Position numbers and translations under genes: made by a program | The notes under the pieces: model-generated | Databases searched by the model: none | What the model was told of the DNA's origin: nothing | The model's input: only the letters and a program-made list of their open reading frames with translations | Assembly (NCBI RefSeq): GCF_900170025.1 | Contig: NZ_FWEX01000006.1 | Coordinates: 2,571,236 to 2,635,235 of the forward strand | Reading direction: 5' to 3' | DNA length: 64,000 nucleotides | From: Nitrospira sp. ND1 | Lineage (GTDB): Bacteria > Nitrospirota > Nitrospiria > Nitrospirales > Nitrospiraceae | In this document: positions 1 through 64,000 of the stretch, one piece after another | How positions within the stretch are numbered: the first letter of the stretch is position 1 | Layout of the letters: each line of letters begins with the position of its first letter

Positions 1-1
1 G

Positions 2-1255
2 ACGATCAGCACGAAACTCCATATGGAAGGACAGATACGGGACCGGGCGTCCTGGCGGACGTCGGGAGAAATTCGGTTCGATCGCGGCACGATCGTTCTG
101 GACGCGTTGCGTGATCCGATTCACGAAGCCTTTGTGACGCTCCGGTTCGATCAAGACAAGATTCTGATCCCGCGTTTGGCGTTTCATGTGGGTGAGAGCG
201 ACCTCCGGATCTCCGGTTCCATTGCGCAATGGGCGGAATCGCCGAAGGCCCGTCTGGTGATTGAATCATCTCAAGTCGACATCGCCGCGTTCCTTCCCTC
301 ACCTCAGCCATCATCCGAATCACGTAGGGGCCGATTTGACGGGAAGTCCTGGTGGTCTGAGGGCAGGGTTGACGCGTTCTTCTTCGCCGATCATCTCTAT
401 TACAAAAAATTTCTAGTCACGGACTTGTCCGGCCGGGTCGTGTGGGACCATGGTCTGTTGACGGTCGAGCGGATCAGCGGCGATACCAACGAGGGGCATG
501 TCGGCGGTCAGATCAAGGTCCGGTCGACAGGACGGAGGGTTGAGCAGGCCAGGAGCACGTTTCATGCGAGCGGCATTCCGATCGAGCGCGTCTTATCTCT
601 CGTCCGGGAGGAACCTGCACTGTCGGGGTGGCTCACGACGTCGGGCAAACTGCAGGCGGAATTCGAGCGCACGGGCTTCACTCTGGATGCCTTGACCAGC
701 CGTCAGCCGATTCAGATTCTGATCGAGGACGGACGACTGTATCAGGTGCCCGTGATTTCCGCATTGCTCTCGGTCATGAACCTGCCGGCGGTACTGCAGG
801 GGCAAGTGAATCTCGCTAAGGACGGGTTGCCGCTTGATCGGCTCAAGATGGTGCTGTCCATCAGCAACGGCGTCGTCCAGGCCAAAGAATTCCTGCTCGA
901 CAGTCCCGTCCTCAAGATCAGCGGGACAGGGCGGTACGACATCCAGGCGGACCGGTTCGATATGGTGCTGGCTACCAGCCCGCTCGGGTCCTATTCCGCG
1001 GTGCTCAAACGCATTCCATTGTTCGGCCACCTCCTGGCCGGGGATCGACAGGGATTCGATACGGCAATCTTTGAACTGAAGGGCTCGGCGAACAATCCGG
1101 ACTTGCGGTATCTGCCCACGGAATCACTAATGACGGGGCTAAAGGGGACGGCTCAATTGGCCTTTGACATTCTCGTCAATGCGGTGACCCTGCCGCAAAA
1201 GGCCTACTCGATGATCGAAGAGGGAATCACTGGAGACGAAGACGAGGAGTTTTGA
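2..1255 (+). CDS. AsmA-like C-terminal domain protein (5' partial)
   Basis: The reading frame is open from base 2, so the true start lies upstream; 417 residues are visible up to TGA. The sequence is a long run of alternating beta-strands, with a C-terminal segment (LLSVMNLPAVLQG, VLKISGTGRYDI, RIPLFGHLLAGD, FELKGSANNPDLRYLP) typical of the AsmA/DUF3971/YhdP-type repetitive beta-groove proteins. Such proteins are usually anchored in the inner membrane, span the periplasm and are linked to outer-membrane lipid homeostasis. The N-terminal membrane anchor expected for the family is outside the window. The family call is from motif recall; the exact subfamily is not settled. Confidence 0.75.
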   Translation, partial: TISTKLHMEGQIRDRASWRTSGEIRFDRGTIVLDALRDPIHEAFVTLRFDQDKILIPRLAFHVGESDLRISGSIAQWAESPKARLVIESSQVDIAAFLPSPQPSSESRRGRFDGKSWWSEGRVDAFFFADHLYYKKFLVTDLSGRVVWDHGLLTVERISGDTNEGHVGGQIKVRSTGRRVEQARSTFHASGIPIERVLSLVREEPALSGWLTTSGKLQAEFERTGFTLDALTSRQPIQILIEDGRLYQVPVISALLSVMNLPAVLQGQVNLAKDGLPLDRLKMVLSISNGVVQAKEFLLDSPVLKISGTGRYDIQADRFDMVLATSPLGSYSAVLKRIPLFGHLLAGDRQGFDTAIFELKGSANNPDLRYLPTESLMTGLKGTAQLAFDILVNAVTLPQKAYSMIEEGITGDEDEEF

Positions 1256-1278
1256 GCCGACGACAGGATACCGGAGTC

Positions 1279-1596
1279 TCACCGGGAGAGGTCGGGGCGA
1301 ATCTCGAGATCGTTCTTGACCCGCTTCACACCTTTGACCTGTCGAGCCAATTCTGCCGCTCTCGCCTTTCGCTCAGCCTTGGGTACTGTCCCCGTCAGGG
1401 TGACGGTTCCACCTTCCGTGGCTACGACGATACCATCGAGATCGCCTGAGCGATCCTCCGCCAGCTGGGTTTCCACCTGCTGAGTGATCACACTATCTTT
1501 CGGGGCATCCGGTGGTATTGTACCTATGGGCAATAGGCATCCGGCAGTCAGACACAAGAGCAGCAACAGATAGCGCAGCGTGTGAAATCGAGGCAT
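1279..1596 (-). CDS. BON-domain lipoprotein
   Basis: A 105-residue protein starting at the ATG that precedes MPRFHTLRYLLLLLC. The N-terminus is a lipoprotein signal with lipobox LTAGC, so Cys20 would be lipidated. Residues about 35-101 form a BON domain (VETQLAEDRSGDLDGIVVAT, GTVTLTGTVPKAERKARAAE, KGVKRVKNDLEI), the phospholipid-binding fold of OsmY and related envelope proteins. A longer upstream frame exists but has no signal peptide, and GGGAG sits just upstream of this ATG. It converges on the AsmA-like gene and diverges from the flavoprotein gene. A role in envelope stress is inferred. Confidence 0.85.
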   Translation of the reverse strand: MPRFHTLRYLLLLLCLTAGCLLPIGTIPPDAPKDSVITQQVETQLAEDRSGDLDGIVVATEGGTVTLTGTVPKAERKARAAELARQVKGVKRVKNDLEIRPDLSR

Positions 1597-1744
1597 AGGG
1601 CTCCCGGTATTCAGGTGATGAGTGCGGACCGTGCGTCGATCTTGGCATAGCGAAACGCTCTTTTTCCACGTCGGAGTTTGTGATTGCGAGCGCATAGCGC
1701 AACGGGCATCATGCGCTGCGCTGAGCGAAATTATGCAGGGGGGA

Positions 1745-3034
1745 ATGGCAGTGGCATCGATCGATCTCTGTATCGTAGGCGCCGGAGCGGCCGGGTTGGC
1801 GGCCGGTATTTTTGCCGCCGAGCAGAACCCGCATCTGAGAATCGAATTGCTGGACGGGGCAAAGACTATCGGCGCCAAGATCCTGGTTTCCGGCGGCGGC
1901 CGCTGCAATGTCACCCATGATGTGGTGACGCCGGATGATTTTTTCGGCACCCGCCATCTGGTTCGCAATGTGCTCGCCGCCTTTCCGGTGGAGGAAACGG
2001 TCCGGTGGTTTGCTTCGCTCGGTGTGGACCTCAAGTGCGAGGAGACCGGTAAACTGTTTCCGGTGACCGACAAGGCGCGGACCGTGTTGGAGGCGCTCCT
2101 CGCTCGCAGCCGGGCGCTCGGGATAGTCCTTCGTTCCGGTCATCGAGTCACCGATATTGTCCGCCTTGACGGCACAGAAGTCGCAGGCAAGCCGGAGCCT
2201 GCCCGGTTCGTGATTCGACACCGAGAAGGCGAGACCGTTGCGAGGCGCGTCATCCTGGCCACCGGCGGGCGGTCGCTGCCACGTACGGGGAGCGATGGAT
2301 CGGGCTACGGACTCGCGCGACGCCTGGGCCACCAGGTGACGCCGACTGTCCCGGGACTGGTGGCCCTGGTCCTCGACGACCGCTGTTTTCACAAGGGACT
2401 GTCCGGGCTTTCACAGGAAGTCGAGATTCAGACTTTGGTACAGGGGAGACCCGTCGATCGCCGGATCGGCAGCTTACTCTGGACGCATTTCGGGATCAGC
2501 GGCCCGGTGGTGATGGATGCCAGTCGCTTCTGGTGTTTGGCCCGGGAACAGGGGGAGGCGGTCGAACTCTACGGAAACTTCTTGCCCGGGCGCACGACGG
2601 AACAGGCGCGTGAATGGTTTCTGGCACAGGCTGCTCAGTATCCTCGGCGGTCGTTGCTAAAGCTGTTGATGGAGGTCTTGCCAGAGCGATGCGCCGAGGC
2701 CCTCTGTCGTCATGCGGAGGGCGCCCCGCAACAGGCCTGTGCCCAGGTGTCACGCAACATTCGTGATCGTCTCCTGTCGGCTCTCACCCGGTTTCGGTTT
2801 CCTGTCCTGCGCGATCGAGGGTGGAACTTTGCCGAGGTGACGGCCGGGGGGATTCCGCTCGAAGAGGTCAACTTCCGCACGATGGAGTCAAAGGTGGTCC
2901 CCGGCCTGTATTTGGTCGGGGAGGTGCTCGATTGCGACGGGCGGATCGGCGGGTTCAATTTTCAGTGGGCCTGGGCGACCGGACGGCTGGCCGGTCGAGC
3001 GGCAGCCGTGAATCCTAGCCCGCATTATTCGTGA
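1745..3034 (+). CDS. BaiN/HI0933-family FAD-dependent oxidoreductase
   Basis: A 429-residue flavoprotein of the YhiN/HI0933/BaiN family. The N-terminal dinucleotide motif is GAGAAG (residues 12-17), followed by the family signature SGGGRCNVT (49-57). Near the C-terminus are TAGGIPLEEVN and the diagnostic GGFNFQWAWATG loop that closes over FAD. I chose the ATG after AGGGGG; an in-frame ATG four codons upstream is the alternative. Substrates of this family are mostly unknown, and the bile-acid reaction of BaiN should not be assumed. The last codons (PSPHYS then TGA) lie inside the left terminal repeat of a dispersed element, so the tail appears to be element-derived. Confidence 0.88.
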   Translation: MAVASIDLCIVGAGAAGLAAGIFAAEQNPHLRIELLDGAKTIGAKILVSGGGRCNVTHDVVTPDDFFGTRHLVRNVLAAFPVEETVRWFASLGVDLKCEETGKLFPVTDKARTVLEALLARSRALGIVLRSGHRVTDIVRLDGTEVAGKPEPARFVIRHREGETVARRVILATGGRSLPRTGSDGSGYGLARRLGHQVTPTVPGLVALVLDDRCFHKGLSGLSQEVEIQTLVQGRPVDRRIGSLLWTHFGISGPVVMDASRFWCLAREQGEAVELYGNFLPGRTTEQAREWFLAQAAQYPRRSLLKLLMEVLPERCAEALCRHAEGAPQQACAQVSRNIRDRLLSALTRFRFPVLRDRGWNFAEVTAGGIPLEEVNFRTMESKVVPGLYLVGEVLDCDGRIGGFNFQWAWATGRLAGRAAAVNPSPHYS

Positions 3035-3210
3035 GCACTTCTGCTGCAATCGCCGATTCACTGCTGCGACGAGCCTTCGACCGGCGGGCTCGCCCCTCGG
3101 CCCCTCAACGTACTGCATGAGTACGCCTTGGGTCCTCCCGGCTACGCGCGCCGGTCTCGCAACGTGACTCGGCGATTTCGCGACGAACCGTCATGAATAA
3201 TGCGGGCTAG
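3015..3210. repeat. CTAG-bounded inverted-repeat element (196 bp)
   Basis: The ends are 20-bp terminal inverted repeats, CTAGCCCGCATTATTCGTGA on the left and the complement of CTAGCCCGCATTATTCATGA on the right, with one mismatch. The interior is GC-rich and carries a small hairpin, ACGTACTGCATGAGTACG. The left repeat encodes the last residues and the stop codon of the upstream flavoprotein gene. There is no open frame large enough for a transposase, so it resembles a non-autonomous MITE-like element. A similar element with related ends lies at 7846-8018. Confidence 0.75.
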
Positions 3211-3280
3211 TGCCGGAAGCAGCGAACAGGGCGAGCGGGCCGCGGGCAAATAGGAACGCCGCTAGGTATTGCCTCGGCCG

Positions 3281-4306
3281 TCACTTGAATTCGTAGCCTA
3301 CGCCAAAAATGAGGGATTCGTCGATTTTCTCCCGTCCTGGGGCGGGTTGCGTATTCAATCGAAGGTCGTATTCCACGTTGAAGAACAGATTCTTGTAGAC
3401 GGTGATCCGGACTCCCTGGTCCGCATTGATGCGGAAGGCATTGCCGGCATTGACGTCGTAGAAGCCTTCATGGCGATGGAAGACTTTGACGCGGTCCGGC
3501 CATACGGCATGTTCCCAGCGGAGACTCCATCGGCCTGATGGGGTTTGCGTGTTCGGACTGTTGGTGAGGTGCTCGCTCACATGAGCAAGGCCGAGGGAGA
3601 GCGAGAGGGTGGTTCGGGCACTCTCGTAAAACTGATATCCCAAACCGCTACCGATCGTGGATCGGAGTTGGAGGTTCTGCAGGGTGTCCTTTTCAAGCAT
3701 GCCGAAGGATTCGATGAAAATCTGCTTGCTGAGGAAGTAGTTGTGCTTCACGCTGGCCAGTGAATTTCTAGCCGTCACGAGCTCGCCGGCCTGCCCGTAG
3801 TTGTATTTCCCTTCGAGTAACAGTCGCTGGCGGTACGCTTGAATCGTCAAGCGGGCGGCACTGTTGAAGGCTTTCGTGCTGCTGTTGCCTGAGGTGCTGT
3901 TGCCGCCGACTGTGACGGTTCCCGTGAGTCGAAGCGGTTCGAGATTAATGGCGGTAATATCGGCCAAGGGCACGGGACTCTCGGGACCCAGTTCTCTAGC
4001 CTCACGCAGGGCTTGTGCGCCGTACAGAAAATCGCGAAGTGCATCATGTGATTTGCCCGGCACCAGAATCTTCAGTGGGCCGTCGGACTTCAGGCTCTCG
4101 ACTTTGCCCCAATCGATTTTCACCTCACCCCCGTAGTCGGTCTGCAGGGTGAGGACGCGCTCTTCCATTTTGAGAATCGTGCCGGTCAGTCGATCTCCAT
4201 TCTGCAGGTGTACTTCGTCGGCCCAGGACGGCAGGGCGAGACACAGGCTGATGAAGAATGCTGTCCACTGCCACAGCAGGGAGCGACTGATGACATTGCG
4301 GTGCAT
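3281..4306 (-). CDS. DUF481 domain outer-membrane-like protein
   Basis: A 341-residue secreted protein. A cleavable signal peptide (WQWTAFFISLCLALPSWA) is followed by an SM-like stretch, VHLQNGDRLTGTILKMEERV. From about residue 125 to the end comes a DUF481 beta-barrel-like domain (LTGTVTVGGNSTSGNSSTKA, FIESFGMLEKDTLQNLQLRS, GLGYQFYESARTTLSLSLGL) that ends in an aromatic-containing terminal strand (VGYEFK). Family members such as YdiY are putative outer-membrane proteins of unknown function. It lies downstream of two other minus-strand envelope genes, with a 150-bp gap to the unknown lipoprotein, so co-transcription is possible. Confidence 0.85.
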   Translation of the reverse strand: MHRNVISRSLLWQWTAFFISLCLALPSWADEVHLQNGDRLTGTILKMEERVLTLQTDYGGEVKIDWGKVESLKSDGPLKILVPGKSHDALRDFLYGAQALREARELGPESPVPLADITAINLEPLRLTGTVTVGGNSTSGNSSTKAFNSAARLTIQAYRQRLLLEGKYNYGQAGELVTARNSLASVKHNYFLSKQIFIESFGMLEKDTLQNLQLRSTIGSGLGYQFYESARTTLSLSLGLAHVSEHLTNSPNTQTPSGRWSLRWEHAVWPDRVKVFHRHEGFYDVNAGNAFRINADQGVRITVYKNLFFNVEYDLRLNTQPAPGREKIDESLIFGVGYEFK

Positions 4307-4456
4307 GGATGTGAATCAGGGACGGACGGGTACGTCACTCGTGGCGAGAGTCGGGCGGCCCGCGTTCTGTCGATGGTCCAACCCTACTGGAGTGCCATCG
4401 GAGTTGCAAGAGAGCGGGAACAAAAAACCGCGCACGGGTGATCTGCCGACTGAGGC

Positions 4457-5701
4457 CTATTTGGCGATGGTGATGCTCGGCACGCCGGTTCGCGGCACGT
4501 CGGTGACGGTCATCTGAAACAGTTGGGAGAGCAATTTGAACGCTTCACGGTTCCAGCGCGCCTGGGGTCCCGCGGCATTGATCGCATAATAGCGGCCATG
4601 GGATTTCACGGCCAGGTCTGGTTCGTCCGGCGTGTGATCGAGGATGAGCAGGTCCATCGTGTGCACAGGATTTTCGGCCACGGGGGGCGTCCGCGCATCC
4701 TTTTCCACGGCATACTCGCGGTCTTCGTCCGCGGCGTGCCCCAAAAAATTCAACATCGCGTTAAAGCTGCGCAGCCTGAAATCGCCCTGCAACGGCCACT
4801 CTCCTCCGAAATGGCCTGCCCGAATGTCGAAGGAGACATCGTTGACCGGGCGCTGGTCTGCCGTTTCGTGTAACCGGACCCGTTCTGCGGCTGGAAGCGT
4901 GGCGGGATCATAATTCGTAATGAGAATGCGTCCGGAGACCGGCTTGCGCAGGGTGTAGGTGCGCGTCTCGCTCTGGTACGTGATGAGGTATTGCTGTTCC
5001 AGCGCAGCAAAGCCTTCGGCGGTTACGGACTCAGCCGGGATGGTCCAGGTGCGTTCGAACGTCAAGGCTTCCGCATAGAGGTGATTGGCATCTTGAATGG
5101 CCGACAAGTGCAGGACGACTTTTCGGAACATGTCATAGCCGTCTTTGTCGGAGGGACTGTTGCGGTAAGCGACTTCTTCGCCCTTGTGTTTCAGACGGAG
5201 TTCTTTGGCCATAAGCCGCAGGAGGAGGTCGATGTCGACTCCTTGCCGGAGCAGCAGGGTGAGTTTGCTTTCCTGGAACGGCGCCAGGATGCGCTTAGTG
5301 AATTCTTCTCCCTCGATCGGCGTAATGCTGATGGTGGGATTTTCGGCGATTGATCCTCCGAATAAGGGAACCAATGTCCGGCCGTGTTCTCCGGTGAGGG
5401 CCGGTGTGGCGCCCGCGCTGATACGGAAATCGAAGGTAGCCGCCACGTTGGCGACGCCGGTGAAGTGAATCGGCTCATGATGGTGCGCCCGCGCGATATT
5501 GATGAGGAGCTGTTTGGAGATCGCGTCGGTGATGGCCTCGTCATAGGCGAGGACGGCGCGGTTGAGTGTCGGCGGCGACAGGCAGCCTGCGAGGCTGAGA
5601 GCGGCCAGCAGGCCGACCAGGCTGCGGAGCCACCCGACGTGAATCGTGCCGCGCACTGGATCAGATCGGCGTTGGTCGTTCATCAGCAGGGGTTCTACCA
5701 T
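4457..5701 (-). CDS. Conserved lipoprotein of unknown function
   Basis: A 414-residue protein with a signal sequence ending in lipobox SLAGC. Conserved-looking blocks follow: AVLAYDEAITDAISKQLLIN, HHEPIHFTGVANVAATFDF, GSIAENPTISITPIEGEEF and LLRQGVDIDLLLRLM. I recall the same blocks in uncharacterised proteins of several Gram-negative bacteria but know no function. The C-terminal half is mixed alpha/beta and ends with VPRTGVPSITIAK. A second in-frame Met six codons later is an alternative start. A compact copy of the dispersed inverted-repeat family sits 19 bp upstream of the start. Confidence 0.8.
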   Translation of the reverse strand: MVEPLLMNDQRRSDPVRGTIHVGWLRSLVGLLAALSLAGCLSPPTLNRAVLAYDEAITDAISKQLLINIARAHHHEPIHFTGVANVAATFDFRISAGATPALTGEHGRTLVPLFGGSIAENPTISITPIEGEEFTKRILAPFQESKLTLLLRQGVDIDLLLRLMAKELRLKHKGEEVAYRNSPSDKDGYDMFRKVVLHLSAIQDANHLYAEALTFERTWTIPAESVTAEGFAALEQQYLITYQSETRTYTLRKPVSGRILITNYDPATLPAAERVRLHETADQRPVNDVSFDIRAGHFGGEWPLQGDFRLRSFNAMLNFLGHAADEDREYAVEKDARTPPVAENPVHTMDLLILDHTPDEPDLAVKSHGRYYAINAAGPQARWNREAFKLLSQLFQMTVTDVPRTGVPSITIAK

Positions 5702-5719
5702 ATCTCTTCACTGGAGCCT

Positions 5720-5791
5720 AGCGGGCTGCGGAAAAACTCGATTGCTACGCGATGCGAGAACGCCGCTGGCGGACTGTTTCCGCATCCTGCT
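5720..5791. repeat. Compact inverted-repeat element (72 bp), GCAGGC-type family
   Basis: The right end (GGCGGACTGTTTCCGCATCC) and left end (GGGCTGCGGAAAAACTCG) are imperfect inverted repeats. The segment GAGAACGCCGCTGGCGGACT is the complement of the block found in the copies at 44966 and 49427. The copy lacks the central CGTAC hairpin, so it is an internally deleted relative. It fills most of the gap upstream of the 4457-5701 lipoprotein gene. Confidence 0.7.
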
Positions 5792-5810
5792 ATGGCCTGA
5801 GCCCCTGCGC

Positions 5811-6929
5811 TTAGTGGCTGGTGAACGGGAGAAAGGAGATGGCAATCGAAATTGCGATGAGCACGATGATGATCCATTCGAGCACTTCCATCCGTCGAGT
5901 CGTGGCGCGGTCGGTCATTTTTCCGTAAATGCTTTCGAGTGTCTGGAGTTTTCTGATGATGCTGGCGTCCCAGGCTTCCAGGTGAAAGCGTTGGGAGGCC
6001 AATCGATAGACGCGGGCCAGGTATTGATCGCCGAGCAGCTTCAGCGTGTTGGCCACGCGTTCGAAGAGCACGGCGCTGTCGACCTGCAATTGCCCGATGT
6101 GCGTCAATGCGACTTCGTGCGAACCGGGCAGCCATGATGTCAGGCCGGTCTTTCGCGTCAGCGCGTCATACCCCTGGTCGAGCGCCGTATCGAGTTGCTC
6201 ATCCAGGGCGCGCATTTCAAGCAGTTCGACGTTCACAAACTCCAGCACCGCCCGCACGTCATCCATGTCCTGTCCGAAGACGAGGGCGGCATTCCAGTCG
6301 ATCAGGGCGGTGTCATCGCGACTGAATGAAATCCGGCAGGACGTCGCTTCATGGATTTCCTGGTCGGAGAGTCGCGTGCGCTCGCTACGAAGCACGTGGG
6401 CGAATAACGGATCGTAGGGAGCGCCGAAGGTTTGGATGGCCGAGGGTGTGCAGTGCTCAATGGAAAAAATCAAATAGTCCTCGACCTCCTTCGACGTGGA
6501 CGGCCGCTCGATGGCCGGAAAGATGTCGCGCACCAGTTGATCCAGGCGGTGGCGCGATTCCGCCAGCAGCGTCTCGTTCTCGTACAGCGACTCACTTAAG
6601 CTCAGCAGGCCGTCAAAGGGACCGTCGATCGGAATGCGGTAGATGACGGTGACCGCGCCGAAGTCGTACAGCATCACCTCCACGGCTTCGCTCGACCGGT
6701 AGTCGCTGAAAGCCAGAGCGACGGTCTCCTGTGTCAGTCGAAGCGGCGCCGGACGGTATTCAAAATAGTGCGGAGCTCGCGCTTTGTGACGGATGCGCCC
6801 GCGTTCTTTGATGGCGGTGACGTGCCGTTCCGCCTCATCGAGATTGATCGCCAATCCAATGTCATAGGCGAACAGGGCATAACAGGTCCCCTGTTCGATC
6901 GAGAGCGGAGGAGCATCGAGGGGTGCCAT
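5811..6929 (-). CDS. RMD1/YagE family (DUF155) protein
   Basis: A 372-residue protein whose C-terminus is diagnostic for the RMD1/RMND1/YagE (DUF155) family: LESIYGKMTDRATTRRMEVL followed by the single membrane segment EWIIIVLIAISIAISFLPF. The N-terminal half contains YALFAYDIGLAINLDEAE and VEVMLYDFGAVTVIYRIPI, which match the soluble alpha/beta part of the family. Yeast RMD1 and mitochondrial RMND1 are linked to sporulation/meiosis and mitochondrial translation; the bacterial role is unknown. The topology seen is a large cytoplasmic domain with a C-terminal anchor. It is first in a run of three minus-strand genes. Confidence 0.82.
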   Translation of the reverse strand: MAPLDAPPLSIEQGTCYALFAYDIGLAINLDEAERHVTAIKERGRIRHKARAPHYFEYRPAPLRLTQETVALAFSDYRSSEAVEVMLYDFGAVTVIYRIPIDGPFDGLLSLSESLYENETLLAESRHRLDQLVRDIFPAIERPSTSKEVEDYLIFSIEHCTPSAIQTFGAPYDPLFAHVLRSERTRLSDQEIHEATSCRISFSRDDTALIDWNAALVFGQDMDDVRAVLEFVNVELLEMRALDEQLDTALDQGYDALTRKTGLTSWLPGSHEVALTHIGQLQVDSAVLFERVANTLKLLGDQYLARVYRLASQRFHLEAWDASIIRKLQTLESIYGKMTDRATTRRMEVLEWIIIVLIAISIAISFLPFTSH

Positions 6930-7155
6930 GGGGGTTCTCCCGGAGGATTCCTATGATGATGGGCGATGTGTACGCAGACTGCAAGCGGGCTGCGAGGCCG
7001 GCCACGCGGCGGCTGTCAGGGGCCAGGCCGGAGGTATCAGTCGGACCATCGTATCGGCACAGGATTACAACCAGGTAAGGAGATGATTAAGTTCTTATGA
7101 ACCATGCGCAGGCCGGTTGTGTCGATTAGCCGTAACCAGGTATGGGTGGAAACAC

Positions 7156-7839
7156 ATGGCCACGATCAAAGCAGTCATGTTCGATTTCGACGGGGTGTTG
7201 TTCGACACCGAGCCGCTGCATTTCGAGATGTTCCGCCAGGTGCTGCGAATGGAAGGGGTGTCGCTTGCTCCGGACCGATACCATGCGCGCTATGTCGGGT
7301 TGACGGATCAGGCCTGCTTCCGCGCGGTCTTGACCGACTCCGGTTGGACCGCGGTACCGGCCGAGACTCTCGACCGACTCGTGCAACGCAAAACCGGTCT
7401 CATGCAGGAGGCGCTACGCAAGACGTTGCCTGTTCTGTCCGGCGTCAGGGAATTTGTCGCAGCCGTGACGGAGACCTGCCGTACGGCCATTGCATCCGGC
7501 GCGTTGCGCCAGGAAATTGCCTTGTGTTTGGAACTGGCCGGGATGACGTCGATGTTCGAGCATGTCTCGGCGGCGCAGGATGTTGGTCAGGGCAAACCCG
7601 ATCCCGCCCTATATCTGCATGCGCTCGACGCGCTGAATCGGCGGTCGCCGCTAAGAGCCCACGAATGCGTGGCGTTCGAGGATACGCCGCACGGGATCGA
7701 AGCGGCCCGCAAGGCCGGGATGCGCTGCGTCGGAGTGGCGACGACCTTGCCAGAGAGTCGTCTGGTGCAGGCCGATCTTGTCGTCCCGTCGCTTCACGCA
7801 TTGCCCTTAAGCCAGGTACTCGCTCATCTCTCTCCCTGA
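7156..7839 (+). CDS. HAD-superfamily hydrolase, phosphoglucomutase-like subfamily
   Basis: A 227-residue HAD phosphatase or phosphomutase. Motif I is DFDGVLFDTE (nucleophile Asp plus the DTE of the cap-bearing subfamily), motif II is IASGA, motif III includes GKPDPALY, and motif IV is FEDTPHGIEAARKAGM. The alpha-helical cap between motifs I and II places it with the beta-phosphoglucomutase/phosphoglycolate-phosphatase-like group; the substrate cannot be told. The ATG after GGTGGAAACAC was preferred over an ATG 13 codons upstream because the core begins immediately after it. An inverted-repeat element follows the stop. Confidence 0.88.
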   Translation: MATIKAVMFDFDGVLFDTEPLHFEMFRQVLRMEGVSLAPDRYHARYVGLTDQACFRAVLTDSGWTAVPAETLDRLVQRKTGLMQEALRKTLPVLSGVREFVAAVTETCRTAIASGALRQEIALCLELAGMTSMFEHVSAAQDVGQGKPDPALYLHALDALNRRSPLRAHECVAFEDTPHGIEAARKAGMRCVGVATTLPESRLVQADLVVPSLHALPLSQVLAHLSP

Positions 7840-7845
7840 ATCTCC

Positions 7846-8018
7846 CCCGGACTATTCATGAATGCCTGCTGCGTCGTCCGATCCTCTCGCCCGGCGGAGC
7901 TGTTCTCGTTCGCCCTCCTCGACGGACTGCACGTACGCCTGCGTCGGCCTCGCGTGGGAGCAGCCCCGGCGGGCTTCGGTCTCGCACGCCTCGCGACGGC
8001 ATTCATGAGTAGTCCGGG
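7846..8018. repeat. Inverted-repeat element (about 173 bp), second CTAG-type copy
   Basis: Terminal inverted repeats CCCGGACTATTCATGAATGCC (left, last base dropped here: CCCGGACTATTCATGAATGC) and its complement with one mismatch (right, 7998-8018) bound a GC-rich interior. The right side continues into GGGCTAA, and the ends resemble those of the element at 3015-3210 (CCCGnAnTATTCATGA). The interior shares the CTCCTCGACGGACTGCACGT block with relatives. It accounts for most of the 312-bp gene-free stretch between the HAD gene and the 801-aa gene. Confidence 0.7.
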
Positions 8019-8044
8019 CTAACGAATCGCCTCACCGCTGCTGT

Positions 8045-8060
8045 AATGTTACATAACATT
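8045..8060. promoter_or_regulatory. Perfect palindrome AATGTTACATAACATT, putative operator
   Basis: A 7-bp inverted repeat with a 2-bp centre, strikingly AT-rich within GC-rich DNA. It lies 92 bp upstream of the first gene of the 8152-13355 operon, a suitable position for a dimeric repressor or activator site. The regulator is unknown, and no regulator gene lies next to it. The two identical half-sites are seen directly; the operator function is inferred. Confidence 0.55.
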
Positions 8061-8151
8061 TCTATGGGGATGAGGCGCTCGTAACAGACCGGCGGTAGGC
8101 TCGATCCGTATCAGCCGTAGATTTCTCCGGGTGATCATCGGGAGGTTGAGC

Positions 8152-10557
8152 ATGAGCCGAACGACGACCATCTCCTCGAATTCCCCTCTGCGCCCGGCCG
8201 AGCCCCGTGGTGTGCTCGAAAAGGAGGCGGCGCAATTCCTTACCGGTCTCCCCGTTTTGCCGTTCTCCCACGATGACATCACGGCTGGTTCCGAGAGTGA
8301 GTTGCAGGCGGCGGTCTGCGGCATCTCCGAAGATGTCGATCTGGCGCGCACGATTCAGAGTTCCAATTATCTGCACAATATTCGAGAACGGACGGCGGCC
8401 GGCGAGAGTCCGAGAATCGTCATCAGGCAGCTGCAGGAGTTCCTCGCTTCGCCGGATGCGACCGTCTGGGAAAATTCGTGGGTGCGTTTTCCCCGGCGGC
8501 TCCTGAATCGAACCGCCGATCAACTCTTCGAGGGCGATCTCGCAGCCGACAAGCGTCATGCCAAGGGGCCGCTTCGGGCCGATGCTCATCGGTATCTGCT
8601 GACGGAGCAGGGCGAGGAGTGGGTCCGCCTTCCGATCAGTTACCTGCTGAAGCTCACGCTGGCCCAGGTGATCGAAGAAATCGAGCGGGATGCGCCGCTG
8701 CTCGCGATTGAGGGCCGACGGTTGCTGAATCACTTCCTGAACGACAACAGCTCACCCGAAACCTTCTCCTTCTACGTGTCTCCGATGGATCGGGCTCAGG
8801 GGATGGGAACCGGCATCGCGCGGGAAACGGCGGTCCGGTTTCTGTTCACGCATCTGCTGGCGTTGTATGCCAATCGGCAATTCGGTTTGCAGGAGAGCGG
8901 ACAACAGGTGTTGGTCTATGCGTCACCCCATCCGCCGTTGCGGCAGCGCCGCCTCAACGGACTGGTGTCCGATGCCTTCTACCGCGAATTGTTCATGAAC
9001 CCGTGCTTGTCGGGATGGGAGCGAGGCGAAGAGAAGTCTCAGTACATGGGGCTCTGTCATGAGGTGCTGTCGCGCAGTCAACTGAACGCCGTCGTCCGGT
9101 TGAAGGATGCGGGCATCATCACGCGCAACCTCGTCGTGTTGCCGTCCACCTCGAATATCAGCCTGGCCAACAACGGCACGCACCTTAGTTTGGGGAGTCG
9201 CATTCTGACGCAGGCGCTGCAATCCGGCGGGAACGCGTTTTCGGCTGTGCATGAAAAGGTCGTGGGCGACTTGGTGATCAAGATCGTGGAGCATTTTCTG
9301 CCGCTGTTTGCCGGCACCTATAGCGCGGCGCCCTACCGCATGAACTTTCGTGATTTCCATCCGGAAACGGCCTTGGGTTTCCTGCCGCACGAATTGGACT
9401 TTACCCATTTGCGTATGTTGTGGCGCCGTTGGAAAAAGAAGGCCGGTCTCTCGGTGTTCGGGCGCTCCATCACGCCGGTCGGTCCGTTGTGGGTGGATCG
9501 TGCCCTGAGCGCGCTCTTTCATTTGCGCGGCGATTTTCTTCCCGATTTTAGGTTGATCGACTACCTCGTGTCCCTGTTGTCGACCGATCAGAGTCCGGCC
9601 CTCAACGGGATCCAGGGAAATGATCTCCGGCTCAAACGCGATCTGGGGCAACTCGGGGTCTTCGACGAACGTATGTCGCTCTATCTGTTCTATAAGCTGC
9701 GCGAGGAGTCGGTGATGGGATTCTCCGGATTCGAGGGGCGGCAGCACAGTCTGTTCTCGAATCACCTGGACGATTTCGCCGATGCGGCAAGCCTGCAGGC
9801 ACTGGTGACGGCGCTGGCCTTTCGCTACATTGCCGCCGGTTCGGTGACGCACGACGATATTCCAGACGATCCATTCACCGAAAGTGAGCGGCGACAGTGC
9901 ATCTTCGCGTCGGCCATCGGCGTCGGGACGGTGAATGTGCGCGAAGGCGGACCGAACCGGTTCCTGGCGCGCATCTTGAGCAGGACCCAGAAAACCAGAG
10001 TCAGCCGCCGGTATGCAGGGAACCTGCGGGTCCGCGTCGATGATTACCGCCTGGCGCTTCTGGCGACGCTTGAAGAAGATGGTGCCGAATTGATCGAGGC
10101 ATTTCAGTTTTCTGGGCATCTGGGTCGCCTGCGTCAACGACTGCTCGAACCGGAGAGCCACAGTACCGCCGGAAAGTTGACCAGGGGCATTGTGGATTCT
10201 ATCGGTGCGGAAAATCCGATGCAGTTGTCCGGTGAGGAGTTCGCGCAGGCAGCGGAGGCCTATTACCGCCGTCAGTTACGCACCCAGTATGTTCGAGAGG
10301 GACTCGGCTGTGTTCGGGAGGATTTGCAGGCGATCGACGGGGGCGAGTCCGGGTGCGACAGGCGGTATCGCGGGATTGCGACGGCGGTGATCGGCCCCCG
10401 GTCAGCTGCGGATGTCCTCGCGGAAACCGAACAGGAATTGTTGTCCGAGACGGCGGACATCCCAGCCCTGCGCCGCTGTCTGGCCCTTTGTCTCCTTACG
10501 ATTACCCGGGCCGGGGCGGCATCCCTCAGCCGGGGTGGCCGGTCGCTGGCCTCATGA
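8152..10557 (+). CDS. Large protein of unknown function, first gene of lipid-enzyme operon
   Basis: An 801-residue, apparently soluble protein with no signal peptide and no membrane segment I can see. I recognise no family. Visible landmarks are VLVYASPHPPLRQRRLNG, the Asn/Ser-rich block LPSTSNISLANNGTHLSLGS, FRDFHPETALGFLPHELDF, the basic segment LRMLWRRWKKKAGLSVFGRS and GFEGRQHSLFSNHLDDFADA. The ATG after GGGAGG was chosen over one seven codons upstream. Its stop overlaps the decarboxylase-like start (ATGA), so the two are translationally coupled. A shared role in phospholipid or envelope-lipid chemistry is inferred from that coupling only. A palindromic putative operator lies upstream. Confidence 0.8.
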   Translation: MSRTTTISSNSPLRPAEPRGVLEKEAAQFLTGLPVLPFSHDDITAGSESELQAAVCGISEDVDLARTIQSSNYLHNIRERTAAGESPRIVIRQLQEFLASPDATVWENSWVRFPRRLLNRTADQLFEGDLAADKRHAKGPLRADAHRYLLTEQGEEWVRLPISYLLKLTLAQVIEEIERDAPLLAIEGRRLLNHFLNDNSSPETFSFYVSPMDRAQGMGTGIARETAVRFLFTHLLALYANRQFGLQESGQQVLVYASPHPPLRQRRLNGLVSDAFYRELFMNPCLSGWERGEEKSQYMGLCHEVLSRSQLNAVVRLKDAGIITRNLVVLPSTSNISLANNGTHLSLGSRILTQALQSGGNAFSAVHEKVVGDLVIKIVEHFLPLFAGTYSAAPYRMNFRDFHPETALGFLPHELDFTHLRMLWRRWKKKAGLSVFGRSITPVGPLWVDRALSALFHLRGDFLPDFRLIDYLVSLLSTDQSPALNGIQGNDLRLKRDLGQLGVFDERMSLYLFYKLREESVMGFSGFEGRQHSLFSNHLDDFADAASLQALVTALAFRYIAAGSVTHDDIPDDPFTESERRQCIFASAIGVGTVNVREGGPNRFLARILSRTQKTRVSRRYAGNLRVRVDDYRLALLATLEEDGAELIEAFQFSGHLGRLRQRLLEPESHSTAGKLTRGIVDSIGAENPMQLSGEEFAQAAEAYYRRQLRTQYVREGLGCVREDLQAIDGGESGCDRRYRGIATAVIGPRSAADVLAETEQELLSETADIPALRRCLALCLLTITRAGAASLSRGGRSLAS

Positions 10558-11582
10558 TTGCGCCGCATCAATACATCGAGCGTGAGACCCGCCTGATCAA
10601 GACCGAGCGGTTCTGCGGCGATCGGTGGCTCAATTGGGCGTATCGCGCCCTCTGGGAGGATGCGGGCTGGTTGATGAAGGCCTTAACCTCCCAACGTACG
10701 ACACAGGTGTTGGGGTTCTTTAACTACGACCGGCCGTTTACCGCCACCCAGGCGGCGGTATCCAGGTGTGCCCGGGCCATGGAGATCGATCTCTCGGAAT
10801 GCCTCGAGTCTCGCGATCGCCTGAATACTCTGCGACGTCTCTTCCAGCGGCGGTTGCGCTACTGGCAGGTACGCCCGATGGATGAGGATCCGCGGGCCAT
10901 CGTGTCTCCGGCCGATGCCCGATTGTTGCTCGGGTCGTTTGCCGACGACTCTTCGCTCTTTCTCAAGGGGAAATTTTTCGACTATGACGAACTGCTCGGC
11001 ATCGACCGGTCCCGATGGCTGCGTCTGTTTCGGCAGGGGGACTGGGCGATCTTCCGGCTGACCCCGGATAAGTATCATTACAACCACAGTCCGGTGTCAG
11101 GGCGGGTGCTGGACTGCTATGACATTTCAGGCCGCTACCATTCCTGCAATCCCGGCCCGGTGGTGGTGGCGGCCACACCGTACTCGAAGAACAAACGGGT
11201 GGTGACGATCATCGATACGGAGGTGCCGGGCGGGTCGCGCGTGGGGGTGGTGGCCATGATCGAAATCGTGGCGTTGATGATCGGCCACATCGATCAATGC
11301 TACTCCGCGGTCGCCTATGACGATCCCAGGCCCATCCAGGTCGGGATGATGATCGAAAAAGGACGTCCGAAAAGTCTCTATCGTCCGGGAAGCTCAACCG
11401 ATGTGTTGCTGTTTGAGCCGGGCCGGGTGGCGTTCTGTGAAGACCTTGTCCGGAATCGGTTTCGTCCCGGGGTGGAGAGCCGGTTTTCTCAAGGATTTGG
11501 TCGGGCGCTCGTCGAGACGGATGTACGGGTGCGCTCCACGATCGGTTGGAAGCGCGAAGGATCATCTGATGGCCGTTCATGA
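10554..11582 (+). CDS. Phosphatidylserine decarboxylase-family proenzyme
   Basis: A 342-residue protein starting at the ATG that overlaps the preceding stop (ATGA). It carries the hallmarks of pyruvoyl-dependent Psd: DKYHYNHSPVSGRV (the HxHxPVxG region), the ID-EVPGG-RVG core, and near the C-terminus YRPGSSTDVLLFEPG. There, self-cleavage at Gly279-Ser280 would give a pyruvoyl alpha chain. Canonical enzymes have LGST; GSS is a tolerated variant. It would convert phosphatidylserine to phosphatidylethanolamine at the membrane. The N-terminal 100 residues are longer than in the short form. Coupling to an unknown gene and an Lgt-like gene is unusual. Confidence 0.85.
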   Translation: MIAPHQYIERETRLIKTERFCGDRWLNWAYRALWEDAGWLMKALTSQRTTQVLGFFNYDRPFTATQAAVSRCARAMEIDLSECLESRDRLNTLRRLFQRRLRYWQVRPMDEDPRAIVSPADARLLLGSFADDSSLFLKGKFFDYDELLGIDRSRWLRLFRQGDWAIFRLTPDKYHYNHSPVSGRVLDCYDISGRYHSCNPGPVVVAATPYSKNKRVVTIIDTEVPGGSRVGVVAMIEIVALMIGHIDQCYSAVAYDDPRPIQVGMMIEKGRPKSLYRPGSSTDVLLFEPGRVAFCEDLVRNRFRPGVESRFSQGFGRALVETDVRVRSTIGWKREGSSDGRS

Positions 11583-12624
11583 TGTGGCTGCCGCCCTGCT
11601 GATCCTGCTGTATGCGGCACTGTTCCGTTGGGCCTTTCGTGTGTTGCCGCGTGAAGGGTGGCAGGTGCTTGCGACGGTGCCGCAGGCGCGACGTCCGGAC
11701 GGCCGGTGGATGGGCCTCAATCTGACCTATTATGGAGCGTTCACGGCCAGTGCGGTCGTGCTGGCCGTGGCGCTGGCCATCGTGCTCCTGGGGAGTGTGG
11801 CGGTGCCGTTCGACGCCATTCTGGGGCTGTCCGTGACGCTGTTGGGCGCCTGTGTGCCGGCGGCCAAAATTCTGGCCCGGCTTATCGAGGGAAAGACCAA
11901 TACCTTCACGATCGGCGGCGCGTCCATGTTCGGCTTGTTTCTTGCGCCGTGGATTGTGGCGGCGATGAATGCCGGATTCCTGCCGAGGGAGGACGCCGTA
12001 TTGCCGGTGACCGCCGTGTTGGCGACGGTCGCGATTGCATATGCGTTCGGGGAAGGGACGGGACGTCTGGCTTGCCTAAGCTTCGGCTGTTGTTATGGCG
12101 CTCCGCTGAACCGGAGTCATCCGTGGATTGCCGGATTGTTTGTGCATCACCACACGGCGTTTGCGGGCGAGACCAGGAAGGCTGCGTATGAAAGCGGCCT
12201 GGAATCGGTGCCGCTGGTTCCCATTCAAGCGATGACGGCGGTGGTTTCGGTCGCGGCAGGTATGGCCGGTCTCTGGTTATTCTTTCGTGGCCGGATGGCG
12301 GCGGCATTTTTGTTCACCGTCGTGGTCACGCAGATGTGGCGGGTCGGATCGGAATGTTTACGCGCCGATTATCTGGGCGGCAGGAGGGTGTCGTGGTACC
12401 AGGTCCTGTCGCTCGCCGGTATAGCCTATGCTGCCTTCCTGGCTTTCTGGCTGACGGACGTGCCGTCCGTGCCGCCGGACGCGCTGCGCGGGATCCGACT
12501 TCTGTGGCACCCCGGCGTGATTCTATGCCTGCAAGGTCTGTGGCTCGGCTTGTTTTTTTTCACCGGCCGAAGTCGGGTCACGACGGCAACACTGTCGATG
12601 CATGTCGTGAAGGATCGGATTTGA
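11569..12624 (+). CDS. Lgt-like (prolipoprotein diacylglyceryl transferase family) membrane protein
   Basis: A 351-residue polytopic membrane protein that overlaps the decarboxylase-like gene by 14 bp. Resemblance to Lgt is seen in GEGTGRLACLSFGCCYGAP (compare the Lgt signature GRIGNFINGE and its GCCYG variant) and in the later WRVGSECLRADYLGG (compare RFxxExxR). The catalytic HGGL-type block is not evident; the equivalent place reads FTIGGASMFG without His. It may therefore be a divergent relative acting on another acceptor, rather than the housekeeping lipoprotein enzyme. Position with a phosphatidylserine decarboxylase homologue supports a phospholipid substrate, by inference. Confidence 0.7.
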   Translation: MAVHDVAAALLILLYAALFRWAFRVLPREGWQVLATVPQARRPDGRWMGLNLTYYGAFTASAVVLAVALAIVLLGSVAVPFDAILGLSVTLLGACVPAAKILARLIEGKTNTFTIGGASMFGLFLAPWIVAAMNAGFLPREDAVLPVTAVLATVAIAYAFGEGTGRLACLSFGCCYGAPLNRSHPWIAGLFVHHHTAFAGETRKAAYESGLESVPLVPIQAMTAVVSVAAGMAGLWLFFRGRMAAAFLFTVVVTQMWRVGSECLRADYLGGRRVSWYQVLSLAGIAYAAFLAFWLTDVPSVPPDALRGIRLLWHPGVILCLQGLWLGLFFFTGRSRVTTATLSMHVVKDRI

Positions 12625-13355
12625 TTGCTTGGCGACCGTCAGGATATCGTCTGGTTGCCGTCCTCGTCCTCGCCTGTCTGTTGTTGATTGCTCCCGTGCG
12701 GGCGGAGCACGAATCCCTGCCGCCCGACTATCCGAATTCCCTGGAGCGTGAGCTGGCCGCCCTGCAAGCGAAGATTGCCACAGAGGGTGTCAGGCTCGAG
12801 CGGCTGATCGCAGGGGCTGACCTGTACCTGGACATTGCCGATGACCTGTTCGGGGACGACGTGCAGAAGCGTCTCGCCTATGAGGCGGCAGCGGAGATGG
12901 CGAGGCGCGCCTTACAGCTGGAGGAACGGAACGCTCAGGCCCATTTTCTGTATGCTGCGGCTCGCGGAAGCGCGGAGCGATTGAAGGGCATCGCCAATGC
13001 CGGGCTGGTGTTGGGGGAAATCAAGGAACATGTCCGTCGGGCGATCGAACTCGATCCGGGCCATGCGCAGGCGCTGCAAATGATGGGAGGCCTCTATGCG
13101 GAGTTGCCCTGGCTGTTGGGCGGTAGCGAGAAAGAGGCCGAATCGTATCTGCGGCGCGCGATTGCGGCGGACGGACGTTATACCAATGCCCATCTCATCC
13201 TGGCTCGACTCCTCATCAAACAGGGCCGATCCGGCGAAGCGCGCGCCCATCTCGACGCCGTGCTTCAGGTCGAACATCCACATTATCCCTACGCCTGGAA
13301 ACGCAGATTCCGGCCGGAAGCAGAACGATTGCTGAAGGCGCTTCTCTCTTCCTGA
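12621..13355 (+). CDS. TatT-like tetratricopeptide protein, exported
   Basis: A 244-residue protein that I start at TTG, overlapping the previous stop (TTGA) with AAGGA at good spacing. This gives a clean signal peptide (RLVAVLVLACLLLIAPVRAE); longer frames read back through the upstream gene. The rest is alpha-helical with TPR-like units, including RALQLEERNAQAHFLYAAAR, HVRRAIELDPGHAQALQMMG and YLRRAIAADGRYTNAHLILA. The block ELPWLLGGSEKEAE resembles the TatT component of TRAP-associated systems. It is the last gene of the four-gene operon and probably a periplasmic partner. Confidence 0.78.
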   Translation: MIAWRPSGYRLVAVLVLACLLLIAPVRAEHESLPPDYPNSLERELAALQAKIATEGVRLERLIAGADLYLDIADDLFGDDVQKRLAYEAAAEMARRALQLEERNAQAHFLYAAARGSAERLKGIANAGLVLGEIKEHVRRAIELDPGHAQALQMMGGLYAELPWLLGGSEKEAESYLRRAIAADGRYTNAHLILARLLIKQGRSGEARAHLDAVLQVEHPHYPYAWKRRFRPEAERLLKALLSS

Positions 13356-13451
13356 TCGATCCCTCGGCAGTCGAAGACCGAACGGCCGGTTGGCGCCGGC
13401 TTCCTAGATGAGTGCCTGTGCCGAATGTTTGGCCATAAACCGCCGCGCGGG

Positions 13452-15059
13452 TCACGCAAAATGGCGAAAAACCCAAAACAGGGATCCTGCCAGTACGATG
13501 GACGCAGGGAGAGTCAGGACCCATGCCAATGCCAGATGCCGGACGGTCTGCCACTGTAATCCCGACCGATTAGCGGCCATGGTTCCCGCCACGCCGGAGG
13601 ACAACACCTGCGTCGTGCTGACCGGCAGCCCGAAGAGATCTGCCGCGCCGATGGTCGTCATCGCGACCAATTCCGCGCTGGCGCCCTGGCCGTACGACAG
13701 ATGCGTTTTCCCGATCTTCTCTCCGACCGTAACCACAATGCGTTTCCAGCCGATCATCGTGCCCAGCCCCAGCGCGATGGCCACGGCGGCTTTGACCCAC
13801 ACGGGGATGTACTTGGTGGCGCTATCCAACATGGATTTATAGTGGAGCAAGATGTCTCGGTCCGCTCGCGCAAAGGCAGGCTCACGGGTTTTGTCCATCC
13901 AACGCAGGGATTCGCCCAACAGGTACATGTCGTTTCGCACGTTGGAGGTCTGTTCCGTCGGGATCTGGGCAACGGTGGCATAGGAGGCAATCTGTGTGCG
14001 GACTATGCCGCTCAATGCGCGAAGAGCCGGCAAGGTGTCCGGGCGAACCTCGTGGGTGCGAAGGTATTCTGCGACGATTTGCCGCGGGTCGGCCGGAGTG
14101 GTGGTCGCCTTGCTGTAGCGCTGGAACACGGCTTCCGATTTACTCGACGCTTCCACGAAGGCAGGTGTGTATGAAATGTCCACGGTGCGATTGAGCGCAT
14201 AGACCGTCGGCACGGTTCCGATGAGGATCAGCATGATGAGACCCATGCCCTTTTGTCCGTCGTTGGACCCGTGGGCAAAGCTCACACCCGTGCAGGTGAG
14301 AATGAGCAGACCCCGGATCCACAGGGGCGGCGGCGTTTTGCCGCGCGGCGGTTTGTATAACTTCTCGACGGGGACGGCCTTCATGGCGATCAGGAGAAGG
14401 AACGCGGCGGCGGAGAATCCGATGAGCGGCGAAAGCAGAAGGGATTTGCCCACGTTGAGGGCCTGTGTCCAATCGACGCCGCTGGTATTCGTCCCGCCGG
14501 CTGCCATCAGCTGGTTGGTGATTCCGACGCCGATCACGGAGCCGATCAGTGCATGCGAACTGGAAGAAGGCAGACCCAAATGCCAGGTCCCCAGGTTCCA
14601 GAGAATGGCGGCGATCAGCAGCGCAAACACCATGGCGAAACCGGCCCCGGCGCTCACTTGGAGAATCAGCTCGACCGGCAGCAGGGCGACGATTCCGAAT
14701 GCGACTGCCCCGGATGCAAGCATGACGCCGATAAAGTTCCACATGCCGGACCAGGCCACGGCGAGATGCGGCGGCATGGAATGCGTATAGATGACGGTCG
14801 CGACAGCGTTCGCCGTGTCATGAAACCCGTTGACGAATTCGAAGCCGAGCGCGATCAGCAGGGCAAACCCGAGCAGGATAAACGGCCAGACTGAGGAGGC
14901 GCGAACATCGGAGAGATCCGAGGTCAATTCACCGGCGACGTAGATTCCGCCGATCGTGAGCAGGATCAGGATGAGGAAGAGGCCGATTTGCGAAGTTCCT
15001 CCTTCGAGAGTGGTCTCGAAGGAATCGACAGCGGCGGTTTCGATGGGGGGCGGTGTCAT
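13452..15059 (-). CDS. PiT-family inorganic phosphate transporter
   Basis: A 535-residue polytopic membrane protein. The duplicated PiT signature is clear: GFHDTANAVATVIYTHSMPP in the N-terminal half, and LPVSTTQVLSSGVAGTMAAN in the C-terminal half. GLPSSSSHALIGSVIGVG and SFAHGSNDGQKGMGLIML are also typical. A soluble insertion of about 130 residues (around TVDISYTPAFVEASSKSEAV to DILLHYKSMLDSATKYIPVW) separates the halves, as in PitA-type carriers. It should move phosphate or metal-phosphate with H+ or Na+. RBS AGGAA precedes ATG. No PhoU-like gene is adjacent. Confidence 0.93.
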   Translation of the reverse strand: MTPPPIETAAVDSFETTLEGGTSQIGLFLILILLTIGGIYVAGELTSDLSDVRASSVWPFILLGFALLIALGFEFVNGFHDTANAVATVIYTHSMPPHLAVAWSGMWNFIGVMLASGAVAFGIVALLPVELILQVSAGAGFAMVFALLIAAILWNLGTWHLGLPSSSSHALIGSVIGVGITNQLMAAGGTNTSGVDWTQALNVGKSLLLSPLIGFSAAAFLLLIAMKAVPVEKLYKPPRGKTPPPLWIRGLLILTCTGVSFAHGSNDGQKGMGLIMLILIGTVPTVYALNRTVDISYTPAFVEASSKSEAVFQRYSKATTTPADPRQIVAEYLRTHEVRPDTLPALRALSGIVRTQIASYATVAQIPTEQTSNVRNDMYLLGESLRWMDKTREPAFARADRDILLHYKSMLDSATKYIPVWVKAAVAIALGLGTMIGWKRIVVTVGEKIGKTHLSYGQGASAELVAMTTIGAADLFGLPVSTTQVLSSGVAGTMAANRSGLQWQTVRHLALAWVLTLPASIVLAGSLFWVFRHFA

Positions 15060-15235
15060 TCAGGGTTCCTTTCTGCGGAGAGCCGCTGCCGAACCGTTAA
15101 CGGCCTGAGAGTCTGGCAGGATGTCGTTACACCTCGCTGTGAGCCGGATTAAGATCAGGTTAACTGTGGAAGACGGACGCTCGCCTCCGGGCAGGGGTTT
15201 GTTTTATCATCCGACGGAAGAAAGCCGGAGGGACG

Positions 15236-16024
15236 ATGGACGCGACGCACATGAGGCTGGGAGTTTTGATCGGTGCGATCATGCTGGTTGGCTGGGTTGC
15301 CGGTTGCGGAAGCTCGGCAAAACTCATGTCCGGGCTCAGTATCGAGGAGTTGAAGCCGGTGCCGGGCATCCTGCCCAGCGCGAGGTTGATCAGGGGCACG
15401 ATCAGCAGTTTCTCCGGCGATCGTGTGGAGGTTGAGACCGGGGAACGGGCTCCGCGCTACCTGTCACTCGAAGCCGGCGGGGACGAGGCGCGTGGACTGC
15501 AGCCGGGTGGGGCCGTGGAGATCATGGTCAACGATCGCGACGAGATTGTCGCCTATCAGCGACCTGCCGATCAGCCGCCCACGAAAGTCTTCCGCGGCTC
15601 GCTGGGGAGATCGTTCAACCCTCAGAAGGAACGAGTGACGATTCGCCTCGATACGGGGCGGGATGTGGGGTTCTATGCGCGCAGGGTCGCCATGGAGAAA
15701 CTGGCGGCTCTTGAGGTCGGCGAGACGGCCGATTTTGCCGTGGATCGAGCGTATCTCCTCGTCGATGTGTTTTCGTTGGGCAAGCCCCGTGAATTGGCCC
15801 CTGAGTCTTCGTCACGCGCGCCGCACCATCGCCTGCAAGGCGCATTCGTGACGATCGGTGACGGACGGATGCGCCTCAGGATGAAGATCGATGACATTCA
15901 GTCCTTTCCCGTTCGGCCGTTGCTGCAGCCCGCGATTGAACAGCTCGCTCCCAACGAACTGGTATCGGTCTATCTCGATGCGCAGGGGCAGGTGATCGAT
16001 ATGGTCAGAGCGACCCGGCGTTGA
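15236..16024 (+). CDS. Lipoprotein of unknown function
   Basis: A 262-residue protein with a lipoprotein signal ending in VAGC (Cys24), after GGAGGG and ATG. The mature part is mostly beta: two similar segments (LIRGTISSFSGDRVEVETGE and VFRGSLGRSFNPQKERVTIR) suggest repeated small barrel-like modules that handle short charged strands. I do not recognise a family. It is divergent from the PiT gene with 176 bp between the starts and converges on the SDR gene. An in-frame Met five codons later is an alternative start. Confidence 0.75.
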   Translation: MDATHMRLGVLIGAIMLVGWVAGCGSSAKLMSGLSIEELKPVPGILPSARLIRGTISSFSGDRVEVETGERAPRYLSLEAGGDEARGLQPGGAVEIMVNDRDEIVAYQRPADQPPTKVFRGSLGRSFNPQKERVTIRLDTGRDVGFYARRVAMEKLAALEVGETADFAVDRAYLLVDVFSLGKPRELAPESSSRAPHHRLQGAFVTIGDGRMRLRMKIDDIQSFPVRPLLQPAIEQLAPNELVSVYLDAQGQVIDMVRATRR

Positions 16025-16030
16025 ACGACG

Positions 16031-16915
16031 TCAGCGGCGCGGGGGAAGCTTCACGATCCGGGTGAGCAGCCAGTCATTCAGGCGATCCGGCAGGAGCAGC
16101 GCCAGGTAGGCACGGATGGCGGCGTCCGAGCCGACGAGATAGCGTGTTTTCGGCCACCTCGAACGCAAGGCATGCGCCACGGTTTCGGCCACGACGCTCG
16201 CCGGTTGTGCCTGTTCACCGGCCGCAGTGGCCGCGTCCTTGATGCGAGTGAAGCCTTCCCGGTACATGCCCTTGAGGTCCTGCCCCCAGGCTGCCTCCCA
16301 GGCATCGACTTCTTTTCTGGTCTTTTTCCAAATGGGCGTGGCGATGGCGCCGGGCGCGATGAGTGCGACGCGGATGCCCCAGGGTTGGAGTTCCAGGCGC
16401 AATGCATCGGTGATCGCTTCCAGCGCATGTTTCGACGCGGCGTAGGGGGCCATGAACGGCATGGAGGCCCGTCCGGCGATGGAACCCATATTGATGATGC
16501 GTCCTCGCCCGGTGCGGATCAATGGGAGGAACGTTTGCGTGACCGCGATGAGGCCGAACACGTTGACTTCGAATTGCCGCCGCCAGTCGGCGAGGGGCAG
16601 GAGTTCGATCGGCCCCGCGACGCCGATTCCGGCATTGTTCACCAGACCGGCGAGGCCGCGTTCTCCAACCATGGCTGCCACGGTATGACTGGCTGCCGAG
16701 ATCGAGGCCGCATCGGTGACATCGAGGCGAATCGGCATGAGTCGCGGTCCGGCTTGTTGCTGGAGCCGTTCTCCGTCAGCGGAATGACGAACGCCTGCGA
16801 AGACACGGTACCCCAGCTTGTCGAGCGCCAACGCACACGCGGCCCCGATGCCGGTCGAGGCGCCGGTGATGACGACGGAGTCGGATTGCGGCGATTGTGA
16901 AAACCAATTCAGCAT
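16031..16915 (-). CDS. Short-chain dehydrogenase/reductase
   Basis: A 294-residue classical SDR. The cofactor motif is TGASTGIGAACA near residue 18, NNAGIG follows in strand 4, and the active site is the Ser of NMGSIAGRAS with YAASK. The C-terminus is extended (residues 230-294) and ends in basic RIVKLPPRR. The sequence around PYAASKHALEAITDALRLEL and the cofactor loop favour a retinol-dehydrogenase/fatty-acyl type, but the substrate is unknown. It stands alone between two lipoprotein genes and converges with the preceding one, with only 6 bp between the ends. Confidence 0.88.
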   Translation of the reverse strand: MLNWFSQSPQSDSVVITGASTGIGAACALALDKLGYRVFAGVRHSADGERLQQQAGPRLMPIRLDVTDAASISAASHTVAAMVGERGLAGLVNNAGIGVAGPIELLPLADWRRQFEVNVFGLIAVTQTFLPLIRTGRGRIINMGSIAGRASMPFMAPYAASKHALEAITDALRLELQPWGIRVALIAPGAIATPIWKKTRKEVDAWEAAWGQDLKGMYREGFTRIKDAATAAGEQAQPASVVAETVAHALRSRWPKTRYLVGSDAAIRAYLALLLPDRLNDWLLTRIVKLPPRR

Positions 16916-17068
16916 ATCGAGGCCGGTTCTTTCCGGCCGGTCGCGTACCCTATCATAATTTACGGCGCGACCCTACTCCCGGTTTCATCCGGCGGGGATG
17001 ACCAATAAGCAGGGCCGCAGGGCGGAGGTCGCCTGAGTGGCGGTCGGGGTTTCGTCCAAGGAGGACAT

Positions 17069-18469
17069 ATGCGAGGACTAATGTGGCGTGCCGCGACGTT
17101 GGTGATGCTCTTGCTGGGCACAGCCGGCTGTGCCGATTCACTGAGCGGCCTGTCGGGGTCGGGGGTGGCGAAGGGGACCGGGCAGACCGTTACTGTTCAT
17201 CCCCGTGAAATCGATGAGGTGCTGGACAACCCTGGAATGGGCTTTGCCGATTTTCATTTCGGGTTCGGACATCCGCCGGCACCGGAAGAGTATCCCCATA
17301 CGACCGTCGCCTATTTTCGTTGGCCCTGGGCGGAACTCGAACCGAAGGAAGGTCAGTACAACTTCGCCCTCGTGGATCGTGTGATCGAGCAGGCCAAAGC
17401 CAAGGGAGAGACACTCGCCATCCGCATCGTGTCCGAATACAAAACCGGCTCGCCCCAATGGTTGCTCGACAAGGGGGTCGGGAGTGTGAAGGAGTCCGAC
17501 GGCATTTTCCCCGACTACAACCATCCCGTTTTTCTCGACTACCATGAGCGGCTGATCCGCGCATTCGGTGAACGCTACGGCCGCTCCGTCGATATCGATC
17601 ATGTCGACATCGGGTCCATCGGATGTTGGGGCGAGTGGAATACGGTGTGTTGCGAAGGTGTGGAAGCCCAGTGTAAGGCATTCTTTCCGACCGAGGCGAA
17701 TCAGATCGCCATCACGGACTGGTACCTGAAATATTTCGCAGGCACTCCGTTGGTGATGCTCCACGGCGGACAACTGAAGTATGCGGCCTCGCACGGCGCC
17801 GGTTGGCGCGGGGATTGTTTCGGCGATTACGGCTATTTCAGTCCTGACTGGAATCATATGGAACACGCCTACCCTCCGGTACTCGAAGAGGCGGTTATTG
17901 CGAATGCCTGGAAGCGTGGGCCGGTTCAGATGGAGGTCTGCGGGTACATTCACGAGTGGTACGATCGCGGGTTCGATCTCGACCGTATTCTGAATCAGGG
18001 CTTGGAGTGGCATCTCTCGGTGCTGAATGCGAAGTCGAAGCCGGTGCCTGCCGCCTGGCGACCGCGGTTCAATGAATTTTTGAAAAGGATCGGGTATCGC
18101 TTCGTCTTGCGCGAACTGACGCATTCAGCGGAGAGTCACCCCGGCGGGCCGCTCGTCCTTCAGTCGCGTTGGGAGAATAAGGGGGTGGCGCCGATCTACC
18201 ACGCCTGGCCGCTGGCCTATCGGCTACGATCGAGCTCGGATCAGGTTGTGGCGCAGTGGACCAGTCCTGCCGATCTCAAGCAATGGCTGCCGGGACCTTC
18301 GCCCCGGGTCGAGGATACGGTGGTGGTGCCGGAGACCCTGTCCGCCGGTTCCTATGCGTTGGATGTGGCGATTCTCTCTGAAGATGCCCTCTCCGCCCAT
18401 GTCGAGTTGGCAATCGAGGGGAAACGAGCAGACCGGTGGTATGCGCTGTCACGCGTGGAGATTCGTTGA
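17069..18469 (+). CDS. DUF4832 lipoprotein with glycosidase-like barrel
   Basis: A 466-residue lipoprotein (lipobox LLGTAGC, Cys21) preceded by AAGGAGGA. Residues about 50-340 look like a TIM-barrel glycoside-hydrolase relative: NPGMGFADFHFG, YFRWPWAELEPKEGQYNF, the candidate acid/base region DIGSIGCWGEWN, and the later CGYIHEWYDRG. From about 350 onwards (VLQSRWENKGVAPIYHAWPL) it matches DUF4832, the beta-sandwich often found after such barrels. It may act on an extracellular polysaccharide, but the reaction is not known. Confidence 0.8.
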   Translation: MRGLMWRAATLVMLLLGTAGCADSLSGLSGSGVAKGTGQTVTVHPREIDEVLDNPGMGFADFHFGFGHPPAPEEYPHTTVAYFRWPWAELEPKEGQYNFALVDRVIEQAKAKGETLAIRIVSEYKTGSPQWLLDKGVGSVKESDGIFPDYNHPVFLDYHERLIRAFGERYGRSVDIDHVDIGSIGCWGEWNTVCCEGVEAQCKAFFPTEANQIAITDWYLKYFAGTPLVMLHGGQLKYAASHGAGWRGDCFGDYGYFSPDWNHMEHAYPPVLEEAVIANAWKRGPVQMEVCGYIHEWYDRGFDLDRILNQGLEWHLSVLNAKSKPVPAAWRPRFNEFLKRIGYRFVLRELTHSAESHPGGPLVLQSRWENKGVAPIYHAWPLAYRLRSSSDQVVAQWTSPADLKQWLPGPSPRVEDTVVVPETLSAGSYALDVAILSEDALSAHVELAIEGKRADRWYALSRVEIR

Positions 18470-18544
18470 TTGCTCGGCCTGGTGTGAGTCTGTTCGTCCG
18501 GTATCGGTGTTATGAGAGGCGGATCGTTGTGGTGGGAGGCGTCG

Positions 18545-19468
18545 TTACGCGACCAGTGCCGGCGCGACAGTCCCAAGCTGAAGCGCCGTGATCACCTGGT
18601 TGCCGTTCCCGCGATACTCGATCCGATCGAAGCTGACTTTGTTGGCCATGGCGATCCCGCGGCCATGGGTGTCGAAGGCTCGCTCGGGGTCGAAGTTCAA
18701 ATACTTCCGCCACTCGAATCCCTTGCCCTGATCGGTAATGTGCAGGGAGAGTTTGTCTGGATGGCGGACAAAGTGTGCCGTGGCCTCGCGGGACGAGTAG
18801 AGGGGATCGCTCAGCCGTCGCTCGATTTCATTGTCCAGCCGTTCCTCTTCGATGAGGCGTGATTTCTCTTTATAGCCGATATTCAAGTTGCCGTGTTCGA
18901 TCGCGTTCAAGGTGAGTTCGAGGATGCCGGTGACCACCCGATTGGCATCGGGATAGGCATGCGCGAGCAGCATCGCCAGGTTTTTCGCCTCTTCAGGCGT
19001 TTTGAACCGGAACGTTCCCGAGTTCAGCAGGCGCATGGTCGTGGTGGTCCGGCGCAGGTCCTGTCGTACGTCCAGGTAGCTGATGTGATCGCGGACTGCC
19101 GCATCGACGATGGCTTGCAGGGTCGCTTTGTCGAACGGCTTTGCCAGGTAATAGTAGGCTCCTGCCTGGAGTCCTTCCAGGGTCTGCTGATGTGTGGAGG
19201 CCGCCGTCTGCATGATCACGGGAATCTGGCTCAAGACGGTATGATGCTTCATCCTGTGGAGGACTTCCATTCCGTCCATCTCGGGCATGATACGGTCCAG
19301 GAGGACGGCGTGGAATCGGTCCGGTTCTCGTTCCAGCATGTTCCAGGCTTGGACGCCGCTTTGTGCCGTGGTGCACGAATATTCCTTCTCGCGTAGGAAT
19401 TCGAGCAGGATATTGAGGTTGAGTGGAGAATCATCCACGAGCAATAACTGTGTTTGCGGGAACAGCAT
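18545..19468 (-). CDS. Response regulator with GHKL ATPase (anti-sigma-type) output domain
   Basis: A 307-residue protein in two parts. Residues about 5-125 are a receiver domain (LLVDDSPLNLNIL, phosphoacceptor Asp58 in LLDRIMPEMDG, Lys in LAKPFDK). Residues about 150-300 are a HATPase_c_2-like domain (LELTLNAIEHGNLNIGY as N-box, ITDQGKGFEWRKYL as G1, THGRGIAMAN as G2). No HisKA helix is present, so the output is likely a serine-kinase/anti-sigma switch of the RsbW/SpoIIAB sort, or direct ATP binding. I start at the ATG 11 nt after GGAGG; an upstream GTG overlaps that RBS. No anti-anti-sigma gene lies nearby. Confidence 0.85.
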   Translation of the reverse strand: MLFPQTQLLLVDDSPLNLNILLEFLREKEYSCTTAQSGVQAWNMLEREPDRFHAVLLDRIMPEMDGMEVLHRMKHHTVLSQIPVIMQTAASTHQQTLEGLQAGAYYYLAKPFDKATLQAIVDAAVRDHISYLDVRQDLRRTTTTMRLLNSGTFRFKTPEEAKNLAMLLAHAYPDANRVVTGILELTLNAIEHGNLNIGYKEKSRLIEEERLDNEIERRLSDPLYSSREATAHFVRHPDKLSLHITDQGKGFEWRKYLNFDPERAFDTHGRGIAMANKVSFDRIEYRGNGNQVITALQLGTVAPALVA

Positions 19469-19612
19469 GATCCGTGGCACCTCCGGTTGCCGGCTTGGCC
19501 GTCGAGGTCTAGGGCAGAAGTCGTGGGCCTCGCATCGGAATACAAGGCACTGATAGCCCTATCGGAAGTCGACGGAGAATACTTAAGTGAGGGCTGAAAG
19601 AGGGGGAAATCG

Positions 19613-19649
19613 AAGGACTCGCCGGGGGATGAGCCCCGGCAGAGTCCTT
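19613..19649 (-). terminator. Strong stem-loop after the FKBP gene
   Basis: AAGGACTC and GAGTCCTT form an outer 8-bp stem, and CCGGGG/CCCCGG an inner 6-bp stem around a short loop. It lies just downstream of the FKBP stop codon on the minus strand. No long T-run follows, so it could be an intrinsic-like terminator or an mRNA-stabilising hairpin. Confidence 0.6.
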
Positions 19650-19659
19650 TCGGAAGGGG

Positions 19660-20337
19660 CTACTGCTTGACGATGTCCAGCAATTCCACTTCGAAAATCA
19701 GGGTGGCGCCGGGCTTGATGACCGGGGGTGATCCACGGTCCCCGTAGGCGATGCCCGACGGGCAGACCAGTTTGCTCTTGCCGCCGACCTTGATCAGCTG
19801 TACTGCTTCGGTCCAGCATTTGATGACCTGGTTCAGCGGGAAGGTGGCCGGTTCGCCGCGTTTGACCGAGCTGTCGAACACCGTTCCGTCGATCAGCGTC
19901 CCGTGGTAGTGGACTTTCACCGTATCGGTGGCCTTCGGGGTCGCGCCCTTGCCTTCCTTGATCGTCGTGACGATCGCACCCGATTCCGTTTTCTTCGCGC
20001 CCGACTCCGCCGCGGCCTTGGCCAGGAATCCTACTCCGGCTTTCTTTTCGACCTCGGCCAGCGCCGTGGCGCGTACCTGCTGCATCTGTTGAATCTTCGG
20101 ACCGTACACTTGCAAATCGACCTTTTGGGGATGTTTCAAGACACCATCGACCAAACCGGCTTTCACGAATTCCAGTTCGGATTCGTTCAAAGTAAACGGG
20201 CCGAGCGATTGGCTGATGGCCGCACCGAGGGCGTAGAGCGTTTTCTGCTCGTCGTTGGCCGGCTCAGGGGCGGCCGCCCAGCTGAGCGAGGATATGAGGA
20301 GCACCACTGCGGAGACGGCACCGGTCACATGACGCAT
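19660..20337 (-). CDS. FKBP-type peptidyl-prolyl cis-trans isomerase, periplasmic
   Basis: A 225-residue protein with signal peptide (VVLLISSLSWAAA), an N-terminal dimerisation-type helical domain (residues about 30-110, with ALGAAISQSLGPFTLNESEL) and a C-terminal FKBP domain (VKVHYHGTLIDGTVFDSSVK, KLVCPSGIAYGDRGSPPVIK, ATLIFEVELLDI). This is the FkpA/Mip architecture and should assist folding of envelope proteins. I start at the ATG after AAAGGA; further upstream the frame runs into a dispersed repeat at 20416-20541. A strong stem-loop follows the stop. Confidence 0.92.
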   Translation of the reverse strand: MRHVTGAVSAVVLLISSLSWAAAPEPANDEQKTLYALGAAISQSLGPFTLNESELEFVKAGLVDGVLKHPQKVDLQVYGPKIQQMQQVRATALAEVEKKAGVGFLAKAAAESGAKKTESGAIVTTIKEGKGATPKATDTVKVHYHGTLIDGTVFDSSVKRGEPATFPLNQVIKCWTEAVQLIKVGGKSKLVCPSGIAYGDRGSPPVIKPGATLIFEVELLDIVKQ

Positions 20338-20415
20338 AGACGATCCTTTCTGATGGAAAGCATGACTCTGCTCACCATATGCCAGGGAGCCTGTGCGGCT
20401 CAAGATAATTCTTGG

Positions 20416-20541
20416 GCAGGCTGCTGAAAACGGCCTCCCGCGTCGTTCTCGGCTCGTCAAAATCCTCGACGTACCCCTGCGGGTACGCCTCCGGTTTTGA
20501 CTCGCCTGCGGCCTAGCGGGACGTCGTTTTGAGCAGCCTGC
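20416..20541. repeat. Inverted-repeat element (126 bp), GCAGGC-type family
   Basis: The ends GCAGGCTGCTGAAAACGGCC and GACGTCGTTTTGAGCAGCCTGC (complement begins GCAGGCTGCTCAAAACGAC) form an imperfect terminal repeat. The centre has the hairpin CGTACCCCTGCGGGTACG. The block GCGTCGTTCTCGGC plus the hairpin region is shared with the CTAG-type element at 27989-28177. It lies 79 bp upstream of the FKBP start codon. Confidence 0.75.
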
Positions 20542-20647
20542 GAAGATTACGCAGACTTGTCTGTAGCCTTGCCGAATGGACGGCCTGTCTGGCGTCCAGG
20601 ATGGGTAAGTATGTCGTCTGTTTCAGCAGTCTTGCCGTGAGGTGCGG

Positions 20648-21592
20648 TCAGGAGAGCGTATCACGTCCGTGCGGGCTCTCCAGATCCAGTTGCGGTCCGA
20701 TGGGGACGATGCGGGTCGGGTTGATGTCGTCATGGGTCACGTAGTAGTGCCGCTTGATATGGTCGAAATCCACGGTCTCCGCGATACCCTTCACCTGGTA
20801 GAGGTCCCGAAGGTAGCCATAGAGATGGGGGTAGTCGACGATGCGCCGGAGGTTGCATTTGAAATGCCCGTGGTAGACGGCATCGAACCGGAGCAGCGTG
20901 ACAAACAACCGCCAATCGGACTCGACGAATTGGGCACCGAAGAGGTAGCGCCGGTCGCGGAGCCTCGTGTCGAGTTGATCCAGCGCAACGAAGACTGAGC
21001 GCGCGGCGCGTTCATACACCTGTTGGGAGGTCGCAAAACCGGCGCGGTAGACCCCGTCGTTCACGCGCTCGTATACAAAGTCGTTCATCTCGTCGATCTG
21101 CGGACGGAGAGCTGCCGGGTACAGGTCCAGCCGGCTGGTGGTGAAGCGATTGAACTCACCGTTGAAGATTCGCATGAGGTCATCGTCGGAATTGGTCACG
21201 ATTCGTTTTGTGACCGTGTCCCACAACACCGGAACCGTCACGCGGCCGTGGTAATTGGGGTCGGTGGCACGATAGGCCTCGCTGAGGAAGTGAAACCCAT
21301 TGGTCGTATCCAGGGAGTGACCGGGGCCGTTGTGAAAGGCCCATCCCTGGTCGTCCCGGATCGGGTCGACCACGGTCATGCCGATCACCTCGGTGAGCCC
21401 TTTGAGCGCGCGGACGATGATGGTGCGATGCGCCCAGGGGCAGGCGAGGGAGACGTAGAGATGATACCGCCCGGCTGCGGCCGGATATCCGGAGCGGCCG
21501 TCCTCGGTGACCCAGTGGCGAAACGCGTCGGACTGCCGTTTGAATTCGCCCGTGCCGGTCTGTTCATTCGGAAACTGGGGTTGTGCCCTCAT
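20648..21592 (-). CDS. Glutathionyl-hydroquinone reductase (Xi-class GST, YqjG/Gto type)
   Basis: A 314-residue protein with the Xi-class signature near residue 50: YHLYVSLACPWAHRTIIVR, with catalytic Cys in CPWAH. Other family blocks are EVIGMTVVDPIRDDQGWAF, VTVPVLWDTVTKRIVTN and FVTLLRFDAVYHGHFKCNLR. The enzymes reduce glutathionyl-hydroquinones using glutathione. Length and motifs match the family closely. The ATG follows GGAGAAT with normal spacing. There is no obvious operon partner; the ankyrin gene ends about 100 bp upstream on the same strand. Confidence 0.93.
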   Translation of the reverse strand: MRAQPQFPNEQTGTGEFKRQSDAFRHWVTEDGRSGYPAAAGRYHLYVSLACPWAHRTIIVRALKGLTEVIGMTVVDPIRDDQGWAFHNGPGHSLDTTNGFHFLSEAYRATDPNYHGRVTVPVLWDTVTKRIVTNSDDDLMRIFNGEFNRFTTSRLDLYPAALRPQIDEMNDFVYERVNDGVYRAGFATSQQVYERAARSVFVALDQLDTRLRDRRYLFGAQFVESDWRLFVTLLRFDAVYHGHFKCNLRRIVDYPHLYGYLRDLYQVKGIAETVDFDHIKRHYYVTHDDINPTRIVPIGPQLDLESPHGRDTLS

Positions 21593-21690
21593 TGCACGAT
21601 TCTCCTTGGGAGTTCTACCTTAGTCAGAATCAAGGGGGCTCGTCAATTGTCGATAGGGTCGCGCGATGTCGTGGTGCCTCGAATGTAAGG

Positions 21691-23718
21691 TCATTGTCGT
21701 TCGGTGTGTGCTGGGTGGTGGGGCGCTGCGAGGTCCCATCCGACGGAAAAGAGTACGAGGAGACCGGCGGCGGTGGTCTGCTTCGTGCGGGCCGTGGTTT
21801 CCCGAGCCGGCAGGGGCTCGTTCGCGATGAGGCCGTCGCCTAGGACTCGAGCATCGAGATCGAGCGTGCCGCCGATACCGACATTGAAACTGTATTGGTC
21901 CTGTCGATGCGGCCGGTATCCCATCATCAGGCCGAACCCCACGGCGTCGATGATCCGCGACCCCGGCGCGACCGTGAGAAACGGCCCCCAACTCCAACGT
22001 TGCTCGTCCCACCGGTCGATCCAGAGGTGCATTTCCGGCATGAAGCGCACCAGATCGTTTCGTTCATTGTCGATGCGGACGATACGGTTGACGACTGTGA
22101 CGGAATCCACCCGTCTCGGGCCAAGGTTATGTGTCCATCCGAGGCCGAGCCCGAAGCCGAGGCGCTGAAACATCCATGGACGTTCAGCGTCCGTGTCCGG
22201 CGGATTCTCCTTCTTGTCCGTGGCGGGAGCCAGGGTCGGCAGCGGTGTGCGGTCAGTCGAGGGACCGGTCGCGCCTGTCTGCGGAGCAAGAGCTGCCGCA
22301 GAGGAGGAGTCGGCTGAAGCGACAAGCGGAGCGGAGTGAGGGCGCGTCGAATCAGTGGATGGAGTGAGCTGGGGCGGTTGCCGCGGTCTTCGTCTTTCCT
22401 CCGCAGGCTCGATCGCTGGTGTCCAGGTACGACGCTGTTGATCCGCCGACGGTGAAGCCGCAGGTTTGGTCTCCACCTGGGTATCGACGGCGGCGATCAG
22501 TGGTGTCGGCGTCGGTGATGGCGTAGTTGGAGGATGTACCGTGTTCTGCGGTGTGAGCGACTTGGTCGGCGGCATGTCGGATACCTGCGGGGACAACGGT
22601 GTCACCGTGTCAGCGGGTGGTTGGGATTCAGTGGGCAGAGGTTGCGAGGCGATTGCCTTACTGGCTTCGGGATCTCTTGTGGGACCGGTCGCGATCGGCG
22701 GCGCCGGTACCGGACCTGTGTGCGGCCTGGAAGTGGCAACAGCGGGCGAAGTGGCCGCCGAAGTCCCCTCAGGTGCGGGAGAGAGGGATTCCGCAGCGGT
22801 CGAACCGGTGGAGGATTCCGTCGCTGGAGTGGATGGGGTGGGGATGACTGCGATATCCGGTTGCCTGTCGTCCTGCGCCGACATGTCTGTCGGCGGATTG
22901 AGCGACGGTACGGCTGGAAGCGGGGCCGCGCTTCGAGACGGCGCCGGAGGGTTACTCTGGACCGCGCTTGAGAGTGTCCCCAGATCCGGAGCCGCCATGC
23001 CGGGAGCTGTCTGTGGACTTTCTGCCGTCGCGGCGGACGATTGGGGCGTCGGCGGTATCTCGGCGGCTGGTATGGCCCGCACGGGTGTTCTGTTAAATGC
23101 GTGCCGGAGTGAACCATTGCTACTTTCGGTTGCCAGAGTGATCGGAGTTCTTCCGCTCGCATCTCTGAGCTCAGGATCGGCTCCATAGCGAAGGAGTATG
23201 TCGATCACGTTGGCTTGCCGGGTCAGCCGGTCCGCCCGGGATTCACCGGAGAGTTCCCAAAATCGCCTGACGGCCTGATGGAGCGGCGTGAATGCGAGGG
23301 CGTTCCGTGCCGAGGTCTGCGCCTCTGTGGCCAGGAGTGCCTCCACGCAGGGCACCTGCCCATAAAAACTCGCCTGATGTAACGCGGTATTGCCGGCTCG
23401 ATCCGTTGTCTCAACCTCCGCATGCCGGTTGAGGAGTAGAGTGACCAGCGCCAGATTGCCCCTGCCTGCGGCTGTGATCAGTGGCGTCGCGCCCTGGGCG
23501 TCTCGTGCCTCGATATTCGCTCCCTGGTCAAGCAGCCGTTTGGCTTGGGCCGCGGTTCCTTCGGTGAGCGCCCTGTGGATCGAGTGGTCGGAATGGATGA
23601 GCGAGGCGTTCGGTTTGGGTTGCGGCTTATCGGGACGCGCGTGACTGACGGACGGGAGTCCGAAAATGAGAAGCAGGAAGGCGCAGGTAACGCCGGTGCT
23701 GTGGTGCAAGCGAAACAC
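21691..23718 (-). CDS. Exported ankyrin-repeat protein with low-complexity linker and beta-rich C-terminal domain
   Basis: A 675-residue protein. A signal peptide (VTCAFLLLIFGLPSVSHA) is followed by ankyrin repeats at about 45-225 (IEARDAQGATPLITAAGRGN, VETTDRAGNTALHQASFYGQ, PELRDASGRTPITLA). A Pro/Ser/Thr/Ala-rich linker of about 270 residues comes next, then a C-terminal Gly/aromatic beta-strand domain (LGFGLGLGWTHNLGPRRVD to LFSVGWDLAAPHHP) that looks like an outer-membrane beta-barrel. I start at GTG after GGGGACCC; a TTG six codons upstream is the alternative. The domain combination is unusual. Confidence 0.75.
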   Translation of the reverse strand: MFRLHHSTGVTCAFLLLIFGLPSVSHARPDKPQPKPNASLIHSDHSIHRALTEGTAAQAKRLLDQGANIEARDAQGATPLITAAGRGNLALVTLLLNRHAEVETTDRAGNTALHQASFYGQVPCVEALLATEAQTSARNALAFTPLHQAVRRFWELSGESRADRLTRQANVIDILLRYGADPELRDASGRTPITLATESSNGSLRHAFNRTPVRAIPAAEIPPTPQSSAATAESPQTAPGMAAPDLGTLSSAVQSNPPAPSRSAAPLPAVPSLNPPTDMSAQDDRQPDIAVIPTPSTPATESSTGSTAAESLSPAPEGTSAATSPAVATSRPHTGPVPAPPIATGPTRDPEASKAIASQPLPTESQPPADTVTPLSPQVSDMPPTKSLTPQNTVHPPTTPSPTPTPLIAAVDTQVETKPAASPSADQQRRTWTPAIEPAEERRRPRQPPQLTPSTDSTRPHSAPLVASADSSSAAALAPQTGATGPSTDRTPLPTLAPATDKKENPPDTDAERPWMFQRLGFGLGLGWTHNLGPRRVDSVTVVNRIVRIDNERNDLVRFMPEMHLWIDRWDEQRWSWGPFLTVAPGSRIIDAVGFGLMMGYRPHRQDQYSFNVGIGGTLDLDARVLGDGLIANEPLPARETTARTKQTTAAGLLVLFSVGWDLAAPHHPAHTERQ

Positions 23719-24015
23719 GGGTCCCCAACAAGGCAATTCAAGAGGTTCTCGGCCGGTGTATGGTTTAGCATACAGTCCGCATTGGCGTCACCTGAGTGTG
23801 CGACCGGGGTGGAACAATGTGATTAGCGAAGCCGCCGCTCGGTCTTGCATGGGCCGTTGGATGGGCAATGAATTGATGGTCGGGTCAGTCTTCAGGAAGA
23901 GGTGGGAGCGGCAGAGAAGGGATAACGCGGTGAGACCTTGCCAGGGGCGGACCCTCCGGTTGGAAGAGCACTGAGAGGATCACGTTTCAGCAGCTGTGGC
24001 GCCTATGGTCCGGGA

Positions 24016-24510
24016 TTACCAACGTCTATGCCAGCGTCCATAGTAGGGCCGATAGTACCGTGGTCCCCAGGCGTAGGGCCGGCCATAGAACGGTGAGCCA
24101 TAGAGCCATGGACGTCCGAGGTACAGGCCAAAACCCACAGACGGATATCCATAGAGCAATCCGGGCGCAACATAATTGTAGGTCGATACGGAAGAGGACT
24201 GCTCGGCCATCTGACGTTGAAGGTCGGCGGTCATGGCACTTTGCCGATCAGCCTGCTCTTTCAACTGGCCGACGGCGTTTTGCTGGACATGGACCTCTGC
24301 TTCCAGCTTCGAAATTTTGTCGCGCTGGATTTCGATAAACGCCTGCAGGCATCGCGTGTGCGCATCACCCGTGTAGCTTGAACATTCCCAGGGGCCGGAA
24401 GAGTCGGCGGCGTGGAGGGGAGGCGTGAAGAGGACGGTGCAGAAACCGACTGTGAGAAACGTGACCCAATGCCGAGGAGATTTCATTCGATCAGTCGTGA
24501 GACGTACCAT
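24016..24510 (-). CDS. Small exported coiled-coil protein with Tyr/Gly/Pro-rich tail
   Basis: A 164-residue protein preceded by GGGAGG. The signal peptide ends at LHA-AD. A short Cys pair (WECSSYTGDAHTRCLQ) is followed by a heptad coiled coil (QRDKISKLEAEVHVQQNAVG to LQRQMAEQSS) and a C-terminal tail rich in Tyr, Gly, Pro and Trp. No family is recognised. The tail is reminiscent of surface-associated or structural proteins, but this is composition only. Confidence 0.7.
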   Translation of the reverse strand: MVRLTTDRMKSPRHWVTFLTVGFCTVLFTPPLHAADSSGPWECSSYTGDAHTRCLQAFIEIQRDKISKLEAEVHVQQNAVGQLKEQADRQSAMTADLQRQMAEQSSSVSTYNYVAPGLLYGYPSVGFGLYLGRPWLYGSPFYGRPYAWGPRYYRPYYGRWHRRW

Positions 24511-24677
24511 GAGGTTCCTCCCTGGCTAGCTGGCTATAGCCTACCATCCCCGTGTCGGCGAAGACCAGGTCTGGGGCTAACCTTCTGAAACGAACCACGC
24601 GCTGATCGGTTGACAACCGGCTGCAGGGGAAGGATGCTCAGCGGCGGCAACCGGTTGTGGAAAGGAGAGGGGGAGAA

Positions 24678-25602
24678 ATGGGACAGAAGCAGGTGATTGC
24701 GGTGGTCGGGGCGACGGGCGATTCTGGCCGATCCAAGCAGCGGCATGACGGTGCGGGCATTGACCAGGGATGTGAATTCGGACAAGGCCAGGGAGCTCGC
24801 GCGACTGGGCGCCGAGGTGGTCGCGGCCGACGTGCACGATGGCGAGAGTTTGAAGCGGGCGTTTGCGGGGGCTGCCGGGGTGTTTTGCGTGACCTTTTTC
24901 TGGTCGCATTTTTCTCCCGAAAAGGAATTTGCTGAAGCCGAGGCGATGGCCAAGGCCGCCAAGTCGGCAGGGGTCCCACATGTGATCTGGTCGACCCTCG
25001 AAGATACGCGTCGATGGGTTCCGCTCTCGGATAACCGGATGCCGACACTGATGGGCAAGTACAAGGTGCCGCATTTCGATGCCAAGGGCGAAGCGGATCA
25101 GGTGTTCAGGCAACTCGGTGTGCCGACGACCTTCTTACTGACGTCGTTCTACTGGGACAATCTCATCCACTTCGGCATGGGTCCGAAGAAGGGCCCGGAC
25201 GGGACACTGGCGTTCACGCTTCCCATGGGCGAGGCGAGATTGCCCGGTATCGCGGCTGAGGATATCGGGAAGTGCGCCTTGGGGCTGTTGAAAAAACGGG
25301 ATGCGTATCTGGGGAAGACCGTCGGAATCGCGGGGGAGCATCTCACCGGATCACAAATGGCCGTTGCGTTGACGAAGGCCCTGGGCCAGGAGGTGCGCTA
25401 CAACGCGGTGCCGCCGGAGGTGTACCGGACATTCGGGTTCCCCGGAGCGGATGATCTGGGCAACATGTTTCAGTTCAAACGTGACTTCAATGCGCTGTTC
25501 TGTGGCGCACGCGAGCCGGCGATCGCCCGGGCGCTGAATCCCGGGCTGCAGACCTTTGCGCAGTGGTTGGAGGCGAACAAGGGGCGAATTCCCCTGTCGT
25601 AG
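24678..25602 (+). pseudogene. NmrA-like NAD(P)-binding protein, frameshifted by internal deletion
   Basis: Two frames together encode an NmrA/HSCARG-like protein. From the ATG after GGAGAGGGGG the first frame gives MGQKQVIAVVGATG, the start of the Rossmann fold. After about base 24719 the match continues in the next frame with AILADPSSGMTVRALTRDVN and runs to the end. The GxxGxxG loop expected between them (about eight residues) is missing and the frame changes, consistent with a deletion between short GGCG repeats. The downstream part (TFFWSHFSPEKEFAEAEAMA, STLEDTRRWVPLSDNRMP, TSFYWDNLIHFGMGPKKGPD) is intact. Without the cofactor loop the product should not bind NADP. A sequencing error is the alternative. 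Confidence 0.7.
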
Positions 25603-25623
25603 ACGGAGCCAGGTTCCTAACTG

Positions 25624-25854
25624 CTAAGCCGGCACTTTATGTGACGGCTTGTGCTTGGAAAGCTGACACGAGGGCGTGAAGGGATTGCAGCGCAGGCGGT
25701 GGATCTTGATCGTCCGAAGCTTCTCCGCTCCTGCCGTGATTCTCGGCTCGGGAGGGCGCTCGCCGTTCACGAGCAACGGAAACGAGGCCAGCGTCGTCAG
25801 GACGCAGATCGAAAGGACGGCCACCACCCATGCGAAGTAGAATGAATATCGCAT
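25624..25854 (-). CDS. Possible small membrane-anchored protein
   Basis: A 76-residue frame with one hydrophobic N-terminal segment (FYFAWVVAVLSICVLTTLAS) that could be a signal anchor, then a basic tail with two Cys (RLRCNPFTPSCQLSKHKPSH). The hydrophobic start and lack of competing frames favour a real gene. No homologue is recognised and the RBS is weak. It may equally be non-coding. Confidence 0.4.
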   Translation of the reverse strand: MRYSFYFAWVVAVLSICVLTTLASFPLLVNGERPPEPRITAGAEKLRTIKIHRLRCNPFTPSCQLSKHKPSHKVPA

Positions 25855-26058
25855 GGCCTATTCGTACCATAGCGACATGAGATGTCAACGAAACCGTTGT
25901 TTTTTACCGTCTGTTCCTGTCGCTCAGGACGGAGGGGTCTGTTCCGGAAGTTTCCGTAGTCGGTTTCAGGAATTGCTCCGGTGTGGTCATTGGTAGACAC
26001 TGTTGTGGTGGGCATCGGATTCCGCTGTCACTCACCAGTCTCACAAGGAGGACTCTCT

Positions 26059-26334
26059 ATGAACAGGATGTCGATTTCCGCCGCGACTATCGCATTGGCT
26101 TTGTTCGGCCTCATGTCTGTCGGCTGGGCCGGTGAGATGAAGGCCAAGATGGAAGAGATGAAGGGCGACACAAAGGCGAAGGTTGAAGAAATGAAGGGGG
26201 AGGCCAAAGCCGCCGTCGAAGAAGCCAAGGGCAATAAGGTTCAGGCGGAAGTGGAGCGCGCCAAAGGCAAGGGGAACGCGGCGATGGAGAAGGCCAAGGG
26301 CAAGGTCAAGGAACTGAAAGCGAAGACGGAATAA
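26059..26334 (+). CDS. Small exported Lys/Glu/Ala-rich helical protein
   Basis: A 91-residue protein with a strong RBS (AAGGAGGA) and a signal peptide (ATIALALFGLMSVGWAG). The mature part is almost wholly charged amphipathic helix built from 11-residue-like repeats: KMEEMKGDTKA, KVEEMKGEAKA, AVEEAKGNKVQ and further KAKGK units. Such LEA/apolipoprotein-like repeats suggest an unfolded or membrane-surface stress protein. Function is unknown. A 12-bp stem hairpin follows the stop. Confidence 0.75.
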   Translation: MNRMSISAATIALALFGLMSVGWAGEMKAKMEEMKGDTKAKVEEMKGEAKAAVEEAKGNKVQAEVERAKGKGNAAMEKAKGKVKELKAKTE

Positions 26335-26358
26335 GTTCGATCCTCCGATGCGGTGCGA

Positions 26359-26395
26359 GCGGCCTGCGCAAGGGGATGACGCATGCGCAGGCCGC
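26359..26395 (+). terminator. GC-rich hairpin after small helical protein gene
   Basis: GCGGCCTGCGCA and its exact complement TGCGCAGGCCGC form a 12-bp stem with a 13-nt loop, 25 bp after the stop codon of 26059-26334. No T-run follows, so intrinsic termination is likely but not certain. Confidence 0.55.
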
Positions 26396-26523
26396 CCCTA
26401 AGCCGACCGTGTGAGCGACTGCCGCGTTCCACCTGCCATTGCGCAGGCGCTTCCCTGCCGGTACAATCTCCCTCGCTCGTCACCCGCCGATGGGTGTGGT
26501 CTCACCGACGCGCGAATGACTCC

Positions 26524-27987
26524 ATGCTCCTATCCTTCGTGATTCTCTATCTTGCCTGCTCGGTCGGGATCGGGCTCTACGCGGCGACCCGCGTGCATAC
26601 CTCCAAAGACTTCGCCGTCGCCGGGCGCTGTCTGCCGCTGCCGGTGGTGACCGCCACGGTGTTTGCGACCTGGTTCGGCGCCGAGACTGTGCTCGGCATC
26701 TCCGCCACCTTTGTCAAAGACGGGTTGCGAGCGGTCGTGGCCGATCCCTTCGGATCGAGCCTCTGTTTGATTCTCGCCGGGTTGTTATTTGCCCGTCGAC
26801 TGTATCGATTGAACCTTCTCACTATCGGAGACTTTTACCGGCTCCGGTACAATCGCACGGTCGAAGTCCTCTGCACCCTCTGCATCGTCGCGTCATACCT
26901 TGGTTGGGTGTCGGCCCAGATCAAGGCCCTCGGGCTGGTCTTCAACGTGGTCACGGACGGGGCGATGAGCCAGTCGGTGGGCATGGTGCTGGGAGCCATC
27001 ATCGTCCTGACGTACACCACGTTCGGAGGCATGTTCTCGGTGGCGATTCTGGATTTTGTGCAGATCACCATCATCATGGGCGGCATGCTCTACATCGGCT
27101 CGGTCATCAGCGGATTAGCCGGCGGGGTGGAGCGGGTGGTGACGCATGCGGCCATGGCGGGGAAACTGGATTTTTTCCCGCCGGCGCGGATGGAGGCGTG
27201 GATTCCGTTTCTCGGCGCCTGGGTCACGATGATGTTCGGATCGATTCCGCAGCAGGATGTGTTTCAGCGCATCACATCGGCGCGGGACGAACGGACGGCG
27301 GTGCGAGGATCGGTGCTGGGGGGAACGCTCTATTTCTTCTTCGCGTTTGTGCCGATGTTCCTCGCCTATTCGGCCACATTGGTCGATCCGGCGCAGGTGG
27401 CGCAGTTGCTGGAACGGGATTCCCAACTCATCCTTCCCAATCTGATCGTGCAGCATACTCCGATCGTGGCGCAGATCATCTTTTTCGGCGCGCTGCTGTC
27501 CGCCATCATGAGTTGCTCGTCCGCCACGCTACTCGCGCCGTCGGTTGCGTTCAGTGAAAATATCGTGAAGGGCTGGGTGCCCACGATCAGCGATCAAGGG
27601 TTGTTGCGGGTGATGCGAATCGTCCTCGTCGGGTTTGCGGCCACGGTCCTGCTGTTTGCGCTCAATTCAGAGGCCAGTATTTTTAAGATGGTCGAGAGTG
27701 CGTACAAGGTCACGCTGGTGGCCGCCTTCGTACCGTTGCTGGCCGGATTGTACTGGGCAAGAGCCACGACGCAAGGGGCGGTGCTGGCTATCACTGTCGG
27801 GCTCGGATCCTGGTGTGGATCGGAGCTGACCGTCACGCTCGATCAGATCTGGCCGCCGCAGCTCGTGGGCCTGCTGGCCGCCGCCGTGGGGATGGTGGCC
27901 GGGTCCTTGCTGCCGCAATGGATCGAGCATCCGGCTGGATTGAGCGCGTCCGGGAACCGGCCGTCCCTTTCCTCGCCCGTCGAGTGA
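26524..27987 (+). CDS. Sodium:solute symporter family permease
   Basis: A 487-residue polytopic protein of the SSS family. Typical blocks are RVHTSKDFAVAGRCLPLPVV, ATWFGAETVLGISATFVKDG, LTIGDFYRLRYNRTVEVLCT, GGMFSVAILDFVQITIIMGG and FGSIPQQDVFQRITSARDER, with about 12-13 membrane segments. It should couple Na+ entry to uptake of an unknown organic solute. The ATG at MLLSFVILY was preferred because the permease core begins there; the RBS is weak, and a longer N-terminus from an upstream start is possible. A CTAG-type repeat begins directly after its stop codon. Confidence 0.88.
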   Translation: MLLSFVILYLACSVGIGLYAATRVHTSKDFAVAGRCLPLPVVTATVFATWFGAETVLGISATFVKDGLRAVVADPFGSSLCLILAGLLFARRLYRLNLLTIGDFYRLRYNRTVEVLCTLCIVASYLGWVSAQIKALGLVFNVVTDGAMSQSVGMVLGAIIVLTYTTFGGMFSVAILDFVQITIIMGGMLYIGSVISGLAGGVERVVTHAAMAGKLDFFPPARMEAWIPFLGAWVTMMFGSIPQQDVFQRITSARDERTAVRGSVLGGTLYFFFAFVPMFLAYSATLVDPAQVAQLLERDSQLILPNLIVQHTPIVAQIIFFGALLSAIMSCSSATLLAPSVAFSENIVKGWVPTISDQGLLRVMRIVLVGFAATVLLFALNSEASIFKMVESAYKVTLVAAFVPLLAGLYWARATTQGAVLAITVGLGSWCGSELTVTLDQIWPPQLVGLLAAAVGMVAGSLLPQWIEHPAGLSASGNRPSLSSPVE

Positions 27988-27988
27988 G

Positions 27989-28177
27989 CTAGGAGCCTGT
28001 CCGGCATTGACCGTTCGACTGCGGCAAACGATCCACGATCATTTGCGTCGTTCTCGGCCTGAAAAAATCCTCAACGTATTTCAGCGAATACGCTTCCGGT
28101 TTTTCCAGGCCTGCGGCCTCGCATCTGGTCGCGCCTTCTTCGCCTCGCTACGAAGGCCATGTCGGACAGGCTCCTAG
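27989..28177. repeat. CTAG-bounded inverted-repeat element (189 bp)
   Basis: Terminal repeats CTAGGAGCCTGTCCGGCAT and the complement of CTAGGAGCCTGTCCGACAT differ by one base. The interior holds GCGTCGTTCTCGGC and an ACGTATTTCAGCGAATACG hairpin, both shared with the 20416-20541 element. It sits between convergent genes: it starts 2 bp after the symporter stop, and its right-hand CTAG contains the kinase stop codon. No coding capacity. Confidence 0.78.
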
Positions 28178-30534
28178 GCGGGCGAGACTGAGTGAAGAAT
28201 CTCGCGCACCATGCGGATCAAATCCTCGGGCGAGAAGGGCTTTTGCAAAAATGTCGTGTGGCCCTGAGCTTCATCTCCTGTGACAGGCGGGTTATCGCTG
28301 TACCCGGACATGTAGAGCACTTTCAGCTCCGCGAAGTGACTGCGGAGGCGCATGGCCAACTCTTTGCCGTTCATGCCGGGCATCACGAGATCCGTCAGCA
28401 GCAGGTCGATGTGCAGCGCGTTTCGTCGGATTAGATCCAGGGCCTGGAAGCCGTCCTCCGCTTCGTGCACCGTGTAGCCATGTGTGCGAAGAATATGCTG
28501 CGTCAGCAGGCGCACCGCCGGCTCGTCTTCCACCAGCAGGATGATTTCTGTCCCCGTCGTGTGGGCCGGTTCAGATTGAACCGGCGGGAGGGCTGTCAGT
28601 GGGGGGACGACTTCCGGCAGAAACACGGTCATGGTGGTGCCCTGGCCCACCGCGCTCTCGACCGTAATGGTCCCGCCGCTTTGGTGCACGATGCCATACA
28701 CCGTGGAGAGGCCGAGACCGGTTCCGCGGCCCGGCGGTTTGGTCGTGAAAAAGGGCTCGAAAATCTTGGCCTTCGTGGCCGGGTCGATGCCGGTTCCCGT
28801 ATCGTGCACCCGCAGACGCACATAGGTGCGGGCGGTGCGCGTGTCATGATCCGATCCCCAGACCGCTTCCCGGGAAACCTGGCGCGTATCGATGGTCAGC
28901 GTGCCTCCATGCGGCATGGCGTCGCGGGCATTCACGGCCAGGTTGAGCAGGACCTGTTCGAGTTGGACGGCGTCGGCTTTGACCCAGAGCGGAAGAGGGT
29001 CGAGTTGCAGGACGATCGAGATGTGCTCCCCGATCAGGCTCTTCAGCAGCGCCATGAGGTCACGAATCACCCGGTGAAGGTCCAGCGAGACCGGGTGGAG
29101 CATTTGTTTCCTGCTGAAGGCCAGTAACTGGCCGGTCAGTGCCGCACAGCGTTCCCCCGCGCGTTGAATTTCCTGAACAAAGTAGCGGGCCGAAGAGTTC
29201 TGGCTCAGTTCCTGGAGCAGCACCGCGCTATAGCCGAGGATGACGGTCATCACATTGTTGAAGTCGTGCGCCACGCCTCCCGCCAATCGCCCGACGGCCT
29301 CCATTTTTTGAGCCTGTCGCAACTGGTCTTCCAGTTCGCGGGCTTCCGTAATGTCTTCAGTGATCCCGCTCAGACTATCGACTTCCCCCGTCGCGGTATG
29401 GTGGATGACCATCCGGTCGTGAATCCATCGGACCTGCCCGTCCGGACGTACGATCCGATACAGCAGGTGCAGGTCGCGTCCGGTGGGATTCGCAATCTCC
29501 GCATCGTAGACCTCGCTGACGACCTGTTGGTGGTCCGGGTGGATAAAGTCCCGCCAGAGCTTCGGATTTTCATAGAATCGCGCGGCAGGCAATCCCCAGA
29601 TCCGCTCGAAGGCCGGATTGACGTACAGGACCTGCGGCGGATTCGCCTGCGCAAACCACACGCCCTGGTTGAGATTGTCGGTGAGATAGTTGAATCGCTT
29701 TTCGCTCGAAAGTCGCGCGCCTTCCGTCCGCCGGTGTTCCCGGACCTCATTCTGCAGCCGCGCGTTGGCTTGGGCCAGGTCGGCCGTGCGTTCGGTGATG
29801 CGCTGTTCCAGATCGGTCTGCGCGGTGCGTAGTTGCTCTTCGATGACGCGCCGGTCGTGGATCTCTTTGGTGATGTCCTGATTCAGCCGTTCCACCGCTT
29901 CGGTGCGGGTCGTCAGCGACCGTGCCAGGGCCACCTTCTCCAGTTGCAGGCGCATCGAGGAGAGCAGCACGCGGTTGAAGTTCCAGGCCGAATGGATGGT
30001 GGCCAGGAGAAACAGGACGCCCATGCCTCCCATGATCAGATGGAACTCGTGTCCGCTGAGAAAGAGGTGTCCGAGGATTGGAAGTGTCAACGGAACCGCG
30101 TACCACAGAAACAGGGGAAACGAGACAGAGAGCACGGACACCGCGCCGGCCGTCATGCCGCCGAGCACGAACAGTTGGACCAATTCATAGGGGAGGGGAA
30201 TGTCCAGCGTCAGAAAATACACGCTGCTGCCCCATCCGAATCCCGCCATGCTGGTGGTCACCAGCATCCAGCGGTGCCAGTCTGCGCTGCTCCAGCAGAC
30301 CGGCAGCGCTCGCCGATAATTGACGATCAGGAGTGCCCGCGCGGCGGCGACCATCCACAGACCGACGACCCAGAGGAGCAGGGGCGTATGCGGAACGACG
30401 GACCATTCCACCGCCGCGAGAACGGCGGCATTGATGGCGCTCGCCAACACGCCGGTAGGCATATTGCGGTACAAGACCTGAACTTGTAGGGTGTGCAGAT
30501 CCGGGGCCGGATCGGTGTGGGATGGGCGATCCAT
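28174..30534 (-). CDS. Membrane hybrid sensor histidine kinase (MASE-like, PAS, kinase, receiver)
   Basis: A 786-residue hybrid kinase. Residues about 20-210 contain roughly six membrane helices forming a MASE-like sensor, followed by a coiled-coil linker. A PAS domain follows at about 275-385 (RFNYLTDNLNQGVWF to ITEDITEAR). HisKA carries His423 in GGVAHDFNN, with the HATPase after it (LNLAVNARDAMPHGG, FEPFFTTKPPGRGTGLGL). The C-terminal receiver has LLLTDLVMPGMNG and the Lys of FLQKPFSPED. I start at the ATG after GAGG, with an upstream GTG as alternative. Its TAG stop falls inside the terminal repeat of a mobile-like element. Confidence 0.92.
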   Translation of the reverse strand: MDRPSHTDPAPDLHTLQVQVLYRNMPTGVLASAINAAVLAAVEWSVVPHTPLLLWVVGLWMVAAARALLIVNYRRALPVCWSSADWHRWMLVTTSMAGFGWGSSVYFLTLDIPLPYELVQLFVLGGMTAGAVSVLSVSFPLFLWYAVPLTLPILGHLFLSGHEFHLIMGGMGVLFLLATIHSAWNFNRVLLSSMRLQLEKVALARSLTTRTEAVERLNQDITKEIHDRRVIEEQLRTAQTDLEQRITERTADLAQANARLQNEVREHRRTEGARLSSEKRFNYLTDNLNQGVWFAQANPPQVLYVNPAFERIWGLPAARFYENPKLWRDFIHPDHQQVVSEVYDAEIANPTGRDLHLLYRIVRPDGQVRWIHDRMVIHHTATGEVDSLSGITEDITEARELEDQLRQAQKMEAVGRLAGGVAHDFNNVMTVILGYSAVLLQELSQNSSARYFVQEIQRAGERCAALTGQLLAFSRKQMLHPVSLDLHRVIRDLMALLKSLIGEHISIVLQLDPLPLWVKADAVQLEQVLLNLAVNARDAMPHGGTLTIDTRQVSREAVWGSDHDTRTARTYVRLRVHDTGTGIDPATKAKIFEPFFTTKPPGRGTGLGLSTVYGIVHQSGGTITVESAVGQGTTMTVFLPEVVPPLTALPPVQSEPAHTTGTEIILLVEDEPAVRLLTQHILRTHGYTVHEAEDGFQALDLIRRNALHIDLLLTDLVMPGMNGKELAMRLRSHFAELKVLYMSGYSDNPPVTGDEAQGHTTFLQKPFSPEDLIRMVREILHSVSPA

Positions 30535-30650
30535 ACGAAGGCCTCGCTCTGAAGCAGGTTCACCGCGCACAGAGCACCGATGGCAGCATCACGATGTGCG
30601 CGTGTCTCGTAAGTAAGCCTACTCTACCATGATCGTTGGAAGGCCGGGCA

Positions 30651-32141
30651 TCAAAAATTCACACGGAGATTGATGGAGCCCACATGCAAGGTCGTGCGAT
30701 ACGTTCCGTTGACGGTGGGATTCACGTTCCCGGCGACGGTTCTGCCTTCGTACAGAATGGCCTGGTAGGCCAGATCGATTCCGAGGCCTTTGGGGCTGAG
30801 GGCTTTGTCGGATCCTCCGCAGGGGATGACCCCGAGAAACTTGCCGTGTTCCCGGCACATGAACCCGAAGCCGGTGGAGACGGCATGGTTGTCGCCGTCG
30901 GGAATGGCAGGGTTGAAGGTCTGATCGGGAATCGCCTTCTGGGAATGCCAGTAGCCGGCGCGTAGGGCGACGTCCCAATCGGGCAGCGGTGCGGGGTTGA
31001 GCCACTTGTATTCGGTGCCGACCATGACGGTGTAGCCGCTGGTCCAGTTGGTGGGGGTGGCGATGGTGAGACCGTTCGACAGGGTCGTATCCAGATTGCG
31101 GACTGATTTCCAGCCGGTGTAATCCACGTCCAATTCCAGCTTCCATTCCCGCTCGTTATCCCGGACGGGCCAGAGCGCGATGCCGCCGGTGAGAACCTGC
31201 GGAACCACAAAGGTCGTGCGGGCGTCTGCCACACGCGTGCCGCCGGCGAGCAATTGCCCGTCGAGATGCAGCGTCGCCTGACTGCGGTAGATGAGGCCGA
31301 TGTTGACGAGCGGACGCCCGTCCCCATTACGCAGCGGCGTGTAGAGCAGGCTGGCATTGAAGCCCGCGGCTGTGTCGCGCCCATTTAATTCCATGCCGGT
31401 GCCGGCCGGGATGCCGAGCCCGCCGGGCCAGCGAAATTGTCGCTCAACCTGCCCTTCTCCGAAGGCTCCGGAAAAGGTGTAGATATCCGCTCCCAACCCG
31501 ATTGCCAGATCCGGCAGCGGCCGGAAGGCGATGGAGGGGCGAATGTCGATCAATTCGAACGCGGCTTTCGTGGTCGCCGTGGAAAAGGGACTGTTGTCCG
31601 GCCAGCGCGTCAAGGTGCCGAACGGGCTGAAGACGGCCAAGCCGATAGTGGTGCTGTCGGAGGAGCCGATGCCGAGGTCCTTGAGATTGGCCGTCATGTA
31701 GACGTTCGACGGAGGCGGAACCGCCACACTCCCGCGAAGATCGCCGTTGGCCTGGGTGCCCGCGCCATTCTGAAACGAGAAGCCGCCGGCGATAAGAGTG
31801 GTGCCGGCTGAGAACTGAACCCCGCGGAGTTGTGTCATGCCGGCCGGATTATAGTACCCGGCGGAAGCATCGTCGGCTTGCGCCGTGAATGCCGACGCCT
31901 GGCCGGTTGCCGAGGCACTGTGATCGTAGATGCGAAAACTTCCCGCCCGGGCTGCCGGTGGGAGGAACGCGGTCATGGCAATCAGCGCGCAACAGGCGAT
32001 GAGCAGCCGGGGGAAGGCGTCATCGTGTCGCTTCCACCGGCGCTGCCGTCGGGTTCTCTCGTGGTGCGACGGCCGTGTCGCGGGCACGCAGGGTTCCTGT
32101 GAATCACCGGCATCAAGAAAGCGTAGAGTACTCACGGTCAT
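30651..32141 (-). CDS. OmpP1/FadL-family outer-membrane transport protein
   Basis: A 496-residue protein ending in a terminal beta-strand with Phe (SINLRVNF), as in outer-membrane barrels. The FadL/TodX signature is seen after the signal peptide: GSFRIYDHSASATGQASAF then DDASAGYYNPAGMTQLRG. Further blocks include IGLAVFSPFGTLTRWPDNSP and GFNASLLYTPLRNGDGRPLV. These channels import hydrophobic compounds such as fatty acids. The chosen ATG leaves about 40 residues before the hydrophobic signal segment, so a later start is possible. It is divergent from the PBP1b gene. Confidence 0.88.
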   Translation of the reverse strand: MTVSTLRFLDAGDSQEPCVPATRPSHHERTRRQRRWKRHDDAFPRLLIACCALIAMTAFLPPAARAGSFRIYDHSASATGQASAFTAQADDASAGYYNPAGMTQLRGVQFSAGTTLIAGGFSFQNGAGTQANGDLRGSVAVPPPSNVYMTANLKDLGIGSSDSTTIGLAVFSPFGTLTRWPDNSPFSTATTKAAFELIDIRPSIAFRPLPDLAIGLGADIYTFSGAFGEGQVERQFRWPGGLGIPAGTGMELNGRDTAAGFNASLLYTPLRNGDGRPLVNIGLIYRSQATLHLDGQLLAGGTRVADARTTFVVPQVLTGGIALWPVRDNEREWKLELDVDYTGWKSVRNLDTTLSNGLTIATPTNWTSGYTVMVGTEYKWLNPAPLPDWDVALRAGYWHSQKAIPDQTFNPAIPDGDNHAVSTGFGFMCREHGKFLGVIPCGGSDKALSPKGLGIDLAYQAILYEGRTVAGNVNPTVNGTYRTTLHVGSINLRVNF

Positions 32142-32413
32142 ATTCCTCGTGTGGATGAGTCTGTCAGTAACGCAATCAGCCTGTCCGGGCGCGTGGCGTT
32201 TGCGAGTAACGTTGTACGGGTGTGACGCGCAGAGCCGACGCGTATTTCGGACGTCCCGATGGGTGCAAGGGCGTAGAAATTCGGCAATGTGGCGCTCATC
32301 TAAGAGAAGGCACGGTGCTTTGTCAAGCTTGGGTGCCCCGGAGGATCTTCCTAAAGCGGTGTGCACGCATGTGATTTCGTTCGCTGGATCGCGTATGCTC
32401 GGCAGATGGGGAC

Positions 32414-34717
32414 GTGGTGGTGATATTCGTCAGACGCTGGATCGTGCGGGGGCTTCTGGTATTGGCCGGCGTCGCGGTCCTTGCCGCAGGAAGTGCGGTG
32501 GCCTACGGGCTCTACCTCTCGGCCAGTCTGGCGTTGCCGGCCGGCGACGAGCATCCCCCCCGCCTGATCTACGGCGCCCCGTTTCTGTTGAAGCCCGATC
32601 TGGATATTGCCTCCGCTCATCTGATCGAGCGCCTCAACCGGCTCGGTTATCGCTCGGTCGAGACGGCCGTGCGCACCCCCGGCGAGTATCGTGTCACTCC
32701 TGCAGAGATCGATATTTACTTGCACGAGTTTGCCGATTTTCACCTGCGACCGGTTCCGGCCCGTTTGGCGCTCGACCAGGGGCGAGTGACGAAGGTCCTG
32801 TCGATTCCGGGGGGCGACGAATTATTCCCCGCCTATCTGGAACCACAATTGATCAGCGGGTTGCGCGGCGCCTCGCGGCAGGTGCGGGAATGGGTGTCGT
32901 ACGACGATCTGCCGGCGCGGTTTCTCGATGTGTTGCTGGCGATCGAAGACCGGCGATTCTTCAGCCATCCCGGCATCGATCCCATTGCCGTGGGCCGCGC
33001 GGTCTGGACGAATGTGACCCGGGGCACGGTCATCCAGGGCGGCAGTACGATCACGCAGCAGTTGGCGAAGAACCTGTTTTATTCTCCGCAACGCACGTTC
33101 GGGCGGAAGCTCAAGGAGTCGATTGCCGCGTTGGTCCTGGAGGCGAAATACCGCAAACAGGCGATCCTCGAAAGTTATGCGAACGAGATTTATCTCGGGC
33201 AGGTCGGGTCTGTGTCGATTTATGGAGTCGGGGAGGCCGCGCACCGGTATTTCGGCAAACGCGTGGATGCATTGAGCTTGGAGGAGACCGCGCTGCTGGT
33301 CGGGATGATCAAGGGGCCGAATACCTATTCACCCCTGAGGAATCCGGCGCTGGCCAAGCAGCGTCGCGATGTGGTACTGGGCCGGTTGCACGAACAGGGG
33401 CTCGTGAGCGACGACGCGTGGAAGCAGGCGGTGATGACGCCCGTCCGGGTCATGCCGCCGCAGGACACCTTGGCCGATGCGCCGTTTTTTGTCGACCATC
33501 TGTTGAGACAGGTGGAAGAGACGACCGGGGCGCCCTTGCCGGACGGTGTCAGGGCCTACACGACGCTCGACCCTGTGTTGCAACGGCTGGCCACTCAGAC
33601 GCTGGAGAGTGAACTGGGTAAACTGGAAGCGGCCTATCCGGCGCTGACCGGCCACAGCAGTCCGGTGCAAGCCGCGCTGGTGGCGCTCGATCCCGCAACG
33701 GGCGGCATTCTTGCGATGGTGGGCAGTCGTGATTATCGCACCAGTCAGTTCAACCGGGCCGTGCAGTCGAAACGCCAGCCCGGCTCGTTGTTTAAGCCGT
33801 TGGTGTATCTCGCGGCATTGGAAGCCCGCCGTGAATTGACTGGTGGGCAACCGATTACTGCAGCCACCTCGATCGTCGATGAACCGGTGACGTTTGAGTC
33901 GGCAGCCGGGGTGTGGGCACCGCAGAATTACGACCATCGGTTCCACGGCACGGTGTCCGTGCGGACGGCGATCGAACAATCGCTGAATATTCCCGCCGTG
34001 AAGATCGCACAGGCCGTGGGGACGAAGCGAATTCTCCAGATGGCAGAGAAGCTGGGGATTCGCAGCCCGCTGGCCGATAATCTGTCCATTGCCTTGGGGA
34101 CTTCCGGCGTCTCGCTGTTGGAGATCACCTCGGCCTACGGAGCCCTGGCACAAGGGGGGCTCTATGTGGCTCCCTCGGCGTTGCAGGCCGTGATGACTCC
34201 GGAAGGGGATCCCGCCTGGCATCGTACGCCAGTGCGGCATCAAGCGGTGTCCCCGCAAGCGGCCTATGTCATGACCTCGTTGCTCAGGGGTGTCGTCGAG
34301 CGCGGCACGGCGGCCAAGGCGAAGGCGATGGGCCTGCGCGGGACTGTGGCGGGAAAAACCGGGACGACGGATGGGTATCGCGACGCCTGGTTCGTCGGGT
34401 ACACGCCGGATGTGGTGGTCGGTGTGTGGGTGGGATTCGACGACGAGGAGGCGCTGCATCTGACCGGAGCACAGGCGGCGCTACCGATGTGGGTGGAGTT
34501 CGTGCGCCGGATCTCGCCGGCTGCGACGCGCGAGTTTGCGTTGCCGCCTGCCGTGGTCACGCGCGACATCGATCCCCAGTCGGCTCAGTTGGCGACTTCG
34601 AAGTGTCCGCAGCGGTCGGCGGAGTTGTTTATCGAAGGTACGGAGCCTTCGATCTACTGCGAAGTACACGGCAGCGGCTTCTGGGAACGGGTCAAGCGCA
34701 GTTTTGGTTTTTCCTAG
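32414..34717 (+). CDS. mrcB: Bifunctional penicillin-binding protein 1B
   Basis: A 767-residue class A PBP. One N-terminal membrane helix is followed by a UB2H domain (RLIYGAPFLLKPDLDIASAH to YLHEFADFHLRP), which marks the PBP1b type. The GT51 transglycosylase has EDRRFFSHPGIDP, QGGSTITQQLAKNLF and SYANEIYLGQVG. The transpeptidase has Ser in PGSLFKPLVY, the SLN of QSLNIPAVK and GKTGTTDGYRDAWFVG. It polymerises and cross-links peptidoglycan. The start is the first of three consecutive GTG codons, so the exact residue is uncertain. A bactofilin gene follows on the same strand. Confidence 0.94.
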   Translation: MVVIFVRRWIVRGLLVLAGVAVLAAGSAVAYGLYLSASLALPAGDEHPPRLIYGAPFLLKPDLDIASAHLIERLNRLGYRSVETAVRTPGEYRVTPAEIDIYLHEFADFHLRPVPARLALDQGRVTKVLSIPGGDELFPAYLEPQLISGLRGASRQVREWVSYDDLPARFLDVLLAIEDRRFFSHPGIDPIAVGRAVWTNVTRGTVIQGGSTITQQLAKNLFYSPQRTFGRKLKESIAALVLEAKYRKQAILESYANEIYLGQVGSVSIYGVGEAAHRYFGKRVDALSLEETALLVGMIKGPNTYSPLRNPALAKQRRDVVLGRLHEQGLVSDDAWKQAVMTPVRVMPPQDTLADAPFFVDHLLRQVEETTGAPLPDGVRAYTTLDPVLQRLATQTLESELGKLEAAYPALTGHSSPVQAALVALDPATGGILAMVGSRDYRTSQFNRAVQSKRQPGSLFKPLVYLAALEARRELTGGQPITAATSIVDEPVTFESAAGVWAPQNYDHRFHGTVSVRTAIEQSLNIPAVKIAQAVGTKRILQMAEKLGIRSPLADNLSIALGTSGVSLLEITSAYGALAQGGLYVAPSALQAVMTPEGDPAWHRTPVRHQAVSPQAAYVMTSLLRGVVERGTAAKAKAMGLRGTVAGKTGTTDGYRDAWFVGYTPDVVVGVWVGFDDEEALHLTGAQAALPMWVEFVRRISPAATREFALPPAVVTRDIDPQSAQLATSKCPQRSAELFIEGTEPSIYCEVHGSGFWERVKRSFGFS

Positions 34718-34809
34718 GTACGATGCACAAGCTGGTGTAGGCTCGGCTCATGTTGGGATGGTCCTCCAGTTCAAGTTCATCGGACATTGCCTGGGAGAAG
34801 GAGCGCGTG

Positions 34810-35250
34810 ATGATGAAGAAGTCCGGCTTTGTGGAAAACGACAATATCACCCTGTTGGCCAAAGGTGTCTTGCTCAGAGGCGAGATTCGCGTTGAAGGCA
34901 CAGTCCGCATCGACGGGCGGTTGGAAGGCGATCTTCACACCACGGGGACCGTCGTGATCGGCGAAGACGGCATCGTGCAGGGAACCATCACAGCCGGGAT
35001 CATCATCAGCAGTGGAAAGATCAAGGCGACGGTGCGGGCGACGGAACGGCTCCAATTACTCAAGACCGGTCTGCTCGTCGGCGAAGTCCACGCGCCCGCC
35101 TTCTCCATGGAAGACGGGGCGAAGTTTCAAGGGATGTCGGATATGGGCGTTGCCTCCTGGGGTGACGAAGCCCAGAAACTCCCCGGCAATGTTCGGGATA
35201 TTTCCTCGCAGCGTCCCAAGGCCGTCGCCATGCTCGGTGAAAACGCCTGA
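34810..35250 (+). CDS. Bactofilin-family polymer-forming protein
   Basis: A 146-residue bactofilin. The central beta-helix is visible as successive short turns: LRGEIRVEGTVRIDGRLEGD, TVVIGEDGIVQGTI, GIIISSGKIKATV and LLKTGLLVGEVHAPAFSMED. The ends are flexible. Bactofilins form cytoskeletal filaments that often scaffold peptidoglycan enzymes. The gene lies 92 bp after PBP1b on the same strand, which supports a link to cell-wall synthesis by inference. ATG after AAGGAG was chosen; a second ATG follows immediately. Confidence 0.92.
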   Translation: MMKKSGFVENDNITLLAKGVLLRGEIRVEGTVRIDGRLEGDLHTTGTVVIGEDGIVQGTITAGIIISSGKIKATVRATERLQLLKTGLLVGEVHAPAFSMEDGAKFQGMSDMGVASWGDEAQKLPGNVRDISSQRPKAVAMLGENA

Positions 35251-35422
35251 CGGCTCGCGTTCCCGCCCTCACGCTGCGCACCCCGTGCGCCCTATGGCAT
35301 CGTAGGGTCTCCTCTCAGCCTGGCGGCAGTCCTCTGTTCAGGCACAGCGCGTCAGACCGACGCGTGACATCCTGGACAGGTTCTGCTATCAACGGCTGCA
35401 ATCGCAGGTACTCTTCACGACT

Positions 35423-36505
35423 ATGAATCGACAACAGATTTTTGCGCTCTGCTTTTTCGGCGTGCTGCTGGCGCTGCTGTATCAGATGGGGCTGATGTTT
35501 CGCCCCTTCGTGTTTCCGGTCCTCTGGGCGGTGATTCTTGCGCATCTGTGTTTCCCCCTGCACATCCGGCTCACCGCCTGGTTGGGAGGACGGGAGTTGC
35601 ATTCGGCTGTGCTCCTGACATTGGCTGCGCTGGCCCTGGTCGTGGTGCCGCTGGTGGTGCTGAGTGTAATGCTGGTGAAGGAGGCCGGATCCGCTGACCG
35701 CGCGGTGCGGGAATGGATTGCCTCAGGAGGCGTTCAGCAGTTGCCCGATCGGTTGTCCGGGCTACCGGGAGGCCCTGTGGTGAGGGAGTGGCTGGAGCGG
35801 TTCACCGGCAGGGAAAGTGATCTCGAACAATTCGTGCTCTCAAGCGCGAAGACCTTCAGTAGATTCATCGTGGGCGAGTTGAGCGACCTTGTGCGGGACG
35901 TCTTTATGTTGGTCGCCGACTTTCTCGTCATGATGTTTACGCTGTTTTTCTTCTTCAAAGATGGCCGCCACTGGCTGGCGTCGCTGTATGCGTTGATCCC
36001 CCTGGAAGCCTCGCACAAGGACAAGATCCTGGCTCGCCTGGATCAGACCATTCGCGCCGTGGTGAAAGGGATTGTGCTGACGGCCATTGCGCAGGGGCTA
36101 CTCGCCGGAGCGGCCTATGCGGTACTGGGCGTGCCGTTTCCCATGGTGTTGATGGCCCTGACGATTCTCCTGGCTCCGCTCCCGTTCGGCGGAACGGCGC
36201 TCATCTGGGGGCCTGTGGCCTTGTATCTCCTCTGGGCCGGTACGGTGGGGAAGGGACTGGTCATGCTGGCCTGGGGAATCGGGGTCGTGTCTACGATCGA
36301 TCAGATCCTCAAGCCGCTGTTCATCGGGCAGGGCGCGGAGATTCCCGTGTTGCTCCTGACCTTCAGTGTGCTCGGAGGTCTGGCGGTCTACGGGATCCTC
36401 GGATTGTTCCTGGGACCGATTCTCGTCGGACTGTTCTTGACCGCCCTGCAGATCTACCGGGACGACTACCAGCAGCACCTTCCGGCCCCGCCGGCCGCAT
36501 CGTAA
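35423..36505 (+). CDS. AI-2E (UPF0118) family transporter
   Basis: A 360-residue polytopic protein with the UPF0118/AI-2E layout: N-terminal helices (FALCFFGVLLALLYQMGLMF), a soluble middle (residues about 95-165) and C-terminal helices with the family block LAPLPFGGTALIWGPVALYL and LGLFLGPILVGLFLTAL. Members export small molecules or act as Na+/H+ antiporters; AI-2 transport itself is not implied. It lies alone between the bactofilin gene and the convergent haem protein gene. Confidence 0.9.
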   Translation: MNRQQIFALCFFGVLLALLYQMGLMFRPFVFPVLWAVILAHLCFPLHIRLTAWLGGRELHSAVLLTLAALALVVVPLVVLSVMLVKEAGSADRAVREWIASGGVQQLPDRLSGLPGGPVVREWLERFTGRESDLEQFVLSSAKTFSRFIVGELSDLVRDVFMLVADFLVMMFTLFFFFKDGRHWLASLYALIPLEASHKDKILARLDQTIRAVVKGIVLTAIAQGLLAGAAYAVLGVPFPMVLMALTILLAPLPFGGTALIWGPVALYLLWAGTVGKGLVMLAWGIGVVSTIDQILKPLFIGQGAEIPVLLLTFSVLGGLAVYGILGLFLGPILVGLFLTALQIYRDDYQQHLPAPPAAS

Positions 36506-36528
36506 TCAGCCGCTCAACCGCCGGTCTG

Positions 36529-37122
36529 TCAGTCGAGGGGAATGGTAATCGTCATGCCCCCCATCACGTCATTCAACGCAAAGTCACGTTTGGGGCTCAG
36601 CGGGTGGCTGTTGTGACACTTCACGCAGGCGGCTGAGATGGCCCGATCGGAATAGATGGCCTGAAAGTATTGTTTGCGGCCGCTGGTCACGATGCCCGTA
36701 AAGGGCCGGTCGGGGGTCTGCGAAAAACTCTCCAGCGCCCGGCGTTCCAAGTCGGTGGCGGGGGCATTCCGCTGGTAGATGGGCCAGAGGCTGATGAGAC
36801 GATAGCGAATGCCTCGTCCGGACTCGGCCACGAGTTTGCCCGAATGTTGAAGGAACTGGGCAGGCAGCGGCAGGGCATTTTCGTGTTCCCAATGTTCCGC
36901 GGCAGACACGATGCCTTTGGCCTGCATCCGGTTGACGACCTGGTTCGTGTAGATGGTTCGATCGGCATCCAGAACCGCGTGCACGAAGTCCGCGACCTTT
37001 TCCGGATGAATGCCAGGCGGCGGCGCGACATCTTTGGCCTGCAACGAATAGCTCGAGACGCAGGCCAGCGCCAGTGCGAGCCACAGCGGCCGTGCCCGAA
37101 TGACTGTCAGGGTGAGACGCAT
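36529..37122 (-). CDS. Tll0287-like (DUF3365) periplasmic c-type haem protein
   Basis: A 197-residue protein preceded by GGAGGA. It has a signal peptide (LALALACVSSYSLQA) and a single haem c motif, CVKCHNSHP, near the C-terminus. The layout YRLISLWPIYQRNAPATDLE ... FFQAIYSDRAISAACVKCH is that of the Tll0287/DUF3365 domain, which occurs alone or as the sensor part of kinases; here the segment reads KQYFQAIYSDRAISAACVK. The gene overlaps the end of the upstream histidine kinase by 16 bp, so it is probably a redox-sensing partner of that operon. Confidence 0.88.
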   Translation of the reverse strand: MRLTLTVIRARPLWLALALACVSSYSLQAKDVAPPPGIHPEKVADFVHAVLDADRTIYTNQVVNRMQAKGIVSAAEHWEHENALPLPAQFLQHSGKLVAESGRGIRYRLISLWPIYQRNAPATDLERRALESFSQTPDRPFTGIVTSGRKQYFQAIYSDRAISAACVKCHNSHPLSPKRDFALNDVMGGMTITIPLD

Positions 37123-39587
37123 GGCTCCTCCTTTCGAACCCCGGCCTTGTCCGCCGGCAGGGTGATGACGCAGGTCGTGCCCTGGCCTTCCGGACTCTCC
37201 AGCCGAATCTCGCCGCCGAATTTCTTGATCAGCCGTTGCGCGACGGTGAGGCCGAGTCCCGATCCTTCTCCCTGTCCCTTGGTGGTGTAGAACGGGTCGA
37301 AGACTTTGCCGAGATGGTGTTTGGAAATGCCGGGACCGTTGTCCCGTATCGTGATCGTAATCAGGTCGTCCTGTTCTTCGGTGGTCAGCCACAGGTCGCC
37401 CCGCCCGCTCATGGCCTGAATGGCATTGGTGAGGACGTTGATAAATGCCAGGCGAAGCTGGTCGGGCAGCGCCGTCACCGGCGACACCGCCACATAGTGT
37501 TTCTGGACGTTCAGGCCGAGGCAGTCGTGCGAGGTCTGTACAATGGCCAGGGCCTGTTCCAACTGGGCGGTCACATCCACCGGCACACGTTGGCTTTTCG
37601 ATTCACGGGCGGCCACTCCGGTGAAGTCCCGAATGATGGCCGCCATCTTTCGGCCGTGCCCGACGATGTCTTGCGCATAACCCTTGGCGCGAGCCAGGTC
37701 CGCTTCCTCCTGGATCGCCTCCCCGAGGCCCAGAATTCCAAACAGCGGGTTGTTGAGTTCGTGGCCGATGCCGGCGGTCAGCACATCGAGGCTGCCTGAT
37801 TTTTCAGCTTGGATCAGCTGGTCCTGCAGCCGGCTTTCGTCGGTGGTATCGCGCAGCACGAGGCCGAAGCGCTTGCCTGCCCCGCTGCGACTTTCCAGCG
37901 GAAACCATTCATAGTGGTACAGGTGCGCGTCGATCCGTAATTCCCGTCTGGCTGAGGGGGACGCCTGGCTGAGGGTTTGATTGAGCGGGTCGCGCGCCTC
38001 TTTCAGGACGGGCTCCTGGTCCTGGCGGAAGGGCGCGGTCGACTTATTCTCTTCAACGAGTCGTAGGTCTCGCCGCAAGGCCTGAAGGTGATCGTCGTCC
38101 AGAGGGAGAAGATCAAAGAGCAGACGGCCCGACCAGCTTTGTTCCTGTGGCTGAATGGCATCCCGGGACGCGCGGTTCATGTATTGGACGAAGCCTTGCT
38201 GGTCGATCATGATGATCGGGGTCGGGACGGCGTCGAGCACCTGATCCGTCGATTTTTGGAGGTACTGCACCTCCTGTGTTTTTTCTTCCACCTGGGTGCT
38301 CAATCCGGCAAAGGCGGCTTCGAGTTGCGTGTTCATGCGGTTGAATTCGACCGCCAGCTCTTCCAGTTCATCTCCCGTGTGAATCTGGATCGGCTCCTGC
38401 AATTCTCCTCGCCCGATGAGGCGCGCGGCCTCCTGCAGTCGTCTGACGGGCGTCACAATCCGGCTGGCCGCGAAATACCCTAATGTGGCGAGCAAGCCGA
38501 GCGCGATCCCGGCGAGAATCATCATCCACATCATGAGGTGCCGGATCGGGGCGAACAGCTCATCGGAGGATTGCCAGACAAAGGTATGCCAGGCGCCGTT
38601 TTCCAGTGCCCCGTTTGTGGCCCGACTGGTTTCGGGGAGGGGAGCGAATCCGATGATGGCGGTGCCCTGGCCGCCGTGCCCGTCACTGTCGGCCGTGACC
38701 CAGCCCGGTTGACGGACCGTCACCTGGGGAATCAGCGATGCGCCTGAGAGCTGAACGCCGGTCGGCAGGATCGGGCAGCTGAGGACCATGCCTCGGCTAT
38801 CGATGAGCATCACATGGCCGGTCTTGCCGAACCGGATGGGGTGGGTCGAGGGAGAGAAGAACTCCTTGGCATCGATGACCCGGTGGAGCACGCCCACCAC
38901 TTCATACCGAAGGCTGTCCATGACCGGCAGGGAAATGCTGAAGACATAGGCATTGGCCTGTTCGTCGAAGTGAAGATCTTCGATGTAGAGCTGGCCGACT
39001 CCTCTGTTGAACGAGCCTTTCCACCAGGGACTGTCGGCATGGGAGAAGCCGGGTTTGGTCGTCAGGGCGGCAAAGAGGTTTCCCTGCACATCCGTGATGA
39101 ACAGCTTCTTGGTGGCGGCGCGCACGACCTGCGGCAGGAGTTGGTCCGGTTCGCTCTGCGAGCCGGCGTAAAAACCTTGCAAGAGAAGGGCGGTGGAATT
39201 TCCCGTGATCGCTTTGATCGCAGCCGGGTCTCTTGCCGCCCAGCGGGCCCGTTGTTGCACGAGAGTCGGCAACGTAGCGTTCTGATCGGAGGCGTGGAGC
39301 GCGTCGCGACGGTGTTCCAGCGCACGCACGATATCCGGGTGGACCGCGATGCGGGAGGTCCTGGCCACCTCCTCCGCCACGAGGAGGTCTAATTTGCGGG
39401 CCGCCTCCGTGGCCAGCGCCTGAAAGCTTTCCCCGCTGACGACCTGGATTTCTTTCGATCCTTGGAGGAAGGCCAGGCTGAGGCCGAGCAGGAGGGGAAC
39501 CACGCCGACCATCAGCATGGAGACGATGAGCTTACGTTTCAGGCCCCACCCGAGGGCCTTCGAGAAGGAGCGCGATGTACTTGTCAT
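37107..39587 (-). CDS. Cache-HAMP-PAS sensor histidine kinase
   Basis: An 826-residue kinase. Membrane helix 1 (KLIVSMLMVGVVPLLLGLSL) is followed by a large periplasmic Cache-like domain (about 40-340), helix 2 (MMWMMILAGIALGLLATLGY) and HAMP (RIVTPVRRLQEAARLIGRGE). A PAS domain (ILDAVPTPIIMI-type: VLDAVPTPIIMIDQQGFVQY) precedes HisKA with His609 in GIGHELNNP and the HATPase (FINVLTNAIQAM, FDPFYTTKGQGEGSGLGLTV). The ATG overlaps the stop of the preceding kinase gene (ATGA), which decides the start. No receiver domain is attached, so the nearby receiver protein is a likely partner. Confidence 0.92.
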   Translation of the reverse strand: MTSTSRSFSKALGWGLKRKLIVSMLMVGVVPLLLGLSLAFLQGSKEIQVVSGESFQALATEAARKLDLLVAEEVARTSRIAVHPDIVRALEHRRDALHASDQNATLPTLVQQRARWAARDPAAIKAITGNSTALLLQGFYAGSQSEPDQLLPQVVRAATKKLFITDVQGNLFAALTTKPGFSHADSPWWKGSFNRGVGQLYIEDLHFDEQANAYVFSISLPVMDSLRYEVVGVLHRVIDAKEFFSPSTHPIRFGKTGHVMLIDSRGMVLSCPILPTGVQLSGASLIPQVTVRQPGWVTADSDGHGGQGTAIIGFAPLPETSRATNGALENGAWHTFVWQSSDELFAPIRHLMMWMMILAGIALGLLATLGYFAASRIVTPVRRLQEAARLIGRGELQEPIQIHTGDELEELAVEFNRMNTQLEAAFAGLSTQVEEKTQEVQYLQKSTDQVLDAVPTPIIMIDQQGFVQYMNRASRDAIQPQEQSWSGRLLFDLLPLDDDHLQALRRDLRLVEENKSTAPFRQDQEPVLKEARDPLNQTLSQASPSARRELRIDAHLYHYEWFPLESRSGAGKRFGLVLRDTTDESRLQDQLIQAEKSGSLDVLTAGIGHELNNPLFGILGLGEAIQEEADLARAKGYAQDIVGHGRKMAAIIRDFTGVAARESKSQRVPVDVTAQLEQALAIVQTSHDCLGLNVQKHYVAVSPVTALPDQLRLAFINVLTNAIQAMSGRGDLWLTTEEQDDLITITIRDNGPGISKHHLGKVFDPFYTTKGQGEGSGLGLTVAQRLIKKFGGEIRLESPEGQGTTCVITLPADKAGVRKEEPCVSP

Positions 39588-40633
39588 AGAGGCGCGCATG
39601 ATATGGTCGGCTGCACCTGTGGAAATTCGATGCGGAAGGTCGTGCCCACGCCCACGTCGCTTTCGACGCAAATGTGACCGTCCATTTTCGAGATCACCGA
39701 CATCACATTGTACAACCCCAACCCCGTGCCTTTCCCGGGAGGTTTGGTGGTGTAGAGTGGTTCAAAGATTTTCGAGAAGGCTTCCTTGGGGATGCCGCAC
39801 CCCGTATCGCTGACCGAAGCGCTGACCAGTCCGTCCGGCCCGACAGCGGTTTGGAGCGTCAATGTGCCGTGATCCTTGATGGCTTGGACCGCGTTCGTGA
39901 TCAAATTGACGAAGACATGAAGGAGTTCGTCGGGATTGCCCATCACGCTCGCTTCTTCCGCATACCGTTTGACGACGGTCACGTCCTGGAGCGTCACCGC
40001 ATAACGGGCGATTCTCAGCGCTTCGTCCAGCTTGGTGTTGAGGTTGACCATGACCTCTTCCCTGGAGCCGTTGCGTCTTGCGTATCGGGTCAGGTCGCGA
40101 CAGATGGCGCTGGTGCGTTTGACGGCCTCGGTGATGTCGCGGGCCTGTTCATGGACGACCGCGAGGTCCTGCTCCTCTTCCAGATTTTCGGCCAGTCCGA
40201 GAATCAACTGCAGCGGATTGTTGATGTCGTGCGCGATACCGGCCGCAAAAGAGCCCAGTCCGGCCAGTTTGTCGGCCTGGAACAATTCAGCTTCCAATTT
40301 CGACTGGTGTTGAACGAGTTTCCAGAGCAGTCTGGTGGCGGCTCCGCCGAGGACCTCGGAGCCGGGACGCTTCATGGTGTGGATGAGCGGTTCCATGGAT
40401 GGGTCGCCGGTCACATCCATGATCAGATTGACGCCATGATTCTGGATGAGATCCTGCACCCGTTCCGCGACCAGCACATTCAGATCTCGCGCCCGCTTGA
40501 GTCCGGGAGCCGTCGGATCCTTGTCCGCAATGCCGATGATCTCCACGTCCGGGATTTGATGAAGGAGATCCAGGATCGCGGTTCCGCCTTTTCCGGCGCC
40601 GATGATGGCAATTCTCGTCGCACAAAGTTTCAT
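39584..40633 (-). CDS. Histidine kinase with N-terminal Rossmann nucleotide-binding domain
   Basis: A 349-residue soluble kinase. Residues about 6-100 are a dinucleotide-binding fold (IAIIGAGKGGTAILDLLHQI, VEIIGIADKDPTAPGLKRAR, VNLIMDVTGDPSM) like that of NAD-dependent dehydrogenases. From about 115 come HisKA (His135 in GIAHDINNP) and HATPase (FVNLITNAVQAI, DTGCGIP, TTKPPGKGTGLGLYN). The natural reading is a kinase that senses NAD(P)H state, or a related ligand, through the Rossmann part; this is inference. It is coupled by ATGA to the Cache kinase downstream. Confidence 0.88.
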   Translation of the reverse strand: MKLCATRIAIIGAGKGGTAILDLLHQIPDVEIIGIADKDPTAPGLKRARDLNVLVAERVQDLIQNHGVNLIMDVTGDPSMEPLIHTMKRPGSEVLGGAATRLLWKLVQHQSKLEAELFQADKLAGLGSFAAGIAHDINNPLQLILGLAENLEEEQDLAVVHEQARDITEAVKRTSAICRDLTRYARRNGSREEVMVNLNTKLDEALRIARYAVTLQDVTVVKRYAEEASVMGNPDELLHVFVNLITNAVQAIKDHGTLTLQTAVGPDGLVSASVSDTGCGIPKEAFSKIFEPLYTTKPPGKGTGLGLYNVMSVISKMDGHICVESDVGVGTTFRIEFPQVQPTISCAPL

Positions 40634-40697
40634 AGTCGCTTCCCGTGATGTGTCAAGAGGTCCGGTCCGAGGCGAGCCTCACCCACTCGCACCTTGC

Positions 40698-40728
40698 CGT
40701 CGGGGAGGCCTGATATGCCTCCCCGACG
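40698..40728 (-). promoter_or_regulatory. Intercistronic stem-loop between receiver and kinase genes
   Basis: CGTCGGGGAGGC and GCCTCCCCGACG form a perfect 12-bp stem with a 7-nt loop, in the 131-bp gap between the receiver gene and the Rossmann kinase gene. Without a T-run it could attenuate or punctuate the operon mRNA. Confidence 0.55.
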
Positions 40729-40764
40729 TGGAGGGTGTGCCGCCGTCTGTCGGCATGGGCGTCA

Positions 40765-41199
40765 CTAGAGCTGGGCAAGCTCCCGCTGTTCCATGGCTCT
40801 GGCCACGGCCGTGCGTAGCTTTTCTCCTTCGACCGGTTTCACGAGGTAGTCGACGACGCCGCTTCGTAAGAACGAGGTTGCCATATCGGTGTCGGGGAAG
40901 CCGGTCAGGACAATGATCGGCACACGCGGCCATTCCTGCTGGAAGTAGGCAATGGCCTCAACCCCGTTGATCTTCGGCATGCGGATGTCGCAGATGAGGA
41001 CGTCCAGCAGCAGCCGGTTTTCTCCGGTGTTGATGGCCTCGATGGCTTTTTCCCCGTTCTCCGCCTCGATGACCTCATACCCGGCCTTCTGCAAGGTCAT
41101 TCGGACGACTTTGCGAATGTCCGGTTCATCATCGACGACGAGCACTCGACCGTTGCAGGCGGACTCACTCATGAAGAAACCCGATTTAAATTCTCCCAT
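40765..41199 (-). CDS. Stand-alone receiver-domain response regulator
   Basis: A 144-residue single-domain receiver with strong RBS (GGAGGGG). Motifs are VVDDEPDIR, phosphoacceptor Asp71 in LICDIRMPKING, Thr in IIVLTGFPD, and Lys in YLVKPVEGEK. No DNA-binding output is present, so it acts by phosphotransfer or protein contact. It is first in the operon with two kinases and a haem protein. A more upstream start exists in frame but lacks an RBS and any conserved sequence. Confidence 0.92.
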   Translation of the reverse strand: MGEFKSGFFMSESACNGRVLVVDDEPDIRKVVRMTLQKAGYEVIEAENGEKAIEAINTGENRLLLDVLICDIRMPKINGVEAIAYFQQEWPRVPIIVLTGFPDTDMATSFLRSGVVDYLVKPVEGEKLRTAVARAMEQRELAQL

Positions 41200-41341
41200 G
41201 ATCCCCTCCTTGATGGTTGTGTCGTTTGTTGTTTGCATCTGCCGTACTTGCTGCTGAGTAACAGCAACACACATGCCAATGAAGGAAGCCTGAAGAAGAT
41301 CGTGATTTCAGTATGTTAGGAAAAGTAAGTGAGGAGGGGTT

Positions 41342-41372
41342 CCGGCCTGGTGGTTGAGAACCACCAGGCCGG
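41342..41372 (-). terminator. Perfect 14-bp stem hairpin
   Basis: CCGGCCTGGTGGTT pairs fully with AACCACCAGGCCGG across a 3-nt loop. It lies about 100 bp beyond the stop of the 41476-41838 gene and 140 bp before the receiver gene on the same strand, so it probably ends that transcript and insulates the two-component operon. Confidence 0.6.
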
Positions 41373-41475
41373 GTGAAATGCACCACCGGCTTGTCGATCA
41401 GATTTGGAACTGGAACGATTCAGCAGGCCGTGGCTGTGGAGCGGACCGGTCGAGACCGGTTCCGATAAAGAGGCG

Positions 41476-41838
41476 CTATTTAGCCGGGGTGTTGCCGAAG
41501 AAATGTAAGTCTTTCTCGCCCCGGAGATGTGCAGGGGTGACGACATATTCTCCGCCCAGGGCCGGGCTCCAGATTTTTTCAGCCGTCACTTTGTCCCCGC
41601 CGGTGAAGATAAACCCCATTCCTCCGGCGACCGCGCCGAGCACGGCGACGGCCATTTTGATGCCGCCATAGGGCAGTGTCAGGAAGTAACTTCCCAATCC
41701 TTGAATGGCTTCCGACCCGGAACCTGCGGCTGCGGCTGTTCGCACGGACAGGGTCGACTGGCATCCGAGGACAAGCAGTACGGCGCACAGAGTGATCCGT
41801 GTCAGGCGGCGGGGGCGACGTGAATGTGGCTGGGCCAT
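41476..41838 (-). CDS. Small exported Gly-rich membrane-associated protein
   Basis: A 120-residue protein with good RBS (AAAGGAG). A basic N-terminus precedes a lipoprotein-like signal (ITLCAVLLVLGC). The mature part contains a hydrophobic Gly-rich helix (YGGIKMAVAVLGAVAGGMGF) and the tail VTAEKIWSPALGGEYVVTPA. I know of similar small Nitrospira-type proteins only by general pattern; no function can be assigned. Confidence 0.7.
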   Translation of the reverse strand: MAQPHSRRPRRLTRITLCAVLLVLGCQSTLSVRTAAAAGSGSEAIQGLGSYFLTLPYGGIKMAVAVLGAVAGGMGFIFTGGDKVTAEKIWSPALGGEYVVTPAHLRGEKDLHFFGNTPAK

Positions 41839-42018
41839 GAGTCTTCTCCTTTCATCCTGGATGAGTGCGAGGTCCGGATATGTTTGCGCAATAGCGCAGT
41901 GTAGCGGGCTGTCCATCAAATATCCATGCGTTCGACACCCAGGTTGTCCTGCTCAGCAATGAAATCGTCGGTGGTTCAGATTGCCTTCGGCTTCCCGTAT
42001 GCGTTATTCTCCAGAAAG

Positions 42019-42264
42019 ATGATTACCGCAGAGGCTGTGACCGCATTCATTCGTCAGGTGTTTCCTGATGCTGCCGTGACCGTGATCGACAAGACCGGCA
42101 CGCAGGACCATTTGATTGTACGGGTGACTTCAGGCGGGTTTCTCGGCAAGAATCTTCTGGACCGACATCGGATGGTATACCAGGCCTTGGCCGCTCCGAT
42201 GAAAGACGGACGTATCCATGCCTTGGAGATTACCGCCAAGACACCGGAAGAAGTGAACACATAG
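42019..42264 (+). CDS. BolA-family protein
   Basis: An 81-residue BolA/YrbA-type protein: VTAFIRQVFPDAAVTVID, DHLIVRVTSGGFLGKNLLDR (with the conserved loop and helix start), HRMVYQALAAPMKDGRIHAL, EITAKTPEE. BolA proteins bind CGFS glutaredoxins and share a [2Fe-2S] cluster with them. The next gene, 20 bp downstream, encodes such a glutaredoxin, which makes the pair convincing. The start is the Met that begins the BolA fold; upstream frame carries no conserved sequence. Confidence 0.92.
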   Translation: MITAEAVTAFIRQVFPDAAVTVIDKTGTQDHLIVRVTSGGFLGKNLLDRHRMVYQALAAPMKDGRIHALEITAKTPEEVNT

Positions 42265-42284
42265 TAATAGTAGAGGAGGGACAG

Positions 42285-42611
42285 ATGGCTGACCCGATCG
42301 AAGAAGAGATTCAGCAAGAAATCAAGGCGAACAAGATTTTGATTTACGGCAAGGGCACCAAAGCCATGCCGATGTGCGGGTTTACGAGGGAGACCATGCA
42401 CTTTTTCGAAAAATACGGGTATCCCTACGAGCTTATCGACGTGTTGTCCCAGCCCGCCAAACGCGAGGCGTTGACGAAGCTGACGAACTGGCCGACTTTG
42501 CCGAAGGTGTTCATCGACGGACAGTTTTACGGCGACACGGATATTCTGGACCCCATGGAAGCCAAGGGCGAAGTGGTGCCGTTGCTGAAGAAGGCGTTCG
42601 GAGCTGAATAA
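42285..42611 (+). CDS. grxD: Monothiol CGFS-type glutaredoxin (Grx4/GrxD family)
   Basis: A 108-residue protein with KGTKAMPMCGFT (active Cys31, CGFT in place of CGFS), WPTLPKVFIDGQFYG and GDTDILDPMEAKGEVV, all diagnostic of monothiol glutaredoxins that carry or transfer [2Fe-2S] clusters. GAGGAGG precedes ATG. It follows BolA by 20 bp in the same orientation, a known functional pair in iron-sulphur trafficking. Confidence 0.94.
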   Translation: MADPIEEEIQQEIKANKILIYGKGTKAMPMCGFTRETMHFFEKYGYPYELIDVLSQPAKREALTKLTNWPTLPKVFIDGQFYGDTDILDPMEAKGEVVPLLKKAFGAE

Positions 42612-42771
42612 GCGCGCTGAGCCGTCGTCCACTCCTCTCTCCAATCCGTAGCCGGCTTTCAGGGGCAGTCGGTTCGATCCCCGTCCGGCATACCAGATCT
42701 TCACTCCCTCGAAGTTCGTCGTATGTGCTTGCCCAGATTCCCCCTTGCCGATAGAATCCCTCCTGCGTCCC

Positions 42772-44208
42772 ATGAGTGAGGATCTCCACCCCAAAAGTCC
42801 CTTGTGTGTCGATCTTGATGGCACGCTCATCAGGACCGATCTGCTGTGGGAATCGCTGCTGGCGCTGCTGAAGCAGAGTCCGCTCTCGGTCTTTCAGCTT
42901 CCCTTCTGGTTGCTGAAAGGCAAAGCCTCTTTCAAGCATGAAATTGCCCGCCGTGTGACGCTCGATGCCAGCGCGCTCCCCTACGACCAGGCTCTGGTCG
43001 AGTTTCTCTCCAACGAACGCCGGGCTGGGCGTGAGCTGGTGCTGGCCACAGCCAGTCATGAGAGTTTTGCCCGTGCCGTAGCGGCTCATCTCGGGTTGTT
43101 CGATGAGCGGGTGTTCGGGAGCGATGCTTCGACCAATCTCAAAGGCGCACGCAAGGTTGCCCTCCTGGTTGAGCGATACGGGGCTCGCCGCTTTGCCTAT
43201 GCGGGAAATTCGACCGCCGATTTGCCCGTGTGGGCCGAGGCTAACGAAGCGATCATCGTGAATGCCTCTGCCGGATTGGTGAGCCGCGCGCAAACGCTGA
43301 CCCCGGTGAGTCGTGTGTTCAGCGAGCCGGTGAAATGGCTGAAGCAGGTGGCCAAGGCCTTGCGCGTACATCAGTGGGCGAAGAATGTGCTGGTGTTTAT
43401 CCCGGTGGTCGCCTCGCATCAAATCACCAACCGAGCCCTGATGCTGCAGGCCACCCTGGCATTCCTGTCATTCAGTTTCTCAGCGTCTGCCGTCTATATC
43501 GTCAATGACTGTCTCGACCTCGCGTCCGACCGCCGGCATCCCCGGAAAAAATACCGTCCCTTTGCTTCCGGCAGCCTCTCGATTCCGTTCGGGCTCCTCT
43601 TGGCTGCCGGGTGTCTTGTGGGGGGTATTTTGCTGGCGCTGGCACTGCCCTCGCCATTTCTGCTCGTGCTGGCCGGCTACCTGGTTCTGACGACGGGGTA
43701 TTCGTTCTATCTGAAACAGTTCGTGCTGCTGGATGTGATTGTGTTGGCCCAACTCTACACCGTGCGGGTATACGGAGGCGGGGCTGCGACGGGGGTGGCT
43801 CCCTCCCATTGGCTGCTGACGTTCTCGTTGTTTCTCTTCCTGAGCCTTGCTTTGGTGAAGCGGTTTACCGAACTGCGGCTCACCGGTGAGGCCGAAGGCA
43901 AGGAACTGCACGGGCGAGGGTATTGGGTGACGGATCTGGAACATGTGTCGAGTATCGGCACGGCGAGCGGATTGCTGGCGGTGTTGGTGTTGGCACTCTA
44001 CATCAGTAGTAAAGAAGTGCTGCTGCTGTACACGCATGCGGACGTATTATGGCTGGTCTGTCCGGTGATGCTCTACTGGATCAGTCGGGTCTGGATGCTG
44101 GCCTACCGGAATCGAATGGACGACGATCCGGTGGTGTTCGCGGTCAAGGATTCAAAAAGTTATCTCATGGCGGCGATCATCGGAGCCATTCTCTTCTTTG
44201 CCAGGTAA
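42772..44208 (+). CDS. HAD phosphatase-UbiA prenyltransferase fusion
   Basis: A 478-residue fusion. Residues about 8-185 are a HAD domain (CVDLDGTLIRTDLLWESLLA, LATASHE, YAGNSTADLPVW). Residues about 200-475 are an UbiA-type prenyltransferase with about nine membrane helices (LRVHQWAKNVLVFIPVVASH, NDCLDLASDRRHPRKKYRPF with the Asp-rich Mg site, VLTTGYSFYLKQFVLLDVIV). The second part resembles decaprenyl-phosphate phosphoribose transferases. The HAD part may hydrolyse the phosphate of the product, as in arabinogalactan precursor synthesis; this is inference. Start ATG at MSED was preferred to an upstream TTG/ATG. Confidence 0.9.
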   Translation: MSEDLHPKSPLCVDLDGTLIRTDLLWESLLALLKQSPLSVFQLPFWLLKGKASFKHEIARRVTLDASALPYDQALVEFLSNERRAGRELVLATASHESFARAVAAHLGLFDERVFGSDASTNLKGARKVALLVERYGARRFAYAGNSTADLPVWAEANEAIIVNASAGLVSRAQTLTPVSRVFSEPVKWLKQVAKALRVHQWAKNVLVFIPVVASHQITNRALMLQATLAFLSFSFSASAVYIVNDCLDLASDRRHPRKKYRPFASGSLSIPFGLLLAAGCLVGGILLALALPSPFLLVLAGYLVLTTGYSFYLKQFVLLDVIVLAQLYTVRVYGGGAATGVAPSHWLLTFSLFLFLSLALVKRFTELRLTGEAEGKELHGRGYWVTDLEHVSSIGTASGLLAVLVLALYISSKEVLLLYTHADVLWLVCPVMLYWISRVWMLAYRNRMDDDPVVFAVKDSKSYLMAAIIGAILFFAR

Positions 44209-44217
44209 ACCGTCGAG

Positions 44218-44952
44218 TCAGATGCCCCATCCGCCGCTGAGGTGCAGGTTGGCGCCGTTAACGTAGCGCGCCTCCTCGCTGAGCAGGTATCGCACGGCCG
44301 CGACTGTATCCCCCACGCTCCCGATGTATCCGGCGGGAATTCGTTTGACCACACCGGCCAGTTCATCGGGCGGCGCGCTGCCCGAATCGATGAATCCGGG
44401 GGAGATGGCGTTGACGGTAATGCCGTAGGGGGCGAGCAGTTTTGCCAGTGTCCTGGTGAGAATTAACACGCCGGCTTTGGCGATATAGTGCCCCGTCACC
44501 TCCGGCTGGGCTACCATCTGGTCCGCGTTGGCCATGCTGAAGTTGATGATGCGTCCCTGCTTCCGTGCCTTCATCCCGGGTGCGACCGCCTGCCCAAGAT
44601 AAAAAATCGGGTGTAAGTTTCCCTCGAACATTTCACGCCAGCCCGCCGGCGTCTCGTCGAAGAGATTGACGCGGTGATAGGGGCCGGCGCCGTTGATCAG
44701 TGCGTCGATTCTTCCCCACCGGCTTTCGACCTGTGAGACCACGTCGCCGGCGGCCTTCGGGTCTGAGACGTCGCACTGCACGGCCAGGGCTTGCCCGCCG
44801 CGTGCCCTGATGGCCGCGCTGGTTTCATCCGCGGCTGCGTTGCTGGTGCGGTAGCAGATCGCCACGGACCATTGTTGCGCGGCGAGATCGAGCGCGATGG
44901 CGCGGCCGATTCCCTTGGCGCCGCCGGTGATGAGGGCAACTTTATTCGTCAT
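44218..44952 (-). CDS. SDR oxidoreductase with atypical active-site spacing
   Basis: A 244-residue SDR of the FabG/pteridine-reductase type: TGGAKGIGRAIALDL (cofactor), INGAGPYHRV, INFSMANAD (Ser), and the C-terminal SEEARYVNGANLHLSGGWGI. The catalytic stretch reads VTGHYIAKAGV: Tyr is three residues before Lys instead of four, and His occupies the usual Tyr position. Reduced or altered activity is possible. An inverted-repeat element lies 14 bp upstream of the ATG. The gene converges on the HAD-UbiA fusion. Confidence 0.85.
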   Translation of the reverse strand: MTNKVALITGGAKGIGRAIALDLAAQQWSVAICYRTSNAAADETSAAIRARGGQALAVQCDVSDPKAAGDVVSQVESRWGRIDALINGAGPYHRVNLFDETPAGWREMFEGNLHPIFYLGQAVAPGMKARKQGRIINFSMANADQMVAQPEVTGHYIAKAGVLILTRTLAKLLAPYGITVNAISPGFIDSGSAPPDELAGVVKRIPAGYIGSVGDTVAAVRYLLSEEARYVNGANLHLSGGWGI

Positions 44953-44965
44953 AGGGACTCCGTGA

Positions 44966-45090
44966 GCAGGCTGTTGAGAAAGTCCGCCAGCGGCGTTCTC
45001 GCATCGCGCCGAGGCTCACCGTACGGCACGAGTACGATTCGCCTCTTCGCTTGCTGCGGCCTTGCTGGACGGCCTTTCTGAACAGCCTGC
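44966..45090. repeat. Inverted-repeat element (125 bp), GCAGGC-type family
   Basis: The ends GCAGGCTGTTGAGAAAGTCC and the complement GCAGGCTGTTCAGAAAGGCC are near-perfect inverted repeats. The centre has CGTACGGCACGAGTACG. It is about 90% alike over its length to the copy at 49427-49550 by eye. It lies 14 bp upstream of the SDR start codon. Confidence 0.82.
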
Positions 45091-45149
45091 GGGGTATTCC
45101 GGTTCTGTCTGTGCATGAGGGGCACAACTCCATTTTCGGGGTCGTTATT

Positions 45150-45167
45150 TAGTTTGTCGACAAACTA
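45150..45167. promoter_or_regulatory. Perfect 18-bp palindrome TAGTTTGTCGACAAACTA
   Basis: Nine-base half-sites without a spacer, directly beyond the stop codon of the glycosyltransferase gene 45168-45920 and upstream of the SDR gene and its repeat element. It looks like an operator for a dimeric regulator acting on the SDR; a terminator stem is less likely because there is no loop. Regulator unknown. Confidence 0.5.
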
Positions 45168-45920
45168 TTAGGCCTCACGCGTGCGCAGGCGTTTCGCGAG
45201 CAACTCCAGCGTGCCGGCCGTTCGTTGCGAATACACTCGTTCCTGTTTGGGGCGTTTTTTGTCCGCTGCACAATCATCGATCAAGGCGTGAAGGTCGTCG
45301 AGGGTGTCCACGTCGCTCCAGGCCGGTAGGAGGGCGGTCTTCAATCCCGCGGCCGCAGCTTTCTGCTGCGTGAGTCCCATGACCTGGTCCGTCGACCAGG
45401 GAATATCCGAGAACAGGTCTGGGTGTGGGGCCGTCATGCCGATCAGATAGTAGCCGCCGTCTTTTGCCGGACCGAGGATCAGATCGTGCCGGGTGAGTGA
45501 CTGCACGGCATCGCGATAATGTGTCAGGGGCAGAGAGGGTACGTCGGTTCCCACCAGGAAAACGTGCCGGTACCCACGGGCAAAGAGCGTGCTGAACGCC
45601 TGCGCCATCCTGTCCCCCAGGTTGTCGCCTTGTTGATCGAGGAGCGTGACGCCGTGGCGCGCTTCCATGATTCTGAAAAAGACATGGGTGCTTGAGGGCG
45701 CACAGGCCAGAAAGCGATCGACAGGAAGCTTGAACTTATGCACCGCCGCCTTGGTGCGTTCGAGGGTGTCGAGGACGAAGCTGCCGTGAAGTGTGGCGGC
45801 TTCGTCTTCGGTCAGGCCCGGGCAGAGGCGTGTTTTGACCTGTCCCGGGATCGGGGCTTTGGCGAAGATCACCAGGGCGGCCGATGCGGGCTGTTTGCGG
45901 TCCGACGGGAGAGCACTCAT
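45168..45920 (-). CDS. TIGR04282-type glycosyltransferase (DUF2064)
   Basis: A 250-residue nucleotidyl/glycosyltransferase-like protein. Family blocks are ALVIFAKAPIPGQVKTRLCP, FLVGTDVPSLPLTHYRDAV, ILGPAKDGGYYLIGM and FSDIPWSTDQVMGLT. This family (DUF2064, TIGR04282) typically sits beside TIGR04283 transferases and is annotated with arsenosugar biosynthesis; no arsenic gene is seen here, so the real product is open. It follows the second transferase gene by 4 bp on the same strand. Confidence 0.9.
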   Translation of the reverse strand: MSALPSDRKQPASAALVIFAKAPIPGQVKTRLCPGLTEDEAATLHGSFVLDTLERTKAAVHKFKLPVDRFLACAPSSTHVFFRIMEARHGVTLLDQQGDNLGDRMAQAFSTLFARGYRHVFLVGTDVPSLPLTHYRDAVQSLTRHDLILGPAKDGGYYLIGMTAPHPDLFSDIPWSTDQVMGLTQQKAAAAGLKTALLPAWSDVDTLDDLHALIDDCAADKKRPKQERVYSQRTAGTLELLAKRLRTREA

Positions 45921-45924
45921 GGGT

Positions 45925-46653
45925 TTATCTCACAATGCTATAAAAATGTTGGAGTCGATAGGGGCTGACTCCGATCCAGTACAGGAAGCGGAGGGTCCAC
46001 ATCAACAGAATTGTTCGGACGGGGCCGTTCCGTTCCCATCGACGGAAGGCGGTGACGACCTGACTACGCAATGGAGCAAGGCGTCCTGCTCGTTTGAGGC
46101 GACGGGAGAACTCGATGTCTTCCATCAGCGGAATCTCCGCAAACCGTCCGGTCCGCTCGAAGACATCCCGTCTGACGAAGAGGGCCTGGTCGCCTGTGGC
46201 AATGCCGCTCCAGCGGGAGCGCAGATTCATCATGTGTCCGACGAGTCGGGCTATCGGACGAGGGGAGTCGAAGCGGACGTCGAAGCGTCCGCCGACGCAA
46301 GCCTCGTCGGACAGCGCGGTGGAGATGGCCTGCCGGGCGTCGGTGGGGAGGTACGTATCGGCGTGAAGGAACAGGAGCACCTCGCAGCGGCTGCCGGCTA
46401 CACCGGCGTTGAGCTGGCGCGCGCGCCCCGCGGCCGCCTTCAGAAGACGGATAGTCGGCGAGGCTGGTGCGGGGCCTGAGCAAGGCCTGTTCTGAAGGCG
46501 GCCGGCACACGACTCCACAACGGCGCAGGTCTGATCCGAACTGCCGCCGTCCACGACGATGAGCTCGTCGAATCCGAGCGTGGCCGTGTGTGAGAGGGTC
46601 TGCCCGATACCGCAGGCTTCGTTGAGAACCGGGATGATGACGGCAATGGTCAT
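45925..46653 (-). CDS. TIGR04283-type family 2 glycosyltransferase
   Basis: A 242-residue GT2. The N-terminal donor-site motifs are IAVIIPVLNEACGIGQTL and LIVVDGGSSDQTCAVVESC; then comes LLFLHADTYLPTDARQAIST (the metal-binding DxD-like AD), and later GDQALFVRRDVFERTGRFAE and PLMEDIEFSRRLKRAG. The TIGR04283 annotation rests on the pairing with the TIGR04282 gene 4 bp downstream and on these blocks. It would transfer a sugar to an unknown acceptor. Confidence 0.9.
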   Translation of the reverse strand: MTIAVIIPVLNEACGIGQTLSHTATLGFDELIVVDGGSSDQTCAVVESCAGRLQNRPCSGPAPASPTIRLLKAAAGRARQLNAGVAGSRCEVLLFLHADTYLPTDARQAISTALSDEACVGGRFDVRFDSPRPIARLVGHMMNLRSRWSGIATGDQALFVRRDVFERTGRFAEIPLMEDIEFSRRLKRAGRLAPLRSQVVTAFRRWERNGPVRTILLMWTLRFLYWIGVSPYRLQHFYSIVR

Positions 46654-46717
46654 CGGTGCGGGAGGAAGAGCGATGAATTCACCGGCCCGATCTCAAGATG
46701 GGCAGGGCACGGAGTCT

Positions 46718-47125
46718 TCAGGTTGCCTGTTTCGGCTCGTTGAACATGAAATACATGACCACGACGACGGTGGACCAGAACACCACCTGCTTATGCCAGA
46801 ACAGCACTTCGCCATAGTGAAAAAATGCCAGGCTGATCAGAACCGATCCCGCCATCAAGGAGTACCGGATCGTCGGATTTTCGACCACGGCATTGGCCCA
46901 GACCGCGATGCCGCTGAAGTAGATCAGCAGGGGCACGACGTTGATCTCGAATCCACCGCTGATAGAGAGGAACACGTCCAAAAAGCCGATGAACATCAAG
47001 GCCGTGCCGACCATCATCCCGACGACATGCGTCTGGCGGTCTACATTGCTTTCGTCGTCCGGGCGGTGCAACGGGGGCCTGGACGGACGGGTCGAAGGAT
47101 CTGGAAGGTCGCTGGGTGGTGCCAT
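46718..47125 (-). CDS. Small four-helix membrane protein
   Basis: A 135-residue protein with a Pro-rich cytoplasmic N-terminus and about four membrane segments (VVGMMVGTALMFIGFLDVFL, NVVPLLIYFSGIAVWANAVV, YSLMAGSVLISLAFFHYGEV, VVFWSTVVVVMYFMFNEP). I do not recognise the family. It starts 2 bp after the dCTP deaminase stop on the same strand and is probably co-transcribed. Confidence 0.75.
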   Translation of the reverse strand: MAPPSDLPDPSTRPSRPPLHRPDDESNVDRQTHVVGMMVGTALMFIGFLDVFLSISGGFEINVVPLLIYFSGIAVWANAVVENPTIRYSLMAGSVLISLAFFHYGEVLFWHKQVVFWSTVVVVMYFMFNEPKQAT

Positions 47126-47127
47126 GT

Positions 47128-48279
47128 CTAGGCCTTAAAATGCTTGCTGAGGGTGAGGGCTTGTCGTTGATATGACGAGCCGAGTGCCGTTCCATATACC
47201 TGTGTCGGCACCGTGAGCATTCGATCATACACTACTTTGAAGAAGGTTTGCCCGTCATGAATGAGGAACGGCACATCGTGTGGGCGGACTTCCAGGACGA
47301 CCTGAGTGCCCCGCATCTTGCCGTCTCCGTACCCGAAGCCCGGGTCGAAGAAGCCGGCATAGTGGGTGCGCAGTTCGCCGCAGGCCGCTTCGTAGGCGAC
47401 CATTTCGGCGGCATACCCAGGCGGGACCCGAATGCGTTCTTTCGACGCCAGGATATAAAACTCCTCCGGTTCCAGGAGGAGGCTGTCTTGCCGGTGCCGT
47501 TTCAGCGGTTCCCAGAAGTCCAGGGCCGCATAATGTCCGATTTTGGCCAGATCGATGACATGGCTGTTCTTCTTGGCCCGGTAGCCGATGACCGCATCTT
47601 CCCGCGCACTTCCGGTGAGGTCGATCCGCAGGAAGAGGCCGCGCTCCGTACGGAACTCCTTCTGCGGCAGCGGCTTCGGGGGTGAGGCATTACGAAAGAG
47701 CAGCGGATCGGTCCCATGCAGCTTCTGCAGGGCGCTGTCGGAGACCGTGGCATCGCCGCGCACGAAACGAATCTGATTCAGGGAGTCACCCGTGCGCACC
47801 TTGATGGCGAAGGAGCGTGGCACCACTTCCAGATAGAGCGGGCCCCGGTAGCCGGCCCGGATTTCATCGAAGCCGGCATTCAGGTCGGTGACGACGCGGG
47901 TGAAGACATCCAGCCGTCCGGTGGTGCTTTTGGGATTGGCGCGTGCCCGGAGCGTGGCCGGCAGGTCCAGTTGTTCGAGGAGCGGAACCAGATACACATG
48001 TCCCTTCTCGAGGATGGCACCCTGCGTGAGGTCCATCTCATACATCACGAGGTCGGACTGATAAAAGTCGAGCGCATTGAGGCGGCTGCTGATAGCCGAC
48101 AATTCCGGCAGGAAGCTGCTGATCAGCCGGTACGCTTTCTTTCCGAGCCGCAAGTCCAGACTGGCCGGCTGGATTTGCCGGTCTTCGATCGGATGGTCCG
48201 ATGTGATGGACTCACGGGCAATCAGCTGCGTGATGTGCTGATACGGCAGAATCCCTTTTGAAGAAGCGGCACGGGTCAC
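47128..48279 (-). CDS. dcd: Two-domain 2'-deoxycytidine 5'-triphosphate deaminase
   Basis: A 383-residue duplicated dCTP deaminase (long form). The first half has LPATLRARANPKSTTGRLDV, RVVTDLNAGFDEIRAGY and YLEVVPRSFAIKVR, and the second has VPPGYAAEMVAYEAACGELR, HYAGFFDPGFGYG and EVRPHDVPFLIHDGQTF. The enzyme makes dUTP for thymidylate synthesis. The gene begins with GTG in GTGA, overlapping the stop of the lysine aminomutase gene. It is followed at once by a small membrane protein gene. Confidence 0.93.
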   Translation of the reverse strand: MTRAASSKGILPYQHITQLIARESITSDHPIEDRQIQPASLDLRLGKKAYRLISSFLPELSAISSRLNALDFYQSDLVMYEMDLTQGAILEKGHVYLVPLLEQLDLPATLRARANPKSTTGRLDVFTRVVTDLNAGFDEIRAGYRGPLYLEVVPRSFAIKVRTGDSLNQIRFVRGDATVSDSALQKLHGTDPLLFRNASPPKPLPQKEFRTERGLFLRIDLTGSAREDAVIGYRAKKNSHVIDLAKIGHYAALDFWEPLKRHRQDSLLLEPEEFYILASKERIRVPPGYAAEMVAYEAACGELRTHYAGFFDPGFGYGDGKMRGTQVVLEVRPHDVPFLIHDGQTFFKVVYDRMLTVPTQVYGTALGSSYQRQALTLSKHFKA

Positions 48280-49409
48280 AGGTGTTCCCCCCCTCCGTCG
48301 CAGCCGTTTCCTGTGGAGGCCCAGGAGGGATGGGCGCCGACCATCGGCAGTTCACGTCCTGGAGTGGAGCTGGGCTGGGGGTAGTGGAAGGTCCTGTTTT
48401 CGTAATTTCTCAACACGGCGCTGTCTTCGTCCAGGTTGACCAGGTAGTCCGCGGGCAACAGTGGAATTTTGCCTCCGCCGCCGGGAGCATCGATTACAAA
48501 GTGGGGGACGCCCATGCCGCTGGTGTGGCCCTGCAGGGACTTGATGATCTTGAGGCCGGTTTCCACCGACGTCCGGAAATGATTCGTCCCCTTCGTCAGG
48601 TCGGCTTGATACAGGTAATAGGGCTTCACGCGTGCCAGTAGCAATTGATGCATCAGACGTTTCATGATCTCGGGGTCGTCGTTGACCCCCTTCAGTAACA
48701 CAGTCTGAGCACCGAGGGGAACCCCGGCATCGGCCAGCATCCCGCAGGCGCGTTTCACCTCCGGGGTCAGTTCGTCCGGGTGGTTGAAGTGCAGGTTCAT
48801 ATAGAATGGATGATATTTCTTGATGATCTCGCAGAGCTTCGGTGTGATGCGCTCCGGCAGGCTGCCCGGTACGCGTGTGCCGATCCGGATTAGTTCCAAG
48901 TGGGGAATGGTCCGGAGGGATTTGAGAATCCGTTCCAGCAGGTGATCGGGCAGCAGGAGCGGGTCGCCTCCTGACAAAATCACATCCCGCACTTCCTGAT
49001 GGTCGCGCAGATAGGCGATCGCCCGGTCCAGCTCCCCTTTCTTGAGGAAGCCCGGTTTGCCCACCAGCCGTTTGCGCGTGCAAAACCGGCAATAAATCGG
49101 ACACTGATTTGTGACCATCAAGAGGACGCGGTCGGGGTACCGGTGAACCAGGTGGGGCACGGGGCTCATCAGATCTTCTTCGAGCGGATCGTCTTCCGCA
49201 TCCGCATCGGCCATCTCCGCGCGATCGGGCACGACTTGTTTCCAGATCGCATCGCCCTTTTCCTTGATGGTGGCCAGCACGGTCGGCGTAATCCGCATGG
49301 GGTAGTCCCCCACGATGTCCTCGATTTCCTTCGGATCGACACCGAGCCGATCCGCCAAATCCTTCGGCTTGACCACGCTCTGAGCCAGGATGCGTCTCCA
49401 GTCCTCCAC
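48276..49409 (-). CDS. Lysine 2,3-aminomutase family radical SAM enzyme
   Basis: A 377-residue radical-SAM protein with cluster Cys103-x3-Cys107-x2-Cys110 (NQCPIYCRFCTRKR), ILSGGDPLLLPDHLLERIL (the GGDPL site) and the region VPHFVIDAPGGGGKIPL that precedes the PLP Lys-type segment. Product is beta-lysine from lysine, either free (AblA) or on EF-P (EpmB). The start is GTG after AAAGGA; longer frames run into a repeat element that begins 17 bp upstream and would add a spurious peptide. The C-terminal tail is longer than in EpmB. A start within the repeat is unlikely. Confidence 0.9.
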   Translation of the reverse strand: MEDWRRILAQSVVKPKDLADRLGVDPKEIEDIVGDYPMRITPTVLATIKEKGDAIWKQVVPDRAEMADADAEDDPLEEDLMSPVPHLVHRYPDRVLLMVTNQCPIYCRFCTRKRLVGKPGFLKKGELDRAIAYLRDHQEVRDVILSGGDPLLLPDHLLERILKSLRTIPHLELIRIGTRVPGSLPERITPKLCEIIKKYHPFYMNLHFNHPDELTPEVKRACGMLADAGVPLGAQTVLLKGVNDDPEIMKRLMHQLLLARVKPYYLYQADLTKGTNHFRTSVETGLKIIKSLQGHTSGMGVPHFVIDAPGGGGKIPLLPADYLVNLDEDSAVLRNYENRTFHYPQPSSTPGRELPMVGAHPSWASTGNGCDGGGEHL

Positions 49410-49426
49410 GTCTCTATCCTTTCTAA

Positions 49427-49550
49427 CAGGCTGTTGAAAAAGTCCGCCAGCGGCGTTCTCGCACCGCACAGCGGCTCACCGTACGGCACGAGTACGATTC
49501 GCCGTTTCGCTCGCTGCGGCCTTGCTGGGCGGCCTTTTGGAACGGCCTGT
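49427..49550. repeat. Inverted-repeat element (124 bp), GCAGGC-type family
   Basis: The ends ACAGGCTGTTGAAAAAGTCC and the complement ACAGGCCGTTCCAAAAGGCC are inverted repeats. The centre has CGTACGGCACGAGTACG. It is 17 bp upstream of the lysine aminomutase start codon and fills much of the 309-bp gap there. Bases 49551-49718 hold nothing further that I can name. Confidence 0.82.
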
Positions 49551-49718
49551 AGGTGATGCGTATGGAAATACGTGATCGCAGCCGGCTCTGAAAAGCACAT
49601 GGGCGACGACTGTTTGTCAAAAAATTGCTAAGTGGCCGAGCCGTGCAGGCCGGCGCCTGCCCGAGGGATCGGGGTCGGTCCGTGATCGGCGCTCGCGCTG
49701 GAGATCCGGGCGAGATCC

Positions 49719-49964
49719 TCACGGGCGTGCCTTGTCGTACTGTGTGTGCAGGTGAGCAAGAATGTCGTGGGTTTCCGTCAGAACGGTGTCTCCGTCTTTC
49801 AGGACCGGGACATAGTATTGGCCCGACACCTCGAAGACTTGTGTGCGCATCGGACGAAAGTCCGGAACCACCACGTCTTCGTAAGAGAGTTTCAGTTCGT
49901 CCAGACGGTCCCGAACGACCGCACAATCCGGGCACCATTGGACATGATAGAGCGTCAGGGCCAT
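49719..49964 (-). CDS. Thioredoxin-fold (glutaredoxin/GST N-terminal) protein
   Basis: An 81-residue protein with LTLYHVQWCPDCAVVRDRLD (CPDC dithiol), DVVVPDFRPMRTQV, VSGQYYVPVLKDGD and TETHDILAHL. It has the size and layout of a glutaredoxin or GST N-terminal domain, with the cis-Pro in YVPVL. Redox role likely; partner unknown. It is near, but not in an operon with, the ATP-grasp-like gene. Confidence 0.85.
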   Translation of the reverse strand: MALTLYHVQWCPDCAVVRDRLDELKLSYEDVVVPDFRPMRTQVFEVSGQYYVPVLKDGDTVLTETHDILAHLHTQYDKARP

Positions 49965-50039
49965 GAGTACCTATGGGGAAAAAGGTTGAGTAGATATCTG
50001 CAAATGAACCGGTTCTGCTGCAGCGATCATCAGGTCACC

Positions 50040-51644
50040 TTATGACGCGAGGTTTGGCGCGATGGCACAGGGCGCCATGATCGCGTCGACCATACCGTGG
50101 ATGATTTTCTTGTTGGCAGGGCAGAGGGTCGCGAGAATCCCGCCGAGTTCGGCCTTATCGCCGACGACGAAATAATAGGGTGACAGGCGGACTCTCCCGG
50201 ACATCGGGACCACCGTGTCGCTCCGCTCGTCGAAATAGGACAACTCGAACAGGCGGCCCTTGTGGAATTCCTGAAGGACATAGGGCGTCGTCGGGAATGC
50301 CTGGAGCGCCTGCTCCAATGCCGTGGCCCACTCGACCTGCGGCAGGTCGTGCCCGATGGACACGCCACGGCTGCCCCAGGCCAGCTCAGAGAATCCTGAT
50401 GGTTTGAGCACTAACTGGCGTTCCTTTTGGGTGGTCTGGGCTAAGCGCCTGAAGTCCGACACCGCGCGACCGCTGATCGTGAGGTGCGGGATGACCGCGG
50501 AAGGAGGCACCGGTTGTGGGTCGAGGATCCAGGTTCTCGGCAGCAATCGTCGCAAGTTGATGGCGGTTTCGGGACGTAATGCCTGTTCCCAAAACGGAGC
50601 CAGTTCCGGATGGTGAAACAGGCCGAACGCCAGCTTTTCTTCAAGCGCGGGTTTGTAGGGTGGCGTGACCGTCACCTGCCCCTTCTTGGCGGCATACATC
50701 ACGAGTTCAGCCTTGGGGATGTTCTTCAAGTCGAACAGTTCGAAAAAGCGGTACAGCAAACCGATCGGCCGTGGTCCGGTTTCTTCCTGAAGAAACAGGC
50801 CCTCTTCCGAGAAATGAACCGCCCGTGGTTCGACACAGAAGGCCTGGTACCCGATCTCACGCAATCGTTGGGCCATCCATTCCATCTCTGCCCGGTATTC
50901 CTTGGCCTCATCGGAAACGACAATCGCGAGGCACCCTTCCTGGTCGCCTTGCTGGGCGCGCAGCATGGCGGCGAATCCTTGTAACATCCCGTCACGCCCC
51001 GCGATCAGAGGAGAACGCTCAGGCGGCAGACCGGGGGACTGGCGCTCGATGGTGAACTGATCATCATAGGCGCGAGTCAGGCAACCGGTCAGGCCGATCC
51101 CCCCCGGTACCGAATCGAGCTCTGTGATCACCATCCCATCGGTGGTCGGAATCACGTCGGGGCGGATGATGCCGGGAATGAGGTTGCGGAAACGGTTCAT
51201 CCGGCTATAGGTGATCAGCGATTCCGGCTTGCCCTGGTCGAGATAGGCCGCCACCCAGGCGGGCTGAGTTCCGCGGGTGCTGTCCTGATACAGACGGTTC
51301 AGAGCCCGATAGAAGGAGAGGAGGTCCTGTCCCAGTTCCTGAAAAAACGTGACGTCCGAGGAGGAGAGCGGAAATGGCGTTGGCGCCAGGCGGAACCGTG
51401 GCGTCGGAATTGAGGAGTCGGTCGTTGCCGCGCCGTCGCCGGTTTCGGCCGGGCCGTAGACCCCGGCGCGAACGAGAACATCACGAATTGCGAGACAACG
51501 TCGGCGGGCTTCGTCGGAGTTCAATGGCTCACGTGAATGTTGTGCCAGTGCCAATGCAATATCCTCGAGACTCGCAGCGCAGTCGCATGCCTCGCACTCG
51601 CGTTTGGATTCGAGGTGAGCAAATCGTACCATGGCCTCTGACAC
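50040..51644 (-). CDS. ATP-grasp-like protein of unknown function
   Basis: A 534-residue soluble protein. The order of blocks suggests an ATP-grasp or glutathionylspermidine-synthase-like fold: PDVIPTTDGMVITELDSVPG, GLLYRFFELFDLKNIPKAEL, PPYKPALEEKLAFGLFHHPE, RQLVLKPSGFSELAWGSRGV (Lys and Gly-rich loop) and VLQEFHKGRLFELSYFDE. Carboxylate-amine ligase chemistry is therefore plausible but unproven. Two Cys near the N-terminus (ECEACDC) are notable. The start is GTG; an ATG four codons later is possible. It is divergent from the cysteine-cluster/GNAT gene 122 bp away, suggesting shared control. Confidence 0.7.
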   Translation of the reverse strand: MSEAMVRFAHLESKRECEACDCAASLEDIALALAQHSREPLNSDEARRRCLAIRDVLVRAGVYGPAETGDGAATTDSSIPTPRFRLAPTPFPLSSSDVTFFQELGQDLLSFYRALNRLYQDSTRGTQPAWVAAYLDQGKPESLITYSRMNRFRNLIPGIIRPDVIPTTDGMVITELDSVPGGIGLTGCLTRAYDDQFTIERQSPGLPPERSPLIAGRDGMLQGFAAMLRAQQGDQEGCLAIVVSDEAKEYRAEMEWMAQRLREIGYQAFCVEPRAVHFSEEGLFLQEETGPRPIGLLYRFFELFDLKNIPKAELVMYAAKKGQVTVTPPYKPALEEKLAFGLFHHPELAPFWEQALRPETAINLRRLLPRTWILDPQPVPPSAVIPHLTISGRAVSDFRRLAQTTQKERQLVLKPSGFSELAWGSRGVSIGHDLPQVEWATALEQALQAFPTTPYVLQEFHKGRLFELSYFDERSDTVVPMSGRVRLSPYYFVVGDKAELGGILATLCPANKKIIHGMVDAIMAPCAIAPNLAS

Positions 51645-51766
51645 CGGTACAAGTCGGCGGAGCGCCGGAGCTGTTCGAAGAACGACTCGTTACCGCCCCG
51701 TGAGAGCGCGGCAACGCGGGGGTGAAACGTTTCGAATAGTAGGACGCTCCACTTGTTAGTGCTACA

Positions 51767-53284
51767 ATGCGCCCACAGCTCATGACGAGTTCATTCGTGC
51801 CAATTGTCCCGACAAATCCTTCTCGTCCCGGGGGTGATGCTCTCCTGCAGATCGTGCCGAGTTCCGCCTGCCTCAGTTGCGATGTCTGTTGCCGGTTCCC
51901 GGAGCGGGACAGTTTCCTGCGGCCCTTCTTTACCGCTGACGAAATCGGGACCGCAATCGCGGCCGGGCTTGCCCCTGCGTTGTTCCCAAACCCCGATGGC
52001 TCACAAATCGATCTGGTGCCGAATCCGGAAGGGGACGGGTACGTCTGTCCGGCCTTCGATTGCGCAACCTCGCGGTGTCGCATCTATGAGGTCCGTCCCC
52101 TCGATTGCCGACTCTACCCGTTTGCCTTGATGTGGGATGCCAGGCATGAGCAGGTGCTGTTGGGATGGGACACGAAGTGTCCGTATATGAGGGACCAGTC
52201 TTCACCGCTCGTGGCTCAGGCTGCCGACGAAATTGCCGGATGGATCGAGCAGGATGCCAGGGTGGAGACGCTTGTGCGGTATCCCAGGCTCATTGGGCGA
52301 TTCCAGGAGGACGTGATCGTGTTGCGGCCGCTCGAACGCGTGACCGAACGGCTGCAGCAGGGGCGAATGCGGGTGAGGACGCAGGCCTTCACGCTCGGGG
52401 ATCGGGGGCGCATGGACGCGGCGCTCGCCGTCAGCGCCGGTGTTCAGGGAACGCCGCTCGCAGCCGCTTCCTTCGCCTACCATTACATCTGGCGACATCG
52501 CGTGACCTATTCCTGGGCTGTTCTCCACGACCATCTCTGTTTGTTCGCCGACTGTCCCGATGGCCTGTTCATGGCCCTGCCCCCGCTTGGGCCTGGTCCT
52601 CTCGCGCAGCCGTTGGCCGAGGCCTTGCGGTTCATGCGTGAGCGGAACGGCGATTCCCGGGTCACGCGGGTCGAGAATGTGCCGGAGGCCTGTGTCGATG
52701 AGGTTCGCGCACTGGGCTACCGTGCGACTGCGAAAGAGCCCGACTATCTCTACGACGCGTCAGCTCTGTCCGACTTGTCCGGCGAGTCGTTTAAATCCCC
52801 GCGGGCCGCGTGCAATCGATTTATCAGGGAACGGGGCGGGATGCTTGAGCCCTATGAGCCGCGGGACGAAAGAGCCTGTGTCAGCTTGTTTCATGAATGG
52901 CGGGAACAGAAGCAGCAGGCCGGTTCTGATGACTGGGCCTGTGCGCTGTTGGAGGATGCCGCCGGCGCGCATGAGACGGCATTGTCTGACGCTGCCGAAC
53001 TCGGGCTGATCGGCGCAGTGGTTCGGGTTGGAGGCCGTATTCGGGCCTATACGATGGGCCTGTGGCTCAACCCGTCGGTGTTTTGTGTGTTGCTGGAAGT
53101 CGCCGATCGGGATATTGTGGGGCTCGGGCCGTTTGTGTTTCGTGAATTCTGTCGCCAAGCTCGCGCGAAAGGGGCATGTTGGATCAACACGATGGATGAT
53201 TCCGGCCTGCCGAGTCTGGCCCGTTCCAAGCAGTGGTATCATCCCGCACGATTGTTACCAAACTACATTGTGACGGAGTCCTGA
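51767..53284 (+). CDS. YkgJ-type cysteine-cluster domain fused to DUF2156/GNAT domain
   Basis: A 505-residue fusion. Residues about 30-150 are a YkgJ-like metal-binding domain (Cys35, 38, 41, 42, then 94, 99, 104, 114, 138; CLSCDVCCRFPERDSF and CRIYEVRPLDCRLYPF). Residues about 230-505 look like DUF2156, the GNAT fold of phosphatidylglycerol lysyltransferase C-termini (RVENVPEACVDEVRALGYR, KSPRAACNRFIRERGGMLE, FRAYTMGLWL-type RIRAYTMGLWLNPSVFCVLL, CWINTMDDSGLPSLARSK). It may transfer an acyl or aminoacyl group. The next gene starts 2 bp after its stop. Confidence 0.82.
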   Translation: MRPQLMTSSFVPIVPTNPSRPGGDALLQIVPSSACLSCDVCCRFPERDSFLRPFFTADEIGTAIAAGLAPALFPNPDGSQIDLVPNPEGDGYVCPAFDCATSRCRIYEVRPLDCRLYPFALMWDARHEQVLLGWDTKCPYMRDQSSPLVAQAADEIAGWIEQDARVETLVRYPRLIGRFQEDVIVLRPLERVTERLQQGRMRVRTQAFTLGDRGRMDAALAVSAGVQGTPLAAASFAYHYIWRHRVTYSWAVLHDHLCLFADCPDGLFMALPPLGPGPLAQPLAEALRFMRERNGDSRVTRVENVPEACVDEVRALGYRATAKEPDYLYDASALSDLSGESFKSPRAACNRFIRERGGMLEPYEPRDERACVSLFHEWREQKQQAGSDDWACALLEDAAGAHETALSDAAELGLIGAVVRVGGRIRAYTMGLWLNPSVFCVLLEVADRDIVGLGPFVFREFCRQARAKGACWINTMDDSGLPSLARSKQWYHPARLLPNYIVTES

Positions 53285-53286
53285 GT

Positions 53287-56200
53287 ATGGCCGCCTCGCT
53301 TCCAGCCGGTTCCCCGCGTCGGTCCTATCCCTGGTTGCCGGTCCTGATCGTCGGCGTGACCATTGTGGCGCTTGTGATCGGCGTGGTGATGCTCCGCTCC
53401 ATTGAAGTGCGAATGGTCGAGGCGACCGGAGAAAATCTGACGCTGGCCTCCGCTGAAATCGCGGACAAACTCGATCGGTTGTTGTTCGAACGTCATGCGG
53501 ATGTTCGCATGATGGCTCGAGCCTTTTCCGATCGCGCCCTCGATAAAAAATACATCAACGAATATCTGCAGTGGATGAAGGAAACCTATGCGCCGGTCTA
53601 TCTCTGGCTGGGCGTGACGGACGCCCATGGGCGTATGGTGGCGGCGACGGACTCCTCCGTGATCGGCCAGGACTATAGTCGAAGCGGCTGGTTCGACCGG
53701 GTGCGGCAGACCGGAACCGTGCAGGTGGATGAAGTCGAGATCCATGAATCGAATCATAAGATCGAGTCCGTGGCCTTTACGGCCCCCATTCTGAGTGTCG
53801 GCGGCCAGTTTCTCGGTGCCGTGACGACCCGCATCGGGCTGCCGATGCTGGAGGATGTCCTCATTGAAACGGTCCGTGAAATTCAACAAACCGATGGCTC
53901 CGCCGGCCCCTTCGAGTATCAATTCCTGACGAAAGCCGGTGTCGTGTTTGTGGACTCAGCTTCCTCCGGTATCGATCGGGTGAATCTCACAGAACTCGGG
54001 TTACCATCGGTGCTGTTGAGCCGGTCCGGCAAGGCGGGCTACGTCGAAGAGATGCATGTTCGCCGTCACGTCCCGGTCGTCACGGGTTATTCTCAAACCA
54101 AGGGGTATAGCGACTATTCCGGATTGCAGTGGACGATCCTGCTGCGGATGGATCGTGACCTCATTCTTCTGCCGATTCGCGCCATGATGTGGAAACTGGG
54201 CATGGCCGGTGTCGTCGTCTGGCTTCCGATGGTCGGCCTGTTGCTCTGGGCCACCGGTCGATTGCGTGAACAGCATCGTCAGGCGCAGCAGGAAAGTGAA
54301 TGGGCGCGTGCGGCGGAGGCCGCGTTGCTGCAGAGTCAGGAACGCAACCGGGTCATCGTCGATACGGCGCTGGACGCCGTCATTTCTATGGATGCGGGCG
54401 GCATCATTACGGATTGGAATGCGCAGGCGGTCAATATTTTCGGGTGGGAGCGGGAGGAAGCGCTCGGCCGCCGCGTGTCCGAGACGGTGATTCCTGTGCG
54501 CGATCGGGACGAGCATGAGCGCGGACTGCGCCATTTCCTGGATACCGGGCAGGGCGCACTCCTCAATCGACGGATTGAGATGATGGGATCCCACCGCGAC
54601 GGCCATGAGTTTCCCGTCGAAATCACCATTTCTCCTGCCCGGCTGGGCGATGCCTATATTTTCAGCGCGTTCATCCGGGATATTACGGCTCGGAAACGTA
54701 CCGAGCGCCAACTCGCGTCTCAGTACGCGGTCACGCGCGTCTTGGCGGAATCGCGGACGCTGGAAGAAGCGGGGCCGAAGATCCTGCAGGCCATCTGCGA
54801 AAGTCTCGAATGGGAGTTGGGAGTATTCTGGCGGCTCGATCGGCAGGGAAGTGTGCTGCGTTGTCTGGATGTCTGGCAGTCGCCCGCATTAAACGCCGAA
54901 GAGTTTGTGTTGGACACCTGGCGACATACCTTTACGATCGGCAAGGGACTCCCCGGACGGATTTGGCAGGCCGGGGAACCGACGTGGATCAAAGACGTGG
55001 TGCAGGAGGCCAATTTCCCTCGCGGTGGTGCCGCTGCCAGAGTGGGGTTACACGGGGCCTTCGGATTTCCCGTTCGGGTCGGCACCGAAGTGGAGGGTGT
55101 GATCGAGTTGTTCCGACGCGAGATCAAGCAGCCGGACGAGCAGCTATTGAAGATGGTGGCCGATGTCGGACTGAAAATCGGCCAGTTCGGTGAACGCGCG
55201 CGGGCCGAGGATGCGTTGCGGCGCACGGAAGCGCAGCTCCAGCAGTCGCAAAAAATGGAAGCCGTCGGACGGCTGGCCGGCGGCGTGGCGCACGACTTCA
55301 ACAACATGCTGACGGTGATTCGTGGATACAGCGAACTGGTGTTGAGCCGCCTGGCGCCCACGGATGGATTCCGGAAGGAACTGGAGGAAGTGAAGAAGGC
55401 GGCGGATCGCGCCTCCGGTCTCACCGGACAGCTGTTGGCGTTCAGTCGCCGCCAATTCATTGCGCCGAAAGTGCTGGATTTGAATTCGGTGATCCACAAT
55501 ATGGAAGGCATGTTGCGACGGTTGCTCGGCGAGGACATCGTCGAGCTCTGCACGGTGCTGGATCCGGGGTTGGGGCAGCTGAAGGCGGATCCCGGTCAGG
55601 TGGAGCAGGTCATCATGAATCTTGCGGTGAATGCCCGCGATGCCATGCCGAACGGTGGCCGCCTCACGGTGGAAACCAGCAATGTGCAGTTCGGGCAACG
55701 CAGGAACCGTCCGCCGATGGGCGCCGAGCCCGGTTCCTATGTGGCGTTGATCGTGCGCGATACCGGCCATGGCATGGACGAGGATACGCAGTCGCACGTC
55801 TTCGAGCCGTTTTTTACGACCAAAGAGAAGGGCAAGGGCACGGGGCTCGGTCTTTCGACGGTCTATGGCATCGTCAAGCAAAGTGGCGGCTGTATCGAGG
55901 TCGAGAGCAAGCCGGGACGTGGGGCGACCTTTAAGATTTACTTCCCGCGTGTGGAATCGGCCACAACGGAGACCGAATCCGTCGCGGTCGGAGGGGACTC
56001 GGTCAGAGGGCGCGAGACGGTGTTGTTGGTGGAGGACGAGCCGGGTGTCCGACGGTTGGTCAATGAAACGCTGCGCTTGCATGGATATACGGTGCTCGAG
56101 GCCCGGCACGGGATTGAAGCGTTGCTCACCGGCGCGAAACATGCCGGTCCGATTCATTTGCTGCTCACGGATGTGGTCATGCCGCAGATGAGCGGACCGG

Positions 56201-56388
56201 AAGTCGCCGAAAAACTCGCGACGGTTCGTCCGGAGGTGAAAGTGCTGTACATGTCCGGTTATCCGGATCACCCGGCCTTTTCCAAGGGAGGGATCGATAC
56301 CGAGCATTCCTTCCTGCAGAAGCCCTTCACACCCACGACCCTGGCGCAAAAGGTTCGAGAAGTGCTCGATGGATCGAAAGTCGCCTGA
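53287..56388 (+). CDS. Cache-PAS-GAF hybrid histidine kinase with receiver
   Basis: A 1033-residue hybrid kinase. Helix 1 (VLIVGVTIVALVIGVVML) is followed by a periplasmic double-Cache domain (about 40-295), helix 2 (LGMAGVVVWLPMVGLLLW), PAS (about 350-470, DTALDAVISMDAGGIITDWN), GAF (about 490-640), HisKA with His669 in GGVAHDFNN, HATPase (MNLAVNARDAMPNGG, FFTTKEKGKGTGLGLSTVYG) and a C-terminal receiver with Asp962 in LLLTDVVMPQMSG. ATG after GGAG is 2 bp downstream of the previous stop. It shares its kinase type with the 28174-30534 protein; ligand unknown. Confidence 0.93.
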   Translation: MAASLPAGSPRRSYPWLPVLIVGVTIVALVIGVVMLRSIEVRMVEATGENLTLASAEIADKLDRLLFERHADVRMMARAFSDRALDKKYINEYLQWMKETYAPVYLWLGVTDAHGRMVAATDSSVIGQDYSRSGWFDRVRQTGTVQVDEVEIHESNHKIESVAFTAPILSVGGQFLGAVTTRIGLPMLEDVLIETVREIQQTDGSAGPFEYQFLTKAGVVFVDSASSGIDRVNLTELGLPSVLLSRSGKAGYVEEMHVRRHVPVVTGYSQTKGYSDYSGLQWTILLRMDRDLILLPIRAMMWKLGMAGVVVWLPMVGLLLWATGRLREQHRQAQQESEWARAAEAALLQSQERNRVIVDTALDAVISMDAGGIITDWNAQAVNIFGWEREEALGRRVSETVIPVRDRDEHERGLRHFLDTGQGALLNRRIEMMGSHRDGHEFPVEITISPARLGDAYIFSAFIRDITARKRTERQLASQYAVTRVLAESRTLEEAGPKILQAICESLEWELGVFWRLDRQGSVLRCLDVWQSPALNAEEFVLDTWRHTFTIGKGLPGRIWQAGEPTWIKDVVQEANFPRGGAAARVGLHGAFGFPVRVGTEVEGVIELFRREIKQPDEQLLKMVADVGLKIGQFGERARAEDALRRTEAQLQQSQKMEAVGRLAGGVAHDFNNMLTVIRGYSELVLSRLAPTDGFRKELEEVKKAADRASGLTGQLLAFSRRQFIAPKVLDLNSVIHNMEGMLRRLLGEDIVELCTVLDPGLGQLKADPGQVEQVIMNLAVNARDAMPNGGRLTVETSNVQFGQRRNRPPMGAEPGSYVALIVRDTGHGMDEDTQSHVFEPFFTTKEKGKGTGLGLSTVYGIVKQSGGCIEVESKPGRGATFKIYFPRVESATTETESVAVGGDSVRGRETVLLVEDEPGVRRLVNETLRLHGYTVLEARHGIEALLTGAKHAGPIHLLLTDVVMPQMSGPEVAEKLATVRPEVKVLYMSGYPDHPAFSKGGIDTEHSFLQKPFTPTTLAQKVREVLDGSKVA

Positions 56389-56393
56389 CCGTA

Positions 56394-56409
56394 CCGCGCA
56401 AGAGCGCGG
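56394..56409 (+). terminator. Short GC hairpin after hybrid kinase
   Basis: CCGCGC and GCGCGG form a 6-bp stem with loop AAGA, followed by GGCTTTCCCT. Weak intrinsic-terminator look, 6 bp after the stop codon of the kinase. Confidence 0.4.
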
Positions 56410-56508
56410 GGCTTTCCCTGTCTTCAGTCGGCTGCTTGAACTTCCCGCTCGTTTCCGTTTATCGTGGCGCACCATGCAGGTTATTCAATTCAATGTAGGA
56501 GTGTCGGA

Positions 56509-57348
56509 ATGAGCGAAGGGCGAACGGCATCGGTGCCGAAAGGGCAGGAACAGGAGATCGATCGGTATCGGATCGCGCGCGAGCCGTTTTATGCCGAAGT
56601 GCGGGGCGAGGTCGGGTTGTTCACGATTGCAGCCCAGAGTCGCATGCCGGTGATGCTGAAGGGGCCGACGGGATGCGGGAAGACGCGGTTCGTCCAGCAC
56701 ATGGCCTATCGCCTGGGGCGCCCGCTCATTACCGTGGCCTGCCATGAAGATCTCACGGCTTCCGATCTCGTCGGCCGGTATCTGTTGAAGGGGCAGGAAA
56801 CGGTCTGGATGGACGGCCCGCTGACCCTCGGCGTCAAGCAGGGGGCCATCGTGTACCTGGACGAGATCGTCGAAGCCAGGAAAGACACCACTGTCATTAT
56901 CCATCCCTTGAGTGACGACCGGCGCCTGCTGCCGATCGAGAAGAAGGGGCAGGTCATTGAAGCGGTCGATGACTTCATGCTCGTGATTTCCTATAACCCC
57001 GGCTACCAAAGTATTCTGAAAGATCTCAAACAGAGCACCAAGCAACGGTTCATGGCGATCGAGTTCGACTACCCCTTGCCCGATGTCGAGAGCCGGGTGG
57101 TGGCGCATGAAGCCGGCGTGAGCCTCGAGGTTGCGCAGCGTCTCGTCAAGATTGCGGAGAAAGTTCGCAATCTCAAGAATCACGGACTGGAAGAGGGCGT
57201 GAGCACCAGACTGCTGATTTATGCGGCCACATTGATCAGGCAGGGCGTACCGGCCGATCAAGCCTGCGATGTCGCCATTGCCCGTCCTATTACCGATGAT
57301 CCGGACATGTTGCGCAGCATCATCGAAGTCGTGAAGGCGATATTCTGA
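56509..57348 (+). CDS. cbbQ: CbbQ/NirQ/NorQ-type MoxR AAA+ ATPase
   Basis: A 279-residue AAA+ protein. Walker A is GPTGCGKT (52-59), Walker B is [20 protein letters not shown], sensor I is in [13 protein letters not shown], and the C-terminal helical domain follows. This is the CbbQ/NirQ/GpvN group of MoxR ATPases, which act with a VWA partner (CbbO/NorD, here 60125-63160) to activate metal or Rubisco-type enzymes. RBS TAGGAG precedes ATG. In a nitrite-oxidising bacterium without Rubisco the client is not obvious. Confidence 0.92.
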
Positions 57349-57413
57349 GGCATCCGCCCACTGCGACGCGGTGAGGCGGTGGTTGCAGGAGCTCGGCGAC
57401 CAGCCGCACCCCC

Positions 57414-57731
57414 ATGCGAGAGCGTCAGGCCACTGAACGCGAACAGGCCGTTCGCGCCACATCCGAGGGCGTGACCATTTCAGTCCATGTTCAGCCGAAA
57501 GCCTCCCGCAGTGAATGTGCAGGTCTGCATGGGCACGCGGTGAAGATTCGCATCGCCGCGCCGCCGGCTGACGGCGCGGCGAACGACGAATTGTGCCGAT
57601 TTCTCGCCCGTCTCTGCGATGTGCCGTTAAGCGCGGTTCACATCCTGAGCGGCGCGGGAAGTCGCCAGAAACGCGTCTTGGTCAAGGGGCGATCGGTAGA
57701 ACAGGTGCGCGCACAACTCCACCTGGAATGA
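57414..57731 (+). CDS. DUF167/YggU family protein
   Basis: A 105-residue protein with the YggU signature: ISVHVQPKASRSECAGLHG, VKIRIAAPPADGAANDELCR, LARLCDVPLSAVHILSGAGS and RQKRVLVKG. The structure of this family is known but its function is not. It follows cbbQ on the same strand by 65 bp. A later start (for example at a GTG near residue 19) would still give the complete domain. Confidence 0.88.
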   Translation: MRERQATEREQAVRATSEGVTISVHVQPKASRSECAGLHGHAVKIRIAAPPADGAANDELCRFLARLCDVPLSAVHILSGAGSRQKRVLVKGRSVEQVRAQLHLE

Positions 57732-57878
57732 CATGAGCGGCGGGTAGATCGCGAGCCTTGCTGTCCGGAGGCGTCGCCCGGGGAAAAGCATCCGAGGTAA
57801 TCCGATGACTAGGACAGGGCAGACAGGTTCAATTGGGCGGGTACAAACCGGTTGTTCGGCACGCAGAGAGGTGCGGAT

Positions 57879-58256
57879 GTGAAGGCGTCGCGATCGTCAT
57901 TCTGCCTGATTTTCCTGGTCACGATCGGTCTCGTGGCCTGTGCCGGGCCAGAGCCCATCCTGAAATCCAACACTCGAGTACAGCTGTATGGCAAAGACCA
58001 GGCGGCACGTGACGCGGCGGTGTGCGGAGAGAAAGCGGAACGCGCCGGTTTGCAGCACGGGACCAATCGGAGCGGAAACGCCGGCGCCGGCGCCACGTTG
58101 GGGATTGTCGGCGGGGCGGCGGTGGGAGCGTCCGTCGGGGGGGTGTTGGGTTTCCTTGCCGGGACCTACAAACCACTGCAACCGCAGCCGGACTATGCGG
58201 CCTTCGTTGAACGTTGTCTCAAAGAAAAAGGATATGAGACGACCGGCTGGCAATAG
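57879..58256 (+). CDS. Glycine-zipper lipoprotein
   Basis: A 125-residue protein starting at GTG after GAGAGGTG. The signal ends in lipobox IGLVAC. A glycine-zipper segment (GAGATLGIVGGAAVGASVGG, then VLGFLAG) follows a polar region, and the C-terminus has ERCLKEKGYETTGWQ, a motif often seen in small outer-membrane glycine-zipper lipoproteins. A membrane-spanning oligomeric role is inferred only. Confidence 0.78.
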   Translation: MKASRSSFCLIFLVTIGLVACAGPEPILKSNTRVQLYGKDQAARDAAVCGEKAERAGLQHGTNRSGNAGAGATLGIVGGAAVGASVGGVLGFLAGTYKPLQPQPDYAAFVERCLKEKGYETTGWQ

Positions 58257-58296
58257 CGATGCATCTGATGTTCTGCGCGTGCACAGGCCGGATCGA

Positions 58297-59532
58297 TCAA
58301 AAGGTGAAACAGCCGGAGTAGTCGGCCATCAGGCATTGCACACGGATCGAGATCCGCTCCAGTCGATCACGGTCCTGCGGCGTCGGCGCTGAACGATCGG
58401 CATCCCGCAGCCACTCCGCATCCTGCCTCAATTTACGCAACGACCATCGCGACGTGCCTGGAATCCGCGTCTCGTCTTGAACCGCCCGGTTGACGATCTC
58501 TCGGAACGACACCACTTCATCGGCCCACTCCACACGATCGGCCTGAAATCCGTAGGGCGCCTCATCCTGACCGATCAGGGCAATCAAGTGTCGCAGCCAT
58601 TCGACGGTGGCGGCCATGCGGTCGTAATGCAGGGTGCTGGTGACGTCTCCGGCCGTGTGGTACCGCGGGGTGCGTCCGGCGGAGAGAAACAGAAACGGCA
58701 GTCCATGGTTGCGGAAGACGTCGTAGTCGCTGAAGGCTTTGTGGCCGATTTCGGGAATCTCTTCGACCAGGTGCATCCCCACAGGGAAGACCGTCAGCGA
58801 TGGTGCCGAGGCTTGTTTGACGCGCTGGTACAACGCCGGACTTTTTTCCGCGCCGGCGGCAAAAATCGCATCCTTGATAGGGGGCCACTGTACGCCACCC
58901 ATGAGGTCCATGATCACGACGGCTTGGAGATTCTCGGCACGGCCGATTTCCGGCGGCAGGTGGTGAAACAAGAACTGCGACCCCATCTCAGCCTTACCGA
59001 AATACGGGGATTCCTCGCTGTTGAAGGCCACAAATAGGATGCCGTGCTGGGGGAGTCCTGCCATGTGTCGTGCGGTTTCAATGAGGATGGCGACCGAGGA
59101 AGCATTATCGTCCGCACCCAGGAATGGATAACCAAGATGATCGTAGTGGGCGCCGATCACCATCCATTGCGCGGGGGCGGAGCCGGCGGTCGGCGGGATG
59201 AAGCCGAGGAGATTGTCGCCGATCGTGGGCGAGATGGCTTGCCGGTAGCCGCCGAGTGACGGCAGGGGTTCGAGTCCGACGGCTCGAAACTGGTCCTCGA
59301 TATAGCGGGCAGCCTGGCGATTCCCGGGTGAGCCCGGCTGCCGTCCTGACAGCTCGGGGCTTGCGAGAAACGACACGTGGTGCTGCAAGCGTTGGCCGGA
59401 GGTCGAGGTAATCGGCAAGCTCCTCGGGTCGATCGCCTCCATCGTACGGAGGCATCCGGTAGTAGTCAGGCCGAGCAGGAGAGACAGGGCGGAGAGCATG
59501 AGGGCAACGGCAGGATTCCGGCCGGGAGGCAT
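58297..59532 (-). CDS. M28-family zinc metallopeptidase, lipoprotein
   Basis: A 411-residue protein with a lipoprotein signal (LLLGLTTTGC). The M28 aminopeptidase zinc ligands are seen in order: His/Asp of GAHYDHLG, Asp of LGADDNASSVAI, EE of AFNSEESPYFG, Asp in VVIMDLMGG, and His of TPRYHTAGDVTS. It should remove N-terminal residues or other small groups from peptides outside the cytoplasm. The ATG lies 8 bp downstream of the FTR-like stop; the two genes are co-oriented. Confidence 0.92.
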   Translation of the reverse strand: MPPGRNPAVALMLSALSLLLGLTTTGCLRTMEAIDPRSLPITSTSGQRLQHHVSFLASPELSGRQPGSPGNRQAARYIEDQFRAVGLEPLPSLGGYRQAISPTIGDNLLGFIPPTAGSAPAQWMVIGAHYDHLGYPFLGADDNASSVAILIETARHMAGLPQHGILFVAFNSEESPYFGKAEMGSQFLFHHLPPEIGRAENLQAVVIMDLMGGVQWPPIKDAIFAAGAEKSPALYQRVKQASAPSLTVFPVGMHLVEEIPEIGHKAFSDYDVFRNHGLPFLFLSAGRTPRYHTAGDVTSTLHYDRMAATVEWLRHLIALIGQDEAPYGFQADRVEWADEVVSFREIVNRAVQDETRIPGTSRWSLRKLRQDAEWLRDADRSAPTPQDRDRLERISIRVQCLMADYSGCFTF

Positions 59533-59540
59533 AGACTCGA

Positions 59541-59987
59541 TCACGGTTGCGGGGCGGATTCCGGGGTGGTCGGTGGAGTGGTTTCTTTCGGCGCCATCGG
59601 CAGTGCCTTGTGCCGGAGCGCGCGGCCTTTCTCCGGAGTCGGATCGGTGATGAGCCCGTAACACTGGCGGCCTTCGTGGTCTTCCGGCAGATATTCGGTG
59701 ATCGGCATGCCGTCTTCACGGACGAAGAGCAGGCAGTGGCAGTATTTGTACATCTGCATTTCGTCACAGGCGCACATCCAGCGCCGCAGCTTGGCTTCGG
59801 CCTGCTTGTCGGGGTAGAAGTTGCAGGGGCATAACGGCTTCCCCAACTCGTCGACGTGGGCGGCGAGACCGAGGACCACTGCGTTGGTGACGGCTTCATT
59901 CGGGTGCATGGCGGTCCCGCTCTTCTCGGCGAAGCCCTTTACATACTTCCACATCTTGTCGAGGCTTTCTTTGCTCGGTTCAGCCAT
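59541..59987 (-). CDS. ftrB: Ferredoxin-thioredoxin reductase catalytic chain-like protein
   Basis: A 148-residue protein with all six family cysteines: CPC (53, 55), 16 residues, CAC (72, 74), 8 residues, CHC (83, 85), exactly the CPC-x16-CxC-x8-CHC spacing of FTR catalytic subunits, with Ala in place of Pro in the second pair. The cysteines hold the [4Fe-4S] cluster and the active disulphide. The C-terminus is extended (Pro/Thr-rich tail). It would pass electrons from ferredoxin to thioredoxin. No variable subunit gene is seen. Start ATG lies close after GGACAGG. Confidence 0.9.
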   Translation of the reverse strand: MAEPSKESLDKMWKYVKGFAEKSGTAMHPNEAVTNAVVLGLAAHVDELGKPLCPCNFYPDKQAEAKLRRWMCACDEMQMYKYCHCLLFVREDGMPITEYLPEDHEGRQCYGLITDPTPEKGRALRHKALPMAPKETTPPTTPESAPQP

Positions 59988-60124
59988 CCTGTCCCCCGCG
60001 TTACCACTGCCCGGTGAATCGTTGCCTGTGCGCCATCGGTCCCTGCCCGCCGCGAAGACACAGTTTACAAGCGAAATTGTGTCCTTTACAATCCACAACT
60101 TCCCCCAAAACGGATTCTGGCACT

Positions 60125-63100
60125 ATGGCGTCTGGGCGCTCCTCTGAACAACTGTGTGACCTGCTGGCCGAACAACTCGGGCCTGACGCGGCTGCTGCCG
60201 TGGTGAAGGCTATTGCCGACTCGGCTGCCAGGCCGGATGCCCTTGATGGTGTCCTGGTGTTGTTGGACGAGCTCACGGAAGAGGCGCCGAAAGCGGCCAA
60301 GGCTGCGATCGATGCGTTGGCCGATATGCAGCGTCGCGGCCTGCTGGCGGATGTGCTGCCATGGGTCGATCTCGGGGTGGCCATCGCGGCAGATTCCGGT
60401 GCGTTGGCCCTGAGATTTTTTAAGGAGAGTCCGCTGCTGCTCGGTCTCCTCGAGCCCTCCAGCAGAGCGATTGTGCTGGCTGCCGGGTTAGAACTCGCAG
60501 ACCGTCAGGCCAATGTGGCGGTGGAATTTATCCGGATTGCTCCGGAAGCGGTCGGTGTCTTATCTCCGGCGGATTGGCCCGTGTGGATGGACCTGGCCTG
60601 TGAACTCACGGAAACCGATTTTGCCCTGGCGGTGGAATATATCCGGCAGATTCCCTCGATTGCACGCGTGTTGTCACTCGACGCCGTTCGTGCCTGGGTG
60701 CGGTTCGGCATGAAGCTCATCGTCGAGAATAGTCTCGGCAAGCCGGACTACCTGGGAGTCTTGGAATTCTTCAGAACGAGTCCGGCCATATTGGAAGATA
60801 TCCCCGGGCCGTCACACCGCAATCAGGTGATCGGCATCGGAGCGCAGATGGCCGAGCGTTCGCCGGCATCGGGTATTGCGGTATTGGCGGAGGCGCCTGC
60901 GATGCTCCGCCGTCTTCTTTCGGAGGAATGGCGGACTCAGGTGCTCCGTTACGGGCTGCTGGTCGCCGAGCGTGACGCTGAGACGGCGCTGGCCTATCTT
61001 CGACGCTGCCCTGAATTGATCGCCTTGATCGGATCCGGTGAGGGAGCGCAGGAGAAGTTCCAGTCCTGGTTTGCTTCCGGCATGGAAGTGCTGGAGTACA
61101 GCCTGGAGGGGGGGCGGGCCTACTTCGCGATGGAAACGGAGAAGGCCTTGGGCGCCGTGTCTCAGGCCATGAGCGGCGTGCCGCTGCGGCAGATCGCCCG
61201 GCGCGTCAAATTGTTCGCGCAGGCGCTCTGTGGTCGCGATGTGCGCATTCACGATCTCCCCGACTCTCTCGAATCGACCCAGCCGATGGCTCGTGCCACG
61301 GTGAGTGAAGACGGGCAGAGCATCGGCCTGCCGTCCCTCGTCAGGCGGTATCCGACCTACGATGAAAACGTGCGTCTCTATATGGTCATGGCGGCGCATG
61401 AGGCCGGACACCTCGAGTTCGGCACGTTCGACTTGCCTATTGTCAGGTTGCAGGACCTGGTTGAGGACCTTGCGCAGCGTTATGGGCGGGCTGTGCCGAA
61501 TGAAGCCCGGACTTTGGGGAATGTGTTTACGCGGTATCCGCAGCCCGGCCTGATCCGCGACCTCTGGGCTCTGGTGGAGGATGCCAGGGTTGAGTACCTG
61601 TTGCGCGCCGAGTATCCCGGCTTGAGCCGTGACCTGGCATCCGTTGCCAAAGACGCGGTGAACGTTCGAAGTCTTGCGCATGGCATGACGGTGCGCGAAT
61701 TAGTGGTCGATCAACTCCTGCTGTTCACCACGACGGATGGCGGATCGGTCATCGTTCCGGACGCCGTCAAAAGCGAAGTCGATCAGCTCTGGTCGCTTTG
61801 CCGGACGATCTACCATCCTCGGGCCACCGCCGAGGATGCGGTGCGCCTGGCGGACCGCCTCTATGCGCGGATGGACGAGTTATTAGCCGTTCGTCGCGAG
61901 GCCATTCCCAGCCAGGACGAAGCGGAGGCTCCGGAACAATCCATCCCGGCGCCCAAGTCGTCGGAAGACCTGTCCGATACGTACCGGCCGATGGATAATT
62001 GGGACTATCGCGGCGCGATGGATCCCAATCTGGTGCGCGACCGAACGGAATCGTCTCCCGAACCGAGTGCGGCATCCGGCCAGGGTGATAGCGAAGGCGG
62101 CGCGGGTTTGGCCGGTGATGCCGGAGGTTCGTCAGGCGCGGGCACCGCGCGTTCGCAGCAGATGTCGCAAGATGTGCTTGTCCCCGGCCGCCGACAGCCC
62201 TCGCTCGTGGAGGAGGTTCTGGCGGTTGAAGGCGAGGGGGCTCGTCCTGAGGATGAAACGGTCGGCGCGGTCAAGGCGGTTCGTTACCGTGAGTGGGATG
62301 CTGCCATTCAGGACTACCGAATGAATTGGTGCCGGGTGGTTGAGCGCGAGGCGATTGAAGGGACATCGGACTTTGTGGAGGAGACCCTCGCGGCCCAACG
62401 GGGAACGGTCACGCTGTTGCGTCGCTATTTCGAGAGTCTGCGCCCACCCGGGCTCCGGCGCATTCCCGGTCAGTTGGATGGAGAAGATCTGGACATGGAT
62501 GCCGTGATCGGTCGGATGGCTGATCTGTCGGCGGGCATCGAGCCGTCGGAGCGGATTTATGTGCGGCGTGAAAAGCGGGAACGCGAGGTCGCCGCTGCAT
62601 TTTTGGTGGATCTCAGCGGATCGACCAGTCGTCAGGTCGAGCAGGGGCGGCGGATTATTGACATTGAAAAGCAGGGGCTCGTGCTCCTGTGCGAAGCGCT
62701 GACGGCGATCGGCGATCAATTCGCCGTGTACGGCTATTCAGGGCAGGGTCGGAACCAGGTGGATTTTGTAGTCGTGAAGGGGTTCGACGAACTCGTGACC
62801 GGGCGTGCGGGAGCTAAGTTGGGGGGGATTGTGCCCCTGCAACAGAATCGCGACGGCGCGGCCATCCGGCATGCGACGAGCAAGTTGCTCGCCCGTCAGG
62901 CGAAGACGCGGATTCTGGTGGTCATCAGCGACGGCCGCCCATTGGACGACGGCTACAAGGATGACTATTCCCTGGAAGATACACGCATGGCGCTACGGGA
63001 AGCCCGTGCCAGCGGTATTGACCCGGTCTGCATTACGATCGACAAGCAGGCGGATCCTTATCTGCGTCAAATGTACGGGGATGTGCGTTATGTGGTGATT

Positions 63101-63160
63101 GATCGGGTGGAGGGGTTGCCGGAGAAGCTTCCGAGGATTTACCATCGGCTGACGGCCTGA
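60125..63160 (+). CDS. cbbO: CbbO/NorD-type VWA-domain activation protein
   Basis: A 1011-residue protein. An N-terminal helical-repeat region (about 1-330) precedes a zinc-protease-like motif, MAAHEAGHLEFG (His425, Glu426, His429). An acidic, Gly/Ser-rich linker follows (about 640-690). The C-terminal VWA domain has the MIDAS DLSGSTS (Asp829) and VVISDGRPLDD. This matches large CbbO/NorD partners of CbbQ ATPases. Its cbbQ partner is 2.8 kb upstream, separated by YggU, a lipoprotein and two minus-strand genes. The client enzyme is unknown. Confidence 0.9.
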   Translation: MASGRSSEQLCDLLAEQLGPDAAAAVVKAIADSAARPDALDGVLVLLDELTEEAPKAAKAAIDALADMQRRGLLADVLPWVDLGVAIAADSGALALRFFKESPLLLGLLEPSSRAIVLAAGLELADRQANVAVEFIRIAPEAVGVLSPADWPVWMDLACELTETDFALAVEYIRQIPSIARVLSLDAVRAWVRFGMKLIVENSLGKPDYLGVLEFFRTSPAILEDIPGPSHRNQVIGIGAQMAERSPASGIAVLAEAPAMLRRLLSEEWRTQVLRYGLLVAERDAETALAYLRRCPELIALIGSGEGAQEKFQSWFASGMEVLEYSLEGGRAYFAMETEKALGAVSQAMSGVPLRQIARRVKLFAQALCGRDVRIHDLPDSLESTQPMARATVSEDGQSIGLPSLVRRYPTYDENVRLYMVMAAHEAGHLEFGTFDLPIVRLQDLVEDLAQRYGRAVPNEARTLGNVFTRYPQPGLIRDLWALVEDARVEYLLRAEYPGLSRDLASVAKDAVNVRSLAHGMTVRELVVDQLLLFTTTDGGSVIVPDAVKSEVDQLWSLCRTIYHPRATAEDAVRLADRLYARMDELLAVRREAIPSQDEAEAPEQSIPAPKSSEDLSDTYRPMDNWDYRGAMDPNLVRDRTESSPEPSAASGQGDSEGGAGLAGDAGGSSGAGTARSQQMSQDVLVPGRRQPSLVEEVLAVEGEGARPEDETVGAVKAVRYREWDAAIQDYRMNWCRVVEREAIEGTSDFVEETLAAQRGTVTLLRRYFESLRPPGLRRIPGQLDGEDLDMDAVIGRMADLSAGIEPSERIYVRREKREREVAAAFLVDLSGSTSRQVEQGRRIIDIEKQGLVLLCEALTAIGDQFAVYGYSGQGRNQVDFVVVKGFDELVTGRAGAKLGGIVPLQQNRDGAAIRHATSKLLARQAKTRILVVISDGRPLDDGYKDDYSLEDTRMALREARASGIDPVCITIDKQADPYLRQMYGDVRYVVIDRVEGLPEKLPRIYHRLTA

Positions 63161-63203
63161 ATGGTCGTGCGCGAGGCCTTTTCAGCACTGGAGCATACGA
63201 ACG

Positions 63204-63614
63204 ATGATTGAGCAGCCGACACGACCGACTGTGCCACCGTGGCTTTACAAGTTATTTACCGGCCATCAATATCCCTATGTGAGACGGCAGGCCAAATTTG
63301 CGAATCGTGATACCAAGCCGGGAGAGGAACGGCCGGAACCGACGCGGGAGGAGATCGACGCCAAGTTTTGGGAGATTTATCCGCGTTGTACCGCGAAGAT
63401 ATTGCAGGAAGTCAAAGCCGGCATGATCGTGGTATTCCACGAACTGGGCGAGTATCCCGCCGGCGGGTACCAGGGATTGGTGGATGCGCCCGAAGAGTTT
63501 CTCGCGGCACACTACGGGAAGAAGAAAATCAAAGTGAATTTTTATGACGGCGATAATTTTGTCTGCACGATCAATTTTAAGGTCGGCGGCTGGACGGGTC
63601 ACGAACACGCGTGA
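63204..63614 (+). CDS. Conserved small protein of unknown function
   Basis: A 136-residue protein with no signal or membrane segment. Landmarks are VPPWLYKLFTGHQYPYVRRQ, KFWEIYPRCTAKILQEVKAG, VVFHELGEYPAGGYQGLVDA and KKIKVNFYDGDNFVCTINFK. I do not recognise a family. It lies 43 bp after cbbO and 71 bp before the malate dehydrogenase, all on the plus strand. Confidence 0.75.
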   Translation: MIEQPTRPTVPPWLYKLFTGHQYPYVRRQAKFANRDTKPGEERPEPTREEIDAKFWEIYPRCTAKILQEVKAGMIVVFHELGEYPAGGYQGLVDAPEEFLAAHYGKKKIKVNFYDGDNFVCTINFKVGGWTGHEHA

Positions 63615-63652
63615 AGGGTAAACGGTGAGTGTAAGGGACCTCTTGCACTTGA

Positions 63653-64000
<348 letters not shown>

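What the first reader, a model, noticed from the sequence alone, without database searches (positions are those of the whole stretch)
20416..20541. Two element types share one internal hairpin and GCGTCGTTCTCGGC block
The start-proximal 20416 element and the CTAG-type 27989 element have different ends but a common interior (TCCTCnACGTA hairpin, CTTCCGG or CCTCCGG, GGCCTGCGGCC). Weaker traces of the hairpin are in the elements at 3015 and 7846. This looks like a family with exchangeable termini, possibly moved by different transposases.
Basis: seen in the sequence. Interest (0 to 1): 0.6.

Follow-up and report, generated by a model that had tools for sequence, protein, structure and literature searches.

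The report
Hairpin core shared by different mini-transposons
Nitrospira genomes carry about a hundred copies of one small structured DNA hairpin that sits inside short non-coding transposons with different ends, ends that match two different kinds of transposase, and at the one site we could follow the hairpin is better conserved than the genes beside it.

Summary
A 75-78 nt interior is shared by the 20416 element (type A) and the CTAG-type 27989 element (type B). B copies score 40-60 bits against an A-only profile; the best of 6600 palindrome-preserving shuffles scored 9.5. Two more window copies (44991, 49451) and the 3015 element (type C) carry it; for the 7846 element (type D) homology is not shown. 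The window's genome holds about 100 copies, as do many relatives in the genus Nitrospira.

These are MITE-like non-autonomous elements. A-type ends match an IS5-family insertion sequence in N. defluvii. B-type ends match two broken IS1182-like insertion sequences in this genome. Intact copies of all types are flanked by 4-bp YTAR repeats. On a tree of interiors, B is one clade nested in A, so one exchange of ends is visible; repeated exchange is not shown. The 124-nt A hairpin is only part of a ~200-bp mobile unit.

The interior behaves like a structured element: invariant internal loops between covarying stems. At the window locus, 12 orthologous A hairpins differ by 4.9% in the interior, against 15-16% in neighbouring genes and 28% in adjacent spacer. 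Its function is unknown; I favour a structure-dependent role that makes insertions tolerable or useful.

The parts
20416..20541 (+). Type A hairpin element (GCAGGCTGCTGAAAA ... TTTTGAGCAGCCTGC); old copy without recognisable tail or YTAR repeat
20441..20515 (+). Shared interior in type A (GTTCTCG loop, TCCTCGACGTAC...GTACGCCTCCGG hairpin, CTGCGGCC)
   Evidence: R1 89.4 bits; conserved in 12 orthologues
27989..28177 (+). Type B element with flanking CTAG at 27989-27992 and 28174-28177; unit 27993-28173
28046..28120 (+). Shared interior in type B
   Evidence: R1 81.1 bits; A-only profile 40-60 bits for the 8 B copies
44967..45089 (+). Type E hairpin element (A-type ends); interior at 44991-45063
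49427..49549 (+). Type E hairpin element (A-type ends); interior at 49451-49523
5744..5792 (-). Fragment of a type E element (one arm plus GAGAACG block)
   Evidence: inverted match to 44965 and 49424; sequence printed
3015..3210 (+). Type C element, CTAG at 3015-3018 and 3207-3210; weak copy of the shared interior at 3082-3151
7846..8022 (+). Type D element (CCCGGACTATTCATGA ends, CTAA at 8019-8022); homology of its interior to A/B not shown

Best explanation
The elements are non-autonomous miniature transposons (MITE-like) of Nitrospira built around one conserved structured core. SHOWN by sequence: the core is a ~75-nt imperfect hairpin with fixed internal loops and covarying stems; it occurs with A/E ends that match an IS5-family insertion sequence and with B ends that match IS1182-like ones; intact copies of all types have 4-bp YTAR repeats at both ends; B interiors form one clade inside A, which reads as one switch of ends. 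INFERRED: IS5 and IS1182 transposases acting in trans cut at the short shared ends (about 15-25 bp) and insert at YTAR, often at stop codons; the core does not set the choice of transposase, since it stays constant while the ends change. It is kept because its folded form (cruciform DNA or RNA hairpin) makes copies tolerable or useful at gene boundaries, which would also explain its conservation after insertion. The last step is a proposal, not shown.
For: Homology of interiors. Copy number: 100 matches at E<=0.001 in the own genome; all 29 genus genomes have a match, 33-126 in 28 of them. YTAR repeats on both sides, including non-palindromic CTAA..CTAA and TTAG..TTAG in C, and the 197-201 bp A/E unit with YTAR at the right end: 19 of 162 copies at <=4 mismatches, none in the shuffled control (one of the 19 lies at 321 bp and is probably chance). 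IS5 partner: L347 971-2294, TTAG-flanked, transposase NF033581 279 bits against cut-off 140. B partners L158 and L161: best hit NF033551 (IS1182) for each piece, below its full-length cut-off because both are broken; the two B subtypes resemble the two IS by their ends. Covariation: 91% of cells paired, score 0.399 against at most 0.107 for slid structures and 0.126 for shuffles. Conservation at the window locus: 4.9% interior, 9-10% arms, 15-16% genes, 27.9% downstream spacer among 12 orthologues found through their flanks. One exchange A to B.
Against: No movement was seen. The IS5 partner was found in N. defluvii, not in the window's own genome, and the own-genome B partners are broken. Element and IS share only about 15-27 terminal bp, so assignment rests on short ends plus the target repeat. 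Alignment A2 was fitted to the model, which leans pair counts towards the structure. The conservation test covers one locus, and the 12 orthologues were chosen as carrying the A allele; other species carry other hairpin alleles or none there. Matched arms could also arise by template switching or copying between elements. No partner was found for C and D.
Confidence: 0.75

Rival explanations
1. Plain MITE family with no function for the core. A and B share an interior by descent, and matched arms and low divergence come from copying between copies and from template-switch correction of imperfect palindromes.
For: About 100 copies per genome give ample templates; alleles at the window locus change between species and one genome has three hairpins in a row; palindrome correction needs no selection.
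Against: The internal loops stay unmatched and nearly invariant although correction should remove them. The A-allele orthologues mostly keep the same inner stem while other loci vary in it.
Confidence: 0.3
2. The core is a transcribed RNA element acting on mRNA 3' or 5' ends (stability, read-through), with one functional strand.
For: Bottom-strand RNA folds more stably in 101 of 110 copies; mismatches in stems favour G-U on that strand 70 to 35; many copies start at a stop codon.
Against: No clear orientation bias: co-directional gene pairs around A/E copies split 13 to 14. Two near-fixed or common T-G pairs favour the other strand. No run of T follows the 20416 hairpin on either strand. No Rfam family matches. 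No expression data.
Confidence: 0.2
3. REP-type elements moved by a RAYT tyrosine transposase.
For: Palindromic, intergenic, high copy number; a CTAG or TTAG often precedes the hairpin.
Against: Only one Y1 transposase found in the genome, with no A/E, B, C or D end near it; elements are 124-200 bp; target repeats on both ends of full copies.
Confidence: 0.03
4. The A/B likeness is convergence of GC-rich palindromes.
For: D-type elements look similar by eye without clear homology.
Against: 40-60 bits against at most 9.5 for pairing-preserving shuffles; B nests inside A with support 99.
Confidence: 0.01

Closest known systems
MITEs of IS5-family elements
   Same: No coding capacity, about 200 bp, terminal inverted repeats of about 15 bp equal to those of a full IS5-family element in N. 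defluvii, 4-bp YTAR target repeat
   Different: Interior is a conserved covarying hairpin that also occurs with other ends; the match to the IS does not extend inward, so it is not a simple internal deletion of that IS
MITEs of IS1182-family elements
   Same: B ends match two IS1182-like elements of the same genome over about 20-27 bp, CTAG on both sides
   Different: Interior is shared with elements carrying IS5-type ends
REP/REPIN elements and the GTAG/CGTC palindrome superfamilies (PMC3733652)
   Same: High-copy intergenic palindromes with a tetranucleotide at one side
   Different: REPs are 20-40 bp and GTAG types go with RAYT genes; these are far longer, with two-sided target repeats and DDE-transposase ends
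ERIC-like enterobacterial repeat units such as the 127-bp RU-1 (PMC2759123)
   Same: Similar length, intergenic, MITE-like
   Different: No sequence relation tested or claimed; resemblance only

Membership tests
MITE (non-autonomous DDE-transposon derivative) | Terminal inverted repeats | tested here: met
MITE (non-autonomous DDE-transposon derivative) | Target-site duplication of fixed length | tested here: met
   YTAR on both sides in B, C, D and in full-length A/E copies; not visible at the old 20416 copy
MITE (non-autonomous DDE-transposon derivative) | Ends shared with an autonomous element | tested here: met
   A/E with IS5-family L347; B with IS1182-like L158 and L161. Not found for C and D
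MITE (non-autonomous DDE-transposon derivative) | Movement by that transposase in trans | not testable with these tools
   needs a transposition assay
REP/RAYT | 20-40 bp palindrome linked to a RAYT gene | tested here: not met
   124-200 bp; one Y1 transposase found in the genome, without nearby element ends
Known structured RNA family (Rfam 15) | Match to a covariance model | tested here: not met
   no match at E<=1 apart from one tRNA elsewhere in L298
Simple internal-deletion derivative of the IS found | Homology to the IS beyond the terminal repeats | tested here: not met
   only the terminal ~15-27 bp match significantly

The most novel reading that the evidence does not exclude
A structured nucleic-acid module (the hairpin core, sometimes with a second inserted G-rich module) is itself the unit under selection: it is carried by mini-transposons of different transposase families, can acquire new ends, and is kept by hosts at gene boundaries for a structural function.
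Probability: 0.3. Interest if true: 0.78.

Novelty: new variant of a known kind. Interest (0 to 1): 0.58.

Why it matters
MITEs are normally defined by their ends, with an interior of little consequence. Here the interior is the constant part and the ends differ between transposase families. That makes it testable whether miniature transposons can carry a selected structured core, and gives a genus-wide natural series, with filled, empty and replaced sites, in which to measure it. No description was found in the open-access papers searched; most subscription papers could not be checked.

Tried and rejected
REP/RAYT reading rejected. Known RNA families: none. One-sided YTAR next to A hairpins first suggested single-strand transposition without duplication; reading further downstream showed a ~75-nt tail and a second end with YTAR in full copies, so this was dropped. 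The idea that the IS carries the hairpin was dropped: no R1 match lies within the own-genome B partners. A strand-specific RNA role is left as a rival because orientation shows no clear bias. Orthologue comparisons are biased, since many use each genome's best-scoring copies; only the flank-based set was used for the conservation claim. Conservation of G-tracts 3 and 4 in the second module is not evidence, because the search pattern demanded them.

Full report
CHECK. Window 20440-20517 and 28045-28122 match over 78 nt at 78% without gaps. Searches of the own genome give 45 matches to the 20416 element and 22 to the 27989 element, with the interior alone linking the two sets; C, D and E classes give 31, 49 and 44 matches (fragments and repeat hits included). 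A profile built only from A-type interiors scores B copies at 40-60 bits and E copies at 19-50; 6600 shuffles that keep pairing and base content score at most 9.5. C is positive in 6 of 15 copies and D at best marginal. The covariance model finds five places in the window, with the D element at E about 1. So the shared interior is real for A, B, E and part of C.

SPREAD. R1 has 100 matches at E<=0.001 in the own genome and matches in all 29 held genus genomes, 33-126 in each but one, which has a single match. A pattern scan of named genomes returned mostly Nitrospira and other Nitrospirota, plus records labelled Rokubacteriota and Methylomirabilota; in three of these the core sits between unrelated arms. 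They are metagenome bins, so mis-binning is possible.

ENDS AND TRANSPOSASES. B, C and D copies are often flanked by YTAR on both sides, including non-palindromic CTAA..CTAA (L032) and TTAG..TTAG (L043), which shows duplication and not just a longer palindrome. A/E hairpins at first showed YTAR only on the left. Full copies are 197-201 bp: YTAR, CAGGATGCKGAAAAA, hairpin, about 75 nt of tail, TTTTTCCGCAGCCTG, YTAR; 19 of 162 copies have such a right end within 4 mismatches and the shuffled control has none. A complete 1.3-kb element in G001 (its contig length equals that of the N. defluvii chromosome) has the same ends, TTAG on both sides and an IS5-family transposase. B ends match L158 1522-3148 and L161 1605-3166, whose broken transposases are closest to IS1182. 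The own-genome IS5 element L157 has other ends. Beyond 15-27 bp the elements do not resemble their IS.

HISTORY. On a tree of 121 interiors B is one clade (99) inside A, C one clade (97), the three non-Nitrospirota copies one (94). With 75 columns most forks are unresolved, and the root is unknown, but one A-to-B change of ends is the simplest reading.

STRUCTURE. Over 123 distinct sequences, 91% of cells pair; 327 cells have both sides changed against 108 in shuffles; covariation score 0.399 against at most 0.107 when partners are slid. The GTTCTCG, CTCAACGTAC/GTACGCYTC and CTGCGGCC stretches hardly vary. Bottom-strand RNA is more stable in most copies and mismatches lean 70 to 35 to that strand, but the sequences are related, so the sign test overstates this, and gene orientation shows no clear preference.

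THE WINDOW LOCUS ACROSS THE GENUS. Searching with flanking DNA gave the same site in 27 of the 28 relatives. Eleven carry the same A allele as the window; others carry hairpins of the same family with a different interior, or degenerate or partial ones; four have a short spacer with no hairpin; one (L376) has three hairpins in a row including part of an A allele. So the site was filled once or more and then turned over. Among the 12 A alleles mean pairwise difference is 4.9% in the interior, 9-10% in the arms, 11.8% on the promoter side, 15-16% in the two flanking genes and 27.9% in the downstream spacer, with compensated changes at 20418/20539, 20422/20535 and 20431/20526. The flanking genes encode an FKBP-type isomerase and a glutathione S-transferase-like protein, both on the minus strand. 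Choosing the A allele favours likeness of the interior, since the allele was recognised by it; this is the main weakness of the test.

POSITION. Of 35 A/E copies with both flanking genes called, none lies between two divergent genes (home-made gene caller). YTAR sites of elements coincide with in-frame stop codons in about 27 of 56 copies, against 6 of 43 non-genic YTAR sites in the window (the 56 is my estimate from tested ends, so the P of 0.0005 is rough). Selection against insertions elsewhere would give the same picture.

SECOND MODULE. Forty copies of a ~50-nt G-rich insert (stem-loop plus GGGGTTGGGCGGGTRAGAA) were found by pattern in fetched loci, in the apical loop of the core or at its junction with the arms, and sometimes apparently alone. 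The layout could form a G-quadruplex with a hairpin in one loop; 31 of 40 have four suitable G-tracts, but the pattern itself required most of them. It was not found in the window.

CONCLUSION. Ordinary in kind (MITE-like elements with IS-matching ends) and unusual in build: the core is constant and the ends are not. Function is unproven.

Noticed in passing
L386, L387, L388, L390, L394, L397 and others (own genome); L192, L218, L289 (relatives): A ~50-nt G-rich module (stem-loop plus GGGGTTGGGCGGGTRAGAA) inserted in the apical loop or at arm junctions of the hairpins, possibly a quadruplex with a duplex loop.
   Followed up: partly
L376 (G027) at the orthologue of window 20416: Three hairpins in tandem, two of one allele around part of the window's allele, suggesting local duplication and loss.
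   Followed up: partly
L383 (G004): One genus member has a single R1 match, no A/E end pattern and an empty site at this locus, so it may have lost or never gained the family.
   Followed up: no
L398 (C5:860700-861300): Three core copies in tandem at about 131-nt spacing in the own genome.
   Followed up: no
window 7846-8022 and its ~40 relatives: D-type elements with YTAR repeats are a separate abundant family with no partner IS found and no shown homology to the shared core.
   Followed up: partly
L164 (G000:C5:725832-726155): The only Y1 (RAYT-like) transposase found in the genome has none of these element ends nearby.
   Followed up: partly

Follow-up and report, generated by a model that had tools for sequence, protein, structure and literature searches.

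The window, a stretch of 64,000 nucleotides from Nitrospira sp. ND1, contains a gene for an exported protein of 675 residues. It is read on the minus strand, from 23718 to 21691, as are all its parts given below. The preliminary description had its coordinates right; the strand is newly assigned, and the plus-strand reading of 21691-23718 is interrupted by several stops. The gene starts with GTG at 23718 and ends with a stop codon at 21691-21693; an earlier start, a TTG at 23736, is possible. In the column of the 23718 start, GTG is found in 16 of 19 sequences, the window counted, and ATG in two (L041 and L049). L048 has neither codon there; its ATG lies three codons downstream. The frame is open and conserved at the orthologous loci. 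It is complete with its three parts in 19 of the 20 loci fetched (L034-L053), L042 being cut by a contig end; L046 and L047 look identical. The reading frame is not a product of chance: its C-terminal domain recurs in 20 of the genus's 29 genomes and in G011, and in neither folded domain does dN/dS come near 1.

The protein consists of a signal peptide, five ankyrin repeats, a linker of about 300 residues rich in Pro, Ser, Thr and Ala and a Gly- and aromatic-rich domain of about 150 residues. The predicted Sec signal peptide (residues 1-27; 23638-23718) was read by eye: a hydrophobic core precedes S-x-A/R, here S-H-A/R, the stroke marking the cleavage site. A27-R28 is identical in all 19 aligned sequences. 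With a Sec signal peptide ahead of ankyrin repeats, as judged from this reading and its conservation, the protein resembles periplasmic ankyrin proteins of the Bd3460, AnkB and RARP-1 kind in this feature.

The ankyrin domain comprises residues 38-208 (23095-23607). Its assignment to the ankyrin repeat proteins (PF12796/PF00023) rests on Pfam matches to Ank_2 at 3e-20 (73 bits against a curated cut-off of 27.3) and to Ank at 2.5e-16, on helix pairs of the 33-residue type and on invariant columns. In the full-length AlphaFold model five such pairs lie within residues 38-208, the block having a pLDDT of 80-97 from residue 41; the repeats had been seen correctly before. NCBIfam matches of the full protein to Dot/Icm effectors and to MzaA score far under their cut-offs and reflect generic ankyrin similarity. 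In the fourth repeat the helices are lengthened, and no stretch of the domain stays invariant over more residues than LHQAVRRFWE, which lies there at residues 146-155. Judging from this conservation, it is a plausible candidate for the site where a partner binds.

The linker (residues 209-511; 22186-23094) had been described as a low-complexity segment of 270 residues. The low complexity stands; the length is about 300, or 303 by alignment. In the window protein 62% of it is Pro, Ser, Thr or Ala and Cys is missing, and its pLDDT in the full-length model is about 28. Among 20 sequences the length varies from 280 to 337 residues and the content of these four amino acids from 54 to 63%, yet identity to the window protein is only 16-21% in 10 of the 18 sequences compared. 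No strong tandem repeats were found in it. Length and make-up are thus conserved while the sequence diverges, which is what makes the linker tether-like. Comparison with the four closest orthologues gives a dN/dS of 0.75-0.95 in the linker, 0.15-0.24 in the ankyrin domain and 0.03-0.14 in the C-terminal domain.

The latter (residues ~512-662; 21733-22185) is followed by a short tail (residues 663-675; 21694-21732), which is variable in the alignment and missing from four relatives that lack ankyrin repeats. No Pfam or NCBIfam family matched the C-terminal domain of the window protein. When 18 members were scanned at E up to 10, Pfam yielded four families, each for a single member, the best at E 0.1 and none of a barrel type, and NCBIfam yielded one stray match at E 0.089. 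DUF3720 was rejected for the L032 protein, where it reached only E 0.11. OmpA, OmpW, Ail/Lom, Opacity and OMP_b-brl gave no Pfam match over cut-off in these 18, and a sequence search of the PDB returned just two BamA chains, at E 0.44-0.45. The earlier statement that no named family applies holds, for Pfam and NCBIfam, with respect to this domain. The domain represents a barrel-like family, strongly conserved and outside all models of the two collections.

Searches of genomes for the domain covered the Nitrospirota. In the family it is present in 22 of 175 genomes: the 20 of the same genus, G011 of a sister genus, which has the same architecture, and G121, which has the domain without ankyrin. 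The order-level search (23 of 235 genomes) added G213, and a profile search of the phylum (19 of 395) added G239, G407 and G285. Searches around G239 and G407 (2 of 14 and 24 of 268 genomes) contributed solely a contig-edge fragment in G492. Four relatives without ankyrin have intact frames, ending in FSF (G121), FSF (G407), FAF (G239) and YGF (G285). By eye, each opens with a signal-like sequence and they have no gene neighbour in common; those of G239 and G285 carry a helical-looking segment ahead of the domain. In the relative from G213 (L072/L033) an in-frame stop lies within the barrel domain. With the domain of the ankyrin-less L032 relative as the query, tblastn found no match in plasmids and phages, and two scans of viral contigs produced nothing real, the single match overlapping a longer phage-like ORF on the opposite strand. 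Among named records three were found, one being FP929003.1 of Ca. Nitrospira defluvii, with 83% identity; the window genome is a relative of it. A link to lifestyle via AMO (PF02461) was sought in 30 genomes and none had a match; the control genomes were also silent, so this count is uninformative.

As far as the contigs reach, the order of neighbours around the gene is conserved, at one site; the neighbours were mostly named by reading, and the kinase at 28174 was checked. In G022 the contig starts inside the gene. The assembly G041 contains two copies (L036 and L046), the second of which matches the values of the copy in G043, suggesting a mixture of two strains. All nine genomes of the genus that lack the domain retain both flanking genes, which in eight of them are 46-232 bp apart. 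In the ninth, G035 (L099), a close relative, an 850-bp degraded remnant lies between the flanks; it has pieces of ankyrin and linker and no match to the barrel. In a midpoint-rooted FastTree tree of three neighbour proteins, several branches of which have low support, the absences are scattered, and repeated loss is therefore likelier than a single gain. As far as these sequences tell, the gene is an accessory one: most of the genus members sampled have it, it was lost repeatedly, and it is dispensable. The synteny gives no functional hint, because the neighbours are conserved as a block and the flanks persist where the gene is absent.

For the fold of the C-terminal domain we depend on prediction. 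AlphaFold, supplied with 18 domain sequences, built eight strands (9-20, 26-32, 35-41, 44-54, 64-74, 79-90, 98-115 and 134-151 in domain numbering) with a pLDDT of 86.3 and a pTM of 0.76; among its five models there was a poor one, at 48.7. When the full-length protein was modelled with orthologues only, this domain again had eight strands, at a pLDDT of only about 50, so the confident model owes much to the four distant relatives. Foldseek found no match in the PDB at E 1e-3 or better; the best was Ail (1.8e-3), then FadL and OmpA, with TM-scores around 0.3. Applied to Foldseek's 1000 best, VIA-align ranked OmpW first (Z 6.5, rmsd 4.7 over 119 residues), followed by a de novo transmembrane barrel (6.1), OprF (5.8), NspA (5.7), OmpX (5.5) and OmpA (5.2). 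Differences in Z within 1 are ties, so these barrel families stand level, and Z below 8 is the range that the tool calls a common arrangement. Rows 1-15 are all membrane barrels, row 16 is not; Z values of 4-5 were also obtained for a chain of a haemoglobin complex and other non-membrane proteins. The preliminary description had proposed a structure prediction for the last 170 residues, its Gly- and aromatic-rich, barrel-like tail, and the eight confident strands with modest-scoring membrane barrels as neighbours are in its favour.

A further argument comes from the alternation of residues along the strands. In strands 4-8 (44-54 to 134-151), compared among seven diverse sequences, 12 of 12 fully identical positions lie on one parity; these are the five longest later strands, chosen after inspection of the table. 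If identity in six of seven is allowed, the conserved positions are split 19 to 5. The invariant parity carries Gly and polar residues, the opposite one is hydrophobic, with Trp, Phe or Tyr on the longer strands. We call the former inward because of its polarity, not from coordinates; it carries the conserved charged or polar residues R47, E51, H53, D109 and K135. Conserved on the opposite parity are W66, P68, P74, F100 and V114 (six of seven) and L15 (seven of seven, in strand 1). Strand 1 has one invariant position on each parity, the two short strands have none. The pattern fits expectations for a membrane barrel whose interior is conserved, and a predicted barrel in the outer membrane also fits the C-terminal Phe of the four ankyrin-less relatives.

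Alternatively, the domain could be a soluble beta domain on the periplasmic or peptidoglycan side, which would make the protein a free periplasmic ankyrin factor like Bd3460 (see below). The matches in structure are modest, soluble barrels resembling nitrobindin, Rv2717c and dirigent proteins are among them, and the Nitrospira proteins run on for 10-20 mostly polar residues beyond the last strand. A soluble domain would, however, leave unexplained why one parity of the longer strands is hydrophobic, with Trp, Phe and Tyr, while the fully invariant positions of strands 4-8 are found solely on the other, why the four relatives end in Phe and why the top 15 structural neighbours are membrane barrels. 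We consider it unlikely.

The order of the parts suggests yet another possibility. Signal peptide, passenger, linker and barrel is the classical order of autotransporters (type Va), and the ankyrin domain and linker might be passed to the outside and held at the surface by the C-terminal barrel. The fast evolution of the linker would agree with this, as surface parts may show it. Autotransporter barrels, however, have twelve strands, and the predicted model has eight; R47, E51, H53, D109 and K135 on the presumed inward parity would take the place that a passing chain needs. Nor is the autotransporter translocator domain found among the Pfam matches of the 18 members at E up to 10, and the ankyrin domain is under purifying selection. 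Display at the surface is in our opinion decidedly unlikely.

The protein is probably an outer-membrane barrel with a flexible linker and a periplasmic ankyrin domain that captures a partner, as sequence and model together indicate. It would be exported by the Sec pathway, and the C-terminal domain would insert into the outer membrane, form a small barrel of eight strands there and serve as the anchor. Eight-strand barrels of the OmpA/OmpX type have both ends on the periplasmic side, which would place the exported ankyrin part in the periplasm. The disordered linker of about 300 residues could let it reach past the peptidoglycan into the wide periplasm of Nitrospira, and the five repeats may bind a partner protein, most likely via the LHQAVRRFWE repeat. 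A large periplasm is described for Nitrospira in the accessible text of one report (PMC3600790) and indicated by a figure legend in another (PMC4070959); a long tether is sensible in such a space. If this arrangement is right, a tether of conserved length would provide a natural ruler for that periplasm. The earlier suggestion of periplasmic ankyrin repeats tethered to the outer membrane thus gains computational support from the predicted fold, the parity and the C-terminal Phe of the relatives.

Anchoring need not be all that the barrel does. It could be the working part, e.g., a channel or a protein acting on lipids, with the ankyrin domain as an accessory for regulation or retention; this is compatible with the topology of the anchor. 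The barrel is the most conserved part by its dN/dS, it is found without ankyrin in other Nitrospirota, and its presumed inward parity carries polar residues that are conserved. Eight-strand barrels, however, usually lack an open pore, no family match names an activity, and no catalytic motif is established. We regard a working barrel as unlikely.

The preferred reading, an ankyrin domain held in the periplasm by an outer-membrane anchor, invites comparison with known systems. AnkB of Pseudomonas aeruginosa, an ankyrin protein acting in the periplasm, is attached to the cytoplasmic membrane and has a link to the catalase KatB, whereas the anchor predicted for the Nitrospira protein is in the outer membrane. 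OmpA has a periplasmic domain that binds peptidoglycan and follows its barrel; in the Nitrospira protein a long ankyrin part at the N-terminus precedes it. The C-terminal domain resembles OmpW, OmpX and OmpA in its predicted eight-strand fold, its polar conserved parity and, in the ankyrin-less relatives, the C-terminal Phe, but it has no sequence-family match. According to the accessible text of the report, Bd3460 of Bdellovibrio bacteriovorus is a periplasmic ankyrin protein for self-protection that binds and blocks DD-endopeptidases (PMC4686830). It shares with the Nitrospira protein the signal peptide and the ankyrin repeats, and it works in the periplasm by binding proteins (PMC4686830). 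Bd3460, however, is a 23-kDa protein of six repeats encoded beside its endopeptidase target, while in the Nitrospira protein five repeats are followed by a linker of 300 residues and a predicted outer-membrane barrel; no endopeptidase was recognised adjoining its gene. RARP-1, a Sec-exported ankyrin protein of Rickettsia, is periplasmic in R. parkeri, and an ankyrin protein of P. aeruginosa also resides in the periplasm (PMC9553169). Sec export, predicted in our case, is common to RARP-1 and the Nitrospira protein; no barrel is described for RARP-1 in the accessible part of that report (PMC9553169).

Among bacteria, ankyrin proteins are familiar above all from intracellular parasites, which use them on their host cells, as the accessible text of a report on Bd3460 puts it (PMC4686830). 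Here, a free-living nitrite oxidiser seems to employ such a protein inside its envelope, with the outer membrane as the point of attachment. In the titles and the beginnings of abstracts of open literature joining ankyrin, Nitrospira and outer membrane, no account of this protein was found. Its parts are of known kinds; the combination and the barrel domain without a family model are new, as far as the literature searches reach.

The region ahead of the gene is also conserved. A dyad, TGTATGCTAAACCATACA (18 bases; core GTATGNTAAACCATAC), occupies 23757-23774, i.e., 39-56 bases before the start codon, and a TGACG box lies upstream of it at 23786-23790. Sixteen aligned upstream regions are diverged apart from TGAC(G), of which TGAC is invariant, 12 bases and then GTATGNTAAACCATAC, whose TAAACC starts 48-52 bases ahead of the start column. 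The 16-mer core has a single exact copy in the window genome. It occurs in 23 of 175 genomes of the family: 18 of the genus, G011 and four of genus g15. In the 18 and G011 it precedes the ankyrin gene at the loci examined; none of the nine gene-less genomes of the genus has it, and in the only gene-bearing ones without it, G022 and G025, the gene lies at the end of a contig. Rfam gave no match at the dyad, and a sigma-70 consensus was not found upstream of the gene. Since the stem core is invariant in the 16 aligned promoters, an RNA structure is not favoured over a DNA operator.

In the four g15 genomes (L151-L154) the dyad stands 47-49 bases before a sensor kinase gene, in the orientation opposite to that at the ankyrin gene. 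G055 has the kinase, then a lipoprotein-like protein, then a response regulator, and the window genome has a matching group of kinase, middle protein and regulator. The regulator of the latter group (L155:1820-3232) carries a sigma-54 domain; its nearest family is GlrR, at 498 bits and below the cut-off of 763. For the kinase the nearest is WalK, whose cut-off of 725 is missed by far at 210 bits. No family matches the middle protein. We speak of a GlrR-type operon, since only the order of the genes would speak for calling the kinase "GlrK-like". Weak copies of the dyad, with 2-3 mismatches, occur at five places in the window genome, which is chance level as a set, the reversed control pattern giving three. 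One copy with three mismatches (L155:5534-5551) lies 50 bases before the kinase gene of the window genome; only its place makes it suggestive. The operator-like dyad hints faintly at co-regulation of the ankyrin gene with a GlrR-type two-component system, and hence at a role in the envelope. In E. coli, the QseE/QseG/QseF system controls regulators of the envelope, according to the accessible text of a report (PMC6075780). The dyad common to the ankyrin gene and the kinase operon is a lead to regulation.

One may go further and combine these elements. The tether, with its conserved length, might span the wide periplasm of Nitrospira and connect the outer membrane with a complex in the periplasm or the inner membrane, its gene sharing an operator with the kinase, the lipoprotein and the GlrR-type regulator of an envelope two-component system; the barrel might found a new small outer-membrane family of the Nitrospirota whose periplasmic N-terminal parts are interchangeable (ankyrin and linker, helical-looking, Gly/Ala/Pro-rich, or none). 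As a whole, this extended version is improbable.

Two neighbours deserve a remark. Window 18545-19480 (minus strand) encodes a response-regulator receiver fused to a HATPase_c_2 domain. Just upstream of the ankyrin gene, at 24016-24510 (minus strand), lies the gene of a small exported-looking protein with a coiled-coil-like middle and a tail rich in Gly, Tyr, Arg and Pro; no Pfam or NCBIfam family matches it over cut-off, and it is present in 12 of 13 searched genomes without the ankyrin gene.
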